Below the pieces are notes generated by a model. It had not been told where the DNA came from. It saw only the letters and a program-made list of their open reading frames with translations, and did no database searches. Positions 1 through 64,000 of a stretch of DNA of 64,000 nucleotides are shown here, piece by piece (position 1 is the stretch's first letter; each line of letters opens with the position of its first letter). Made by a program: the position numbers and the translations under genes. Source of the stretch: Sulfurospirillum sp. UCH001 (lineage in GTDB: Bacteria > Campylobacterota > Campylobacteria > Campylobacterales > Sulfurospirillaceae); the NCBI RefSeq assembly GCF_001548035.1, contig NZ_AP014723.1, positions 1,488,001 to 1,552,000 of the forward strand, in the 5' to 3' direction.

Positions 1-23
1 CTGATTTGACAGCGATAAAATAA
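1..23 (+). CDS. 3' end of an upstream gene (partial)
   Basis: One frame reads Asp-Leu-Thr-Ala-Ile-Lys followed by TAA at 21-23, directly before the AAAGGA ribosome site of the next gene. This is what the tail of a tightly packed upstream gene would look like. Only six codons are visible, so identity cannot be stated and the call rests on position alone. Confidence 0.3.
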
Positions 24-32
24 AGGATAAAC

Positions 33-1166
33 ATGAAAGAAATACCATTTTATAAACCATTTATCGACCAAAGAGAAAAGACACTTATCAATGAAGTTTT
101 GGATTTGGAAAAAGCAAATAAAGTTGAAACCCTTGAAAAAGAGTTCATAAAATACATCCCTTGTGGCGATGCTATTTCGACTGTCAATGGAACAGCCGCA
201 ATGCACCTTGCGATGTGTGCATTAGATCTTAAGCGTGGCGATAAAATTATCTGTTCTGTCAATGCCTTCCCTTCTGTGGCTGAAGTCGTTCGCCACTTTG
301 ATGCTGAACCTATTTTTGTGGACATTGACAAAGATGATTTTAATATTGATGTTGAACAACTTGAAAGTGTTTTGAAAAACAATAAAGCAAAAAAACTAAA
401 AGGTGCGTTTATCAGCCATATCGCAGGACAACCTGCAGATCTTGCGCGCATTTATGAACTTGCAAAACTCTATGACATTAAAATTGTTGAAGACGCAACA
501 GCAGCTCTTGGATCAACCTATAATGGTAAAAAAATTGGATCGCTTGATGCAGACATCACAGTCTTTCGTTTCAATCCACAAGCCAACAATTCTGTATCCA
601 GTGCAGGAATTATGACCACAAAAGATCCTGAGCTTGCAGCACGTGCAAGACTTCTTCGTAATCATGCCCTTGTAGGTGAAGGTTGGGATAAATTTGGTAA
701 CCTTGGCTATGTTTATGATGTTGTCGATATTGGTCTTAAATATGATCTTAATGAACTCAATGCTGCCTATGCGATTGGTCAATTAGAAAAAAATGAAAGT
801 TTCATTGAAAGACGCATTGAAATTGCAGATATTTACAATCGTGAGCTCGCATCATGTCCTCACGTAAGCACACCTGTAAAAAAACGTGATCATACATATG
901 CTCAGTACATCATCAAAATAGACAAAAACAGAGATAATTTTGCTAAAGAGCTAAAAGAACGTGGTATTTACACAGGTCTTCACTATATTCCATTGCATTT
1001 ATTAAGCTACTATAAACATAAATACAATCTCCGTGTTAATGACTTTCCAAAAGCACTGAGTAATTATCAACAAATACTATCACTTCCGATTTATTCAAGT
1101 CTGAGCGATAAAGACATCTTACATATTTGTGAACAAATCAAAGAGATAGCAAAGAACCGTGTTTAA
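33..1166 (+). CDS. DegT/DnrJ/EryC1/StrS-fold protein lacking the PLP lysine
   Basis: The 377-residue protein has the full-length fold of sugar-nucleotide aminotransferases: a GTAAMHLAM segment (53-61), an EDATAALGS segment with the cofactor-ring Asp at 154, and a NELNAAYAIGQLEK segment matching the family's NELQAALGLAQLEKL region. In the family, a Lys in an F-x-F-x-P-x-K-N context forms the Schiff base with PLP. Here the aligned stretch is FRFNPQANNS, with Ala184 (codon GCC at 582-584) in place of Lys. ATG start with AAAGGA upstream. It overlaps lpxK by 8 nt, which suggests co-transcription with envelope genes. It may be a dehydratase-like, regulatory or inactive family member. Family membership is sure; activity is not. 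Confidence 0.85.
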   Translation: MKEIPFYKPFIDQREKTLINEVLDLEKANKVETLEKEFIKYIPCGDAISTVNGTAAMHLAMCALDLKRGDKIICSVNAFPSVAEVVRHFDAEPIFVDIDKDDFNIDVEQLESVLKNNKAKKLKGAFISHIAGQPADLARIYELAKLYDIKIVEDATAALGSTYNGKKIGSLDADITVFRFNPQANNSVSSAGIMTTKDPELAARARLLRNHALVGEGWDKFGNLGYVYDVVDIGLKYDLNELNAAYAIGQLEKNESFIERRIEIADIYNRELASCPHVSTPVKKRDHTYAQYIIKIDKNRDNFAKELKERGIYTGLHYIPLHLLSYYKHKYNLRVNDFPKALSNYQQILSLPIYSSLSDKDILHICEQIKEIAKNRV

Positions 1167-2097
1167 TCGTTCACGTATTGTTCTATGGGTAGAGGCCTAT
1201 CTCTTCTACCCTACTTCTTTCATACAGCGACTCTTGTCGTATGTTTTACTGCCACTGAGTGCTATCTATTGCGCTATTGTGTTAAGTAAACGCTTTTTTG
1301 GCAAAAAGCGAAAACTGTACTTTACTGTTCCTATTGTAAGTATCGGTAATCTTACAGTCGGTGGCAATGGCAAAACTCCTTTTTGTATAGCTTTGGCAAA
1401 AGATTATTCAAATATTGCCATTGTTCTAAGAGGCTATGGACGAAAATCACATGGGCTCATTTTGGTTTCAGATAATGGACAAATCATGTGTGATGCCATG
1501 GCAAGTGGTGATGAAGCGATGCTTTACGCAAAATCATTACCTGATGCAACCGTCATTGTAAGCGAAGACCGTGTAGAAGCCATTCGTTTTGCAAAAAAAA
1601 GAGGTGCAAAAATTATTTTTTTAGATGATGGTTTTTCAAAAAGTTTTATCTCAAAAATTGATATTCTCATGAAACCAATTCCTGAGCCAAAGAACTCGTT
1701 TTGTCTTCCAAGTGGCCCCTATAGAGAACCTCGTTTCCTCTATAAGTATGCAGATGTGATTATTTCAGAAGGTGCAGACTTCAAACGTCATGTTGAAGTC
1801 CTGAGTCCAACAGAGAAAATGCTCTTAGTCACTGCTATCTCCAAACCAAGTCGTTTGGATGCTTATTTACCAGAAAATGTGATTGCAAAAGTAAGCTTTG
1901 AAGATCATTACATGTACAATGAAAAAGAGCTTGAAACACTCTTGCATGAACACAATGCAACCTCCATTTTAACAACACAAAAAGACGCTGTAAAAATGTC
2001 TACTTTTGACATTCCACTCTCTATTCTCAAACTCGAAGTAGAAATCTTTCCTGAAACAAAAGCAAAAATCAACGCACTTTTAGCTCCTAAACGCTAA
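1159..2097 (+). CDS. lpxK: tetraacyldisaccharide 4'-kinase (lipid A biosynthesis)
   Basis: LpxK phosphorylates the 4' position of the lipid A disaccharide precursor at the inner membrane. The 312-residue protein starts with a hydrophobic membrane segment (about 17-43). It then has the family Walker A motif GNLTVGGNGKTP (63-74) and, near the C-terminus, a TTQKDAVKM segment typical of the family. The start is GTG at 1159, inside the end of the preceding gene. Length matches the family (about 310-330). Campylobacter carries lpxK close to thrC and kdsB, as here. Confidence 0.93.
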   Translation: MFNRSRIVLWVEAYLFYPTSFIQRLLSYVLLPLSAIYCAIVLSKRFFGKKRKLYFTVPIVSIGNLTVGGNGKTPFCIALAKDYSNIAIVLRGYGRKSHGLILVSDNGQIMCDAMASGDEAMLYAKSLPDATVIVSEDRVEAIRFAKKRGAKIIFLDDGFSKSFISKIDILMKPIPEPKNSFCLPSGPYREPRFLYKYADVIISEGADFKRHVEVLSPTEKMLLVTAISKPSRLDAYLPENVIAKVSFEDHYMYNEKELETLLHEHNATSILTTQKDAVKMSTFDIPLSILKLEVEIFPETKAKINALLAPKR

Positions 2098-2130
2098 AAT
2101 AAGGCTTTAACCTTTAACGAAGGATTTGCT

Positions 2131-2982
2131 GTGCAACATAAAATACAACAAGCACAAATCTTGATGGACGCACTGCCGTACATTAAACACTTTAACAAAA
2201 AAACCATTGTCATTAAATACGGTGGAGCCGCACAAATTAACCCAGAACTTAAAGAACAATTTGCAAAAGATATCGTTCTGCTCTATCTTGTTGGCATTAA
2301 GCCTGTTATTGTTCACGGTGGTGGTAAAAAAATCAACTCTCTGTTGGATAAACTCGAAGTTAAAAGCAATTTCGTCGATGGACTTCGTGTAACAGACGAT
2401 CAAGTCATGGAAGTAGTCGAGATGGTTCTTAGCGGAAGTATTAATAAAGAAATCACCACTCTTTTAAACCATCATGGCGCAAAAGCAATTGGTATTACCG
2501 GTAAAGATGCTAATTTTATGCGTGCAAAACCAATGGATGATGGAAAATACGGTTTAGTGGGTGATATCACCAAAATCGATAAAAAAGTACTCAAAAACCT
2601 TATTAAAGAAAAATTTATTCCTGTGATTGCACCTATCGCAGCAGGAGATGATGTTGATCATCCAGGATATAACATCAATGCTGATTTAGCGGCAAGTAAA
2701 ATCGCTGTTGCACTCAAAGCAAAAAAAATTATTTTTCTAACAGACACACCGGGCGTACTTGATAAAGAAGGTAATCTTATCTCAAGTCTTGATAAAGCAA
2801 AAATCAAAGCGCTTAAAAAAGATGGAACGATTAGCGGTGGTATGATTCCAAAACTAGACGCATGTTTAGAAACCCTTCGTGGTGGCGTTGAACGCGCTCA
2901 TATTATCGATGGTAGAGTTGAACATTCCATTTTATTAGAGCTCTTTACCAAAGATGGTATTGGCACCATTATTAAAGAATAA
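2131..2982 (+). CDS. argB: acetylglutamate kinase
   Basis: ArgB phosphorylates N-acetylglutamate in arginine biosynthesis. The 283-residue protein shows the amino-acid-kinase nucleotide motif VIKYGGAAQ (27-35), a VHGGGKKIN substrate loop, and the conserved NINADLAASKIA and LTDTPGVL segments. The start is GTG at 2131, preceded by GAAGGA. No other arginine gene is nearby; it sits between lpxK and thrC with short gaps, probably as part of one transcript. Confidence 0.95.
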   Translation: MQHKIQQAQILMDALPYIKHFNKKTIVIKYGGAAQINPELKEQFAKDIVLLYLVGIKPVIVHGGGKKINSLLDKLEVKSNFVDGLRVTDDQVMEVVEMVLSGSINKEITTLLNHHGAKAIGITGKDANFMRAKPMDDGKYGLVGDITKIDKKVLKNLIKEKFIPVIAPIAAGDDVDHPGYNINADLAASKIAVALKAKKIIFLTDTPGVLDKEGNLISSLDKAKIKALKKDGTISGGMIPKLDACLETLRGGVERAHIIDGRVEHSILLELFTKDGIGTIIKE

Positions 2983-2995
2983 GGACAAAAGAATT

Positions 2996-4480
2996 ATGTT
3001 TATCGAAACTCGTGGAAATGATGGTGTTAAACCAAATAAAGTTCCTTTTTCATTTGCTATTTTAAATCCAAGTGCAAGTTTTGGCGGACTTTATGTACCA
3101 GAGAATTTACCAAAAATAGATACTGCTTTTTTAGAGAGTGCTTCTAAAAAGAGCTATAAAGAGATCACGCTTGATATCTTAAAACTTTTCAACATTGATA
3201 TCGAAGAAGAAGTCATGAAAAAAGCAGTCGCACTCTACGATGCTTTTGATGATGCAAAAGAGCCTACCCCTCTTTCTCAAATTGAAGATGACCTCTTTGT
3301 AAATGAGCTCTATCATGGTCCAACACGTGCATTTAAAGATATGGCATTACAACCTTTTGGCTATATCCTTTCTCATCTTGCTCAAAAACTAGATGAGCAA
3401 TACCTCATTTTAGCAGCAACCAGTGGTGATACAGGTCCAGCGACACTTGATACTTTTGCAAATAAACCAAACATCAAAGTTGTCTGTTTGTACCCTGATG
3501 GCGGTACAAGTGATGTCCAACGACTTCAAATGACCACACAAAAGAGTCCAAATCTGAAAATTATTGGTATTCATGGTAATTTTGATGATGCTCAAAATGC
3601 GCTCAAAACACTTCTTGCATCACCAAGTTTTAAAGAAGCACTCAGTAACAAGCATATCAAACTGAGCGCTGCAAATTCAGTTAATTTTGGACGTATTATC
3701 TTCCAAATCATCTACCATATTTATGCCTATGTAGCAATGCTCAAACAAGGAAAAGTTGAGCTTGGGAAACCTTTTTACACCATCATTCCAAGTGGAAATT
3801 TTGGTAATGCTTTGGGTGCTTATTATGCGAAAAAAATGGGATTACCAATCGAAAAAATCTTGATTGCGTCTAATATCAACAACATTTTAACAGACTTGAT
3901 AACAACAGGTGTTTATGATCTTCGTAACCGAAGCCTGCTACAAACAACATCTCCAGCGATGGATATTTTGATCTCATCAAACGTTGAGCGTGTTTTATTT
4001 GATAAATTTGGTTCAACTCGTACCAAAGAGCTTATGGAAGCACTAAAAGAGCAAAAAATCTATACACTGACAAGCAGTGAACTAGCAAGCTTACAAGAAG
4101 ATTTTGAAGCCGTTTACTGTGATGATGCTTTTGGCAAAGAGCAAATCAGACATTATGCACAAAAGGGCTATGTAATGGACCCTCATACGGCGACATGCCT
4201 TAAAGCCTATCAAACACTAAAAGCAAAGCCACTTCCATGCGTTCTTTGCTCCACTGCAGAATGGACAAAATTTGCTCCAACCATGCTCAACGCCATTAAG
4301 CAAGATAGCATCAAATACAGCGATAAAGAGGCGCTTGAGGGCATTAGTAAAGCGCTTCATGTGAGTATTCCAACATGTATTAGCGATCTGTTTAATGAAA
4401 CTGTTATTCATGATAAAGTGGTCGATAAAGATAAAATTGAAGCGGAAATTTTTGATTTTCTAAATAAGGCAGCGCAATGA
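2996..4480 (+). CDS. thrC: threonine synthase
   Basis: ThrC converts O-phosphohomoserine to threonine with PLP. The reading frame is open further upstream, but the ATG at 2996 follows AAGGA and gives the usual N-terminus MFIETRGN, so it is taken as the start (494 aa). HGPTRAFKDMALQ (108-120) holds the PLP-binding Lys114. A second conserved block is TIIPSGNFGNALGAYYAKK, the phosphate-binding region. Its 3' end overlaps the kdsB start by 4 nt (ATGA), indicating translational coupling. Confidence 0.95.
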   Translation: MFIETRGNDGVKPNKVPFSFAILNPSASFGGLYVPENLPKIDTAFLESASKKSYKEITLDILKLFNIDIEEEVMKKAVALYDAFDDAKEPTPLSQIEDDLFVNELYHGPTRAFKDMALQPFGYILSHLAQKLDEQYLILAATSGDTGPATLDTFANKPNIKVVCLYPDGGTSDVQRLQMTTQKSPNLKIIGIHGNFDDAQNALKTLLASPSFKEALSNKHIKLSAANSVNFGRIIFQIIYHIYAYVAMLKQGKVELGKPFYTIIPSGNFGNALGAYYAKKMGLPIEKILIASNINNILTDLITTGVYDLRNRSLLQTTSPAMDILISSNVERVLFDKFGSTRTKELMEALKEQKIYTLTSSELASLQEDFEAVYCDDAFGKEQIRHYAQKGYVMDPHTATCLKAYQTLKAKPLPCVLCSTAEWTKFAPTMLNAIKQDSIKYSDKEALEGISKALHVSIPTCISDLFNETVIHDKVVDKDKIEAEIFDFLNKAAQ

Positions 4481-5181
4481 TCATTATCCCCGCACGTCTT
4501 GCTTCAACACGTTTTCCTAATAAAATTTTAGCAAACATTCATGGTCTTCCTATGGTCATTGCAACAGCAAAACGTGTACAAAATCTTGATGATGTTGCCA
4601 TTGCAGCTGACACGGAAGAAGTGGTAACCCTTGCACATGATTATGGGTTTAAAGCCATTCTTACTTCGCAAAATCATCAAAGTGGAACAGACCGTATCAA
4701 TGAAGCAGCATCAAAGCTTTCTCTCACAGAAGATGAAATTATTGTCAATGTTCAAGCAGATGAACCCTTCATCGAAGAAGCTGTCGTAAAAAGCGTGATT
4801 GAACGAGCTAAAAACACCGATGCGATGATTACCAGTGCGTGTAAGAAGATTGATCTCTCACACGTAAAAGATCCCAATCTTGTCAAAGTTATTTTAAATG
4901 CTCATGGCAACGCTATCTATTTTTCAAGAAGTGCAATTCCATATGACCGCGAAGGTGGATTTGATGGATACTTTGGGCATTTAGGCATCTATGCTTTTCG
5001 TAAAAAATCGCTTGAGACATTCTGTGCACTTCCTTATGCACCAATTGAGCATATTGAAAAATTAGAGCAATTACGCGCCATTTACCATGGTTATAGCATT
5101 GCGATGGTCGAGGTAGAAAGCCAGAGTTTTGGTATTGACACCAAAGAAGATTTAGAGCGAGCACTTACGTTTTTTAAATAG
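4477..5181 (+). CDS. kdsB: 3-deoxy-manno-octulosonate cytidylyltransferase (CMP-KDO synthetase)
   Basis: KdsB activates KDO with CTP for lipopolysaccharide core assembly in the cytoplasm. The 234-residue protein begins with the nucleotide-binding motif IIPARLASTRFPNK (2-15) and contains the VQADEPFI segment with metal-binding Asp and the HLGIYAFRK segment of the family. The ATG overlaps the thrC stop. Together with lpxK this gives the cluster an envelope theme. Confidence 0.95.
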   Translation: MIIIPARLASTRFPNKILANIHGLPMVIATAKRVQNLDDVAIAADTEEVVTLAHDYGFKAILTSQNHQSGTDRINEAASKLSLTEDEIIVNVQADEPFIEEAVVKSVIERAKNTDAMITSACKKIDLSHVKDPNLVKVILNAHGNAIYFSRSAIPYDREGGFDGYFGHLGIYAFRKKSLETFCALPYAPIEHIEKLEQLRAIYHGYSIAMVEVESQSFGIDTKEDLERALTFFK

Positions 5182-5192
5182 TTTTTTGATAC

Positions 5193-5218
5193 AGGGTAAG
5201 AGGAGTTCTTCTTACCCT
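5193..5218. terminator. stem-loop between convergent kdsB and the 5227 gene
   Basis: An inverted repeat AGGGTAAGA / TCTTACCCT extends to about 11 bp with a GU pair and a short loop. It lies 11 nt after the kdsB stop and 8 nt before the stop of the opposing gene. The following TCCTCTTTCTT is only a weak U-tract, so termination, probably from the left, is likely but not certain. Confidence 0.55.
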
Positions 5219-5226
5219 CCTCTTTC

Positions 5227-5517
5227 TTAAACTGCTACTTGTTCAAAACTATCGCTTTCAAGATTAAAACGATACGCTTCCATAGGATTTTCCCCTACTT
5301 GAAATATGATTTTACATGACTCAAAACCTGATTTTTTAAGCCCTTTGCTAACAACTTCTAAAATAAATGTTCTAGTGCTAAACATATGCGTTGTCGTCTC
5401 ACCTTCATAGGCAAACACTTCCCCTTCTATAGGCGTAATACCTTCTTTTTTGAGGTGTTTCTCAAAAATAGCTTGATCTTGTAAACCTTCTACTTCAACA
5501 ATCAATACAACTTTCAT
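5227..5517 (-). CDS. conserved small protein of unknown function, coupled to dsbD
   Basis: This 96-residue soluble protein is not recognised. It begins MKVVLIVEVEGL and has an alternating beta/alpha pattern without signal peptide or membrane segment. There is a single Cys at about 68. It follows dsbD with no gap at all (dsbD ends at 5518, this starts at 5517), so it is probably translated from the same message. A compact alpha/beta fold such as a ferredoxin-like fold is possible from the strand pattern, but that is a guess. Confidence 0.75.
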   Translation of the reverse strand: MKVVLIVEVEGLQDQAIFEKHLKKEGITPIEGEVFAYEGETTTHMFSTRTFILEVVSKGLKKSGFESCKIIFQVGENPMEAYRFNLESDSFEQVAV

Positions 5518-7269
5518 TTAAATCCCTAATTTCTCAAGATGTGCTAAAAATTCATCAGCATTTTTAAAACCAACCAATCGTAACTCTACAATTTCTTTTC
5601 CCTCTTTAAAAAACAAAATGGCAGGAGGACCATAAATATTAAATGCTTTTTGCAGTGCTTTATCTTCTTCGCTATTTTTTGTGACATCTGCTTTTAAAAG
5701 TGTTAGCTTTTCAAGCTTTGCTTTGACACGAGCATCACTAAACGTAAACTGCTCAAATTCAACACAATTAACACACCAGTCTGCATAAAAATCTAACATA
5801 ACTGGCTTTTGTGCATTTTTCAATGCAAGAGTGAGCTCATCCATATTTTTGATTTTATTAAACGCGGATGATGATGAAGCAGTTGCAACAACATTTTCTT
5901 TAGCTGTAAATTTTTCAAAAGGAGTCAGTGGATTGCTCGCGCCACTTAAAAAACCAACAAAAAGTGCTACGCCGTACACTAGAGCCATAAACAAAAAGCT
6001 TTTAACGATTTTATGCCACCCTTTAGCGTACTCATGACATGATTCTAATGCACCAAAATAAATAGCACTACTGATGATTAGAACAGCCCAAAGAACCATG
6101 CTTATAGAGCCTGGAATAACGCGTGAGAGCATCCAAATAGCAACACCGAGAAGCATCACACCAAAAAATGCAGTGATGTTTTGCATCCAAAGACCCGGGC
6201 GAGGCATATAACGACCCGCTGTTGTTCCTATGAGTAAAAGTGGAGCGCCCATACCAAGGCTCATCACAAAGAGTGCTGCCCCACCCAAAATGACATCACC
6301 ACTTTGTCCAATATAAATCAAAGCACCTGCAAGAGGAGCTGCAACACAAGGACCAACAATAAGCGCTGATAAAAAGCCCATAACGGCAATGCCTAAAATG
6401 CCCTGAGTTTGGGCTTCACCTGTTTTTTTGTTTACTCTATTTTGAATGAATGAAGGCATTTTTATCTCATAAAAACCAAACATAGACAGTGAGAGTAAGA
6501 CAAAAATCGTACTAAAAATACCGATAACCCAAGGGTCCTGCATAGAGGCTTGGAGATTTGCACCAAAGAGTGCTGCAAAAATACCTGCGATAGTATAAGC
6601 AAGAGACATTGCTAAAACATAGACTAATGAGAGCCAAAATCCTTTTTTTGCGTTCATAGAAACCGATGGTTGTGAGACAATAATAGAAGATAGAATAGGA
6701 ATCATCGGGAAAACGCACGGTGTTAGAGAAAGCAAAAGCCCAAACCCAAAAAAACTAAGAAGCACTAACGCTATATTTTCGTTCATTAAACGCGCAGCAA
6801 TACCATCTTGTTCCGATAAAGGTACTCCATTTTGTACGCTTCCACCTTTTAACTTATAGGTAAACTCTTTACTTTCGGGCTGATAGCAAATACCTAATTC
6901 TGAACACCCTTGATACGAGAATTTGAGGGTAAAACTACCTTTTTTGACTTCATTTTCTAAAAGACTCTGTGGTACAAAAAGCTCAAAAGATTTACGTTGT
7001 GTCATTGTATCGTGGAAGTATTCGGCTTTTGGTTTTTCTACCATAGCTGAAATATCAATCGCTTTTGGTTTTACAAGTTCCAAAGTAATTTTGTCATCAT
7101 ACAAGTAGATACCTTCACCCAATACAACGCTGATAATCACACCTTGCACATTATGTATTGCTGTGACTTTAAAAGCCTCTTCAGATGTCAAAAGTTTTGG
7201 TTTTTCAACGCCAAAAAGTGAAACCACAAGTAGAAAAAATAAAGCAGAGTATCGAAAAATATGTTGCAC
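5518..7269 (-). CDS. dsbD: thiol:disulfide interchange protein DsbD
   Basis: DsbD carries reducing power from cytoplasmic thioredoxin across the inner membrane to periplasmic thiols (DsbC, cytochrome c maturation). The 583-residue protein has a signal peptide, an N-terminal domain with the redox pair around CSELGIC, about eight membrane helices carrying a Cys-Pro-x-x pair (TPCVFPM and GPCVAAP), and a C-terminal thioredoxin domain with WCVNC (Cys about 499 and 502). The start is GTG at 7269 with AGGTGA upstream. The domain order is the complete three-part DsbD. Confidence 0.94.
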   Translation of the reverse strand: MQHIFRYSALFFLLVVSLFGVEKPKLLTSEEAFKVTAIHNVQGVIISVVLGEGIYLYDDKITLELVKPKAIDISAMVEKPKAEYFHDTMTQRKSFELFVPQSLLENEVKKGSFTLKFSYQGCSELGICYQPESKEFTYKLKGGSVQNGVPLSEQDGIAARLMNENIALVLLSFFGFGLLLSLTPCVFPMIPILSSIIVSQPSVSMNAKKGFWLSLVYVLAMSLAYTIAGIFAALFGANLQASMQDPWVIGIFSTIFVLLSLSMFGFYEIKMPSFIQNRVNKKTGEAQTQGILGIAVMGFLSALIVGPCVAAPLAGALIYIGQSGDVILGGAALFVMSLGMGAPLLLIGTTAGRYMPRPGLWMQNITAFFGVMLLGVAIWMLSRVIPGSISMVLWAVLIISSAIYFGALESCHEYAKGWHKIVKSFLFMALVYGVALFVGFLSGASNPLTPFEKFTAKENVVATASSSSAFNKIKNMDELTLALKNAQKPVMLDFYADWCVNCVEFEQFTFSDARVKAKLEKLTLLKADVTKNSEEDKALQKAFNIYGPPAILFFKEGKEIVELRLVGFKNADEFLAHLEKLGI

Positions 7270-7384
7270 AAAATCACCTTTGGTAAAATAATGTTTTATT
7301 GTAGCAAAGAAGTCTAAATGTTTTTTAAATTACAACGATTTTTAGGGTATGATTGAATGTAAGATGTCAAAGCAGGAGTACGCT

Positions 7385-8278
7385 GTGGGTAAAAAGAAAA
7401 AAGAGAAATTAGTACTACAAAATGAAGAGCTTGTTATGGCAAAAGAGAGTCCAAAAGAGAAAGAAGAAAAAGTTCAAATTTGGGTCAAAAAAAGTGAACT
7501 CAAATATGAAAAAGAACTCAAAAAACTTCAAATAGAACTTCTTAAATTTCAAAATCACGTAAAAGACAAAGGATTGAAAGTTCTTATTATCATCGAAGGT
7601 CGAGATGCTGCAGGGAAAGGTGGAACCATCAAACGTATCACTGAGCACCTCAATCCAAGAGGTGCACGCATTGTAGCCCTTCCTAAGCCTTCTGATACCG
7701 AGCGTTCACAGTGGTATTTTCAACGCTACACACAATACCTTCCCTCAGCTGGAGAAATCGTACTTTTTGACAGATCATGGTATAACCGTGCAGGTGTTGA
7801 GCCTGTGATGGGCTTTTGTACGCAAGAAGAGCATAAAGAGTTTTTACGAGAAGTACCAAAATTTGAAACCATGCTTGTAAATGCAGGTATTATTCTCTTT
7901 AAATTTTATTTCTCTGTGAGCAAAGAAGAACAAGCAAAACGATTTCGTGAGCGCAAAACAGACCCACTAAAACAGTTTAAACTCTCACCAGTCGATGCAA
8001 AATCACAAGAGCTTTGGGATCAATACACTGTTGCAAAATACTCTATGCTTTTAGCGTCAAATACGCCACGCTCTCCTTGGACTATTATTCTCTCTGACGA
8101 TAAGAAAAAAGCACGTCTCAATACGATAAGACATATTTTAAAGAATGTAGACTATCCTGAAAAAATTAAAAAGAAACACCTAAAAACGGATTCGGATATT
8201 GTCCGAACAGCGAAACAAGAGATAGAAATTATGGAGCAAAATCTACCGAGTGAAAATCTTTCACATCTTAACGGTTAA
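7385..8278 (+). CDS. ppk2: polyphosphate kinase 2 family protein
   Basis: PPK2 enzymes phosphorylate nucleotides from polyphosphate. Walker A EGRDAAGKGG, the lid-region Arg residues and Walker B LFDRSWYNRAG are all present, followed by the typical EPVMGF segment. The reading frame is open from an ATG at 7349, but a TATGAT -10 box may span that position. An AGGAG six bases before GTG 7385 gives MGKKKKEKL and 298 residues, so GTG 7385 is preferred. The N-terminal 50 residues are very Lys/Glu-rich. Substrate preference (GDP or ADP) cannot be read from sequence alone. Confidence 0.9.
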   Translation: MGKKKKEKLVLQNEELVMAKESPKEKEEKVQIWVKKSELKYEKELKKLQIELLKFQNHVKDKGLKVLIIIEGRDAAGKGGTIKRITEHLNPRGARIVALPKPSDTERSQWYFQRYTQYLPSAGEIVLFDRSWYNRAGVEPVMGFCTQEEHKEFLREVPKFETMLVNAGIILFKFYFSVSKEEQAKRFRERKTDPLKQFKLSPVDAKSQELWDQYTVAKYSMLLASNTPRSPWTIILSDDKKKARLNTIRHILKNVDYPEKIKKKHLKTDSDIVRTAKQEIEIMEQNLPSENLSHLNG

Positions 8279-8285
8279 ACCGTAA

Positions 8286-9314
8286 TTATCTTAAATGCTT
8301 GATTAAGAGCTTGATATAATCAGGATCAAGCCTATTTTTATACTCTTCACGCATAAGAGATAATGCATTATAGGTGCTATATGCCCCTCTGTAGGGTTTA
8401 ATTGTAATCAATGCATCAAACATATCGCAAATTGCAATAATCTTTGCAAAGGGACTAATTCGTGAACTATCAATTCCATGAGGATATCCACTACCGTCTA
8501 ATCGTTCATGATGCTGTTTGATAGCATTTAAAACGATTCTGTCTTTCAACCCACTTCGCTTCACTAAATAGACACTTGTCTCAGAGTGCGTTTGGATTTT
8601 TCTCTTTTCATCCTCATTCAAAAAGTCAGGTTTGTTTAACAGTGATTCATCCAATTCGCATTTTCCAACATCATGTAACATAGCACTGACTACAAGCTTT
8701 TTTTGGTCTGTCATATCGATGCCAATTCTACTTCCAATAATAGAAGCAAAAAATGCAACTTTAACAAAGTGAGCAGCTAAAGAGTCATATTCGTCTAAAA
8801 AGTCATTGAATTTTGAAAGCGTTATACGTTCTTGATTGACGACGGAAACCAACTCTTCTGAAAGAATATCAATCGCTTCAATAGGAATATATTTTTCTTC
8901 TTTACTTTTTATCCAAGTATCGAAAAGATATTTTGCACTCATATAAATTGCTTTTAATTTTTCGTTGATAGATTTTGCACGTGAGACAATTTGATAAATA
9001 TTAATACAATTTTTAACTGCATCCTCAAAACTCATGGTTTCATTTTCTTCGAGATGATACGTTTTGGAAAGAGACTCTTCTCGGTATTTTTTATATAAAT
9101 CATAATTTTTGTTTTCGACATAAATTTGTAAATCACGTTTAATGAGCTTTTGATAAATATCATCGTCAATAAATGTACCACTCTCAATTAAGATAGCAAA
9201 ACCATTAAATCTTTGAATATAACAGTCAAAATCCAACAGAGTTCCACGTCTGAAGAGGCTATTATCGATAGGTGTAAACCCTTGATTTAAAAATATTTTT
9301 ACAACTTTGCCCAT
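8286..9314 (-). CDS. HD-GYP domain protein, probable cyclic-di-GMP phosphodiesterase
   Basis: HD-GYP proteins hydrolyse c-di-GMP. The C-terminal half of this 342-residue protein has the metal site in MLHDVGKCELDESLL, then the pair HHERLDGSGYPHG (HD and GYP signatures intact) and IIAICDMFDALI. The first 160 residues do not match a sensor domain I recognise; no membrane segment is evident, so it is probably cytoplasmic. It stands alone, converging with ppk2 with only 7 nt between the two stops. Confidence 0.9.
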   Translation of the reverse strand: MGKVVKIFLNQGFTPIDNSLFRRGTLLDFDCYIQRFNGFAILIESGTFIDDDIYQKLIKRDLQIYVENKNYDLYKKYREESLSKTYHLEENETMSFEDAVKNCINIYQIVSRAKSINEKLKAIYMSAKYLFDTWIKSKEEKYIPIEAIDILSEELVSVVNQERITLSKFNDFLDEYDSLAAHFVKVAFFASIIGSRIGIDMTDQKKLVVSAMLHDVGKCELDESLLNKPDFLNEDEKRKIQTHSETSVYLVKRSGLKDRIVLNAIKQHHERLDGSGYPHGIDSSRISPFAKIIAICDMFDALITIKPYRGAYSTYNALSLMREEYKNRLDPDYIKLLIKHLR

Positions 9315-9424
9315 AATACAACACCTTAAATCAACATGCTTCGTTAAGAAATATTTTTGATAACGTATATTGTATCATCTCAAAGTGAAAAAAATAGGAT
9401 TATTTGTTTTTAGAAGAAATTTAT

Positions 9425-9467
9425 AAGAAAAAAGGCAGTTCTAGCCAGTTTTGAAACTGGCTAGAAC
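9425..9467 (-). terminator. Rho-independent terminator of hrcA-grpE-dnaK
   Basis: A perfect 14-bp inverted repeat (9438-9451 with 9454-9467) lies just after the dnaK stop. Read on the minus strand it is followed by a CCTTTTTTCTT tract. This is the strongest intrinsic terminator in the window. Confidence 0.9.
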
Positions 9468-9475
9468 GTGGTATA

Positions 9476-11362
9476 TTATTCTACTTCAGCGTCAATGACA
9501 TCGTCATCTTTTTTTGCTTTTGGTTTTTCACCACCAGTGCCACCTGCTGCACCTTGATCTTTTTTGTACATTGCTTCAGCCAATTTATGACTTGCTTCGC
9601 TCAAAGATTTTACTTTTGCATCGATTTGCTCTTTTGTAGCACTCTCGTTCGCAAGAACCTCTTTAAGGGCTTTAAGCTCTGTTTCAATTTTTGCTTTTTC
9701 TTCAGCACTAATCGCTTCGCCCATTTCACCTAAAGATTTCTCTGTTTGGTGAGCCAATGCATCTGCTTGATTTCTAGCATCAACTGCTTCTTTACGTTTT
9801 TTGTCTTCTTCTTTGTGAAGCTCAGCATCTTTAACCATTTTTTCGATCTCTGCATCATCAAGTCCTGAACTACCAGAGATTTTAATCTCTTGTGCTTTAC
9901 CAGTTGCTTTGTCTTTTGCAGATACAGTTAAAATACCGTTCGCATCGATGTCAAAAGAGACTTCAATTTGAGGTACACCACGAGGTGCAGGTGGAATGCT
10001 CTCAAGGTTGAACTGTCCTAAAGATTTATTGTCTCTTGCAAATTCACGCTCACCTTGGAGAACATGAATGGTAACTGCTGGTTGATTGTCTTCTGCTGTT
10101 GAGAACACTTGTGATTTCTTAACAGGAATCGTTGTACCCTTCTCGATGAGTTTTGTCATAACGCCACCCAAAGTCTCAATACCAAGGCTAAGAGGTGTAA
10201 CATCTAGAAGAAGAATATCTTTGACATCACCTTTGATAACCGCACCTTGAATTGCTGCACCAATTGCTACAACTTCATCAGGATTTACAGATTTGTTAAG
10301 GTCTTTCTCAAAAAATTCTTTTACTTTTTGTTGAACTAAAGGAACACGAGTTGATCCACCAACCATAACGATCTCTTTAATTTCAGCTTTTTTCAAATCA
10401 GAGTCATTAACAACTTCTTTGATTTTTTTGATTGTAAGTTCTACTAAATCTTCGATCATTGACTCAAATTTTGCACGAGTCAATTTTTTAACAAGGTGTT
10501 TAGGACCTGTTGCATCTGCTGTAATAAATGGTAAGTTTACCTCTGTCTCGTTAGAAGATGAAAGTTCTTTTTTCGCGTTTTCAGCTGCTTCTTTAAGACG
10601 TTGAAGAGCCATAACATCAGCTTTAAGATCAATGCCATTTTCATTTTTGAATTCAGTAACTAACCAGTCAATAAGACGGTTATCGAAGTCATCACCACCA
10701 AGGAACGCGTCACCACCTGTTGAGAGAACTTCAACGACATTATCACCTGTCTCTAGAACAGTAACGTCAAATGTACCACCACCCAAGTCATAAACTACGA
10801 TTTTCTCTGCTTCTTTTTTATCTAAACCATAAGACAAAGCCGCTGCAGTAGGTTCGTTGATAATTCTTAAAACATTAAGACCTGCAATTGTACCTGCTTC
10901 TTTTGTTGCTTTTCTCTGAGAGTCATTAAAGTATGCTGGAACCGTAATAACCGCATCAGTTACCTCTTCACCAAGGAAAGCTTCTGCATCTTCTTTGAGT
11001 TTCATCAAAACTTTTGCGCTGATTTCTTGTGGAGTATACACTTTACCATCAATTTCAATTGCACATGCACCATTTCTATCAACAACTGCATATGGAAGAC
11101 GTTTTTTAGCCTCATTTGCTTTCTCTTCATTGCTCATAAGACCCATAATTCTTTTGATAGAATAAATTGTTCTTTTAGGGTTTGTTACGGCTTGACGTTT
11201 TGCAGTATCACCAACAAGAACTTCTTCTTTATCTGTAAATGCTACAACAGATGGAGTTGTGTTTTTACCCTCTTTATTTGGGATTACTTTACTCTCGCCT
11301 CTTTCATAAACACATACACATGAGTTTGTTGTTCCTAAATCTATACCAATTACTTTTCCCAT
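9476..11362 (-). CDS. dnaK: molecular chaperone DnaK (Hsp70)
   Basis: DnaK is the ATP-dependent Hsp70 chaperone, working with GrpE and a J protein. At 628 residues it is full length. It begins [15 protein letters not shown], contains the phosphate-2 motif [15 protein letters not shown], and ends with a Gly/Ala and acidic tail ([10 protein letters not shown]). It is the last gene of the hrcA-grpE-dnaK operon, 23 nt after grpE, and is followed by a strong terminator. Regulation by HspR and HrcA is expected from the promoter upstream of hrcA. Confidence 0.98.
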
Positions 11363-11385
11363 TTTTTATCCTTTGTCATTTTGAT

Positions 11386-11946
11386 TTATTTTACGATACT
11401 AACCATTGCTGGTCTTAAAATACGTTCTTTGATTTTATAGCCTTTTTGGAAAACCTGTAAAATCTCGCCCGATTTTTTTTCATCACTCTCTAATTGCATT
11501 ACCGCTTCATGGAAATTTGGATCAAACGTTCCTTCAATATCAACAAGTTCAACACCATGCTTTTCAAATGCTTTTCTAAACTGTTCAATCGTAAGCTCTA
11601 AACCCTCTTTTACTTTTGAAAGAAGTTCACCACTTTCAACATCCGAATTGCCTCCTGCAAGAATTGCCATCTCTAAAGAGTCAATTACAGGTAAAAGATC
11701 ACGTGCAAATACTTCGTGAGCATAAGAAATGGCTTGCATTTTCTCTTTCTCTAAACGTCGTTTCATATTGTCAAAATCAGCATTTGCTCTTAAATATCGA
11801 TCTTCAAGTTCAGCAATTTTGGAGTTTAGCACTTCTATTTCATTATTTTGTTCACATTCACACTCTTCATTGTCCCCACAACACTCAGGAACAATTTCTG
11901 CAGAGGATTCAGAAATACTCTGCTCTTCTTTTATTTTTTCATCCAC
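11386..11946 (-). CDS. grpE: nucleotide exchange factor GrpE, with a Cys cluster in its tail
   Basis: GrpE releases ADP from DnaK. The 186-residue protein has the usual long coiled coil (about 40-95) followed by the beta-domain, ending in the conserved ILRPAMVSIVK. Odd feature: the disordered N-terminal tail has Cys-Cys and two further Cys in PECCGDNEECECE (about 20-32). Cys is rare in GrpE tails, so metal binding or redox sensing is conceivable. It starts 3 nt after the hrcA stop and is co-transcribed with it. Confidence 0.96.
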   Translation of the reverse strand: MDEKIKEEQSISESSAEIVPECCGDNEECECEQNNEIEVLNSKIAELEDRYLRANADFDNMKRRLEKEKMQAISYAHEVFARDLLPVIDSLEMAILAGGNSDVESGELLSKVKEGLELTIEQFRKAFEKHGVELVDIEGTFDPNFHEAVMQLESDEKKSGEILQVFQKGYKIKERILRPAMVSIVK

Positions 11947-11949
11947 ATG

Positions 11950-12753
11950 TTACTCCTTAACTTGATTAAAAAAATCTTCAAAATCACTCTCGATGCGTCC
12001 AAAACAGAAGAAATCAACGGTTGTATCTTCATCTTTGAGTTGTGCCTTTTGCTTGACTGCCATGCATCCACGAGGAACAAAACCATCAAAATAAAGCCCA
12101 TCACGAATAGATTCTACAAAATGAAGCGTTTGAAACCTTTGTATAAACGTATCATTTTGGAGATCTTGAGCAATGGAATACATCTCTCTTTCGCCCTCCT
12201 TTAAAATAGGTGCTTGAGAAAAAATTGCAGAGAGTTTTTCGTGCAACTCATAAAGACCTACTTGCGCTGAAATATCTTTCAACTCTCGCATTTGGCACCC
12301 TACAAGACGCTGTAAAAACTGTTCTACTTTAGCATTAAACTTTAAAACAACCTCATGTCCATCAAAAACTAATATCAAAAAACGATTCTCTACAGTTACT
12401 AACTCTTTAAAAGTTTGCATTGCTGTCTTTTCAACAATACAAAAAAGATTGTGTTCATGTGTAGAACGCTTAATTTTATCAATATTTTTTATCTGCAATG
12501 GATGTGTTAAATCTAATTTTTCTTGCCAATATCCCATGAGAGCGCGGTGCGTTGGAACACGTCCACTACTAACATGGAGTTGTTCTAAAGAACCAACATC
12601 AGAGAGTTTTTTGAAATAAATGCGTATAGTAGAAGGAGAGATGCCAAGTGTCATCTTCATCTGTAGCTCAGATGAGCCTATAGGCATTCTTGATTTTAGG
12701 TACTCTTGGATGATGGCATCTAAAATCAACTCTTGCTTTGAAGGTTTTTTCAT
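11950..12753 (-). CDS. hrcA: heat-inducible transcription repressor HrcA
   Basis: HrcA binds CIRCE operators and represses chaperone genes. The N-terminal winged helix (QELILDAIIQEYLKSR ... GISPSTIRIYFKKL) is clear, and the length is near the 260-270 residues seen in Campylobacter. The frame is open to a GTG at 12762, but that codon lies inside the CIRCE half-site and has no ribosome site; ATG 12753, preceded by TTAAGAG at a normal distance, is preferred (267 aa). First gene of the dnaK operon. Confidence 0.92.
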   Translation of the reverse strand: MKKPSKQELILDAIIQEYLKSRMPIGSSELQMKMTLGISPSTIRIYFKKLSDVGSLEQLHVSSGRVPTHRALMGYWQEKLDLTHPLQIKNIDKIKRSTHEHNLFCIVEKTAMQTFKELVTVENRFLILVFDGHEVVLKFNAKVEQFLQRLVGCQMRELKDISAQVGLYELHEKLSAIFSQAPILKEGEREMYSIAQDLQNDTFIQRFQTLHFVESIRDGLYFDGFVPRGCMAVKQKAQLKDEDTTVDFFCFGRIESDFEDFFNQVKE

Positions 12754-12755
12754 TT

Positions 12756-12782
12756 TTAGCACTCTTAATGTTTAATTGCTGA
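12756..12782 (-). promoter_or_regulatory. CIRCE operator (one half perfect, one degenerate)
   Basis: The consensus is TTAGCACTC-N9-GAGTGCTAA. On the plus strand 12756-12764 is a perfect TTAGCACTC, followed by 9 nt and AATTGCTGA (6 of 9 matches). It lies over the expected transcription start and just before the hrcA ATG, the usual place for HrcA autorepression. Confidence 0.75.
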
Positions 12783-12786
12783 TAAA

Positions 12787-12817
12787 ATTATACAACATTG
12801 AGTGTAGTATTGTCAAG
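12787..12817 (-). promoter_or_regulatory. sigma70 promoter of hrcA-grpE-dnaK with a HAIR-like HspR site
   Basis: On the minus strand a perfect TTGACA (12811-12816) is separated by 18 nt from a perfect TATAAT (12787-12792). Overlapping the -35 and spacer, 12797-12817 reads CTTGACA-N7-ACTCAAT, close to the HAIR consensus CTTGAGT-N7-ACTCAAG bound by HspR. The operon thus appears to be under both HspR and HrcA control, as is known for Campylobacter jejuni. Confidence 0.8.
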
Positions 12818-12928
12818 CAATAGGCAACAAAAGAACTCATTAAATAGCTATCTGTATTAGAAATGCCATTATATGGGCATTAGTACTTTAAAATTGAAGG
12901 AATAGGAATAAAAAAAAGAAAGATGAGT

Positions 12929-13099
12929 TTAACGGACAGGATGTTTGAGACGTTTTTTATTTCGCATGAATAGAAGTTTTAAAAAATGTTTGATATTACT
13001 TTTATTTTCTTTGAGTTTAGAGAAGAAAGTCTCTTTTTCAGTAATAGCAGTAAAGATGTCGTTTAAAGCTTGTCTTTCATTTTGTGACAACGTACTCAT
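12929..13099 (-). CDS. small basic protein (56 aa) coupled to an HTH gene
   Basis: An ATG at 13099 overlaps the stop of the upstream HTH gene (ATGA) and opens 56 codons, MSTLSQNERQ to the C-terminal KHPVR, ending with TAA at 12929. The protein is helical by composition and strongly basic in its C-terminal half (KNKSNIKHF, RNKKRLKH). It is not recognised. Tight coupling to the regulator gene suggests a real gene; a role in nucleic-acid binding or as a partner of the HTH protein is inference. Confidence 0.6.
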   Translation of the reverse strand: MSTLSQNERQALNDIFTAITEKETFFSKLKENKSNIKHFLKLLFMRNKKRLKHPVR

Positions 13100-13344
13100 T
13101 TTTCATCCTTTAATTCTTGTGCTATGCGTCGAATCAAACGTAAAGCATCAACCTCTTCGAGTTCACCTAGCATTTTGAAAATTGCTGATGCTGCTTGAGG
13201 TTGAGAATTACCAAGCTTCCAATCTTGGTATGTTCGCATTGATACGCCCAATTTATCTGCCATCTCACGCTGAGAAATCTTCTTGCCAAAAAATTTTGAC
13301 TCAACAGCATTATGAAGGAGATTAAAAATATCGTTTGTTTTCAT
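13096..13344 (-). CDS. HTH (Xre-type) DNA-binding protein
   Basis: The 82-residue protein has a single helix-turn-helix in ISQREMADKLGVSMRTYQDWKLG (about 24-46), of the Cro/Xre type. The remaining C-terminal part is helical. The frame extends upstream to a TTG at 13362, but ATG 13344 gives MKTNDIFNLL and fits the position of the -10 box (13373-13378) better. It forms a two-gene unit with the 56-aa gene. The arrangement resembles small regulator or antitoxin modules, but no toxin is recognisable. Confidence 0.8.
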   Translation of the reverse strand: MKTNDIFNLLHNAVESKFFGKKISQREMADKLGVSMRTYQDWKLGNSQPQAASAIFKMLGELEEVDALRLIRRIAQELKDEK

Positions 13345-13685
13345 GTATAAGATTCTAGCCAAGGCTGGTTTAATTATACATAAATACGATTATTTTATAA
13401 GTTATTATATCTTAAAAATAACAATTTACTACATATTTAATACAATAAATTGATATTATTAGTATATTATACATTTTTTTACTCACTTTATGTTTATTTT
13501 TATACAGAAAAACGTATAGATTTATTTTGTCTATGGTAATATAGATAAAATGATAGAAAAATTGTGTGTTTAAATTTTAAATAATGTTGCTATGAATGAA
13601 GAATAAAAATTAAGATTGAAATGAGAAGTAAAAAGGAAGAGATACGAGATGGCAATTACCATCTCGTATCGTAAAAAAGCGCTGA
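13345..13685. other. gene-free AT-rich stretch between rpsO and the HTH gene
   Basis: About 340 nt without a supportable gene and markedly AT-rich. It holds the rpsO terminator at its right end. At its left end there is a minus-strand TATAAT (13373-13378), the likely -10 of the HTH operon. AGCC-AA-GGCT (13358-13367) lies just after it and might be an operator. No RNA gene was recognised in between. Confidence 0.6.
13628..13670 (-). terminator. Rho-independent terminator of rpsO
   Basis: A perfect 12-bp stem, GATACGAGATGG with CCATCTCGTATC (13641-13670), has a 6-nt loop. On the minus strand it is followed by a TCTTCCTTTTTACTT tract. It lies shortly after the rpsO stop. Confidence 0.88.
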
Positions 13686-13958
13686 CTATTTATCTCTAAT
13701 AGAAAGTTCTTTAATAACTTGGCTGTATTTTGCAAAATCTTTTCTTTTAAGATATTGCATCAATCGTTTACGTTGACCAACAAGTTTAAGAAGTCCTAAT
13801 CTTGAAGAGTGATCTTTTGCATTACTCTTAAGATGTTCTGTCAAATCACTGATTCTTTTAGAAAGAAGTGCGATTTGTACTTCTGGAGAACCTGTGTCTC
13901 CTTCTTTTCTGCCAAACTGACTAACAATTGCTTGTTTTTGCGCCGAACCTAAAGCCAT
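13686..13958 (-). CDS. rpsO: 30S ribosomal protein S15
   Basis: S15 binds 16S rRNA early in small-subunit assembly. The 90-residue protein has the family helices and signature blocks DTGSPEVQIALLSKRI and HSSRLGLLKLVGQRKRLMQYL. Ribosome site AGGAGG precedes the ATG. Campylobacter also keeps rpsO beside the Rrf2 and flhA genes. Confidence 0.98.
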   Translation of the reverse strand: MALGSAQKQAIVSQFGRKEGDTGSPEVQIALLSKRISDLTEHLKSNAKDHSSRLGLLKLVGQRKRLMQYLKRKDFAKYSQVIKELSIRDK

Positions 13959-14195
13959 GATGACCTCCTGATTGGTATATGAATTTACTTTTAAAATAAA
14001 AGCTTGGAATTGTAGCTAAAAAAAGAAAAATTGTCTATTGTGCTTTTACAATACTTCACAAGCATGGTAAAAAGCCTTCTCAACAAAATCAAAGACATCC
14101 ATGTCTTTAGGAACTATCTTTGTAATTAAAGCTAAATATAACGTTTATTTAGTACAATATTTCTCTTATTTAACCTGATATGTTGAGGAAAACGA

Positions 14196-14600
14196 ATGTT
14201 ATTAACCAAAGCAAGTGAATATGCACTGCTATCATTGATTATTATTTCTCAAAAAAACACCCCACAAGATGTCGATACACTTTCCAATCAACTTGGTATT
14301 TCAAAAAGTTTTTTAGCAAAAATCCTTCAAGCACTTGCTAAAGAAAACATTCTTAGCTCTTTTAAAGGTGCCCATGGTGGTTTTATGCTTGCAAAAAAAC
14401 CTGAAGAACTTACCTTAAAAATGATCGTAGAGTGTGCAGAAAAAAAACAAACTATGGTTTTTGAATGCTCCCCTTCAACACAAAAATGCCCAGGAGGCAA
14501 AGGTACGTATTGTCGTGTTTGGCCTATCTTGAACAAGCTTCAAACGAAAATTGATCTATTTTTGGATAATATGACACTTAAAGATATAATAGAAATTTAA
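14196..14600 (+). CDS. Rrf2-family transcriptional regulator with a Cys triad
   Basis: Rrf2 regulators (IscR, NsrR and relatives) bind DNA through an N-terminal winged helix, often under control of an Fe-S cluster. This 134-residue protein has the winged helix in 1-65 (MLLTKASEYALLSL) and three Cys at 91, 98 and 106 (C-x6-C-x7-C), similar to but wider than the IscR spacing, plus Cys80. GAGGA precedes the ATG and a TACAAT box lies near 14154. It is 9 nt upstream of flhA, so it may be co-transcribed with it. Ligand and target genes are unknown. Confidence 0.88.
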   Translation: MLLTKASEYALLSLIIISQKNTPQDVDTLSNQLGISKSFLAKILQALAKENILSSFKGAHGGFMLAKKPEELTLKMIVECAEKKQTMVFECSPSTQKCPGGKGTYCRVWPILNKLQTKIDLFLDNMTLKDIIEI

Positions 14601-14609
14601 GGGTGTTGA

Positions 14610-16805
14610 TTGGCTAAAAATCAAAATGCGCTTCTAGCTAGAGTTATTCCTTACCTAGAGCCTATTGTCAAAGCAAAAGATCTTACTGTCGTTATTTTTA
14701 TTGTCGCTATTATGGCGATTATTATTGTCCCTCTTCCTAGTGGTATACTCGATTTCTTCCTAGTTATATCCTTGTCTGTATCAGTGCTTATTATTCTTAT
14801 ATCACTTTATATCCCTAAACCAACGGATCTATCAACGTTTCCAACACTTATTCTGATTATTACACTTTTTAGGCTTTCGTTAAATATCGCTACAACAAGA
14901 ATGATTCTTACCAACGGTCACTTAGGTCCAGATGCTGTAAGTGACATCGTCTCTAGCTTTGGACAATTTGTTGTTGGTGGTAACTATGTTATCGGTGTTG
15001 TTGTCTTTACGATTCTTGTTTTGATTAACTTTATGGTTATTACCAAAGGTTCAACAAGGGTTGCTGAAGTTGCTGCACGTTTTACACTTGATGCGATGCC
15101 TGGTAAACAAATGGCAATCGATGCTGACCTCAATGCGGGTTTGATTGATGAAAAAACAGCACGAAAAAGACGTGAAGATATTATTCAAGAAGCAAACTTT
15201 TATGGTGCGATGGACGGTTCGAGTAAATTCGTTAAAGGTGATGCTGTTGCTGGTATTATCATCACTATTATTAACATTATCGGCGGCTTCCTCATTGGCT
15301 CGTTCCAACATGGACTTGAACTTGGTGTAAGTGCTCAAACCTATACCATTTTAACAATCGGTGATGGTCTTGTATCTCAGCTTCCAGCGCTCATTACATC
15401 AACAGCAACCGGTATCTTAATCACCCGTGCCAATAAAGCAGATGACGTTAGCTTCTCTGACGGTGCTGTACAACAACTCTTTGGGGAACATAAAACCCTC
15501 TTGATTGTTGGATCTATCTTGGTGCTTTTTGCATTGGTTCCAGGTCTTCCTACCCTTTCACTGATGTTTGTTGGATTTATCTTCTTAGGCTTAGGCTATC
15601 TTGTTAAACAAACCAATGACGGTAGTTTCTCTTTACAAAAATTCTTTTCATCGACACCTGCTTCTATGCAAAAAGCAAAACAAGAAGCTGAGACAAAAGC
15701 ACAACAAGCTAGCACGGCGCCGAAGAAAAGCCCTGAAGAACTCCGTAAAGAAGAAGAGACAACACTTAATGATATTCTTAAATTGGAAATTTTGGAACTC
15801 GATTTGGGATATCAGCTCATTAAACTGGCAGATCCTGCACAAGGTGGAGATCTTCTTGATCGTGTTAAAAGTATGCGTCGTAAAATTGCAGCTGACTTTG
15901 GTTATCTTATACCACAAGTACGTATTCGCGATAACTTACATCTTGCACCAAATCATTATCAACTTTTGCTCAAAGGTATTGAGATTGGTAGTGGCGAAAT
16001 CTACCCTGATAAATTTATGGCGATGGACAGTGGACTTACGATCGATAAAGTACAAGGTATTCCTACAAAAGAGCCTGCATTTGGGCTAGATGCTATTTGG
16101 ATTGAAGCATCAGCCAAAGAAGATGCAATTATTAAAGGTTACACTACGGTTGATCCTGCAACTGTTATTTCAACACACCTTAGTGAGCTTATTAAGAAAT
16201 ATGCAGAAGAGCTTCTTACGCGTCAAGAGGTTCAAAGCCTCATTGATAAGCTGCAAAAAGATTATCCTGTTGTGGTTAATGACTGTCTTAAAGTGGCAAA
16301 TGTCGGACTTATTCAAAAAGTACTTAAAGCGTTGCTTCATGAAAAGATTCCAATTAAAGATCTTCTTACCATTGTTGAAACCATCAGCGATGTGGCAGAA
16401 GTTACCAAAAATATTTCTATTATTGTTGAACAAGTGCGTGCTAAACTTTCTCGTGTTATTACAAAACAATACAAAGATGACAATGGCGTCTTAAAATTAT
16501 TGACTTTTAATGCAGGAACAGAGCAAAAGCTTCTAGATTCACTCAGAGAGCGTGATGGTGTTCGCGACCTTGTACTCAATATTGGACAGATTAATACCCT
16601 AGTTAAGGCATGTAGTGACGAAGCAACCAAGCTTCTTCACAAAGGTATCGCGCCTGTTGTTATTATTGTTGATCCTCTTCTTCGTAAATCACTCTCTGAT
16701 ATTTTCGAAAAATTTGGACTCGATATTGTCGTTCTTTCACATGCAGAGATTGACTCAAGCTCTAAATTTGAAGTCATGGGCTCAATCGAAATCGAAAAGC
16801 TCTAA
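14610..16805 (+). CDS. flhA: flagellar biosynthesis protein FlhA
   Basis: FlhA is the large export-gate subunit of the flagellar type III secretion system in the inner membrane. At 731 residues it is full length: about eight membrane helices in the first 330, the conserved cytosolic FHIPEP-type loop region DAMPGKQMAIDADLNAG, then a large cytoplasmic domain with substrate-binding subdomains. The start is TTG at 14610, preceded by AAGGG. The organism is therefore probably flagellated. Confidence 0.96.
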   Translation: MAKNQNALLARVIPYLEPIVKAKDLTVVIFIVAIMAIIIVPLPSGILDFFLVISLSVSVLIILISLYIPKPTDLSTFPTLILIITLFRLSLNIATTRMILTNGHLGPDAVSDIVSSFGQFVVGGNYVIGVVVFTILVLINFMVITKGSTRVAEVAARFTLDAMPGKQMAIDADLNAGLIDEKTARKRREDIIQEANFYGAMDGSSKFVKGDAVAGIIITIINIIGGFLIGSFQHGLELGVSAQTYTILTIGDGLVSQLPALITSTATGILITRANKADDVSFSDGAVQQLFGEHKTLLIVGSILVLFALVPGLPTLSLMFVGFIFLGLGYLVKQTNDGSFSLQKFFSSTPASMQKAKQEAETKAQQASTAPKKSPEELRKEEETTLNDILKLEILELDLGYQLIKLADPAQGGDLLDRVKSMRRKIAADFGYLIPQVRIRDNLHLAPNHYQLLLKGIEIGSGEIYPDKFMAMDSGLTIDKVQGIPTKEPAFGLDAIWIEASAKEDAIIKGYTTVDPATVISTHLSELIKKYAEELLTRQEVQSLIDKLQKDYPVVVNDCLKVANVGLIQKVLKALLHEKIPIKDLLTIVETISDVAEVTKNISIIVEQVRAKLSRVITKQYKDDNGVLKLLTFNAGTEQKLLDSLRERDGVRDLVLNIGQINTLVKACSDEATKLLHKGIAPVVIIVDPLLRKSLSDIFEKFGLDIVVLSHAEIDSSSKFEVMGSIEIEKL

Positions 16806-16846
16806 ACCAAACATACCCTATATATCACTAAGCATTAAGGATTTTT

Positions 16847-17872
16847 ATGAATTATACATTACACCACCTCTCGCACACAGATTTAGATGGCTACAGTTGC
16901 CAGATGGTGAGTGCACACTATTTTGATTCAATTCAATTTTATAACTCTAACTATGGCAAAGAGATCAACGAATGTTTTAATCAAATTTTAGCATCTATTC
17001 AAACCTCCACGTCCCAAAAACATGTTATTTTAATCACGGACTTAAACCTTACGATGGATCAAGCAAAAGAGTTTGAATCTAAAGTCAATATTTGCGATAA
17101 AGAAATTATGATGTTTGTCTTAGACCATCATAAAACAGGTCAAGAATGCGCAGATGCTTTTGAGTGGTATTTTCTTGATTCTAGCCGCTGTGCCACAAAA
17201 ATTACCTATGATTTTTTCAGCGCATTGTATGGAAAAGATGAGAAGTTAAGTAAATATGTTGATGTCGTCAATGCCGTCGATATTTGGCTTGAAAATGAGC
17301 CGGAATTTGAGTTGGGTAAAGTCTGTATGGGACTTGTAAGTGGTGCTAAAGAAGTTAATAAAGTGATGTTTCCTGATGAGAATAGTCAGTACATCTTTTC
17401 ATTACTGAATAAAGCACAAGAGTATTTTTCATGCCAAGAAGCACATATCGCTTTAGATGATGCTATACATAGTATGAAAAAATCATTTTTTGTATCCACT
17501 AAAAATGACACCTTAAGCAACCTCGTCTCTGCTTATAATGTCATCTTACTTACTCAAAATAAAGAAAAAATGCAGATTAGTTATAAAGAGTATAAAGGCA
17601 TTTTAACCTATAACATTGGTAATGTCTCTGTCATTGGTAACGACTTTTTAACAGCAAATCCTGATATGGATTTCTTTATGGATATTACCTCCAAAAAAAC
17701 GATTAGTTTACGCTCTAATGGTAAAGTGGATGTCAGTAAAATCGCAGCACAAATCGCGAACGGTGGCGGACACCACAATGCAAGCGGAGGACTTCTCAGC
17801 AACTTCAAAGATGCTTTTATCTATGATAACATCAAATCACAAGTGATGAGTATCATCGCGAATAAAGGATAA
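16847..17872 (+). CDS. DHH-family phosphoesterase
   Basis: DHH/DHHA1 enzymes cleave short oligonucleotides, cyclic dinucleotides or pyrophosphate. The 341-residue protein has an N-terminal HTDLDGY metal motif (10-16), the signature DHH at 93-95, and a C-terminal GGGHHNASGG (from about 306) that binds substrate. This order fits NrnA-like nanoRNases or related enzymes. It follows flhA by 41 nt and is adjacent to a small acidic protein gene. The exact substrate cannot be told from sequence. Confidence 0.88.
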   Translation: MNYTLHHLSHTDLDGYSCQMVSAHYFDSIQFYNSNYGKEINECFNQILASIQTSTSQKHVILITDLNLTMDQAKEFESKVNICDKEIMMFVLDHHKTGQECADAFEWYFLDSSRCATKITYDFFSALYGKDEKLSKYVDVVNAVDIWLENEPEFELGKVCMGLVSGAKEVNKVMFPDENSQYIFSLLNKAQEYFSCQEAHIALDDAIHSMKKSFFVSTKNDTLSNLVSAYNVILLTQNKEKMQISYKEYKGILTYNIGNVSVIGNDFLTANPDMDFFMDITSKKTISLRSNGKVDVSKIAAQIANGGGHHNASGGLLSNFKDAFIYDNIKSQVMSIIANKG

Positions 17873-17875
17873 AAC

Positions 17876-18142
17876 ATGGAAGCCAAAGAACTCCAAAAAG
17901 AGCTAGAACGCGCTGAGGTTGAGATCGAAGAGATGGCAATGCAACTGGCTGACATGCTAGGAGCTGCACTCTATTTTGCGGGCGTAAAAAAAGAAGATCT
18001 GCCTAAAGCAATTGATTTATATCTCAAAGGACTTGATGAAGTCTTTGATGATGAAGATGAAGACAGTGAGATGGGATTTGAAGAGATAATCGAAGTTATT
18101 GAGTTTCTTAAAACCAAACACCCAAAATTATTTCATAAATAA
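17876..18142 (+). CDS. small acidic protein of unknown function
   Basis: The 88-residue protein is very acidic, with a helical N-terminal half (ELERAEVEIEEMAMQLADML) and an Asp/Glu run near 58-65 (DDEDEDSEM). No family is recognised. It begins 3 nt after the DHH phosphoesterase stop and is followed by a terminator, so it is the last gene of that transcript. A similar small gene next to the DHH gene is, as I recall, found in Campylobacter. Confidence 0.8.
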   Translation: MEAKELQKELERAEVEIEEMAMQLADMLGAALYFAGVKKEDLPKAIDLYLKGLDEVFDDEDEDSEMGFEEIIEVIEFLKTKHPKLFHK

Positions 18143-18147
18143 TATCT

Positions 18148-18180
18148 GTGTAGAGAAAACTTTCTCTACACCCTCTTTTT
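18148..18180 (+). terminator. Rho-independent terminator after the DHH operon
   Basis: A perfect 11-bp repeat GTGTAGAGAAA / TTTCTCTACAC (18148-18171) is followed by CCTCTTTTT. It overlaps the stop end of the convergent cmoA gene and may serve both directions, but the U-tract favours the plus strand. Confidence 0.85.
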
Positions 18181-18876
18181 CGCGATGAATGTCGCGAAAT
18201 TTCCCCATTTAAAAATGGTTTCAATCGTATTAAATCCCGCATTTTTTAACATTGCTTTGTTCTCTTCTTCCGTATAAGGAATCAAAACATTTTCAAGTGC
18301 TTCACGTTTTTGAGCGATCTCAAAGTCACTATATCCTTGTTGTCGCTTAAAATCATAATAAAGGTCAATCATCTGTTTGTTAAGCTCTTTATCTTCAAAA
18401 ACGATCTTTTCACTAAAAATAAAAAGTCCATTAGGATTTAAGGCTTCATAAATTTTAGCAACAAATTCAGGACGCTGAAGTGGACGAATAAATTGAAGCA
18501 TATAATTAGCAATAATTGCATCGTGCTGGCTTAGTTCTACTTGGGTAATGTCTGCATCTACAAGTTCTATAGAGGCACCATACGCATGTACCTTTTGACG
18601 TGCAATGTGTAACATCGCTTCTGCATTATCAATACCCAATAAATGATAGCTTTTATTGCTTTTTTTGTGAAGAGCAAGCAGAGTATTAGCGGTTGAACAC
18701 CCAAGATCAACAACACTAGATCCTTCTTTTAGATGCAGACAAATCGTTTTACAGGTTAGATCAATCACCTCTTTATAAAAAGGAATTGAGCGCTCTAGCA
18801 TGTCGTCAAAAACAACGGCAACGTCTTCATCAAATTCAAATTGTTTCGTGATAGGCTTACTAAATACTTTATCCAT
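18166..18876 (-). CDS. cmoA: carboxy-S-adenosyl-L-methionine synthase
   Basis: CmoA makes carboxy-SAM from SAM and prephenate for wobble-uridine modification of tRNA. The 236-residue protein has the SAM-binding motif [11 protein letters not shown], the family start with [20 protein letters not shown], and the conserved NYMLQFI and FSEKIVFED segments. Length is typical. It is read toward the plus-strand DHH operon and its end overlaps the terminator. CmoB is not in the window. Confidence 0.93.
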
Positions 18877-18982
18877 TACAATACGCTTCCATAGCTTTAA
18901 ATTCTTGGGGATTATAACAAAATATTAGTTACTATTAAGCATTCTCTTTTTATACTGTGGATATTTACATACAGGTCTTACC

Positions 18983-19765
18983 ATGAACAAGCAACTCCAA
19001 GAACTAACTGATCTGACTATCAAAGAAATACGAAATCTTGAAATTGTTTTACCAGAGATCTACCGTGATATTTTTTATACCAAGGCAAAAGAGCTAGGTA
19101 TCAAACTGAGTGATATTGACAAAGAAGCAGCTATGCTTTATGCCTTGCGAAAAATTCAATTTTTAAAAAATGAAACTGAACGCTCAGCATCGGCACTTAA
19201 AGAAAATGTCATCAATGCACGAATAGCCATTACCAACAAAGATAATATGGCTCTTCAGTTTATCGAAAACAACATCATTGAGCTTGAATCAAAAATTATA
19301 TCGCTACAAGAAGAACTATACATTGATGAGTTAACCCGTTTGTATAATCGAAGGTGGCTTTTTGAAAAATTTCTTCAAGATGACCACTTTAAAACAAATG
19401 GTCTTTTAGCCTTTATTGACATTAATGACTTTAAAGAAGTGAACGATCAATTTGGTCATATCATTGGAGACAAAGTCTTACATGTCATAGGAAAAGTTCT
19501 CAAAAAAGTTAAAAATACAACAGCAGTTCGTTATGCTGGTGATGAGTTTTTAATTTTGAGTGAAAAACATAACGAAGAAGAAATACATAAAATTTTACAT
19601 ACTGTGAATCAAAATCTTATTAAAACACCTTTTAAACACAATAAAGAAGTCTTTCGCATTGATTTTTCTTTTGGTGTTGCGGCATTCAAAGAGAAAGAAA
19701 ATTTTAAAAAGGTTCTTGAAGAATCTGATCTTAAAATGTACAATTATAAGAAATCATTGAAATAA
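18983..19765 (+). CDS. GGDEF-domain diguanylate cyclase
   Basis: GGDEF proteins make c-di-GMP. In this 260-residue soluble protein the first 110 residues are helical without a known sensor, then DELTRLYNRRWL (115-126) leads into the domain; the active site is RYAGDEF (183-189), an AGDEF variant that is usually active. No membrane segment. Its 3' end overlaps the opposing ribF gene by 22 nt. A TATACT -10 box lies at 18951. Confidence 0.9.
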   Translation: MNKQLQELTDLTIKEIRNLEIVLPEIYRDIFYTKAKELGIKLSDIDKEAAMLYALRKIQFLKNETERSASALKENVINARIAITNKDNMALQFIENNIIELESKIISLQEELYIDELTRLYNRRWLFEKFLQDDHFKTNGLLAFIDINDFKEVNDQFGHIIGDKVLHVIGKVLKKVKNTTAVRYAGDEFLILSEKHNEEEIHKILHTVNQNLIKTPFKHNKEVFRIDFSFGVAAFKEKENFKKVLEESDLKMYNYKKSLK

Positions 19766-20566
19766 AGTTTACACGTTTTTAAATATTTTCTTGCTTCTTT
19801 GATATCTTTTTCTATTTGCTGTTTTAGCTCTGTAAGACTACTAAATTTTTGATTATCGCGTAAAAACTCTACAAAAAAGATTTCTACAGCACCTTCAATC
19901 GCATCAATAGTTTCATCTAAAATATGAGTTTCTACGGAGAATTGATGGTCCGTGCTTTTACGAACACCAACAAAAGAAACCGAGTGATAAACCTTCTGTC
20001 CTATACGTGTACGTGTTGCATAAACCCCTTCACGAGGAATAAGATATTCTAAGACCTTGAGATTGAGTGTAGGAACAAGTTCTTTTTTCCCTAGTCCTTG
20101 ACCAGAGATTACATCACCTGTAATGGCATATTCGCGCCCTAAAAAACGGTTGGCTTCTTCTAAACGACCTTCTTTAAGGTATTCTCGAATCAAACTAGAA
20201 TGAACGGAAACACCTTGGTAACTGAACTCTTCAACGATAATGACCTCTCCATCAAAAAGTCGTTTCAGGTCATACGCATTACAGGAACGATGCTGGCCAA
20301 AAAAGAAATCATATCCAACAACAATTTTTTTAAGATTGATAAACTCTTTTTTTAGAAGTGCAACAAACTCTTCACCACTGAGATGTTTAATTTTTAAAAA
20401 ATGAAAAAACATACACGGATAACCCGCATATTCACTGCGCTTAATTCCAGGTGTTAGATTGGCTTGGTCTTTGTCAACGACAAAAAGCGCACCATTTTCA
20501 CCTAAATGATTAAGAAGCTGTCGGTGTCCTACATGGATGCCATCAAAACTACCAATGGCTAATGTA

Positions 20567-23973
<3,407 letters not shown>

Positions 23974-23984
<11 letters not shown>

Positions 23985-24720
23985 CTTTTTTTATCTCCTT
24001 CTCATCTTCATCTATGACTGTCTGTAGTTCTTCCGTACTACGTTCTTCTTGTGAAAAATGATGTTCATGAGTAGAGTTGGTTGTTTCGTTTAATTGATGA
24101 TGTGTCATTGTAACAGCTTCTGTTTCTGGAGATGGAGTATCATTGTTTTCTTCAGAAACGTCTTCTACAGAACCTTCTAAATGCTCAACTTTTTCTTCTA
24201 AAGAGGCTAAAACTTCAGCTTTTTCCTCTGTTTTTTCTTCCTCTAACTTTGCGTAAATATCAAGTGCTTCTTTTGTCGCTGTTGCAACTTCATTATAACT
24301 TCCATCACGAATATGTCGCCAAATATCACGTCGAACGAGACTTAAAACATAACGTCTATCGCCACCAATAACACGACCAAGTTCATGACCGCCACATTCA
24401 GGGCAAACAAAATAGGTAATTTTATGCTGTAATGTCTCTTCTGAACGACAATTTTCATCATCAACCATCAGCATATTTTGACATTTTGGGCAATAACACC
24501 AAAGACCTATGACATCGCCTTTTTTATACTTCCAACGCCACAATACTTTAAATAAAATCAGTTCACGAAACTTATGGTACTTTGGACGCATCAATACACG
24601 TGCGATAAATGGAAACGAAATTAAAATAACACAAATAGCAATGGCACCACTGTTGACAATCCATTGGGGAATAGCGTAAAGTTCACTTATACGCGTAAGA
24701 AGACTAAGAATTTTTTCCAA
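23974..24720 (-). CDS. membrane-anchored protein with a zinc-ribbon-like motif
   Basis: Not recognised. The 248 residues contain one membrane segment (about 24-44, SGAIAICVILISFPFIARVL), then a four-Cys zinc-ribbon-like arrangement, CPKC (about 75-78) and CPEC (about 109-112), and a long tail rich in Glu and Thr/Ser. The tail reads as a disordered acidic region. It sits between folP and the TauE-like gene with tight spacing. An unknown membrane-linked zinc protein is the best description. Confidence 0.75.
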
Positions 24721-24729
24721 AGGAACGTC

Positions 24730-25872
24730 CTAAATAGTAAGATTAAGTGCTCTTAATACACTAAGAGCTTGTACATGTGCTTTCACATCATGTACACGTA
24801 AAATAGTTGCACCATGTTCATATGCCTTTAAATGAAGTGCTAATGAGCCAGCTAAACGCTCAGGAATAGGTGTAGGAATAATTTTATCAATCATTGATTT
24901 CCGACTTGCTCCAACAAGCAATGGATAACCAAAATGTAAAAAATGTTCATGATGCTTGAGAAGCTTCAAATTGTGCTCTAAACTCTTTCCAAACCCAATT
25001 CCAACGTCTAATACGATTTTTTTAATTCCAAAGCTTTTTGCTTTTGCAATACGTTCTTCAAAAAATGCATCAACCTCTAAAAGGACATTTTCATAAAAGG
25101 GTTCTTGTTGCATACTTTGAGGATCTCCTTGCATATGCATCAAAACAACGGTTGCATCGTATTTTGCTGCTACACGAGCAACATCATCATTTGCAAGTGC
25201 AGTGATGTCATTAACAATGCTAAAACCTCTTTGAAGAGCATACTCTAAAGACACGGGAGAGTAGCTATCGAGAGAAAAAAGAGCTTTATCAAAAAGCTTA
25301 TGCTCATAAATAAGATCAATAATAGGCTTTACGCGAGCAAGTTCTTCAAAATCACTTACACCAAGACTTCCTGGTCGGCTTGAGACACCACCAAGATCGA
25401 TGATGCTTGCACCCTCTTCTATCATTGTTTCAATGTGTTTTAATGCATTCTCACCACTAAAACGACTCCCTTGAAAAAAGCTATCTTCATTGGTATTGAT
25501 AATACCCATAACATGGAAATCATCTTGAGGACTCACAACAAATTCATTTAAATGTGCTGCGAACTCTTTTAAACCAAAAGGTTGCACTTTTTCTTTGCGG
25601 GCTAGCTCTTTTAGCTGTTTATCATTTGCGATTAAAATAGCATCAACCAAAGGGTTTTTACACGTAATCGTCTCTTTAGGCACTGCCAAATCTGCACCTA
25701 TTGAGAGGGCATCTTGCTTGAGGATGTTGGCAGCTGGGGATTTAAGATCTTTAATATAAATAAAATTAAGATGTGACTTTTGCTCCAAAATAGCACTACC
25801 CTCTTTGGTAACACCTAAATTTTGGAACAATGATTTTACATCACTGTTAGAATTGAGTTTATAAAGTTTCAT
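24730..25872 (-). CDS. folP: dihydropteroate synthase (with N-terminal extension)
   Basis: FolP joins p-aminobenzoate to the pterin pyrophosphate in folate synthesis. The 380-residue protein is longer than the usual 270-290 because of a roughly 110-residue N-terminal extension. Core motifs are MGIINTNEDSFF (the usual pattern is MGI-N-V-T-P-D-S-F), DLGGVSSRPGS and VLDVGIGFGKSLEHN. The Thr-Pro in the first motif is replaced by Asn-Glu, which may be normal for this group. It overlaps holB by 4 nt. Confidence 0.93.
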   Translation of the reverse strand: MKLYKLNSNSDVKSLFQNLGVTKEGSAILEQKSHLNFIYIKDLKSPAANILKQDALSIGADLAVPKETITCKNPLVDAILIANDKQLKELARKEKVQPFGLKEFAAHLNEFVVSPQDDFHVMGIINTNEDSFFQGSRFSGENALKHIETMIEEGASIIDLGGVSSRPGSLGVSDFEELARVKPIIDLIYEHKLFDKALFSLDSYSPVSLEYALQRGFSIVNDITALANDDVARVAAKYDATVVLMHMQGDPQSMQQEPFYENVLLEVDAFFEERIAKAKSFGIKKIVLDVGIGFGKSLEHNLKLLKHHEHFLHFGYPLLVGASRKSMIDKIIPTPIPERLAGSLALHLKAYEHGATILRVHDVKAHVQALSVLRALNLTI

Positions 25873-26489
25873 CGGTATTTTCTCAGCATAATTGAAAGTA
25901 AAAGGGATGTTAAAATAGTCTGTGCTCTGGTATTAAGCTCAACCAAATGGAGAAGCTTTTGAAAATGCTCTAGCTCTTTTTCACTAAAGCGTAAGTGGTG
26001 TTCATTGATAGCTTCAAAAACAATAGCTTGTACAAGCTCTTTGAGAAATGTTTTTTCAACACTTTGATGCTTTTGAATAAAAGGATAAATATCACTAAGA
26101 TCAAGCTTTGAAAGATTTAGTCCGCTATGGATCACCTCTTGTTCGACCAATAACTCTTTATGAAGTAAACGTGAACGAATGGTTGGTAAAAAAGCTGTTT
26201 TGGAAGGTGCAACAACAATGAAAACAATATGCCTTGGTGGCTCTTCAAGAATTTTCAGAAGAGCATTTTGTGCTTCTACACGATACCCTTTAGCAATAAG
26301 AATCAGATATTTATTAGCAGATTCCGCAATGTACGCCTCTTTGATAACCTCTTTGGCATCATCAATCAAAAACTCATCTTTAATAAAAAAAAGATGACGC
26401 TCTTTAGCGTACTCTTCTTGCAGACTCTCTTTGGCCTTTTCCACATTTTTACAAATTAAAATATGGCTAAGAATCCCTTCATCACTCAT
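25869..26489 (-). CDS. holB: DNA polymerase III subunit delta prime (HolB)
   Basis: HolB is a clamp-loader subunit. The frame is open to 26537, but ATG 26489 (overlapping the hobA stop by 8 nt) is the natural start, giving MSDEGILSHILICKN and 206 residues. The segment YLILIAKGYRVEAQNALLKILEEPP is the conserved delta-prime region with the SRC-like tail (TIRSRLL). The protein is short and lacks a full ATPase domain, as is usual for epsilonproteobacteria. In Helicobacter it also lies beside hobA and folP. Confidence 0.86.
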   Translation of the reverse strand: MSDEGILSHILICKNVEKAKESLQEEYAKERHLFFIKDEFLIDDAKEVIKEAYIAESANKYLILIAKGYRVEAQNALLKILEEPPRHIVFIVVAPSKTAFLPTIRSRLLHKELLVEQEVIHSGLNLSKLDLSDIYPFIQKHQSVEKTFLKELVQAIVFEAINEHHLRFSEKELEHFQKLLHLVELNTRAQTILTSLLLSIMLRKYR

Positions 26490-27033
26490 TTTCAAAGGTA
26501 ACCTCAGCAAAAAGTACGGCATCAATACTTTTATCAAGAAGTCTGAAAAGCTGAATTAATTTAATATCTAAACTATCGTCATCACTTAAAAGATAAAAGC
26601 TATTTTGAACGTGTTCATCCATAATCCACATAAAACTATCATCTTTACGTTTAGCAATCTGCATTTTTATGTCGCTATTCTTTCCTACATAAAAGAATGT
26701 ATAACCACTTGGGAATGCTTGTGAGAGCATATTTTCTAGAAGCTCTATATCTTCTTTTGTTTTTACTTGATACAAGTTAGGATAAAGCGTTTGCAGCGAT
26801 AAAAATGGCAAAAGCGGTCTATTTTTATGGTGATTATTGATGGCTCTAAGCATATAGTGGCAGAACCATGCTCTATCATCGTCCGTAATCACAATAAAAG
26901 TATGTCCATCGAGAAGATTTTTCAGCATGGAAGCAGCAAGAGGTACCCATTCGAACCTCTTCTCTTCCATCCAACTCATCGTAGAGCCGTCTTTGCGGAT
27001 CTCTTCAAGTGTCCACTTTAAAAATTGTTGCAT
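26482..27033 (-). CDS. hobA: DnaA-binding initiation factor HobA
   Basis: HobA organises DnaA at oriC in Helicobacter and Campylobacter and is functionally like DiaA. The 183-residue protein, with MQQFLKWTLEEIRKDGSTMSWMEEKR at its start, matches that family in length and context (lysC-hobA-holB-folP order as in H. pylori). It shows alternating strand and helix segments, for example FIVITDDDRAWFCHYML. It starts 3 nt after the lysC stop. This gene is a marker of the lineage. Confidence 0.85.
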   Translation of the reverse strand: MQQFLKWTLEEIRKDGSTMSWMEEKRFEWVPLAASMLKNLLDGHTFIVITDDDRAWFCHYMLRAINNHHKNRPLLPFLSLQTLYPNLYQVKTKEDIELLENMLSQAFPSGYTFFYVGKNSDIKMQIAKRKDDSFMWIMDEHVQNSFYLLSDDDSLDIKLIQLFRLLDKSIDAVLFAEVTFENE

Positions 27034-27036
27034 AAA

Positions 27037-28239
27037 TTATTTGTCCAATTGGTATGCGCTATGAAGTGCACGTACTGCTAACTCACCATATTTTGCTTGA
27101 ATAACCATAGAGATTTTAATCTCGCTGGTACTGATCATTTCGATATTAATTCCCTCTTTAGCCATAGTGTCAAACGCTTTACACGCAACACCGCTGTGTG
27201 ATTTCATACCAACACCGACAACAGATACTTTTACGATGTCGCTATCGTACTCCATAACATCACTTGCTCTAAGTTCGCTCATAGCAGCTTTTGTCATTTC
27301 AAGTTCGTTTTGAGGTACAGTAAATCCAAGATTGGTAGTACCATCGTGTCCAACATTTTGAATAATCATATCAACGTTAACGTTACAATCAGCCAATTTC
27401 TTGAAAATCTCAGCTGCAATGCCTGGTTTATCTGTAACACCACGTAAAGTAACTCTAGCTTGATTTTTATCGAGTGCAATACCGCTAACTAATGGTTGTT
27501 CCATAATATTATCTTCCTTTGTTATAAGTGTTCCTTCATTGTGGTTAAAACTGCTACGAGTGACCAAATTGACATTCAATTTTTTAGCCATCTCAACAGA
27601 GCGACTTTGGAGTACTTTTGCTCCAAGGCTTGCAAGTTCTAACATTTCGTCATAACTGATTTTATCAAGTTTTTTTGCTTTTGGCTCAATACGAGGATCG
27701 GTTGTGTAAACACCATCTACATCGGTATAAATCTCGCAAAGATCTGCTTCAAGAGCACCTGCAATTGCTACAGCAGAAAGGTCACTTCCACCACGTCCCA
27801 ATGTCGTAACTTCACCATTTTCTGTTACACCTTGGAAACCAGCGACAACAATAATCTTGCCCGTTTTTAATGCTGCTTTCATCGCCGCTGTATCGATGTG
27901 TTCAATTCTCGCTTTTGTATGTACATCATCCGTTACAATACCTGCTTTACGACCACTCATAGAAACAGCTTCATACCCTTTGGCTTCAAGAGCAATGGCT
28001 AAAAGTGCACTGGTTACACGCTCACCTGCACTAAGAAGTACATCAACTTCGCGTTGGTTAGGTGTAGAGCTGTAAAATCCTGCAAAATCTAAAAGCTTAT
28101 TGGTCTCGCCACTCATCGCTGAAACGACTACAACAAGATCATGCCCTTCTTTTTTGCTCTCAATAACTCTTTGAGCAACGGCATCGATACGCTCAACATT
28201 GCCAACACTCGTTCCTCCGTATTTTTGAACGATTAACAT
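27037..28239 (-). CDS. lysC: aspartate kinase
   Basis: LysC phosphorylates aspartate at the start of lysine, methionine and threonine synthesis. The 400-residue protein has the kinase motif VQKYGGTSVGNVERI at its N-terminus, a TLGRGGSDLSAVAIA substrate loop, and two C-terminal ACT domains (about 260-400) that sense lysine or threonine. The ATG is 1 nt after the nudH stop. Regulation by amino acids is expected from the ACT domains. Confidence 0.95.
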   Translation of the reverse strand: MLIVQKYGGTSVGNVERIDAVAQRVIESKKEGHDLVVVVSAMSGETNKLLDFAGFYSSTPNQREVDVLLSAGERVTSALLAIALEAKGYEAVSMSGRKAGIVTDDVHTKARIEHIDTAAMKAALKTGKIIVVAGFQGVTENGEVTTLGRGGSDLSAVAIAGALEADLCEIYTDVDGVYTTDPRIEPKAKKLDKISYDEMLELASLGAKVLQSRSVEMAKKLNVNLVTRSSFNHNEGTLITKEDNIMEQPLVSGIALDKNQARVTLRGVTDKPGIAAEIFKKLADCNVNVDMIIQNVGHDGTTNLGFTVPQNELEMTKAAMSELRASDVMEYDSDIVKVSVVGVGMKSHSGVACKAFDTMAKEGINIEMISTSEIKISMVIQAKYGELAVRALHSAYQLDK

Positions 28240-28240
28240 C

Positions 28241-28711
28241 TTAAAGGTACCCTTCTTTCTTGAAATATTCTAACACCTGTTTATATACTGGGCGCTTGAA
28301 ATAGGTAATAAAATCAAACACCTCTTCTAAACTGACAAATTTAAAGTCGCAAAACTCTGGCTCTTTCGTTGCAAGATTAATCTTGGCATCTTTTTTGAGT
28401 CTTACTAAAAAATATTTTTGGCTCTGACCATCAAAAGGGTACATTTTTTGAGCAATTTTTTGAGGAAAGTCATATTGTAGCCATTCAGGATACTCTGCAA
28501 TAATTTCCACCTCACCTGTACCAATCTCTTCTTCTAATTCACGGTAAAGCGCTTCTCGTGGTGTTTCACCCTCGTCAATTCCTCCTTGTGGGAATTGCCA
28601 AGCACCTTCGATATCGCTACGACTCGCAATAAAAAGTTGACATTGAAAAGGGTATTTAGCAGAGACCACCACGGCAGCAACATTTGGTCTGTATCGTTTT
28701 GGTGATTCCAT
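28241..28711 (-). CDS. nudH: RNA pyrophosphohydrolase / Nudix hydrolase
   Basis: NudH/RppH removes pyrophosphate from RNA 5' ends or cleaves dinucleoside polyphosphates. The 156-residue protein has the Nudix box [20 protein letters not shown] (about 42-61) and the RppH-type start [13 protein letters not shown] with the QFPQGG entry. Start ATG at 28711; its 3' end is 1 nt from lysC. Divergent promoters face hemW. Confidence 0.93.
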
Positions 28712-28787
28712 AATTACGCATTACCTCTATATTTTTGTTAAAATAGTATCAAAAAAGTCATTAAACTTGCTTGATACAAGGAATTTC

Positions 28788-29843
28788 GTGTTAGCCTACC
28801 TTCATATCCCCTTCTGTGATAGTAAATGCCACTATTGCGCTTTTAACTCCTATGATAATAAATCTTCACTCAAACAAAACTATATGCAACGTATTACAGA
28901 GCAACTTCAGTTTGAACTTGAAAAATTTGCTTCACAAAAGAAAAGCATTAGCTCTTTGTTTATTGGAGGAGGAACACCTTCAACCATTCCAGCGTCATGG
29001 TATGAGCCTTTTTTTGACATCATTAAACCTTATTCACAAGATGATGCAGAAGTCACGTCAGAAGCCAATCCACACTCAGCTACCCATGAATGGATAGCAC
29101 ACATGCATGCTTTAGGCGTTAATCGTCTTAGCTTTGGAGTTCAAAGTTTCAATGAAAAAAAACTTACTTTTTTAGGGCGCAATCACACACCAAAAATTGC
29201 ACTTCAAGCCATTGAAAATGCTGCCAAAGAAGGCATTGAGAACATCTCTCTTGATTTGATTTATGGAACAACGCTCGATACTGAAATATTATTGCAAGAA
29301 GATTTGCGTATAGCGTCTTCTTTACCCATTAACCACATCAGTGCTTATGCGCTGACTCTTGAAGAAGAAACGCCTTTTTACACGAGAAAAGACGTTGCAA
29401 ATGGTTCTGAAGAATTAGCACGAAATTTTGTGAAAAATATTATTGAGTCAGGCTTTCCTCAGTACGAAATATCCAATTTCGGTAGATATCAAAGCAAACA
29501 CAATAAAGGGTATTGGGAACATCAAGACTATCTTGGGATTGGTGCAGGCGCTGTTGGTTTTTTACATAACAGACGTTTTTATCCAACAAAAAGTATAGAA
29601 GCATATACACAAAATCCTCTTATACAAGAGACTGAACTATTAAGTAACGAGGACTTACATATAGAGAAAATTTTCTTGGGATTGCGTAGTGTTGTTGGAA
29701 TTCCTATGGAACATTTCAGTGTTAAAGAGAAGGAAAGAGTCAATCTTTTAATTACAGAAAAAAAACTCATATGGCACGAAAATCGTGTTTTCAATAACGA
29801 CTATTTTTTAAGCGATGAAATAGCCCTGTTTATCACTCAGTAG
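28788..29843 (+). CDS. hemW: HemW-like radical SAM protein (heme chaperone)
   Basis: HemW-type proteins are related to coproporphyrinogen III oxidase HemN but act as heme chaperones. The preferred start is GTG 28788, five bases after AAGGA; an upstream TTG (28767) is in frame. This gives 351 residues with CDSKCHYC (10-17), the CX3CX2C 4Fe-4S motif, as in HemW; FIGGGTPSTIP is the conserved SAM-binding segment. Its end overlaps the opposing antiporter gene by 11 nt. Confidence 0.88.
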   Translation: MLAYLHIPFCDSKCHYCAFNSYDNKSSLKQNYMQRITEQLQFELEKFASQKKSISSLFIGGGTPSTIPASWYEPFFDIIKPYSQDDAEVTSEANPHSATHEWIAHMHALGVNRLSFGVQSFNEKKLTFLGRNHTPKIALQAIENAAKEGIENISLDLIYGTTLDTEILLQEDLRIASSLPINHISAYALTLEEETPFYTRKDVANGSEELARNFVKNIIESGFPQYEISNFGRYQSKHNKGYWEHQDYLGIGAGAVGFLHNRRFYPTKSIEAYTQNPLIQETELLSNEDLHIEKIFLGLRSVVGIPMEHFSVKEKERVNLLITEKKLIWHENRVFNNDYFLSDEIALFITQ

Positions 29844-31443
29844 GATTTTCTTCTAGTGCCACATGTAGAAGCGCTTTTGCCGCTTCTCTTCCTTCATTAA
29901 CAATATGTTTTACCTGAAGAGCTTTAAGCAATTTTTTCTCATCATAATCACTGGCTTTAGCGACGATTTTAATTGGTGCGTCAAATGATTTTAAGACTTC
30001 ACACAAAAGAATCAGTTTTTTTTCATTATTGATCGCAATGATGACCGCTTTTGCATTTTCAACAAATGCATTTTTCAAAATACTTTTCTCAGCGGCATTT
30101 CCAAAATAAACAGGCTCGCCCCTACTTTGTCCAAGTTTTACAAGATTGATATCATGCTCTAGTACTAAGTAATTAATATTCATTTTTTTAAGACGATAGA
30201 CAATCTCTTGTCCAAGCTTTCCATAACCACACACAATGATATGATCTTTAATCCCAGAAGAGTGGATCATAAAGTCACCGTTATTTGGCTCTTTCGTGAT
30301 AGCATCGACAATTTTCTTCATATTTTTCAAAATAAAAGGCGTTAAAATCATCGATAAGACAACGGTTACAATTAAAATTTGTGATGTTTTAGCACTAATG
30401 AGATGGGATGAGCTTGTAAGGGCTAAAATAGCCAAAGAAAACTCACCACCTTGACACAAAGCAAGACCTGTTTTTAGCGCAACTCTACCACCAACCGAGA
30501 AGAATAAAATGGCAAAAACAACCAGTGTTTTAAATGCCATCATCGCACCAAGAAAAAGTAAAATCGTCCCATAATTTTGAGCAATAAGGCTTAAGTCTAT
30601 TTGCATACCTACCGTAATAAAAAAGAGTCCTAAAAGGAGATCACGAAACGGTACAAGGTCGGCTTCAATTTGGTGTTTATATTGCGTTTCTGACATCATC
30701 ATACCTGCCAGAAAAGCACCTAGCGAGTAAGAAAATCCTAAAGTATGGGCTAAAAATGAAGCACCCACCACCAATAATAAAACAGAAGCAATAAAAATTT
30801 CTTGTGTATCTGCCCACACAACTAATGATAAAAAGCGATTGAGAAGGTATTTGCTCACAACATACATCAACCCTAAAATAATGACGGCGCTATAGAGTGT
30901 TTGCAACAACAAAGAAGAGAGTGAGCTCGTTTGATTGGAAAAAATATTAATCATCAATAAGATGGGAATAACAGCAATATCTTGAAAAAGAAGAATTCCC
31001 AGTGCTTTACGTCCATAAACAGTATGAATCGTTCCACTATCATTGAGAATTTTAAGAACAATTGCAGTCGATGATAGTGCTAATGCGTAACCAATGACAA
31101 TCGCACTCTTTTTTTCTATGCCAAAAAAATACTCAGAGCCTAATGCAATAACACCACCTACGAGTGAGACTTGCAAGAGACCGTAAAAGAAAACATCTTT
31201 TTTCATTCCTAAAAGATGTTTAATGGAAAATTCAAGCCCAATAGTAAACATCAAAAAAACAACGCCAAACTCTGCGATATGGGTGAGAGATTCATTATTA
31301 CGACCTAAATTATACATATAAGCAATAGCAAACCCAGTGATAATATAACCAATAATCGTTGGTATATTAAAACGTTTCAATAAGATATTGAAAAGAGTTG
31401 CTAAAGCGGTTGCACTTAAAATGATCGCTAATAAATTATCCAC
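29833..31443 (-). CDS. Kef-type monovalent cation:proton antiporter (CPA2) with TrkA-N domain
   Basis: CPA2 antiporters exchange K+ or Na+ for protons. The 536-residue protein has about 12 membrane helices in the first 390, then a cytoplasmic TrkA-N (RCK) domain with IIVCGYGKLGQEIVYRL, an NAD-binding Rossmann motif. The start is GTG 31443, 2 nt from the hspR stop, so it may be the last gene of the cbpA-hspR transcript, as in Campylobacter. Confidence 0.9.
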   Translation of the reverse strand: MDNLLAIILSATALATLFNILLKRFNIPTIIGYIITGFAIAYMYNLGRNNESLTHIAEFGVVFLMFTIGLEFSIKHLLGMKKDVFFYGLLQVSLVGGVIALGSEYFFGIEKKSAIVIGYALALSSTAIVLKILNDSGTIHTVYGRKALGILLFQDIAVIPILLMINIFSNQTSSLSSLLLQTLYSAVIILGLMYVVSKYLLNRFLSLVVWADTQEIFIASVLLLVVGASFLAHTLGFSYSLGAFLAGMMMSETQYKHQIEADLVPFRDLLLGLFFITVGMQIDLSLIAQNYGTILLFLGAMMAFKTLVVFAILFFSVGGRVALKTGLALCQGGEFSLAILALTSSSHLISAKTSQILIVTVVLSMILTPFILKNMKKIVDAITKEPNNGDFMIHSSGIKDHIIVCGYGKLGQEIVYRLKKMNINYLVLEHDINLVKLGQSRGEPVYFGNAAEKSILKNAFVENAKAVIIAINNEKKLILLCEVLKSFDAPIKIVAKASDYDEKKLLKALQVKHIVNEGREAAKALLHVALEENPTE

Positions 31444-31445
31444 AT

Positions 31446-31820
31446 TTACTCCCCAAATAAAATAATCTCGTAACTGTTTTTATGTTTTACCAATGGATTT
31501 TTAGTTTGTGTACTTTTTTTAGAAAGACCACTCACTTCTAAACGAAGGGTTTCAATCAATGCTTCATATTCATCGATTTTATCTTTGAGCTGCATAATGA
31601 TGTCAACACCTGCTAAATTAACACCCAAATCACGAGTAAGACGTTGAATCATTTTGATCTTATCGATATCACGTTGTGAGTAAAGCCTCATTTTTCCATC
31701 TGTCCTTGAAGGTCTTACCAGCCCTTCTCGTTCATACTGACGAAGGGTTTGAGGATGAATCGTTAAAACCTTTGCTACAACACTAATCAAATAAACAGGT
31801 TCTTCATATCCGTGATGCAT
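31446..31820 (-). CDS. hspR: heat shock regulator HspR (MerR family)
   Basis: HspR represses chaperone operons by binding HAIR inverted repeats. The 124-residue protein has the MerR-type HTH in YLISVVAKVLTIHPQTLRQYEREG, with GLVRPSRTDG and MRLYSQRDIDKI after it. A GAGGAG ribosome site precedes ATG 31820. It is 18 nt downstream of cbpA, and the three HAIR-like sites seen at cbpA, hrcA and clpB are its probable targets. Confidence 0.93.
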   Translation of the reverse strand: MHHGYEEPVYLISVVAKVLTIHPQTLRQYEREGLVRPSRTDGKMRLYSQRDIDKIKMIQRLTRDLGVNLAGVDIIMQLKDKIDEYEALIETLRLEVSGLSKKSTQTKNPLVKHKNSYEIILFGE

Positions 31821-31838
31821 GATATACTCCTCTTTAAT

Positions 31839-32732
31839 TTAGTTTGGTAAATGTGATTCCATCATTGCTTTCAAGGAACTATCTAATGAAGCAACTGGAG
31901 GAAGAACAATATTGGCCACTAAGTATAAATCGCCTTTTGTTTGTGTTTTACGATTTAGTGCACCATACTCTTTTACTCTAAATTTTTGTCCATTTTTTGT
32001 ATCTTCTTTTACTTTCAGTGTAATCTCTTTGTAAAGTGTATCTACAGTGATTTTACCGCCGAAAAGTGCCGTTTTTAAAGGAACATCAATGGTTTTTATC
32101 AAATCATCACCTTCTCTAGTATATTCAGGACTTGAAGCCACTTCAACACTTAAAATGAGATCGCCTTTTTGTCCTTGAAACGATTTTCCTTTATCTTTGA
32201 CACGCATTTTTTCGCCATTTTTAATACCTGCTGGAATTTTGACATCAAAACTCTCGTTGTTATAAGAGAGGGAATGTTTTCCACCTAAAATAGCGACATT
32301 GAAAGGAATAACAATTTTAGCGCTAACATCTAAGTCTGGTTCACCAAAGCCACCAAAACCACCACCGCCAAAACTCGAACCACCAAATCCTCCAAAACCA
32401 CCTCGACTGCTACTAAAGCCGCCAAAGCCACCGCCGCCACCGAAGATACTACGTAAGATGTCATCGAGATTTGCGCCACCTTGAGAATGTGCAAAGTCAT
32501 GGAAATTTTGACCACCAAACATACTATCGCCATATTGATCATACTGACGACGTTTTTGTTCATCACTCAAAATTTCATACGCAGCGTTAATCTCTTTGAA
32601 TTTTTCTTCCGCGCCTGCATCTTTATTGATGTCTGGGTGGTATTTACGCGCTAATCTTCTGTACGCTTTTTTTATTTCATCTGCACTGGCATCTGGGGAG
32701 ACATCCAATGTTTCATATAAACTTTTACTCAT
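31839..32732 (-). CDS. cbpA: DnaJ-class co-chaperone CbpA
   Basis: CbpA stimulates DnaK. From ATG 32732 (AAGG upstream; the frame is open to 32768) it has 297 residues. It shows an N-terminal J domain with HPD at 32-34, a Gly/Phe-rich linker with GGFGGF repeats, and two C-terminal substrate-binding beta domains; it lacks the DnaJ zinc finger, which separates CbpA from DnaJ. It is the first gene of cbpA-hspR, as in Campylobacter. Confidence 0.92.
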
Positions 32733-32782
32733 GGGTATTAACCTTATTGTGGACGGTGTTCTGTCCATTAATATTTATAGTG

Positions 32783-32817
32783 ATTATAACATAAAAGTTT
32801 AGTCTAGGTCAATCAAC
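32783..32817 (-). promoter_or_regulatory. sigma70 promoter of cbpA-hspR with a HAIR-like HspR site
   Basis: The minus strand reads TTGACC (32807-32812), 18 nt, TATAAT (32783-32788). A HAIR-like site, GTTGATT-N7-ACTAAAC (32797-32817), overlaps the -35 region and matches the consensus at five of seven positions in each half. It shares TAGACTAAA with the clpB promoter. Autoregulation by HspR is the likely meaning. Confidence 0.7.
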
Positions 32818-32865
32818 TTATATGATTAATTCCTCAATATTTACTATATATTTACCTCTGTTATC

Positions 32866-32871
32866 TATAAT
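32866..32871 (+). promoter_or_regulatory. -10 box upstream of htrA
   Basis: A perfect TATAAT lies 33 nt before the htrA ATG, in an AT-rich region. No strong -35 was seen at 17 nt, so an additional activator may be involved. No HAIR-like site was found here. Confidence 0.5.
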
Positions 32872-32903
32872 TTCATTTATAGAAACTATCAAGGAGTTTA
32901 ACA

Positions 32904-34319
32904 ATGAAAAAGATGATTTTTTTATCCCTTATCGCATCCATTTCACTGTATGCGGCTACTATTGAAATAGCCCAAATGCCCAAAGACTCAGAACGTCAAG
33001 ATGCTACATCTCAAAATGTGATTCTCTCTTATCATAATGCTATTAAAGATGCTAAAAAAAGTGTTGTTAACATTGCAACGACTAAAAAAAGTAAGCAAAA
33101 TGACCAACTCAATGAGCTTATGCAAAATCCGTTCTTTAAAGAATTTTTTGGCAACCGTTTACCTGAGCTCAAACAACAAGAACGCAAATCTCATTCACTA
33201 GGATCTGGCGTTATCATCTCTGCAAATGGTTACATTGTAACTAACAATCACGTTGTTGAAGGTGCCGATGAAATCGTCATCACATTACCTGATGATGAAA
33301 AAGAGTATAAAGCAAAAATCATTGGAGAAGACCCTAAAACAGACCTTGCCGTTGTAAAGATTGAAGCAAAAGATCTGCAAGTCGCTAAATTTGGTGACTC
33401 GTCCAATCTGCTTGAAGGTGACGTCGTTTTTGCCATCGGTAACCCTTTTGGTGTAGGTGAAACGATTACACAAGGTATTATTTCAGCACTCAATAAAAAC
33501 AATGTTGGACTAAACCAATACGAAAACTTCATTCAAACCGATGCTTCCATCAACCCTGGTAATTCGGGTGGTGCACTTGTGGATAGTCGTGGTGCTTTGA
33601 TTGGTATTAACAGTGCTATTCTTTCAAAAGGTGGTGGCAATAACGGCGTTGGTTTTGCTATACCTTCTAACATGGTACAAAAAATTGCTACTTCGTTAGT
33701 CGAGACAGGTAAAATTGAGAGAGGTTTTATGGGCGTTTCCATCTCCGACTTGACCAATGATCTTAAAGAGTTGTACGAAAATAAGCAAGGTGCACTCATT
33801 TTGATGATAGAGAAAAACTCACCTGCTGAAAAAGGCGGATTACAAGTATCAGACCTCATTCTTGAGGTAGATGGAGTAAAAATCAAAAACTCTAATGAGC
33901 TTAAAAACACTGTCGCAAGCATAGCGCCAGATAAAACCATTACGATTACCTACGAGCGCGATAAAAAAGTAAAAACCACCAAAGTCAAACTGGCTAAGAT
34001 GGATGCTGAACAAGTTGTTGCGAGTGATGGAAAAAGCACAAGCCCTATTGAAGGACTAAGCCTTTTAGATATCAATGATAAAACAAGAATGCAATACCAA
34101 ATTCCAAAAGAGATTGAAGGTGTACTTGTTTTAGAAGTGAAAGATGAATCAAAAGCTGAAAAAATAGGCTTTAGAGAAGGTGATATTATTATTCAAGTAG
34201 AGCAGACACGTATCACATCTCTTAAAGATTTGAATACTGCTTTAAAAGAGTATAAAAACAGTAAAAAACGCGTTATTATCAATCGTCAGAACTATCGCGC
34301 TATCCTTGTTATGCCTTAA
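32904..34319 (+). CDS. htrA: periplasmic serine protease/chaperone HtrA (DegQ/DegP type)
   Basis: HtrA degrades or refolds misfolded periplasmic proteins and is a virulence factor in Campylobacter. The 471-residue protein has a signal peptide (MKKMIFLSLIASISLYA), the catalytic triad His116 (TNNHVVEG), Asp147 (TDLAVV) and Ser221 (NPGNSGGA), and two C-terminal PDZ domains. ATG is preceded by AAGGAG. The gene order cbpA-htrA-cprRS matches Campylobacter. Confidence 0.96.
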   Translation: MKKMIFLSLIASISLYAATIEIAQMPKDSERQDATSQNVILSYHNAIKDAKKSVVNIATTKKSKQNDQLNELMQNPFFKEFFGNRLPELKQQERKSHSLGSGVIISANGYIVTNNHVVEGADEIVITLPDDEKEYKAKIIGEDPKTDLAVVKIEAKDLQVAKFGDSSNLLEGDVVFAIGNPFGVGETITQGIISALNKNNVGLNQYENFIQTDASINPGNSGGALVDSRGALIGINSAILSKGGGNNGVGFAIPSNMVQKIATSLVETGKIERGFMGVSISDLTNDLKELYENKQGALILMIEKNSPAEKGGLQVSDLILEVDGVKIKNSNELKNTVASIAPDKTITITYERDKKVKTTKVKLAKMDAEQVVASDGKSTSPIEGLSLLDINDKTRMQYQIPKEIEGVLVLEVKDESKAEKIGFREGDIIIQVEQTRITSLKDLNTALKEYKNSKKRVIINRQNYRAILVMP

Positions 34320-34321
34320 CC

Positions 34322-34356
34322 TTTAGGAGGCAAATGCCTCCTAAATAGGCTATAAT
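34322..34356 (+). promoter_or_regulatory. 10-bp hairpin directly before the -10 box of the two-component operon
   Basis: TTTAGGAGGC and GCCTCCTAAA (34322-34331, 34336-34345) form a perfect 10-bp stem with an AAAT loop just after the htrA stop. No U-tract follows. Instead TATAAT (34351-34356) comes five bases later. The repeat could be a weak htrA terminator or a dyad operator over the -35 region of the promoter for the response regulator. Confidence 0.55.
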
Positions 34357-34380
34357 ATCCTTTATCTGAAAGGAGTGTGA

Positions 34381-35061
34381 ATGACGAATGTTTTGATGAT
34401 TGAAGATGATTTAGAACTTGCTGAAATTTTAACGGAATATTTAGAGCAATTTGATATAACCATTACCATTGCAGACGACCCTTATTTAGGACTTTCTACA
34501 CTTGATACCAAAAAGTTTGACCTTGTGATTTTAGACCTTACGCTTCCAGGACTTGATGGGCTTGAAGTATGTAAAGAGATTCGCAAACGTCATACCATTC
34601 CTATCATCATCTCATCAGCACGTACCGACATTACAGATAAAGTCACAGCGCTTGAAAATGGAGCAGATGACTATCTTCCTAAGCCTTACAACCCAAGAGA
34701 ACTGCAAGCACGTATTATGAGTTTATTGCGTCGTCAAAAAGGCGTTGTTCCAACAGAACAAAGTGTTCAAAAAACAAAAGATCTGATTTTAAATGAAGAC
34801 CAGATGATTATTTTATTGCATGGCAAAGAGCTCCACCTCACTGCAGCAGAATATGGAATTTTAGGCTATTTGATGAAAAAAGAAGGCGGCGTTGTATCGA
34901 GGGAAGAGCTTATTTACAACATTGAAGCTATTAGTGAAGAAACAACCAATAAAAGTATCGATGTTATCATTGGTCGAATTCGACAAAAACTCGGTGAAAA
35001 CCCTAAAGAACCAACATACATTCATGCCGTTCGTGGTGTAGGATATAAGTTTTTACAATGA
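34381..35061 (+). CDS. cprR: OmpR-family response regulator (CprR-like)
   Basis: The 226-residue protein has an N-terminal receiver with the phosphorylation site Asp52 (VILDLTLPG) and the conserved Lys in YLPKPYNP, followed by a winged-helix DNA-binding domain (ELHLTAAEYGILGYLM). AAAGGAG precedes the ATG. Adjacent to htrA and followed by a histidine kinase with a 4-nt overlap, it matches the position of C. jejuni CprR, which controls biofilm and envelope genes. The symbol is by synteny. Confidence 0.88.
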   Translation: MTNVLMIEDDLELAEILTEYLEQFDITITIADDPYLGLSTLDTKKFDLVILDLTLPGLDGLEVCKEIRKRHTIPIIISSARTDITDKVTALENGADDYLPKPYNPRELQARIMSLLRRQKGVVPTEQSVQKTKDLILNEDQMIILLHGKELHLTAAEYGILGYLMKKEGGVVSREELIYNIEAISEETTNKSIDVIIGRIRQKLGENPKEPTYIHAVRGVGYKFLQ

Positions 35062-36290
35062 CAAAATCTTCCATTTTTTACAGTATTACCTTCATCTTTG
35101 CCATCAGTATCGTTAGCATTTTTTTGGCCCTCCTCTTTTTATTGGAATATGATAAACAGACCTATACGGAAAAACTCAATACTAAATATTCTATTATTGC
35201 TCGAGCAACACTGTTTCATCTGAATAACTTTATTACCAATGATGAACTAAAGCGCCAGGTACAAGGGTATCAAATGCGCGAAATTACCGACAAAGAATCT
35301 CAAATACATATTCTTAAAAATGCACAAATTATTCAAAAAATTGTCGATCGTATCGGAACAAGTGCAATTTTACGTTATGACAATGACCACTATTTACATA
35401 TTGAAACTAAATACTCCTCTCTTCTTCTAAAAGATGAAGATTTTCAACCTTACCGATATGATCTCATTAAAATGATTTTCGGGGTTGTATTTGCCATTAT
35501 TATTATTGCCTATATTCTAACGATTCGTAAACTCAAACCACTTCGTAAACTCAAACGACAAATGGATCGTTTTGCAAAAGGGGATCTTGATATTAACTGT
35601 AAAACTGATGGGGAAGATGAAATCTCACAAGTCGCGAACTCATTTCATAATGCGGTTGAGCAAATCAACAAACTCAATCACTCCAGACAGCTCTTTTTAC
35701 GTAACATCATGCATGAACTTAAAACACCTATCACCAAAGGACGTATAAGTGCTGAAATGCTTGAAAATGGTAAACAGCGTGATCGTCTGATTGGGACATT
35801 TGAGAAGCTTGAACTTTTGATTAATGAGTTTGCTTCTATTGAACAAATTACATCAGGAGAAGGGCTCAAAAATGTCAAACCGTATCGCTTGGTCGATATG
35901 CTCGATGAAGCAATTGACCTAGCAATGATTTCACCTTCTCAAATTGAGATCGAACTGGATGATGAGATTATTTTACATGTCGATTTTAGACTCTTTACCA
36001 CTGCCATGAAAAATGTCATCGACAATGGTATTAAATATTCCATTGATCAGACCATCAAGATTGTGGCAACAAAAGAGAAGATATCGTTTATCAGCCAAGG
36101 AAAACCGCTTAAGTACGAACTTGAGCACTATTTGGAGCCTTTTGTACAAGAGAAAAATTCGCATCAAAGTTTCGGACTAGGACTCTATATCGTGCATCAT
36201 ATTGTTAAAGCACATCATATTAGTTTTACCTACGAACACAAAGATGGATATAATTATTTTAATTTTGAAAAAATTGAGTCGTTAGCATAG
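35058..36290 (+). CDS. cprS: sensor histidine kinase (CprS-like)
   Basis: The 410-residue membrane kinase has two transmembrane segments (about 7-28 and 138-158) enclosing a periplasmic sensor of about 110 residues, a HAMP region, a dimerisation site with His219 in MHELKTPITK, and an ATP-binding domain with VIDNGIKYS and SFGLGLYIV. It phosphorylates the preceding regulator. The signal is unknown. It overlaps the regulator gene by 4 nt. Confidence 0.88.
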   Translation: MTKSSIFYSITFIFAISIVSIFLALLFLLEYDKQTYTEKLNTKYSIIARATLFHLNNFITNDELKRQVQGYQMREITDKESQIHILKNAQIIQKIVDRIGTSAILRYDNDHYLHIETKYSSLLLKDEDFQPYRYDLIKMIFGVVFAIIIIAYILTIRKLKPLRKLKRQMDRFAKGDLDINCKTDGEDEISQVANSFHNAVEQINKLNHSRQLFLRNIMHELKTPITKGRISAEMLENGKQRDRLIGTFEKLELLINEFASIEQITSGEGLKNVKPYRLVDMLDEAIDLAMISPSQIEIELDDEIILHVDFRLFTTAMKNVIDNGIKYSIDQTIKIVATKEKISFISQGKPLKYELEHYLEPFVQEKNSHQSFGLGLYIVHHIVKAHHISFTYEHKDGYNYFNFEKIESLA

Positions 36291-36335
36291 ATTTTAGAGT
36301 ACAATTAGAAGAAATAGGTACACAAAGGAGTCTCC

Positions 36336-36737
36336 ATGTCAGGTATTGCTTTTTCAAAAATCAATCTTGCCAATCTGATTGATCACCATATTGCTCTTTT
36401 AGAGCGTTTTGGTATTAAAGACGAAGTTCCTTTTTCTCTTATCTTTTTTTCATTAGAAGATAGAGAAGAGATGGATAGTTTGGAGATGTTCCAACGCATT
36501 CTTCGAAGAACAGATGCTATTTTTAATCACAGCAATCACTATGTTGTTATGCTTACAGGTACAGATTGGAATGGTGCAACAGAAGTACTCTCTGGAATTC
36601 AGAATTTTTTAGATCAAGAACCATTTGATAACGTCGTTACGTATCCAGATGATGGAACGGATTCTAAAACACTTTTACATAAACTACGTGAACTCGTCGA
36701 AGAAAACTACAATATCACTACTGATTTATTGAAGTAG
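36336..36737 (+). CDS. degenerate GGDEF-like small protein (tentative)
   Basis: No firm family. In the 133-residue protein, PFSLIFFSLEDREEMDSLEMFQRILRR... followed by TDAIFNHSNHYVVMLTGTDWNGATEVL resembles the core of GGDEF domains (an RRSD segment followed by R-x-GGDEF-x-I-x-L-P-G-T), with the GGDEF residues replaced by HSNHY. If so it is a catalytically dead relative, perhaps c-di-GMP- or protein-binding. AAAGGAG before ATG; a hairpin follows its stop. It lies after the CprRS-like genes on the same strand. Confidence 0.7.
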   Translation: MSGIAFSKINLANLIDHHIALLERFGIKDEVPFSLIFFSLEDREEMDSLEMFQRILRRTDAIFNHSNHYVVMLTGTDWNGATEVLSGIQNFLDQEPFDNVVTYPDDGTDSKTLLHKLRELVEENYNITTDLLK

Positions 36738-36755
36738 GCTTTTATAAGCCTACTT
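36732..36755. terminator. bidirectional stem-loop between convergent genes
   Basis: AAGTAGGCTT and AAGCCTACTT form a perfect 10-bp stem with loop TTAT. It includes the stop codon of the upstream small gene and ends just before the stop of the opposing lolC-like gene. U-tracts are weak on both sides. Confidence 0.65.
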
Positions 36756-36756
36756 T

Positions 36757-37959
36757 CTACTCATTTCGTAATGTATCTAAAACGTTAATTTGTGTTGCCT
36801 TGTAGGCAGGATAGTATGAAGAAAGCGCTACAATGACACTTGTTCCTAAAACAATAAGAACAAAATCGAGCATAGAAAGATCAAGTGGTAACCTTGCGGT
36901 ACCATAAACATCTGCAGGCAATGAGATAATATCAAAAGAGCCTAAAACAAAAAGTGCCAATGAACCTAAGATAATCCCAAAGAGCATTCCTCCTCCGCCA
37001 ATAACTAAGCCAAGATAGAAGAACGTATTTTTGATCTCTTGTTTATACGCACCTAAAGAGAGTAACAGAGCAATTTCTTTACGTCTATTCATTACTGTCA
37101 TTAAAAGTGAGCTAATAATATTGAGTGATGCGATTAAAATGATGAGCATTAATACAATGAAAAGTGCACGTTTTTCAAGTGCTAGCGCAGCAAAGAAATT
37201 CCCATTCATTTGCCACCAACCAACAATGCCCAAATCATCAGGAAGTGCTTTTCGAATTTTTTCGATATCCGCAAAAGGATCATCAGAGTAGATATGAATA
37301 CCATCAAAATGACCTTCGTCATACTGCATAACTTGTGCTAAAGAATCCAGTGTGGTATACATATAGGCTTTGTCATACGCATTCAATCCAGAACGAAATG
37401 AACCTTGATAATTAAAGCGTTTCATTTTTGGGATAAGACTCATACCGCCAGGATCATTTTTTGTGAAAATAAGAGTTGCTTTTTCATCGGATGAAAACTG
37501 ATGATTTTTAGCGATTTCACTACCTGTAATCAGGTCATATTTATCAAGAGTTTTACCCTTGATTGCTTCTGCAATAATGGAATTAATCTTTGCCTCTTGT
37601 TCAAAATTAACACCAAATAACATGCCGCCTTCCAAACGATTGCCCTTTTTGATAATCACTTGGGTTGAAATATAAGGGCTAAATTGGAGTTTTGGAAACT
37701 GCTCTTTTAATGCATTCAGTTGTGTCTGATTGACAGGGGAAAAACTACGAGAATAAATTGAGAGAGGATAATTCATGGTAAAGAGTTTTTTTTCAAACTC
37801 TTTATCAAATCCATTCATAATTGCCATAGCGACCATAAGTACGGTTAAGCCAATAGCAACGCCAAAAAAGGCTAAAAGAGAGATAACCGTAATAAAGGGT
37901 TGAGACTTGTCAAATCGTAAATACTTTTTGACAAGATAGATACTAAGATTCTTTTGCAC
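36757..37959 (-). CDS. LolC/LolE-type lipoprotein-releasing permease
   Basis: Lol permeases extract lipoproteins from the inner membrane, with LolD as ATPase and LolA as carrier. The 400-residue protein has four membrane helices, one N-terminal and three C-terminal, around a large periplasmic domain, and ends with SYYPAYKATQINVLDTLRNE typical of the MacB/LolC family. GTG start at 37959, 9 nt from secA. LolD is not in the window; lolA lies on the other side of secA, as in Campylobacter. Confidence 0.88.
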   Translation of the reverse strand: MQKNLSIYLVKKYLRFDKSQPFITVISLLAFFGVAIGLTVLMVAMAIMNGFDKEFEKKLFTMNYPLSIYSRSFSPVNQTQLNALKEQFPKLQFSPYISTQVIIKKGNRLEGGMLFGVNFEQEAKINSIIAEAIKGKTLDKYDLITGSEIAKNHQFSSDEKATLIFTKNDPGGMSLIPKMKRFNYQGSFRSGLNAYDKAYMYTTLDSLAQVMQYDEGHFDGIHIYSDDPFADIEKIRKALPDDLGIVGWWQMNGNFFAALALEKRALFIVLMLIILIASLNIISSLLMTVMNRRKEIALLLSLGAYKQEIKNTFFYLGLVIGGGGMLFGIILGSLALFVLGSFDIISLPADVYGTARLPLDLSMLDFVLIVLGTSVIVALSSYYPAYKATQINVLDTLRNE

Positions 37960-37968
37960 TCAAAACCC

Positions 37969-40551
37969 TTACGCTAAAAGCCCTTTTTTAGGACCACTCT
38001 TGCCACAGCACTGCTTGTATTTTTTGCCGCTTCCACATGGACATGGCTCGTTTCGTGCTGTTTTTTTATCTTTATCATCTTCATCTTCGTCATTGTATGG
38101 ACTTTGATGTTGTAGTGTTGCATTGGCATTTGCTGCTTCCATTCTACGAATCATCTCTTCCATAGCACGTCTTTCTTCTTCTTCTTTATTATCACGCAAT
38201 TGAACAATATGAAGTGTTCTAAAACTTTCAAACTTGATCTGTTCTACGAGTTCAATAAAGAGGTTATAACTCTCTTTTTTATATTCAGTCAATGGATCTT
38301 TTTGGTTATAGCCACGAAGACCAATACCTGTTTTTAAAATATCCATCTGATACAAATGTGCTCTCCATGCATTGTCAAGTACCTGGAGATATAAAATACG
38401 TTCAATTTCTTTACGTTGTGTTTCATCAACAACAGACATTTTTGCATCAAAATTTTTATCGAGAGTATCAACAATCAATGCACGTAAATCTTCAAATTCT
38501 AGGCCTTGTAGGGCATCAATCTCAAATGTTTCATTCAAGTCATCTTGAAGAATAGAAATGAGACGTTCGATGTTGTATTCACTTTGAGCAATTCCCTCAT
38601 AAATTTCCGCTTTAAAGAGCAAATTTGTTACAAATTCAAAACGAATTTCTTTAATTTTGCTGTCAATATCAAAATTTGGATTTAACAATTCATTTCTAAA
38701 ATTGTAAATTGTTTTACGTTGTTTGTTAGCAACATCATCATACTCTAAAAGGTGTTTACGAGATTCAAAGTGCAATGCTTCAACTTTTTTCTGAGCATTT
38801 TCAACAGCACGTGTAACCATTTTTGACTCAATGTGCTCACCTTCTTCAATTCCTAAACGATCCATAATCGATTTAATACGATCACTTCCAAAAATACGTA
38901 ATAAGTTATCTTCTAGGCTTAAATAAAAACGGCTTTTACCCACGTCACCTTGACGTCCTGAACGTCCACGAAGCTGGTTATCGATACGGCGGCTCTCATG
39001 ACGCTCTGTACCAATAATATACAGACCACCCAGTGCTTTAATTTCATCCGTAAGCTTAATATCTACACCACGGCCTGCCATATTTGTTGCAATGGTTACA
39101 GCACCTTTAACACCTGCATCTTTAATGATTTGAGCTTCTTTTTCATGGTTCTTAGCATTCAAAACAGAGTGTGGCACTTTCTCTTTTTTGAGAAGTGCGT
39201 GTAAAAGTTCACTTTTTTCAATAGAGGCAGTACCAACAAGAACAGGTTGTCCTTTTTCATGGCATGCTTTAATATCTTTAATAACCGCTTCAAATTTCTC
39301 TCGTTCTGTTTTATAAATGAGATCGTTCATATCTTCTCTACGCATTGGAACATTCGTAGGAATAGAGATAACTTCTAGGTTATAGATTTGTGCAAATTCT
39401 GTTGCTTCAGTTTGAGCAGTACCTGTCATACCTGCTAACTTTTTATAAAGTCTAAAATAATTTTGGAACGTAATGTCCGCAAGTGTTTGAGACTCTTCTT
39501 TAATCATAACGCCTTCTTTAGCTTCAAGCGCTTGATGTAAGCCTTCGCTAAAACGTCTACCTTCACTTAAACGACCCGTAAATTCATCAACAATAACAAT
39601 TTCGCCTTCTCTTACAACATAATCAACATCAGCTGTAAAGAGATAACGTGCTTTAAGGGCTTGATCAAGGTGGTGTGAAAGAACAGCATTTTCGAGGCTA
39701 TAAAGGTTGTCTACACCAAAGAGTTTTTCAGCATTGCTGATACCCTCTTCTGTCATTAAAACGGTACGATTTTTTTCATCAACGGTAAAATCAACCTCTT
39801 TTGTTAATTGTTTTGCTACACCATCTGCAATTTTATATCCATCAAGTGTACGATTTGCTGGTCCTGAAATAATAAGAGGTGTTCTTGCTTCATCAATTAA
39901 GATAGAATCCACTTCATCGACGATAACGAAGTTATGTTGACGTTGAACTTTTTCATCTAAAGAATAACGCATATTATCGCGCAAATAATCAAAACCAAAT
40001 TCGTTGTTTGTTCCATAAGTAATGTCTGCATCATACTGTTCTTTACGTTTAGCGTCATTTTCCAGGTCATTGGTTACAACACCAACGCTGAGTCCTAAAA
40101 AGTTATAAATACGAGACATATCCGCAGCATCTCTTTTTGCAAGATAATCGTTGACCGTTACAACATGTACACCCTCACCTGTCATCGCATTTAAAACAAC
40201 AGGAAGTGTTGCGACAAGTGTTTTACCCTCACCTGTTTTCATTTCAGCGATATCTCCACCATGAAGTACTAAACCACCAATCATTTGTACATCAAAATGA
40301 CGCATACCTGTTGTTCGTTTACTTGCTTCTCGTGTTAGAGCAAAGATATCATTTAAAATATCATCTAATTTTACGCGACCGGCTTGTACATCTGCTTTAA
40401 ATGCATTAAAGGCTTCTTTTAAGGCTTCATCACTCATCTTTTCATATGTTGGCTCTAAGGCATTGATCTTTTTTACACGCCCCTGCAGTTCTTTGACAAC
40501 GCGATCGTTTTTAGTGCCAAAAATTTTACGAATAATATTACTCAACATCAT
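37969..40551 (-). CDS. secA: preprotein translocase ATPase SecA
   Basis: SecA drives protein export through SecYEG. The 860-residue protein has Walker [19 protein letters not shown]-like [32 protein letters not shown], and a C-terminal zinc motif with [13 protein letters not shown] for SecB or ribosome binding. ATG 40551, AGGTGG upstream. It is transcribed divergently from lolA. Confidence 0.98.
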
Positions 40552-40675
40552 GTGATTCCACCTCGATTTTCTTTACTTTTATACGTTTGCTTTTTCTTAA
40601 AGCTTGGGATTTTATCATACTTTTACTATCTATTTGATAAAACTCCATATCTTATTATCTTAACAAGGAGTTTTT

Positions 40676-41191
40676 ATGCGATTTTTATGGATATTTGCTT
40701 GTTTAACGACGCTCCTTTTTGCCAAAATCGAACATTTCAAGACTATTCAAAGCGATTTTACACAAAAAGTAACTAACGATCAAAATAAAACTATTATCTA
40801 TCAAGGTACTTTCTTTGCTACAAATGACAAAAAAGCACTCTGGATTTACGAAAAACCTGTAGCAAAGAAAATCTATTTTAACAACACACGTGTTTTAATC
40901 ATTGAACCTGAATTAGAACAAGTCATTATTACAACACTTGAAAATACGCCAAATATTGCGCAATTACTCCAAGAGGCAAAAGAAGTTTCTCCTCATAAAT
41001 ATATTACAAAATATCAAGAGACAACCTATACTATTTTTACGCAGAAAGAGAATATTGAAAAGGTTGTTTACCGTGATAAACTGGATAACGCTGTCGAAAT
41101 CCTTTTTTCTAATCAAACAACCAATCTTTTCTTAGATGACGAACTGTTTAAAGCAGAAATCCCAAGAGGATACGACATCGTCCGTGAGTAA
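40676..41191 (+). CDS. lolA: outer-membrane lipoprotein carrier protein LolA
   Basis: LolA ferries lipoproteins through the periplasm. The 171-residue protein has a signal peptide (MRFLWIFACLTTLLFA) and the family start HFKTIQSDFTQKV, followed by an antiparallel beta-rich body ending in IPRGYDIVRE. AAGGAG precedes the ATG. Divergent from secA; its stop is 4 nt from that of the opposing sensor gene. Confidence 0.85.
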   Translation: MRFLWIFACLTTLLFAKIEHFKTIQSDFTQKVTNDQNKTIIYQGTFFATNDKKALWIYEKPVAKKIYFNNTRVLIIEPELEQVIITTLENTPNIAQLLQEAKEVSPHKYITKYQETTYTIFTQKENIEKVVYRDKLDNAVEILFSNQTTNLFLDDELFKAEIPRGYDIVRE

Positions 41192-41195
41192 TCTC

Positions 41196-43769
41196 TTAAA
41201 GCGATGTTGAGGGTGTCGGTTTTCCAAAGAAATAGCCTTGGAAATTCTGACATCCCATTGCTTTAAGTCTTTCAAATTGCTCTTCTGTCTCTACACCTTC
41301 AGCAATCACTTCCATATTAAAATTCTTGCCAATTGAAATAATTGTCTCAACAATCAGTGCATCACTACGATTTAACATAAAGTCACGTACAAACGACTGA
41401 TCGATTTTAAGTTCATCCACATTAAGACATTTCAAGTATTGCAAACTTGAATATCCTGTTCCAAAATCATCGACAGAAAGGGATACACCCAATGCTTTAA
41501 GTTCTCTAATTTTTTCTAATGCTTTCGTACTATCCCCAATTAAAAGGCTTTCAGTAAGTTCTAGACGAATTAGTGCAGGATGAATGGCTGTTTCTTCAAG
41601 TGTGCTACGTACACTATACACAAAATCTTCGCGCTCAAACTGCTTGGTACTCACATTGATGGAGACTCTCCATTGCGATTTTAGGGCATCATTTTCCCAA
41701 AGTTTCACTTGCATCATCGCCTCTTTTAAGACCCATTGACCAAGTGGGACAATAAGCCCTGACTCTTCACACAAACGAATGAACTGCATAGGTGGTATAA
41801 GTTCACCATTAGGTTTAGCAAGCCGTATGAGTGCTTCAACACCTATAATATGGGCATTTTGATCAACTTGTGGTTGATAATAAAGCAAAAATTGTTTTGA
41901 ATCAATAGCATCTCTTAATTGTTGAAGCATTAAAGATTTTTCTTCCATCACTTTTTGAATATAAGGATCAAAAAAGCGAATCGTATTGCGTCCATCAGTT
42001 TTAGCCGTATACATTGCACTATCGGCATGGCTGAGTAGTGTAGCGACATCTTCTTCTCCATCAAAAAGACCAATTCCAATACTCACAGTCACATAAAAAG
42101 GATGATTATCGATCATAAATGGCTCTTTTGTTGCAACCAAAATTTGCATTGCGATCTCTTCAGCCTTTTTTGCCGCATTTTCAAGCTCAGTATCTAAAGA
42201 AGGTAATAAAAGAGCAAATTCATCTCCACCAAAACGTGCGATGCTATTATTATCTTGTGTATAATTCAATAATCTCTGTGCCATCATAATAAGCAATTGA
42301 TCACCTGTCGCATGCCCTTTGAGATCATTAATAGATTTAAAATTATCCAAATCCATAAATAACAATGCACCATAAGTTTTACTACGCTTATTTGCATGAA
42401 TACAAAGTTTTATTTGCTCAATAAGCAATGATTTATTGGCGAGATTTGTAAGAGAATCATAATAAGAGAGTCTTACAATGCTCTCTTTTTGCATAAAAGA
42501 GTTAATTGCAAATCCAATATCACCTGCTAATTCTTCTATCATAGCACGTTCTTCTGGACTAAATCCCTCTTCCATCGTTGTACAAACGGTAAGAATACCT
42601 AATGCTGAACGTGCGAATTTATCACTTTTTAAAACAGTAATATAAGCTTCACTTACATGATAGCGCATCATTGTCGCTTGACAAGTTTGAGGAATATTCT
42701 CACTTTTAGGTTTGATAATTAAAGAACCACACTCTTCAAAAACTTTTTGTTCTAAACTATTGACGTCATGTTCTTCATCAAAACCACATGACTCTTTTAC
42801 CTGTAAAGCGTCTTTATCCCATAATGCTATTTTGACATGAGCAAATGAATCATTAGCAAAAAGACATCGTGCCGTTTCATAGAGTAGTTCATCTAACGTT
42901 TGTGTCGTAATCAAAATTTGGTTGCTATCTGCAACTGTACGCAAAACAGAATAAAGATGCTTTTGATGTGCATATGCATTTTCAAGCTCAATACTTTTTT
43001 GGGCTAAGTTCTTTGTACGCTCTAACACCAACGCCTCAAGCTCTTTTTTTTGCTCAACGTCACGTTTTGTCAACTCTCTAATAGCAATATACATGAGGCT
43101 CAACAAAAGGAGCATCACAACTGAACTAAATAACATCTCTTTCCAGAAAAATGCAATCACTTCATCAAATAAAGTATTTTTGGGAATCTTAATACTTGTT
43201 AGACCTCTTACTTCGCCTAGTTTATAGCCATATGCATGTTCGTAACGTTTTGCAATGTATGGTAATACTTCATTTTTTTCACCATGACATACTAAACAAT
43301 AGGCTTGAATTCGTAAAGGAGAAGCGAAAAAGAAAAATTCTTCATCTCCTTCTTTGACAAGCTCAATGCTCTCATTTTTATCAGGATTTTGATTAAAATA
43401 GGCAATGGATTTTCTTTCTAAAGCATCTGCTTGATTCACAGGGTTACGAGGGCGATCAGAAACATTCTGAATGCTAATACCTTGATTTGAGCGTTTTAAA
43501 AATTCTTCACTAATATGCGCAGAAGCATGTGCAGGCAAAAATCCAACAGTAGAATCATTAAGGTCAATTCCACTTTCTAAAAATTGTTTGTGGTACACAT
43601 AACGCATAGATAAAAAATAATCTTGGAGGGTTTTTGCTTTGGAGTAAGCACGCATTTGTGCCAAATTTTCTGCTTGATGATACAGATACAATACCACAAG
43701 CCCGTGCGATATAAACACGCAAAAAGCGATGATCCAAAAAAGACGCTTACTGAGGTTAAGTTGTCTCAC
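41196..43769 (-). CDS. membrane sensor with heme-c Tll0287-like, GAF, GGDEF and EAL domains
   Basis: This 857-residue protein probably controls c-di-GMP. Domain order: a membrane helix (about 10-30), a periplasmic DUF3365/Tll0287-like domain with a heme-c site CLVCH (Cys158, Cys161, His162), a second helix (about 212-231), a GAF-like region (about 270-420), GGDEF (514-518, intact) and EAL (645-647 in GVEALIRLA). The heme site implies redox or gas sensing. Both catalytic domains look intact, so the net direction of activity cannot be told. Confidence 0.9.
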   Translation of the reverse strand: MRQLNLSKRLFWIIAFCVFISHGLVVLYLYHQAENLAQMRAYSKAKTLQDYFLSMRYVYHKQFLESGIDLNDSTVGFLPAHASAHISEEFLKRSNQGISIQNVSDRPRNPVNQADALERKSIAYFNQNPDKNESIELVKEGDEEFFFFASPLRIQAYCLVCHGEKNEVLPYIAKRYEHAYGYKLGEVRGLTSIKIPKNTLFDEVIAFFWKEMLFSSVVMLLLLSLMYIAIRELTKRDVEQKKELEALVLERTKNLAQKSIELENAYAHQKHLYSVLRTVADSNQILITTQTLDELLYETARCLFANDSFAHVKIALWDKDALQVKESCGFDEEHDVNSLEQKVFEECGSLIIKPKSENIPQTCQATMMRYHVSEAYITVLKSDKFARSALGILTVCTTMEEGFSPEERAMIEELAGDIGFAINSFMQKESIVRLSYYDSLTNLANKSLLIEQIKLCIHANKRSKTYGALLFMDLDNFKSINDLKGHATGDQLLIMMAQRLLNYTQDNNSIARFGGDEFALLLPSLDTELENAAKKAEEIAMQILVATKEPFMIDNHPFYVTVSIGIGLFDGEEDVATLLSHADSAMYTAKTDGRNTIRFFDPYIQKVMEEKSLMLQQLRDAIDSKQFLLYYQPQVDQNAHIIGVEALIRLAKPNGELIPPMQFIRLCEESGLIVPLGQWVLKEAMMQVKLWENDALKSQWRVSINVSTKQFEREDFVYSVRSTLEETAIHPALIRLELTESLLIGDSTKALEKIRELKALGVSLSVDDFGTGYSSLQYLKCLNVDELKIDQSFVRDFMLNRSDALIVETIISIGKNFNMEVIAEGVETEEQFERLKAMGCQNFQGYFFGKPTPSTSL

Positions 43770-43837
43770 AAAGTTGATCCCTTTATTTAGACTACAAGAC
43801 TTTTAGAGATTGTAATCTCTCTTAACTTAGAATTAAG

Positions 43838-45013
43838 TTATACCGCTTTGAGTGTACTTTTTAAAAAAATATAACCAATAACACCTGAAAGAAAAGAACC
43901 TAATAAAATAGCCAATTTATCAGCATAATAAAACAAATTAGTGTCATTGTACGCTAAAGTATTTACAAAAAGACTCATTGTAAAACCTATACCTGTAAGT
44001 ATTGAAACACCATAGAGTTGTTTAAAACTGCTTCCCGTTGGTAAAGAAGCAAAGCCTAACTTAATTGCAAGAAAGCTAAAGCCAAAAACACCCAGTTGTT
44101 TACCCAAAAAGAGCCCTAGGATAATGCCCAATGAGACGTCAGAAAAAAGAGCCATAGGTGAAAGTCCTTTAAGATCGACACCTGCATTAACGAAGGCAAA
44201 CAATGGAAGAATAAAAAAGGCAACCCAATAATGTAGATCATGTTCCATCTCTTTTAGCATGGAAAAGCGCTTGCCGTTTCTGTTTGTAGAATACAGAGGA
44301 ATACAAAAAGCCAATACAACGCCTGCAATCGTTGCATGAACGCCTGATTTTAAAACACTGATCCACAGAACAATGCCAACGAGAACATAGGCTGCTTTTT
44401 TAATGACTTTTAAATGATTCATAACAACCAGAACAATAATAGCACCAAATGCAACTAAAATGGATACGAGCGATAAATTGCTCGTATAAAATAATGCAAT
44501 AATCACAATGGCACCAAGATCATCAATGATGGCTAATGCCATTAAAAAAATTTTGAGTGATGCAGGGACACGATTTCCTAATAAAGAGAGAATACCTAAA
44601 GCAAAAGCAATATCAGTTGCTGTTGGGATTGCCCAGCCATTCATGGAAAAAGAGTCTTTCAAATTGAAAAAAGTAAAAATGAGAGCGGGTAAAATCATAC
44701 CACCAAGTGCAGCGATTGCTGGAAGCGCCACTTGCGTCTTAGAAGAAAGCTCACCTTCTAATACTTCACGTTTAACTTCAAGCCCCACTAAAAAAAAGAA
44801 AATTGCCATGAGTCCATCATTGACCCACAAAAAAAGTGGCTTTGCAATACCAAACGTTCCTATACTTATTTGAACTGGAGTACGCAAAAAATCAGAATAA
44901 AAATCTGTAAAAAAACTATTTTGTAGAAAGAGTGCCAAAAGTGTCACAGCAATGAGTACTACCCCAGATGAAGACTCTTTTTTTATAAACTCTTCTATTG
45001 TTGAAAGCATCAT
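43838..45013 (-). CDS. nhaA: Na+/H+ antiporter NhaA
   Basis: NhaA exports Na+ for protons and sets cytoplasmic pH. The 391-residue protein has about 12 membrane helices, family segments NDGLMAIFFFLVGLEVKRE and TATDIAFALGIL with the ion-binding Asp residues in AIIDDLGAIVIIALFYT. Start ATG 45013, with a second ATG just after it. Single gene between the sensor and mnmE. Confidence 0.95.
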   Translation of the reverse strand: MMLSTIEEFIKKESSSGVVLIAVTLLALFLQNSFFTDFYSDFLRTPVQISIGTFGIAKPLFLWVNDGLMAIFFFLVGLEVKREVLEGELSSKTQVALPAIAALGGMILPALIFTFFNLKDSFSMNGWAIPTATDIAFALGILSLLGNRVPASLKIFLMALAIIDDLGAIVIIALFYTSNLSLVSILVAFGAIIVLVVMNHLKVIKKAAYVLVGIVLWISVLKSGVHATIAGVVLAFCIPLYSTNRNGKRFSMLKEMEHDLHYWVAFFILPLFAFVNAGVDLKGLSPMALFSDVSLGIILGLFLGKQLGVFGFSFLAIKLGFASLPTGSSFKQLYGVSILTGIGFTMSLFVNTLAYNDTNLFYYADKLAILLGSFLSGVIGYIFLKSTLKAV

Positions 45014-45074
45014 AACCCCTTTTTATAGCTCTTTTTATCGTAGCATACCGAGGTAAATAGTTTATAAATGAAGA

Positions 45075-46412
45075 TTATTTACCTAAGCAGAAGTTACTAA
45101 ACATTTTCTCTAAAATCTCATCACGCTCAAAAGCTGTCGTGATAGAAGAGATACTCGAAATTGCTTCATTGATATGGAAAGCAAAAAGCTCTAACTCCCC
45201 TTCTCCTAGGAGTTGATAAGAACTTTGTACATTTTCATATGCCTGTTTTACGGCATCGATTTGGCGCATTGATGTAAGCATAAGGGTATCTTCAACAGCC
45301 GTTTGATCTAAAATTGCTTTAAGCCTATCCGTAAGTTCACGACTATGTGTTTGACACGAAAGAGCAATAAAATCTTGATCTAAATGCTGTGTATCAAAGT
45401 GGTTAGGAAGGTCTATTTTATTTAAAACTGTAAGAATTTGTTTTGAAGATGCATATTTTTGGAGCAAAGAAAGCATCTCTTCATCTTCATGGTCACAAGG
45501 CTTGCTATTATCAAACATTGCAATAACAATCTCAGACTCTTCAATCGCTGCAATAGAACGCTCAATTCCTATTTTTTCAATCACATCATTTGCTTGTCTA
45601 ATACCAGCAGTATCAACAATGCGAACCAGATGTGAACCAATGCGTAGTTCTTCTTCGATAGTATCACGAGTTGTACCTGCTATATCACTAATGATAGCCC
45701 TATCATAACTTAAGAGGTTATTTAAAAGAGAGCTTTTACCAACATTTGGTTTACCGACTATGGCAATTTTAAAACCATTGATCAATCCTTGTCTGCGCTT
45801 ACTACTTTCATATGTTTTAAAAAGTTCTTTAGCCAATACATCAAGTTTATCTTTGATTTTCTCAATCATATCAAGAGGTAAATCTTCTTCAGCATAATCG
45901 ATATTGACTTCAACAAAGGCAAGGATTTCTATCAGTAGTTCTCTAACATGTCCAACAAAGTCGCGAAGCTCACCTTTGAGTTGACGGGTTAACATTTTAG
46001 CAGCATCAACACTTTTTGTCTCAATAAGAGCGGCAATGGCTTCCGCCTCACTAAGATCAATACGACCATTTAAAAAAGCACGTTTAGAAAATTCACCAGG
46101 ATTGGCCAATCTTGCACCATGATGAAGAAGTGTTTCTAACACAAGTCCAGCAACAACACTACCACCATGGCATTGAAACTCGACGACATCTTCGGCAGTA
46201 AAACTGTGTGGCGCTTTAAAGTAAATAACAATCGCTTGATCAATAGCATCATTCAGTTTGTCATGTAAAAAGCTGAGTGTTGCAAGACGCGGAGTTAATG
46301 TCTCTTTTTTTGAGAGTTTTAAAGCCAAGGTAAGGGCATCGGGTCCACTTACACGAACAATCGCGATGGAACCGACCCCTGCACTTGTGGCAATCGCAGC
46401 AATAGTATCTAT
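45075..46412 (-). CDS. mnmE: tRNA modification GTPase MnmE, non-standard AUA start
   Basis: MnmE with MnmG modifies wobble uridine of tRNAs. The frame upstream of the TTG at 46328 encodes the normal family N-terminus, DTIAAIATSAGVGSIAIVRV, which belongs to the folate-binding domain. Only four codons (GAA AAA CGC ATA) separate an in-frame stop from that Asp, and none is ATG, GTG or TTG. ATA 46412-46410 fits: AGGA lies seven bases ahead, and it overlaps the jag stop as ATAG. This gives 445 residues with GTPase motif GKPNVGKSS and C-terminal FCLGK. Starting at TTG would delete essential sequence. Confidence 0.85.
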   Translation of the reverse strand: MDTIAAIATSAGVGSIAIVRVSGPDALTLALKLSKKETLTPRLATLSFLHDKLNDAIDQAIVIYFKAPHSFTAEDVVEFQCHGGSVVAGLVLETLLHHGARLANPGEFSKRAFLNGRIDLSEAEAIAALIETKSVDAAKMLTRQLKGELRDFVGHVRELLIEILAFVEVNIDYAEEDLPLDMIEKIKDKLDVLAKELFKTYESSKRRQGLINGFKIAIVGKPNVGKSSLLNNLLSYDRAIISDIAGTTRDTIEEELRIGSHLVRIVDTAGIRQANDVIEKIGIERSIAAIEESEIVIAMFDNSKPCDHEDEEMLSLLQKYASSKQILTVLNKIDLPNHFDTQHLDQDFIALSCQTHSRELTDRLKAILDQTAVEDTLMLTSMRQIDAVKQAYENVQSSYQLLGEGELELFAFHINEAISSISSITTAFERDEILEKMFSNFCLGK

Positions 46413-47374
46413 GCGTTTTTCCTATTAAAATCGTTAACAACGATGAATTTACCACCATCTTTCCCTGACTTAATCCCAACGTATTTTTCAGGAAATTCTG
46501 TACGGAGTGCTTCAAGAGCAATTTTGATAAGAACACCATCTAAAATTTTGGTCTGTCCTTTACCACTGTTGCGAATACGCTCAATGACAGGAACAAGGTA
46601 TTTTTCGATCATCTCTTCTTGATTTTTCAAAAATTCAGCAATTTCAAGACGAATATTCAAACCATACTTGAGGTTAATCCAATTATAAAGCAAATAAGAG
46701 AGTGCCTTGTAACGATACCCTTCTTTTCCAATCAATAATGCTGCATCTTCTCCACTAAATTCAATTAAGATAGTGTCATCACTGTATTTAGAAACAAGAG
46801 GTGTATCTAACGTAAAACAGCTGTATTTAAAAAGGTTTTTGATTTGTAAACGTACTTCATCAATGATATCATTGATTTCGCGTTTTTCTTGATGAAAATT
46901 CTGATCAATCGCTGTTGGCGCAATAGTGTGTCTTGGCTCTTTTGCTGGAACAACTTTAGGTGTTTCACCCTTCACTTCTGCCTTTGGTGTTACAGGAGTT
47001 TCTTTAACGACCAATGGCTCAGGACGTTTATTTTCAGAAAATTCATTTTTCGAAAATTCTTTATTTCTATTTTTGTTGCGTCTATTTTTAGAACGGCGAT
47101 TACGATCTCTTCGTTCTTCGCCATTTTCTGTATCTGTTTCATGACGCTCATCTTCTTTACGTGAACTAACAGATTCTTTACGAACATGCTCTTCTTTAAA
47201 AGGCTTTGCGCCTTTTCGCTGCACTTCAATGATAGCACTTTTTTTGAAAAGCCCAAGGAATCCGCTTGAGCCATTTTGAATAATATTAATATCTAAATCT
47301 ACGACCGAACAAGACAACTCACTCGCCGCTTTGGAGTAAGCTTCTTGGAGTGTTGCTGCTTCTACTTTGATCAT
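46409..47374 (-). CDS. jag: Jag/KhpB RNA-binding protein
   Basis: Jag (SpoIIIJ-associated, KhpB) proteins bind RNA and affect division and envelope processes. The 321 residues start with a Jag-N domain (MIKVEAATLQEAYSKAASEL, with GFLGLFKKSA), then an Arg/Lys/Glu-rich linker (about 60-115), and a C-terminal KH-type domain with LLIGKEGYRYKALSYLLY and an R3H-like helix. It overlaps yidC by 4 nt and its stop overlaps the mnmE start. Confidence 0.88.
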   Translation of the reverse strand: MIKVEAATLQEAYSKAASELSCSVVDLDINIIQNGSSGFLGLFKKSAIIEVQRKGAKPFKEEHVRKESVSSRKEDERHETDTENGEERRDRNRRSKNRRNKNRNKEFSKNEFSENKRPEPLVVKETPVTPKAEVKGETPKVVPAKEPRHTIAPTAIDQNFHQEKREINDIIDEVRLQIKNLFKYSCFTLDTPLVSKYSDDTILIEFSGEDAALLIGKEGYRYKALSYLLYNWINLKYGLNIRLEIAEFLKNQEEMIEKYLVPVIERIRNSGKGQTKILDGVLIKIALEALRTEFPEKYVGIKSGKDGGKFIVVNDFNRKNA

Positions 47375-48957
47375 TTTTCGACCTTTTGCTCTTCATGTTT
47401 TTTTGCGAAAAGTTTATTGACGTAAAACTGTTGTACGATAGATGCTAAGTTATTTGTAAACCAGTAAAGTGTTAAACCTGCTGGGAAAGTTACAAAGAAG
47501 AATGTAAAGATCAATGGCAAGAACTTCATAATCTTCTCTTGCATAGGATCCGTAAATGTTGTTGGTGTAATACGCTGATGCAAGAACATGGTAATACCCA
47601 TCAACACAGGAAGAATAAAGTATGGATCTTTAATTGCTAAGTCTTGTACCCAAAAAATCCACGCAGCACCTTTTAACTCAATCGCATTTTGTAAAACACG
47701 GTAAACCGCAAAAAAGACAGGAATTTGTAAAAGAATTGGTAAACATCCACCCATTGGGTTTGCGCCATGCTTTTTATAAAGTTCCATCATATGCATATTT
47801 AGTTTTTGCTTGTCATCGCCATACTTTTTCTGCAATTCTTTCACTTTTGGTGCTAGCTCTTTGAGCTTGTTCATAGAAACCATACCTTTGTATGTCAAAG
47901 GATAAAGCACTAAACGAACGATGATTGTCATTGCAACAATCGCCCAACCCCAGTTTCCAAAAATTCCATGCAAGTATGCAAGTAGTTTGAAGAGTGGTTT
48001 AGCAATAAATGTAAAAAAGCCATATTCAACAACATCTGTTAATTCAGGATTAATGGCTTTGAGTTTAACATGCTCTTTTGGTCCAATATAACCACTGAGT
48101 TTAAAATCTTCATTACCTTTTACAAATAAAAGAGGATCTTTGTCTTTACCAACAGAAACAACACTCTCTAAACCTTTATCTAGTTCATAGAAAAATGTGG
48201 TGTAATATTTGTCAGCGCCAGCGACAACTTTAGCATTTGAAAAACGCTCATCTCCCTTAGCACTACCATCATCGATTGTTTTCACAGTACCATCTGATTT
48301 TTTAATAAGTGCTCCATGGAATGTATAACCATCTACAGCTACACTTGGACGGAACCCTGGAGAAACAAAATATTCTTTAGGTGTTGAGAGTTTAATGTGT
48401 AAATCATATTTGCCTGATGGGAAAAATGTTAAAGTTTTGGTAATATTTACACTACCAAGTGTTTGTGTTAAAACAACACTACTTCCATTTTCAGTGACAT
48501 CTACATTGCTTTTATCTGCACTATAAGACATTACAAAGGCATCAGCATTAACGTTTTTATCGCTAAAACGAATTTCAAGTGGTAAAAGGGATTGAGAAGC
48601 ATCGATAAGCTGAAAACGCTCACCTTTGTCATCTTTGTACTTACCTTCTTCAAGATAAAACTTTGCAATTCTACCAAGTCTGTCGATTTGTACTTCGTAA
48701 CCCGCAGCTTTGATTGTTGTAATAATTTCACTCTCTTTAGCTGAGCCCATAGGAGCTGATGCAACATCTGCACTACTTGCTGATTTCACTTCAGGCGCAC
48801 TTGTTGTCGTTGAAGGGGTAGCATTTTGTTCAAGAGATGTGTTTTCAGTCAATGGAGGGTTTTTGGGGATAAAAAAATGATCATACAGAGCAAAAAATAA
48901 AAATGATAGTACAGTGGCAAGAATGATGCGCACTTGAGGAGTAAGTTTATCTGTCAC
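47371..48957 (-). CDS. yidC: membrane protein insertase YidC
   Basis: YidC inserts and folds inner-membrane proteins. The 528-residue protein has an N-terminal helix, a large periplasmic domain (about 60-320), and five C-terminal helices with GNWGWAIVAMTIIVRLVLYPL, the insertase core with the conserved Arg. GTG start at 48957. Part of rpmH-rnpA-yidD-yidC-jag-mnmE. Confidence 0.96.
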   Translation of the reverse strand: MTDKLTPQVRIILATVLSFLFFALYDHFFIPKNPPLTENTSLEQNATPSTTTSAPEVKSASSADVASAPMGSAKESEIITTIKAAGYEVQIDRLGRIAKFYLEEGKYKDDKGERFQLIDASQSLLPLEIRFSDKNVNADAFVMSYSADKSNVDVTENGSSVVLTQTLGSVNITKTLTFFPSGKYDLHIKLSTPKEYFVSPGFRPSVAVDGYTFHGALIKKSDGTVKTIDDGSAKGDERFSNAKVVAGADKYYTTFFYELDKGLESVVSVGKDKDPLLFVKGNEDFKLSGYIGPKEHVKLKAINPELTDVVEYGFFTFIAKPLFKLLAYLHGIFGNWGWAIVAMTIIVRLVLYPLTYKGMVSMNKLKELAPKVKELQKKYGDDKQKLNMHMMELYKKHGANPMGGCLPILLQIPVFFAVYRVLQNAIELKGAAWIFWVQDLAIKDPYFILPVLMGITMFLHQRITPTTFTDPMQEKIMKFLPLIFTFFFVTFPAGLTLYWFTNNLASIVQQFYVNKLFAKKHEEQKVEK

Positions 48958-48967
48958 GAGATTCCCT

Positions 48968-49306
48968 TTATTTCGTTGTTTTAAAAGATTTTACCACGTA
49001 AAAACTTTGCTTATCTTTTGGTACAAACCAAAAAGTTATAGAATGTGGGTGTGAATGTTTGGGAGACAAAGGAAGAGGAGATGCAAAACACTTTTTGATA
49101 ACAGGATAATCAATTCCTCCAGCAAAAAGCTGATTACATTTCAGAATGCGTATAAAACTATAAAAGATAGCTTTTAAAAAACTATTGTGTAGAAGTTGTT
49201 CTTTCGTATATTGAGAACATGTCGGATAATACCTACAACTTCCATAGCCAATCAGTGTAAAAAACTTCTGATAAAGCTTTATCAACAACAGTGCTAAAGA
49301 TTTCAT
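48968..49306 (-). CDS. yidD: membrane protein insertion efficiency factor YidD
   Basis: YidD assists YidC-dependent insertion. The 112-residue protein has the family core LIKLYQKFFTLIGYGSCRYYPTCSQY with the conserved Cys pair, followed by GGIDYPVIKK. Its ATG overlaps the rnpA stop (ATGA). The C-terminal 30 residues are longer than in short family members. Confidence 0.9.
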   Translation of the reverse strand: MKSLALLLIKLYQKFFTLIGYGSCRYYPTCSQYTKEQLLHNSFLKAIFYSFIRILKCNQLFAGGIDYPVIKKCFASPLPLSPKHSHPHSITFWFVPKDKQSFYVVKSFKTTK

Positions 49307-49641
49307 TCTTTAACACAGTTCAATTTTTTCATAGACCATATAATCCCTTTTTTAAGAGCATCATACGATATGTGATTGATCTTCTCTTTTGCTACAAAAA
49401 CATACACGCCATCATTTAAAGTGTGTTGAATTTCTAAAAAAATAGCCCGAAGTCGCCTTTTGGCTAAATTTCGCTTGATAGCATTACCGACTTTCTTGCT
49501 CGCCGTAAAGCCAACTCTTTTTGCTGTATCGTTATTGTAAAAGACTAAGGCACCATCAAAGTGCCATTTTTTAGCATGGTTATAAACGTATGAATACTCT
49601 CTCGTTGCCTTGAGAGTATCATAATCTTTTAAGCGGCCAAT
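49303..49641 (-). CDS. rnpA: ribonuclease P protein component, non-standard AUU start
   Basis: RnpA is the protein subunit of RNase P. The frame encodes [42 protein letters not shown] (RNR-type motif) and ends in CVKE, 112 residues in all. The frame has no ATG, GTG or TTG until residue 79. An in-frame TAG lies two codons upstream of ATT 49641, which gives [11 protein letters not shown], the usual length. AAAGG lies nine bases ahead. It starts within rpmH (13-nt overlap) and its stop overlaps the yidD start. A gene finder limited to the three common starts would miss it. Confidence 0.82.
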
Positions 49642-49763
49642 CTGCTTCTACCTTTAGCACGACGTGCTGCAATAACTTTACGTCCGCCTTTAGTTTTCAT
49701 TCTAAGTCTGAAGCCATGAGTGCGTTTTTTAGGTGTACTATGTGGCTGATACGTTCTTTTCAT
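49629..49763 (-). CDS. rpmH: 50S ribosomal protein L34
   Basis: L34 is a small basic protein of the large subunit. The 44 codons run from ATG 49763, [18 protein letters not shown], to [10 protein letters not shown] and TAA at 49629, an exact family match. It is too short for usual cut-offs. It is first in the rpmH-rnpA-yidD-yidC-jag-mnmE cluster. Confidence 0.97.
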
Positions 49764-49790
49764 CAAAAATTCCTTTAACAAAAATAATTT

Positions 49791-49811
49791 TAAGGTATGG
49801 ATTTTACCTTA
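49791..49811 (-). promoter_or_regulatory. possible rpmH promoter with overlapping inverted repeat
   Basis: A minus-strand TAAAAT (49801-49806) lies 38 nt before the rpmH ATG. It is inside a 7-bp inverted repeat, TAAGGTA and TACCTTA (49791-49797, 49805-49811). A -35 is not clear. The repeat could be an operator or only a chance dyad. Confidence 0.35.
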
Positions 49812-49865
49812 GCTTTACTTAAAATTGCATAAGCTTCGATTAAGCACTGCTCTTAATGTCAGCAC

Positions 49866-51440
49866 TTAGCGAAGTTCCATAACCATCTTCTTCAAAACTT
49901 CTTTATCAATTTTTGCTTCACTTGGGCTCGTTTGAGGAAGCTTCTCTTTATAGACAATGATAGAAGGTATCATATGATTTGGTAAATGTTTTTTCAGTTC
50001 AAAGACAATTTCGTTTTTCGTCACTTCTCTGATTGCACTATAAACCATTACGATTTCTTCTTCTGTTTTCTCGTTTTCGATTGAAAAAACAGCACATTGA
50101 TCAATTTGTGGAAGTTTATCGTGAACAACACTCTCAATCTCGTATGGACTGATTCTAAAGCCACTTACTTTGATCATATCATCCTTGCGGGAAACAAAGT
50201 AAAGATAGCCCTCTTCATCTCTGTAAACAAAGTCTCCACTCGCGACAACGATTTCATCCGTCAAATCGCCCTCTAAATTTACTACTTTATCCAAGATGGC
50301 AATACTTTTATAACGTTTTTGAGTATCTTCTTTTGATTTCCAATACCCTTTATAAATATACCCACCACGATGAATTAACTCACCGATTTCGCGAGGTTTA
50401 CACTCCAAACCTTGTTCATTAATAACATGGATTTCAACACCAGGAATTGGCTTACCAATTGAATTTGGGCGAATTTTAAGTTGTGCAGGATCAAGATACG
50501 TCGAACGAAATGCCTCTGTTAATCCATGCATCGAGTAAAATTTAGCATTAGGGTAACGTTCTTCTATATCTGCGATCATTTTAGGCGTAATTTTTCCACC
50601 TGAAGAAGTGACGATACGTACATTTCCTAAAAGCTTGGCATTAGGAATGCGTTTAGGATCACTTTCAAACATCTGCGTAATATGAGGTGGCATCAGTGGA
50701 AGAACGGTGACACCATCATTGATAAGATGATTGAAAAAATCTGCTGGAAGCACTAAAGAGTGAAGCGCTAATGTCGCATGATTGTAAATGGAACAAAAGA
50801 GTTGGTTTAAACCATAATCCAAAATGAAAGGAAGTGTTCCAGAAATCACATCACTCTCTTTGAGTTCTAGATAATTTGAAGCGACCCTTGCACTATCAAT
50901 AAGATTTCGATGCGTAATGACAATACCTCTTGGGAAACCTGTCAATCCAAAACTATAAGTAATCGCAGCATTTTTATAATCACCAATGTTACATAAAAAG
51001 GCATCACTGCAACATTTATAGATCTCTTCAAATGAGACGATGTCGCGTTCACTCGCTTCATAAGTAATGATTTTGCCGCTAAATTTAATTTCATCAATGC
51101 TTTTTATTTTTGATTTGTCAGTAATAATACATGCAATTCCACAATCATTGATAATGTGTTCTACCTGCTCAGGTTTTAACAGCCTTGAGATGGGAACAAA
51201 AATATATTCCGTTGAAAGAAGTGCCAAAATAGCGATAATTTGTTCGCTGCTTTTATGTGAATAGATACCGATACGTGAACCACTTGGAAGGGATAATTCA
51301 CTTAAATAATGAGCAATTTGATTGACTTTGCGAAACAGTTCACTATAGGTTAATTTTTTGGCTCCATCGATAATAGCGACTTTATCAGGACATGTTACTG
51401 CCGCTTTTTCAATGAGTGCACGAATACAATTAATTGACAT
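49866..51440 (-). CDS. AMP-dependent ligase (adenylating enzyme) of the glutamate mutase operon
   Basis: This 524-residue protein is an ANL adenylation enzyme. P-loop region TYSFGLTGFPRG is altered from the usual TSGSTGxPKG; SMHGLTEAFRSTYL and GKPIPGVEIHV resemble the exosortase-A-associated acyl ligases; GDFVYRDEEGYLYFVSRKDDMIKVSG leads to the hinge, and the catalytic Lys is in SEAKIDKEVL. It is last in glmS-glmE-glmL-ligase, 1 nt after glmL. A ligase for 3-methylaspartate or a product of it is the natural inference; fatty or other acids cannot be excluded. Confidence 0.85.
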   Translation of the reverse strand: MSINCIRALIEKAAVTCPDKVAIIDGAKKLTYSELFRKVNQIAHYLSELSLPSGSRIGIYSHKSSEQIIAILALLSTEYIFVPISRLLKPEQVEHIINDCGIACIITDKSKIKSIDEIKFSGKIITYEASERDIVSFEEIYKCCSDAFLCNIGDYKNAAITYSFGLTGFPRGIVITHRNLIDSARVASNYLELKESDVISGTLPFILDYGLNQLFCSIYNHATLALHSLVLPADFFNHLINDGVTVLPLMPPHITQMFESDPKRIPNAKLLGNVRIVTSSGGKITPKMIADIEERYPNAKFYSMHGLTEAFRSTYLDPAQLKIRPNSIGKPIPGVEIHVINEQGLECKPREIGELIHRGGYIYKGYWKSKEDTQKRYKSIAILDKVVNLEGDLTDEIVVASGDFVYRDEEGYLYFVSRKDDMIKVSGFRISPYEIESVVHDKLPQIDQCAVFSIENEKTEEEIVMVYSAIREVTKNEIVFELKKHLPNHMIPSIIVYKEKLPQTSPSEAKIDKEVLKKMVMELR

Positions 51441-51441
51441 A

Positions 51442-52635
51442 TTAACTCCTCGTATCAGTATTGTTTTCCATTCCTAATGTCCAGATTGCGTAGTCGTAAT
51501 CCATCACAATGTTTGGAATAGCATGTAAATTCATCACTTTTTTATAGAAGAATTGCATAATCATCTCAACTTCTTCATAAGAGAGCACCTTGGTAATTCC
51601 ACCCGTTAAAACAATCGTTTTTAAAAGCTCTAGGTGCAATGTAACATACAAAGGATGAAGTCTTGAAACCTTGTAAAGTACTAAAAAAATTGAAAGTTGC
51701 ATCAAAATACGTAATGCTTTCTCATTCTCTTCTTCTAAAATATTTTCTGTTACATTTAGATATGCTAAGAGTTCATACACAAATTCATTGTTCTTTGCCG
51801 CAAAAATAAGTGTTTCTCTAGATTTATAAACACCCAATTTTTTAAAGACCAATCTGTCATAACCACTTTCACTGACAATGTTATCTCTTACTAAATCACG
51901 ACTGTAGTGAATGTCCGTTGTAGCCCCTCCAATGTCAACGACAATAAAAGGATTTACCACTTCAAAATTTGCATCAATAAGAGGAAGTGAACGGTTAACA
52001 ATGTAAGGGGTTGAGTAGATTTGATTGGCTGTGATGGCATAGAGATGTTTGATATCTTCTTTTCCAACAATGTCAGCCTGATAGAGGTTTGTGAGGTACT
52101 CTTTAAGCTCACCACCATTGACATGCAATTTATCGGTAATGATATTTCCAAGCACTTTTAAATCAGGGATTTGAGCACCTAAAAACGATGCATCTTGTTT
52201 TGTACCCACATAAACGATATTGCTGTACTGTACATTTTTGAGATAATCAAACAATTTCTCATCAAATACATTGCCAATACCATCAATGCCACCGACGATA
52301 ATCACAACATCCACAAGTTCACTAGGAGCTCTACACTCTTCTATTTTGCTGTACAAAATCGTATCGATAATGTTAATGCCTGAATTAAAGGCTATATTCT
52401 TTGCAAATTTCAGACTAAATGAGTTCGTAAGCCCAATAATAAGCGTACTTAAGCCACCATTGGCAGAAGAACAGATGAAAATATCTTCTTTCTTATAGTT
52501 TGCAAAAATATTGCCGCATTTGGTTACTAAATCATCGTAAATATCTTTTTTAAAATCCCTAAAATATTGGCTAATGCCACTTTCTTGGCATACCTTAAAG
52601 TAGGTGCTCCCTACATCAATGAGAAGTTTACTCAT
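51442..52635 (-). CDS. glmL: glutamate mutase accessory ATPase GlmL (MutL family)
   Basis: GlmL/MutL proteins belong to the ASKHA ATPases and are thought to reactivate the coenzyme-B12 mutase. The 397-residue protein has the phosphate-1 motif LLIDVGSTYFKV at its N-terminus and a second VVDIGGATTDIHYS (phosphate-2). It overlaps glmE by 4 nt. In clostridia the gene likewise lies between glmS and glmE, with about 460 residues; this one is shorter. Confidence 0.9.
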   Translation of the reverse strand: MSKLLIDVGSTYFKVCQESGISQYFRDFKKDIYDDLVTKCGNIFANYKKEDIFICSSANGGLSTLIIGLTNSFSLKFAKNIAFNSGINIIDTILYSKIEECRAPSELVDVVIIVGGIDGIGNVFDEKLFDYLKNVQYSNIVYVGTKQDASFLGAQIPDLKVLGNIITDKLHVNGGELKEYLTNLYQADIVGKEDIKHLYAITANQIYSTPYIVNRSLPLIDANFEVVNPFIVVDIGGATTDIHYSRDLVRDNIVSESGYDRLVFKKLGVYKSRETLIFAAKNNEFVYELLAYLNVTENILEEENEKALRILMQLSIFLVLYKVSRLHPLYVTLHLELLKTIVLTGGITKVLSYEEVEMIMQFFYKKVMNLHAIPNIVMDYDYAIWTLGMENNTDTRS

Positions 52636-53996
52636 AGCATTGCCCCTATGTCATGGATAATTTTATTAATGACTTCTGTTTTGCTCTCAGGTAAATTGAC
52701 CTTTGATTTTTCATAGGCAAAACAGCGTTCTGGTAACGGTAATTTACCTTTTTCGATGATGCGGATATTACCATTATCATCACGAATCGTAATGACTTCA
52801 TTGTTATTGATGATATGCGGTGAAAAAGGTACATCGATCAAACCACTTTTGATGGTATTGAACACTTTACGCCATAAAGTATCGGCAGGATCGTTAAAGA
52901 CAGCATCCATAATTGAGCGTACTTCTAGTTCCAAGTTTTCCTCTTCCTCTGCGTCATGAACAACAGGAAGTCCCTTTAGCGTACGTAGTGTGTACTTGGT
53001 ATTTGCCACAGATTGGGCATTGCATTGCATTGTTGGAATACCAAAAGCCTCATCACGAGTTTTGATAATAATTTTATCGGCTCTTACCATTGCGGCGATG
53101 ACGGTATTCGTGTTGATCAGTTGGTCTGAGAGATTTTTATCTCTTGGAAATGCACCCATCCATTGGTGATACACAAGATTGATGATGGCATCGCTTCCAC
53201 CAAACATATCTGCATATTCACGTGCTAATTTTTTCAGTACATTTGATGTAACAATGTCTTGCATCATAGAACCATTTTGAGAAAAGCTCACAGAGAAGGA
53301 CTTCACACCCTCTTCAATAGACAGAAGCATTTCAATGAGCTGAATAACAATAACAATACATGGAGGAACAAGCGTTGCGGTCAAAGGACCAAACGACTCT
53401 CTATTGATTGGCTCATTAAGCTTTGAGTAAAGCGCACAGACTTTATCCACATACTTCCAATATAAAAAGGCTTTATCGAGTGGAAAGTTTTTAGAGTATG
53501 GGAGCATATACGTGATTGGTCCACCCTCTATTTCAAAAATACCAGAAGCTAAAGCCGTCTCAACCAAAAGCCTTGCATCGGGCGTTCCATGACGAAGACT
53601 CACAGGTTTGTTAAAATGTGTCATCATCTTACGTGTGGTACGGTAGCCGTGATTAACGAGTGGATAACCATTGAGCATGTCCATCTCATTCTCTTCAGAG
53701 AGAGTGAGCATCTTTTTTGCCATAGCATAGTCATTAAGACGGGTGTTACTATCGATTGTAAGAGGTAAGACATCGATGTCCGCTTTCATAAATTCTTCGT
53801 AAAGCTCGAACATTTTTTTGTAGGTTGGGAAGCCACCGCGAGGTTGAACTAACAGACGATCGCGCTTTTTAAAATGATGAGAGATGAACATCTCTTTTGG
53901 AGCATTGCGTATAAAATTCTCAATCTCATCAAAATCAAAATTATCCGCATATTCATTGCGAGTGATAACATCACGCTCTTTTTGGAGTAAACTCAT
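52632..53996 (-). CDS. glmE: methylaspartate (glutamate) mutase epsilon subunit
   Basis: GlmE is the catalytic subunit that converts glutamate to (2S,3S)-3-methylaspartate with adenosylcobalamin. The 454-residue protein keeps the residues known from Clostridium cochlearium: Arg53 (QPRGG), Arg86 (TIDSNTRLN), Arg135 (RHGTPD), Glu157, Tyr163 and Tyr167 (EGGPITYMLPY), all at an offset of 13-14. The family's NREPFGPLTGTLVPP appears as NRESFGPLTATLVPP. It overlaps glmS by 4 nt. Confidence 0.95.
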   Translation of the reverse strand: MSLLQKERDVITRNEYADNFDFDEIENFIRNAPKEMFISHHFKKRDRLLVQPRGGFPTYKKMFELYEEFMKADIDVLPLTIDSNTRLNDYAMAKKMLTLSEENEMDMLNGYPLVNHGYRTTRKMMTHFNKPVSLRHGTPDARLLVETALASGIFEIEGGPITYMLPYSKNFPLDKAFLYWKYVDKVCALYSKLNEPINRESFGPLTATLVPPCIVIVIQLIEMLLSIEEGVKSFSVSFSQNGSMMQDIVTSNVLKKLAREYADMFGGSDAIINLVYHQWMGAFPRDKNLSDQLINTNTVIAAMVRADKIIIKTRDEAFGIPTMQCNAQSVANTKYTLRTLKGLPVVHDAEEEENLELEVRSIMDAVFNDPADTLWRKVFNTIKSGLIDVPFSPHIINNNEVITIRDDNGNIRIIEKGKLPLPERCFAYEKSKVNLPESKTEVINKIIHDIGAML

Positions 53997-54397
53997 GCTC
54001 GATCCTTTACAAAACGCTCTATTTCATCAAGCCCTGTATTAAGATCGATTTGGTGAAAGACAAGGTCAAACCCATAGGATTTGTATTTGGGAACAATGTC
54101 ACTTTGAGCCGCTTCACCAACTGCCAAATTGCCACCAATGACGAAAATGACATCTTTCAGTTCGTACTCAGAGCGTAAAAATTGTAAATCCCTACACCAG
54201 CCCTCGGCTTCGCCATTAAGCGAAGAGATGAGCAAAATGTCTGCATCCGTTTCAACAACGGCGTCAATAAACTCCTCCAATGAAGTATTAACGCCTAGGT
54301 TAAATACTTCAAAACCTCTAGCTTGTAATGATATATCAATAAGTCTGTTAGCGACTACATGAATGTCATTACCCACGACACCTGTGACTACTTTCAT
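53993..54397 (-). CDS. glmS: methylaspartate (glutamate) mutase sigma subunit (B12-binding)
   Basis: GlmS binds cobalamin through the DxHxxG motif. Here Asp11 and His13 (the cobalt ligand) are present in NDIHVVANRL, but the Gly is Ala16. ISSLNGEAEG and VIGGNLAVG supply the rest of the Rossmann pocket. The 134 residues match the family. First gene of the operon, divergent from the cytochrome gene. No B12-synthesis gene is nearby. Confidence 0.93.
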   Translation of the reverse strand: MKVVTGVVGNDIHVVANRLIDISLQARGFEVFNLGVNTSLEEFIDAVVETDADILLISSLNGEAEGWCRDLQFLRSEYELKDVIFVIGGNLAVGEAAQSDIVPKYKSYGFDLVFHQIDLNTGLDEIERFVKDRA

Positions 54398-54450
54398 GGA
54401 CTGACCTAAAATTTGAATGATTTTGCATTCTATCTTAACGTTATTAAAGG

Positions 54451-54456
54451 TATAAT
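54451..54456 (+). promoter_or_regulatory. -10 box of the tetraheme cytochrome gene
   Basis: A perfect TATAAT lies 26 nt before the ATG at 54483, with an AAGTGG ribosome site between. The glmS promoter must lie on the other strand of the same 85-nt gap. Confidence 0.55.
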
Positions 54457-54482
54457 TAACACAAATTTTCTAAAGTGGATTC

Positions 54483-54842
54483 ATGTCAAAAAAAGCCTTT
54501 TTGTTCCTTATATTTCTCATTTTGAGTTTTCAGAGCATGTTAATTGCGTGTGGAGGAAGCTGTTTGGAGTGTCATTCAAAGCTTCAACCTTACATCAATG
54601 ACCAAAACCATGTGATTTTAAATGAGTGTATAACCTGTCATAATAAACCTTCTGAGCAAGGACAATGCGGAAAAGACTGTTTTGATTGCCACTCGCGCGA
54701 CAAAGTCTATGCTCAAAAAGATGTTGTAGCACATCAGGAGCTTAAGATTTGTGGAACATGCCATAAAGAAAAAGTCGATTTTACGATTCCAAAACGCTCA
54801 GCCATTTCTAATCAACAAAATTTAATACAACTCTTCAAATAA
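54483..54842 (+). CDS. small periplasmic tetraheme cytochrome c
   Basis: The 119-residue protein has a signal peptide ending about 23 and four CxxCH heme sites: CLECH (27-31), CITCH (49-53), CFDCH (66-70) and CGTCH (90-94). It therefore probably carries four c-type hemes in under 100 residues. Small multiheme cytochromes transfer electrons to periplasmic reductases. No reductase gene is adjacent; it is followed 13 nt later by rraA. Further Cys at 23 and 62 are unassigned. Confidence 0.88.
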   Translation: MSKKAFLFLIFLILSFQSMLIACGGSCLECHSKLQPYINDQNHVILNECITCHNKPSEQGQCGKDCFDCHSRDKVYAQKDVVAHQELKICGTCHKEKVDFTIPKRSAISNQQNLIQLFK

Positions 54843-54855
54843 ACTAGGAGCTCTC

Positions 54856-55335
54856 ATGAAATTTTATACCGCAGATCTTTGTGACAAATACCCAGAACAT
54901 GTTCAGGTTTTAGATCCCATTATGAAATCGTACGGTGGATCAAAACGTGTTATGGGACAAATCGTCACCATTAAACTACCAGGTCACAATAAAACATTAG
55001 TCGAACTACTTAAAAGTGAAGGTGCAGGACAAATCGCTGTGGTTGACGTCGATGCCAAATATACCGCTGTCGTAGGTGACAATCTTATGAAATTTGCATA
55101 TGAGAACAACTGGGCAGGGATTGTTATCAACGGTTATGTACGTGACACGAAAAATACAAAAGAGATTGATGTAGGACTTTTTGCGTTAGGAACATGTCCG
55201 AAAAAAACAATGGAAGTTAAAGAAGGCTCATTGCATGACACCGTTAGTTTTGGTGGTATAACGTTTAACGAAGGTGATTATCTTTATGCCGATCGTGATG
55301 GCATTATCGTAAGTGCTATGCCTTTGGAGATGTAA
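54856..55335 (+). CDS. rraA: RraA family protein (RNase E inhibitor-like)
   Basis: RraA proteins bind RNase E and reduce its activity, and the fold is shared with HMG/CHA aldolases. The 159-residue protein has VVGDNLMKFAYENNWAGIVINGYVRD and VGLFALGTCPKKTM, typical of RraA. Classic RNase E is absent from most Campylobacterota as far as I know, so the partner or activity is uncertain. AGGAG precedes ATG 54856; the 3' end overlaps a minus-strand gene by 20 nt. Confidence 0.88.
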   Translation: MKFYTADLCDKYPEHVQVLDPIMKSYGGSKRVMGQIVTIKLPGHNKTLVELLKSEGAGQIAVVDVDAKYTAVVGDNLMKFAYENNWAGIVINGYVRDTKNTKEIDVGLFALGTCPKKTMEVKEGSLHDTVSFGGITFNEGDYLYADRDGIIVSAMPLEM

Positions 55336-55756
55336 CAAAACACTTTTGCATGATCTTTTTCCAGTCCACATCAAAGTGTTTACGTATGTAGGCTTTGGTG
55401 TGTGGCACACTACACGCCGAACAGTCCAAATGGGAAACCTTCTCGTACACAAAATAGCTACTCTTTTTAGAGTGAATAGAGCATTCGCTTTTATAATTTA
55501 TACCCTCTTCTACGCTCAATCCTTCATCGTTAAAGCGAAAATGAGGGCATGCACACAAATAGCAATTTAACGCTTGAAGATTGTGGCATTTTTGTTTTTT
55601 TGCATACAGTAAGCAAAATTCAGGCTCTTTTTCAACCATATTCTCAAACAAAAAATAGTCAATAATCATCTCTTGTGTATAATTTTGAGTACTCAATTTT
55701 TGAACAATAACACGATGTTTGTTAGCATGTGTTTCAAACCATTCCAAATAGCTCAT
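55316..55756 (-). CDS. Cys-rich protein, probable metal-binding (zf-like) domain
   Basis: The preferred start is MSYLEWFETHANK at 55756 (146 aa). The C-terminal half has a Cys/His pattern: CHNLQALNCYLCACPHF, then CSIHSK and HLDCSACSVPH. This resembles the Cys-rich small domain (Pfam zf-like) that I recall from bacteria and archaea, sometimes near cobalamin genes. The function is unknown. It converges with rraA with a 20-nt overlap and is divergent from the next gene. The domain name is tentative. Confidence 0.72.
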   Translation of the reverse strand: MSYLEWFETHANKHRVIVQKLSTQNYTQEMIIDYFLFENMVEKEPEFCLLYAKKQKCHNLQALNCYLCACPHFRFNDEGLSVEEGINYKSECSIHSKKSSYFVYEKVSHLDCSACSVPHTKAYIRKHFDVDWKKIMQKCFVTSPKA

Positions 55757-55829
55757 AAAATTGTATTTCCTTTCAAAAATTGGCACCTATCTTAAATATT
55801 TTATTGTAAAATTCCGACAAAGGAATGAT

Positions 55830-56252
55830 ATGAAAAAGTTTTTAACCATTTTAGCACTTATCTCTAAACTCATTGCTGATGATTCAAGCGATTTAGATGA
55901 AATCAAAGAAGAAGACATCCCAAAAATTCTCTCGATCATCAAAGATGGTACAAAAGAGCATTTACCAATGATGTTGGATGATTATACAACGCTTGTAGAT
56001 ATTGTCAGTGTGCAAAATGCTATCGAATACCGTAACCGTATCAATTCCGCAAATGAACATGTCAAAACTATTCTCAAAGCCGATAAAGGTACACTCATTA
56101 AAACCACATACGAGAACAATAAAAGTTACCTCTGTAACGACTATGAAACACGCTCACTTCTTAGAAAAGGAGCTGTGTTTATCTATGTTTTCTATGATCT
56201 TAACAATGTAGAGCTTTTCAAATTTTCTATTCAAAATAAAGATTGCCAATAA
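55830..56252 (+). CDS. secreted small protein of unknown function
   Basis: ATG 55830 follows AAAGGA at six bases; the frame is open upstream but lacks that site. The 140-residue protein has a signal peptide (MKKFLTILALISKLIA), an acidic helix-rich mature part, and two Cys (SYLCNDYET and the C-terminal KDCQ) that could form a disulfide. No family recognised. Its transcript ends at a strong stem-loop. Confidence 0.75.
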   Translation: MKKFLTILALISKLIADDSSDLDEIKEEDIPKILSIIKDGTKEHLPMMLDDYTTLVDIVSVQNAIEYRNRINSANEHVKTILKADKGTLIKTTYENNKSYLCNDYETRSLLRKGAVFIYVFYDLNNVELFKFSIQNKDCQ

Positions 56253-56282
56253 TTTCTGGCATGTTCTTTAACATGCCAGAAA
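56253..56282. terminator. bidirectional terminator between the small secreted protein gene and clpB
   Basis: A perfect 13-bp stem, TTTCTGGCATGTT and AACATGCCAGAAA, with loop CTTT lies between two convergent genes. It ends at 56282, 10 nt before the clpB stop. A- or T-rich flanks exist on both sides. Confidence 0.8.
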
Positions 56283-56292
56283 TATCGCTTTA

Positions 56293-58866
56293 TTACTGTT
56301 TATTGATAACGATCTCTCCATTTTTCGCATCAATAACAATACTCTCTCCTTCATGGAGTTTTTCTTCCAAAATAAGTTCAGCCAATTTATCTTCTACCAG
56401 CTCATACAGAGCCCGTTTGAGTGGACGAGCGCCATAAACTGGATCAAACCCAGCTTCGGCAATGAGGCTTTTAGCGGCTTTTGTAAGCTCAGCTTTGATC
56501 TCTTTGTTAGCAAGCTTCGTCTCTATGTCTTTGAACATAATGCTTACGATCTCACGCAATCCATCTTCTGTGAGTGGATTAAAGATGATGATGTCATCAA
56601 GACGGTTCAAAAATTCAGGTTTAAAGTACGCTCTTAGCTCCTTCATCACCTCTTCTTCGCGTCTCTCACCTTCAAATTCCATGATTTTCGCACTTGCAAT
56701 ATTCGATGTGAGAATAATAATAGTGTTTTTAAAATCAATCGTTACACCTTTATTGTCCGTCAAACGCCCTTCATCGAGTACTTGAAGAAGAATGTTAAAG
56801 ACATCAGGATGCGCTTTTTCGATTTCATCAAATAACACAACACTGTATGGCTTCCTTCGCACCGCTTCAGTGAGTTGACCACCCTCATCATAGCCTACAT
56901 AACCTGGAGGTGCCCCGACTAAACGACTGACTGAGTGTTTTTCCATATATTCACTCATATCGAAACGAATGAGAGCTTTTGTCGTATCAAACAAGAAATT
57001 TGCAAGCGCTTTCGCACTTTGTGTTTTACCAACACCCGTCGGACCTAAGAAAAGAAAACTACCAATCGGTTTATTTTGCTCACTCAGTCCTGCTTTATTA
57101 CGCTTAATAGCTCTACCTATCGCTTTAATGGCTGCATCTTGACCTACGACTTCTTTTCTTAGATGATCTTCTACGGCTAAGACTTTGGCTTTTTCACCTT
57201 GGAGCATTTTATTGACAGGAATGCCTGTCCATTTACTCACAATCGTCGCGATCATCTCTTCATCAACACTGTTTTTCAAGAGTGTTCCGCTCTCAACCAT
57301 TTTTTCCCATCTGGCTTTAAGATCCTCTTCTTGTTTGACTAACTCAGGTAATTTACCATATTCAATTTCAGCCGCTTTATTGAACTCACTGTTTTTCTTT
57401 GCGGTTTCTGCCTCTCTACGAAGGGCTTCTGCTTTTGTTTTAATGGATGCGATGTCGTTAAAAACACTTTTTTCAGTTTCAAATTGCACTTCAAGAGAAT
57501 GCATCTTCTCTTTTGCATCTCCCAGCTCTTTTTCAATGGCTTTTAGACGCTCATCATTCTTTTTATTTTTCTCCATCAAGAGTGCTTCCTTTTCAACCAT
57601 CAGTGTACTAATCGCACGTTTGATGCGGCTAAGCTCTGTTGGTTCACTCTCAATCTGCATTTTAAGCTCAGCTGCAGCTTCATCAATAAGGTCAATTGCT
57701 TTATCAGGCAAGAAACGATCACTAATGTAACGAGAACTGAGTTTTGCAGCAGCGATCAAAGCAGAGTCTTGAATGCTCACGTTATGGTGCGCCTCAAGAT
57801 GCTCTTTGATTCCTCGTAAAATCTGTAAAGCTTCGTTAATGCTTGGTTCATTCACCGTTACTGGCTGAAAACGGCGCTGTAACGCGGCATCTTTTTCAAA
57901 GTATTTTCGGTACTCTTTGAGTGTAGTTGCACCAATTGTATGAAGCTCACCACGTGCAAGGGCTGGTTTTAAGATGTTTGCAGCATCCATGCTACCTTCA
58001 CTAGCCCCAGCTCCAACGATGGTATGAATCTCATCGATAAAAAGAATGATATTGCCACTTTTCTTGACTTCATCAATAACGGCTTTAAGGCGGTCTTCAA
58101 ATTCACCGCGGTATTTTGCACCAGCAATGAGTGCACTCATGTCAAGCGCTACAACACTTTTATTTTGCAGACTCAAAGGCACATCGTTATGCGCAATTCT
58201 AAGCGCCAATCCTTCCGCAATCGCTGTTTTACCTGTTCCTGGCTCACCGATTAAGATAGGATTGTTTTTCGTTTTACGAATGAGGATTTGCATCATTCGC
58301 CCAATCTCTTCATCACGTCCAATGACAGGATCTAGCTTTCCTTCGCTAGCTAATTTTGTAAGATTAATGCCGTATTTTTCAAGAGATTCAAGGTTTTCAT
58401 CAGCACTTTGTTTATCAATTTTTTTCCCACCACGAAGCGCTTCAAGATTTTTCTTGAAATGTAAAACATCTAAGTATTTTCCTAAAATCTTCTTCAATGG
58501 ATCACTATCGATATTAGCAAGTAACCATGTATCTACGGAGAGATAACTATCTCCTTTTTGTTTCATTAAGCCTTCAGCTTTTTGCAAAGTCTCAACAAGG
58601 GAGCGAGAAATAGAAATATTTTCTTTGCTAACGTGTGATGCGGTAGGCAGTTTTTGTACTTCACTTTTGATTTCAAGCTCTATAGCACTCTTATCAATAT
58701 TCATTTTATTAAAGACTTGATTGAGAATGGAAGCTGAGTTTGTAATCAATGCCCAAGTGACATGTAAAGGCGTTGCTTCTTGATTTTTTGAATGCAGTGC
58801 AAGGCTGATAGCGCTCTCTATAGCTTCTCGCATTTGGTTCGTTAATTGCTCGAAAAGTGAGTTCAT
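56293..58866 (-). CDS. clpB: ATP-dependent disaggregase ClpB
   Basis: ClpB rescues aggregated proteins with DnaK. The 857-residue protein has an N domain, two AAA+ modules with Walker [14 protein letters not shown] and [13 protein letters not shown], the middle coiled coil (about 400-520), and C-terminal [24 protein letters not shown] 58866 with GAAGGAG upstream. Under HspR control by its promoter. Confidence 0.97.
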
Positions 58867-58892
58867 TGCAGCTCCTTCATAATTTTTCTATA

Positions 58893-58922
58893 ATTTTACA
58901 ACTTTAGTCTATTGATGTCAAG
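58893..58922 (-). promoter_or_regulatory. sigma70 promoter of clpB with a HAIR-like HspR site
   Basis: The minus strand reads TTGACA (58916-58921), 17 nt, TAAAAT (58893-58898). The HAIR-like site CTTGACA-N7-ACTAAAG (58902-58922) has one mismatch in the right half against ACTCAAG and two in the left. It overlaps the -35. This is the third HspR-type site in the window. Confidence 0.75.
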
Positions 58923-59040
58923 TTTATTTAGCAATAAGGCATTACTTTTATTAAATCACAACTGTCATCTAAACCCTAATATGAGTTAAATTTTTCATAC
59001 TACATCTTATGCTTTCATAGAAGTTTTAGGGAAACTCCAC

Positions 59041-59046
59041 TATAAT
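59041..59046 (+). promoter_or_regulatory. -10 box upstream of ctpA
   Basis: A TATAAT lies 46 nt before the ctpA ATG. The stretch between clpB and ctpA (226 nt) otherwise holds only the clpB promoter. No -35 with a normal spacer stands out. Confidence 0.5.
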
Positions 59047-59092
59047 CATCCTCCAAAGAATACGCATACCATGCGAGGAGCACATATACGCT

Positions 59093-60424
59093 ATGAAACA
59101 TCTACCATTTGCTACGGCAGGCTTTATTGCTACGTTTTTGGGTATCACTACCTTTTTTTCATCAACTCTTTTTGCAGCAGACAATGCTGAAGGTGAGAAG
59201 AGTCGTCTTGCTTCTTTGGCAAAATTCACACGAGTTTTGGCAACTATCGAAAAATATTATGTTGATGATATCAAAATTGATGACATCATTAAAAAATCAA
59301 TAGAAGGTCTTTTAACCAATCTAGATGCACACTCTTCTTACTTAGATGAGAAGCATTTTAAAGATCTCAAAATTCAGACAGAAGGTGAATTTGGTGGTCT
59401 TGGTATTACAGTAGGTCAAAAAGATGGCGCACTGACTGTTATCGCACCAATGGAAGGAACACCTGCAGATAAAGCAGGCATCAAAGCTGGTGACATCATC
59501 CTTAAAATCAATAAACAATCAACACTCAATATGACCATTGATGAAGCGGTTAACTTGATGCGTGGTAAACCAGGTACTGGTATTGAACTTACCGTTGTGC
59601 GTGAAGGCGAAACAAAACCTCTTACAATCTCTATTGTACGCGACATCATTAAAATTGAATCTGTTTATTCTAAAATCATCGAGAATGAAAACATCCTATA
59701 TGTTCGTGTTGTTAACTTCGATAAAAACATCGTTGGTGATGTTCAAGATGCCATTACAAAAAACAAAAATGTTAAAGGTATCGTTTTAGATCTTAGAAAC
59801 AATCCTGGTGGACTTTTAAATCAAGCAGTTGGACTTGTTGACATCTTCATCGATGAAGGCATTATCGTCTCTCAAAAAGGACGTGTTGAGTCTGAAAATG
59901 CTGAATACAAAGCAACCAAATCTGGAACAAACACCAAACTACCACTTGTCGTTTTAGTTAACGGTGGCAGTGCAAGTGCAAGTGAAATTGTCAGTGGTGC
60001 ATTGCAAGATCATAAACGTGCCATTATTATTGGTGAAAAAACCTTTGGAAAAGGCAGCGTTCAAGCCGTTCTTCCAGTCGTTGACAATGAAGCGATTCGT
60101 TTAACCATTGCTCGTTATTATCTCCCAAGTGGACGAACCATCCAAGCAGAGGGTGTAACCCCTGACATTGTTGTATATCCAGGTGATGTTCCACATAAAA
60201 ACAATGAGCAAGCACTTAAAGAAAAAGATCTTAAAAAACATTTAGAGAGTGAACTCAAAAAAGTAGACGATAATAAAACAGACACAAAAGAGACAAAAAC
60301 AAAAGCGAAAACAAAAGAGACAACAAAGAGTGACAAAGAGATCGTGAGTCAAGAAAACTTATTCAAAGACTTACAGTTAAAAAGTGCTGTTGATGCTATC
60401 AAAGTACTTGCTATCAAAAAATAA
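59093..60424 (+). CDS. ctpA: C-terminal processing protease (S41, CtpA/Prc family)
   Basis: S41 proteases trim periplasmic proteins. The 443-residue protein has a signal peptide, a PDZ domain (about 90-170, with [17 protein letters not shown]), and the catalytic [14 protein letters not shown] and [13 protein letters not shown] segments with Ser and Lys. A Lys/Thr-rich low-complexity stretch (about 385-420) near the C-terminus is unusual. GAGGAG is 12 nt from ATG, a long spacing. First gene in a run toward purC. Confidence 0.93.
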
Positions 60425-60438
60425 TTGAGGAGACACAA

Positions 60439-61152
60439 GTGAATAAAGGTGCTATGTTATACGAAGGCAAAGGTAAAAAACTATTTTTCACAGAAGATGA
60501 AAATCTTTTAATTTCTGAATTCAAAGATGATTTGACAGCATTTAATGCTGAAAAAAAAGGTAATGAAGCAGGAAAAGGTGCACTAAACTGCAAAATCAGT
60601 ACACAACTTTTTCATCTTTTAGAAAAACACGGTATTAAAACACACTTAGTTAAAACACTTGATGACACACATCAATTGATCAAAAAAGTGAAAATTATCC
60701 CTATCGAAGTGGTTGTTAGAAATATTGCAACAGGTTCTTTAGCAAAACGCCTTGGTATTAAAGATGGTACCGTTCTTCCATTCACACTTGTTGAGTTTTA
60801 TTATAAAGATGACGCTCTTGGCGATCCTATTATCAATGATGAGCACTGCTTACTTCTCAATCTTGTAAAAAGCGAATCTGATCTAGAAGAGCTTAAACGT
60901 CTTGGTCGTGAAATTAACGTTATTATGAAAAGCTTCTTTGCTGAGCGTAAACTCAAATTGGTTGACTTTAAAGTAGAATTTGGCGTTGACGTTGAAGGCA
61001 ATATTCTTCTTTCTGATGAAATTAGTCCTGATAGCTGCCGTTTCTGGGATATGGATACTAACGAGAAGTTGGATAAAGACAGATTTAGACAAGGCTTAGG
61101 CGATGTTAAAGTTGCTTATGAAGAAGTCTTAAAACGTATCTTAGCTCATTAA
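60439..61152 (+). CDS. purC: phosphoribosylaminoimidazole-succinocarboxamide synthase
   Basis: PurC adds aspartate in purine synthesis. The 237-residue protein has the family start [13 protein letters not shown], the [15 protein letters not shown] segment, and [16 protein letters not shown] start at 60439, GAGGAG upstream. Followed by purS and purQ, as in Campylobacter. Confidence 0.97.
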
Positions 61153-61173
61153 AATCAAAGGAAAAAATAAACG

Positions 61174-61419
61174 ATGAAAGTTATTGTCAATATTCAGCTC
61201 AAAAATGGCGTTTTAGATCCTCAAGGTAAAGCAGTTCATCATGCACTTGCTTCTTTGAAATTTAACGAAGTCAATGAAGTTCGTATCGGAAAACAAATTA
61301 TTCTCGACATTGACGAAAGCGATAAAGCAAAAGCACAAGAGAGAGTAACGATCATGTGTGATGAGCTTTTGGCTAACACCGTTATTGAAGATTACACTAT
61401 TGAGTTCCCAGCATGCTAG
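61174..61419 (+). CDS. purS: phosphoribosylformylglycinamidine synthase subunit PurS
   Basis: PurS bridges PurQ and PurL in FGAM synthase. The 81-residue protein has the family pattern VNIQLKNGVLDPQGKAVHHAL and VRIGKQIILDI. AAGGA precedes the ATG. It overlaps purQ by 7 nt. PurL is not in the window. Confidence 0.95.
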   Translation: MKVIVNIQLKNGVLDPQGKAVHHALASLKFNEVNEVRIGKQIILDIDESDKAKAQERVTIMCDELLANTVIEDYTIEFPAC

Positions 61420-62084
61420 TAGCTGTAGCTGTATTTCCAGGCACAAACTGTGAAATCGACACAAAGTATGCTTTTGAAAAACTAGGACAAGAAGTTGTTC
61501 TCGTTTTTCATAAAGAAGAAAAATTGCCTGAAGGTACAGATCTTGTTGTACTTCCTGGTGGCTTTAGTTATGGCGACTACTTACGAAGTGCTGCCATTGC
61601 TAAGTTCTCTCCTATTATGAAAGCAGTCATTGAATTTGCAAATAATGGCGGAAAAGTTCTTGGAATCTGTAATGGTTTTCAAATGCTTGTTGAAGCACGA
61701 CTTTTACCAGGAGCTATGAAACGCAATGAGAATGTTCACTTTATCTCTCAGTTTCATCACCTTAAAGTAGTTAATAATGAGAATACGTTTTTAAAGAAAT
61801 ACTCTATTGGTGAACTTTTAAATATACCTATTGCGCATGGTGAAGGAAGTTACTATATTGACGATGCAGGACTTAAAGAACTCTATGCAAACAAGCAAGT
61901 CTTATTAACATATTGCGATGAAAAGGGAAATCTAAAAAATCCAAACGGTTCCGTTGATTCAATTGCAGGTATCTGCAATAAAGAAAAAAATGTCTTCGGG
62001 CTTATGCCTCACCCTGAGCGTGCAATTGAAAAGATTTTAGGCTCAGATGATGGTGTAAAAATGCTTGAGGGTTTTATAAACTAA
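61413..62084 (+). CDS. purQ: phosphoribosylformylglycinamidine synthase subunit PurQ (glutaminase)
   Basis: PurQ supplies ammonia from glutamine. The 223-residue class I amidotransferase has LPGGFSYGDYLRSAAIA, the nucleophile Cys in GICNGFQMLVE, and the triad His in GLMPHPERA. It begins inside purS (overlap). Next gene follows by 1 nt. Confidence 0.97.
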   Translation: MLVAVAVFPGTNCEIDTKYAFEKLGQEVVLVFHKEEKLPEGTDLVVLPGGFSYGDYLRSAAIAKFSPIMKAVIEFANNGGKVLGICNGFQMLVEARLLPGAMKRNENVHFISQFHHLKVVNNENTFLKKYSIGELLNIPIAHGEGSYYIDDAGLKELYANKQVLLTYCDEKGNLKNPNGSVDSIAGICNKEKNVFGLMPHPERAIEKILGSDDGVKMLEGFIN

Positions 62085-62085
62085 C

Positions 62086-63180
62086 GTGATGAAGCAATTT
62101 ATCACTCTCATTCTGCTCTCTTTAGCACTCTTAGTGCCTAGCTTCGCTGCTGAAGAGAGCGCATTTTCTGGACGCTCAAAATCCCTTTTCCTTTCCGTTG
62201 AAGAGACTCCTTCAAAAGTTTATGTAGGTCAAGTATTTTCTATCAAACTTAAAGCCATTGTCGCTAACGATAAGATTGATGCTCTTAGCAATACTTTCTC
62301 TAATGCATCCGGTGTTGAAGTTTTAAATCCGCAAAATCCATGGGAACGTTCTCGCGATAATACGTATTACAATACGTTTTATTTTAAAATCAATTCAAAA
62401 TCAGTTGTAATGCCGAGGTTAAGTGTTTCATTGATTGACCGTCAAGAAGCACTTGAAAGCGAAGTGATTGCACTCAACACTCCTTCACAGCTGATTCAAC
62501 TTAAAGCTGATCCTTTTTTTAGTAACGTTATAGCACAAAGCTTAACTGTTAATAAGTATAAAACAACAACCTTTGATGCAAAAAATGTCATTGTTGTTCT
62601 AGAGATAGAAGCAACAGGTGCAAATCTAAAAGATTTTGCACTTAGTGGAGCACCTAAAAGTGGTATTGACTCTTTCTCCGATAATGGAACCAGTCAAAAA
62701 ATCTACTATTATGCTATTTTGCCAAACTATCAAAAAAGTTTTGATTTTACCTATTTTGATCTAACCAGCAACAAATTCAATAAAATAGCACTTCCAATGA
62801 CCATTGAAAGTGATGAAGTTAGTACGCAACTTGGGCTGAATCCAAAAGAGAGTATTTTTGAATTTTACAAAACTGTGGGATATGGTGTTCTTGCATTTAT
62901 CTTTTTCATCATTCTCCTAAGACGTCGTAAATGGTATTATTTTGTTATTTCATTGATTTTTTTGGCTCTCTTTTTCTTAGACCAAAATCCACTCAATAAT
63001 GCTAAATTGAAAAGCAATAGCACCATTAGGATTCTACCAATGGATCGTTCAACAGTATTCTTTACAAACGATAAAATCTTAGATATTGAAAAACTAGGCG
63101 AAAGAGATAACTATATTAAAATCTTGCTACCAGATGGCAAAATCGGATGGACTGAGCGTGAAAATATTATCAAAAATTAG
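62086..63180 (+). CDS. membrane-anchored protein with BatD-like region and C-terminal SH3-like domain
   Basis: No firm function. The 364-residue protein has a signal peptide (MMKQFITLILLSLALLVPSFA), a beta-rich periplasmic region (about 25-255) similar in outline to BatD-type proteins, two adjacent membrane helices (about 266-302), and a short C-terminal domain ending KILLPDGKIGWTERENI, like bacterial SH3. It starts 1 nt after purQ. Campylobacter has a comparable gene between purQ and plsC. Confidence 0.75.
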   Translation: MMKQFITLILLSLALLVPSFAAEESAFSGRSKSLFLSVEETPSKVYVGQVFSIKLKAIVANDKIDALSNTFSNASGVEVLNPQNPWERSRDNTYYNTFYFKINSKSVVMPRLSVSLIDRQEALESEVIALNTPSQLIQLKADPFFSNVIAQSLTVNKYKTTTFDAKNVIVVLEIEATGANLKDFALSGAPKSGIDSFSDNGTSQKIYYYAILPNYQKSFDFTYFDLTSNKFNKIALPMTIESDEVSTQLGLNPKESIFEFYKTVGYGVLAFIFFIILLRRRKWYYFVISLIFLALFFLDQNPLNNAKLKSNSTIRILPMDRSTVFFTNDKILDIEKLGERDNYIKILLPDGKIGWTERENIIKN

Positions 63181-63193
63181 AGGTTTTTATGTG

Positions 63194-63847
63194 ATGATTG
63201 AATTCGTCATCACTGTACTGATTACAATTGTTTTGATGTATACTTTTCGCCAGAACACCCATCCAATCAGACGTGCATGGGGGAAAATGCAAACATTTCT
63301 CATGGGCTTCAGTATCAAACAAATAGGTGAAGTAAACCCTAAAACTACGCTTTTAGTTATGAACCATCAAAGCCTTATTGATATTGTTGCTTTAGAGACA
63401 ATTTACCCAAAAAATCTTTGTTGGATTGCTAAAAAAGAGATTGAAGACATTCCTCTTTTTGGCCATATTATTCCAGCGCCTCGTATGATTTCAATTGACC
63501 GTAAAGATAAACGCTCTATCATTAAGATGATTAAAGAAGGTAAAGAGCGTATTAGTGAAGGACGCGTTCTAGCGATGTTTCCGGAAGGAACACGGGGACG
63601 TGGTGATAGGCTTCTAAAATTTCAAAGTGGGGCAAAAATCTTAGCGGAGAAATTAGAGCTTATCGTTCAACCTGCTATCATTGTAGGAGCGAGACATATT
63701 CTTGATTCTAAAAGCCTTGATGCACATGGTGGAGAAGTTAAAGTTATCTATCTTGATCCTATCGATCCAAAAGAGGATGAAGAGTGGTTTGAAAAAATGT
63801 ATCGTACCATGGAAGAGAGACTCACTCTCGAATTAGCATCCAAATAA
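63194..63847 (+). CDS. plsC: 1-acyl-sn-glycerol-3-phosphate acyltransferase
   Basis: PlsC makes phosphatidic acid from lysophosphatidate at the membrane. The frame is open from 63134, inside the preceding gene; ATG 63194 (MIEFVITVLI) and GTG 63191 both follow GAGG and are likely starts. The protein of about 217 residues has a hydrophobic N-terminus, the acyltransferase motif NHQSLIDIV, and FPEGTRGRGD. Part of the ctpA-purCSQ run. Confidence 0.93.
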   Translation: MIEFVITVLITIVLMYTFRQNTHPIRRAWGKMQTFLMGFSIKQIGEVNPKTTLLVMNHQSLIDIVALETIYPKNLCWIAKKEIEDIPLFGHIIPAPRMISIDRKDKRSIIKMIKEGKERISEGRVLAMFPEGTRGRGDRLLKFQSGAKILAEKLELIVQPAIIVGARHILDSKSLDAHGGEVKVIYLDPIDPKEDEEWFEKMYRTMEERLTLELASK

Positions 63848-63853
63848 TATCCT

Positions 63854-63877
63854 CGAAAGTCACAAAAGTGGCTTTCG
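63854..63877 (+). terminator. stem-loop after plsC
   Basis: CGAAAGTCAC and GTGGCTTTCG form a 10-bp stem with one GU pair and an AAAA loop, 6 nt after the plsC stop. It is followed by CATTCTCTCATTTTT, a moderate T-tract. It probably ends the long ctpA-plsC transcript. Confidence 0.7.
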
Positions 63878-63891
63878 CATTCTCTCATTTT

Positions 63892-63960
63892 TGCTACAAT
63901 AACGCGATTTTTTGGATTTATCAAAAAATTTTTGATATAAAACCTTTTGATAAATCCAAA
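63892..63960 (+). promoter_or_regulatory. extended -10 promoter with a 16-bp inverted-repeat leader
   Basis: TGCTACAAT (63892-63900) is an extended -10 box, so transcription should start near 63907. Almost at that point begins a perfect 16-bp inverted repeat, 63911-63926 with 63945-63960. The spacer contains another TTTTTGATA arm (63929-63937) that could pair with the first arm instead, so two alternative hairpins are possible. The structure precedes the ribosome site of the next gene by 13 nt. Confidence 0.65.
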
Positions 63961-63985
63961 TTATACATACATTAAAGGATAGACC

Positions 63986-64000
63986 ATGTCAAAACATCAA
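63986..64000 (+). CDS. start of a gene cut by the window end
   Basis: ATG at 63986 follows AAAGGA at six bases, and five codons (Met-Ser-Lys-His-Gln) are visible. Nothing can be said about the product. The leader hairpin upstream belongs to this gene. Confidence 0.6.

Follow-up and report, generated by a model that had tools for sequence, protein, structure and literature searches.

The mnmE gene of Sulfurospirillum sp. UCH001 almost certainly starts at an AUA codon instead of AUG, and the AUA overlaps the stop codon of the preceding gene, jag. The junction lies in the window, the whole 64,000-nucleotide stretch of DNA that was analysed, taken from a genome of 2.6 Mb in a single contig (G000). 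Translation from AUA is the best explanation of the sequence at this site, and we consider it very probable. Few conserved AUA, AUC and AUU starts have been documented in bacteria, and a gene finder limited to ATG, GTG and TTG will truncate or miss the proteins that use them.

The jag/mnmE junction and its conservation in the genus

Read directly on the - strand (reverse complement of 46400-46440), the 3′ end of jag is GAT TTT AAT AGG AAA AAC GCA TAG, and in the mnmE frame, which is -1 relative to jag, the same stretch reads TAG GAA AAA CGC ATA GAT ACT ATT (Table 1). GAA AAA CGC ATA are thus the only codons between the in-frame stop TAG and the conserved Asp-Thr-Ile of mnmE, and ATA is the sole plausible start among them. 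The ATA and the jag stop TAG have two bases in common (ATAG, 46412-46409, - strand), and an AGGA (46423-46420) precedes the ATA with a spacing of 7 nt. The first-pass annotation had already placed an AUA start of mnmE over the jag stop, within 46409-46425, and had described the same four codons and an AGGA seven bases ahead; the start site does fall in that interval, and the direct read agrees with the rest of the description.

Table 1. Features of the jag/mnmE junction and of rnpA (positions in the window)
Feature	Position	Strand	Basis
ATA start codon of mnmE	46410..46412	-	only plausible start; ATA in 23/23 genus genes
jag stop TAG, overlapping the ATA as ATAG	46409..46411	-	direct sequence read
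Shine-Dalgarno AGGA, formed by jag Arg codon AGG and Lys codon AAA	46420..46423	-	AGG invariant in 23/23
Stop TAG in the mnmE frame, four codons before the ATA	46422..46424	-	direct sequence read
mnmE (trmE), 445 codons from the ATA plus stop	45075..46412	-	only MnmE N-domain match of the genome
TTG at residue 29, first in-frame canonical codon, rejected as main start	46326..46328	-	TTG not conserved
jag, Jag_N and HP1451_C domains, ATG start	46409..47374	-	domain match
rnpA, read from a probable ATT start (49641-49639), last codons and stop excluded	49309..49641	-	no ATG/GTG/TTG at the conserved N-terminus

The site was compared in 24 genomes of the genus; no match to mnmE was obtained in one of them (G020, 86% complete). 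The mnmE start codon is ATA in all 23 genomes with a match, which is the comparison that the first-pass annotation had proposed as a check, and in all 23 genes the jag stop lies at +1 of the ATA, giving an ATAG or ATAA stop-start overlap. The jag codon at -4 is AGG in every one of them, a codon that makes up 4.6% of the host Arg codons (788 genes of the genome). As its last codon, jag has GCA, ACA, TCA, CCA, AAA or CAA: the amino acid varies, and the third base is A in 45/45 ATA-start tree rows. This count is partly circular, as the rows were picked as ATA starts, although all family genomes outside the ATA count have a canonical start instead. No canonical mnmE start is conserved among the 23 genus genes, in which the first in-frame ATG, GTG or TTG ranges from residue 19 to residue 100.

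Because the jag stop also fixes two of the three ATA bases, the conserved 'TA' alone is not independent evidence; such evidence comes from the first A of the ATA, the AGG, and the lack of an alternative start. Further, AUA, AUC and AUU also encode Ile, and swaps among them alone do not prove a start. A misread start codon, from sequencing or assembly, is suggested only by prior experience with odd starts and is practically negligible, as the same ATA is found in 23 genus genomes, including the complete S. diekertiae JPD-1 (L034) and S. cavolei UCH003 (L043).

Beyond the genus, the ATA is replaced by ATC, ATG or GTG, at this position or right beside it. The gene shows the features of the bacterial AUA/AUC/AUU-start class: no AUG, GUG or UUG at the conserved N-terminus, an AUA in the place of Met1 with a normally spaced Shine-Dalgarno before it, and a codon that is kept in relatives and exchanged only for other start codons. 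Of the features of a termination-reinitiation pair, it has the stop-start overlap and lacks a canonical start within it (ATGA or TGATG).

The N-terminus of MnmE and alternative starts

The protein read from AUA matches the MnmE profile end to end, with Pfam TrmE_N beginning at position 1, and it carries the TrmE_N, GTPase and MnmE_helical domains and the C-terminal FCLGK of a full-length MnmE (TrmE) from Met1. In alignment, the AUA-encoded residue 1 falls on the Met of TrmE from T. maritima (1xzp). The N-domain has a single match in the genome, in which mnmG is also present.

The longest canonical mnmE ORF begins at the TTG 46328-46326, the codon that a standard gene finder would take first. 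Translation from this TTG, with the conservation upstream being a relic or something else, is very improbable. As the first-pass annotation had counted, it would delete 28 residues (including the AUA-encoded Met), and the AlphaFold2 model of MnmE (pLDDT 83.5), with strands spanning residues 4-9 and 17-22 and a helix spanning 26-34, shows that two strands and part of the helix would be lost, together with eight residues that are invariant across 27 relatives (T3, I4, A6, T9, G12, R20, S22 and G23). On NCBIfam NF003661, the AUA-start protein scored 385.6 bits and passed the cut-off of 380, while the TTG-start protein scored 355.3 bits and fell below it. In addition, an alignment of this genome with G003 over the 31 codons that lead to the first canonical one has 12 synonymous and 4 amino-acid changes, indicating that this stretch is translated. 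The TTG itself is found in only 11 of the 23 genus genes. Both objections that the first-pass annotation had foreseen, a misread ATG and a true start at the TTG, thus lose their footing, as the ATA recurs in relatives and the TTG is not a conserved codon.

A programmed -1 frameshift at the jag end would produce a Jag-MnmE fusion and leave mnmE without a start of its own, and both the -1 frame of mnmE and the G AAA AAC just before the jag stop of this genome would suit it. This explanation is nonetheless highly unlikely, as the slippery heptamer varies in relatives (AAAACC, AAACAA, AAAATTC, AAAGCT), no RNA structure beyond chance was found at the mnmE start that could stimulate slippage (fold z +0.67), and relatives have separate ATG or GTG starts of mnmE at the same place.

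Initiation at the next AUU (codon 4, the Ile of Asp-Thr-Ile) instead of the AUA was also weighed and is quite improbable. AUU lies nearby and has been proven to start infC and, as cited in PMC13009471, pcnB; however, the AGGA would then sit 16 nt away, codon 4 is ATT, ATA or ATC depending on the genome and encodes an Ile that is conserved in all MnmE, including those with an ATG start, and the conserved A of the ATA would be left unexplained.

Spread of the start across the order and other genes of its class

Across the order, 45 of 127 full-length MnmE rows have an ATA start, while most families start mnmE at ATG and some at GTG or TTG. The ATA start was found in the own family (f1), in several genera of family f7, and in single genomes of f22 and f8, the f8 case being less certain; on the MnmE tree it covers the Sulfurospirillaceae, gut Campylobacteraceae MAGs and another family. 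On this tree of 127 proteins, which is a quick tree with several weak forks, ATA needs at least 5 changes vs. a shuffled mean of 37, and Campylobacter, with its ATG start, branches beside the ATA-start gut Campylobacteraceae MAGs, inside a larger ATA-rich group. The simplest reading of the tree is that the ATA start is old and was lost later in some lineages. It would then predate the split of the Sulfurospirillaceae from their sister families, and would have been replaced by ATG in Campylobacter and by ATG or GTG in some family members.

In family f7, genus g35, mnmE (L126 and L128) apparently starts from an ATC that overlaps the stop of jag, giving TAATC and TGATC. Members of genus g3 of f1 (L115, L133, L114 and L120, with L046 alike) start mnmE from ATG or GTG at Asp-1, and an ATA still lies over the jag stop just upstream. 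A canonical start at Asp-1, gained with added codons, was found in L115, L133, L046, L114 and L120; in the last three it is a GTG, and an ATA stands two codons upstream over the jag stop, so that these could be snapshots of a start-codon replacement in progress.

The AUA might be the start and yet persist as an evolutionary trap rather than for low expression, a possibility that concerns why AUA is used and not whether it is used, and that we hold to be less than even. In an ATAG overlap, a change of ATA to ATG turns the jag stop TAG into TGG, and TAG is present in 42 of 61 ATAR junctions. Consistently, Campylobacter has alternative ATGA junctions, and the five genes with a canonical start at Asp-1 gained it with added codons. 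However, the other 19 of the 61 junctions are ATAA, in which one change to ATGA gives an ATG and keeps the stop, and some of them already have a canonical start beside the ATA. ATAA genomes that have no canonical start and keep ATA are common (L013, L014, L060, L079, L082, L107, L118, L147, L172 and L174), and queA keeps ATA, ATC or ATT without any overlap. Such a constraint is a real alternative for part of the cases, but many ATAA genomes that have no canonical start could become ATGA and have not, which speaks for possible selection for AUA.

Other genes of this start class were sought by scanning 1.2 Mb of this genome vs. 1.2 Mb of G003 (952 orthologue pairs), counting only N-termini in which the first canonical codon comes after 12 or more codons. 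Four genes, mnmE, queA, rnpA and ftsK, have a translated N-terminus without ATG, GTG or TTG in both genomes, and at least three more genes of this genome besides mnmE seem to start at AUA, AUC or AUU. Most scan hits were discarded, being shadow frames, non-coding DNA that is conserved, or short segments immediately before an ATG. One candidate, a hemN-like gene at 1,516,647, was rejected because changes in its upstream stretch are mostly non-synonymous (3 synonymous, 5 non-synonymous), and infC was rejected because it appears to start at TTG here (L301, G000:C1 121515-121724).

In detail, the queA start is ATA in this genome (L254, G000:C1 near 1608109) and ATC in G003; across the genus it is ATA, ATC or ATT in 24/24 genomes (L254, L255-L277), never canonical at that place, and a GAGGA or AAGGA precedes the codon by seven bases. 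In most genus genomes, the stop of the gene preceding queA lies one codon upstream. For rnpA, the ATT lies inside the end of rpmH in 22/22 genus genomes, where it is also constrained by an rpmH Leu codon, and the first canonical codon follows about 80 codons in; a start at the ATT is probable. The ftsK gene (L214, G000:C1 about 1349395) appears to start at an ATC that is present in both G000 and G003, with AAAGGA upstream and about 40 codons without a canonical one. The annotated N-termini of all four genes in the genus need checking.

Three of the four genes act on tRNA. This grouping was noticed afterwards, among four genes from under half of the genome, and a tRNA-linked set of AUA/AUC/AUU-start genes is offered as a hypothesis only. 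A wider proposal is that a Sulfurospirillum gene set enriched in tRNA maturation (mnmE, queA, rnpA) is held at AUA, AUC or AUU so that its translation tracks IF3 activity or initiation capacity, with, in mnmE, an additional AUAG overlap at which the jag ribosome initiates on a near-cognate codon; we regard it as speculative and rather unlikely.

Proposed initiation at the overlap and comparison with known systems

The fMet-tRNA(CAU) reads AUA with a third-position mismatch, and IF3 discriminates against AUA starts. In the mechanism proposed here for mnmE, Shine-Dalgarno pairing would hold fMet-tRNA(CAU) on the mismatched AUA, and IF3 discrimination would cause MnmE to be produced at a reduced rate, with an output below that of AUG. 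By analogy with the AUA efficiency measured elsewhere (PMC13009471), it is plausible that the AUA keeps MnmE low. A search for the initiator-type tRNA core found CAU at the tRNA-Met near 1,023,000 and none with UAU, under a strict pattern that a divergent second initiator could escape. A single TTATAA hit at 1,914,268 was considered as a special AUA-reading initiator and rejected, since it lies in an A+T-rich stretch where ARAGORN and the tRNA family search find no tRNA. As a separate observation on the tRNA genes, G000:C1 1857930-1868302 holds two near-identical blocks 5,853 bases apart, each with the same Ala/Ile tRNA pair, which look like rRNA operons in direct tandem.

Judged from the anatomy of the junction, mnmE is likely to be reinitiated after jag: ribosomes fresh from termination at the jag stop would supply much of the mnmE initiation, which would tie MnmE output to jag translation. 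Start and jag stop overlap by shared bases in 54 of 55 distinct junctions with AUA, AUC or AUU vs. 45 of 120 with canonical starts, although the junctions in this comparison are not independent events. The reinitiation put forward in the first-pass annotation is favoured by the overlap anatomy, but coupling to a preceding stop is not required for such starts, because queA, rnpA and ftsK use them without that overlap. A start class kept over a stop across several families lends itself to two questions: whether ribosomes at termination relax their choice of start codon, and whether AUA, AUC and AUU starts are an IF3-controlled set linked to tRNA maturation.

Conserved AUA or AUU starts are already known (infC, pcnB, ccpN), and mnmE is a well-supported addition of a new gene and a new phylum. 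In E. coli, infC starts at AUU, by which IF3 regulates its own synthesis, and pcnB also starts at AUU. In S. aureus, AUA starts of infC, ccpN and citZ are supported by Ribo-Ret or reporters, and AUA and AUU starts gave a reporter output of about 10% of AUG, with up to 30% for the ccpN AUA in rich medium (PMC13009471). The Borrelia pncA (bbe22) starts at AUU, and databases still list its protein cut to a later codon (PMC13398362). Stop-start overlaps with termination-reinitiation have been surveyed for ATG, as ATGA and TGATG (PMC6728339). A literature search, run outside most subscription journals, returned nothing on the start codon of mnmE in Sulfurospirillum, and AUA goes unmentioned in the Campylobacter Ribo-seq paper.

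Compared with these systems, mnmE resembles infC (AUU in E. coli, AUA in S. aureus) in being a gene of the translation machinery with a conserved AUA or AUU start and a Shine-Dalgarno, while it differs in gene and phylum and in that its start overlaps the stop of the preceding gene. It shares a conserved start of the AUA/AUU class with the attenuating ccpN AUA and cvfC1 AUU of S. aureus; unlike them, it is an operon-internal, overlapping gene. With the AUU starts of E. coli pcnB and Borrelia pncA it has the low-efficiency start codon class in common, in a different gene and with a different codon. Like the coupled ATGA and TGATG pairs, mnmE has a start that shares bases with a stop and a Shine-Dalgarno inside the upstream gene; in contrast to these pairs, the overlap in mnmE and its relatives is built on AUA (AUAG or AUAA) or AUC (TAATC or TGATC).
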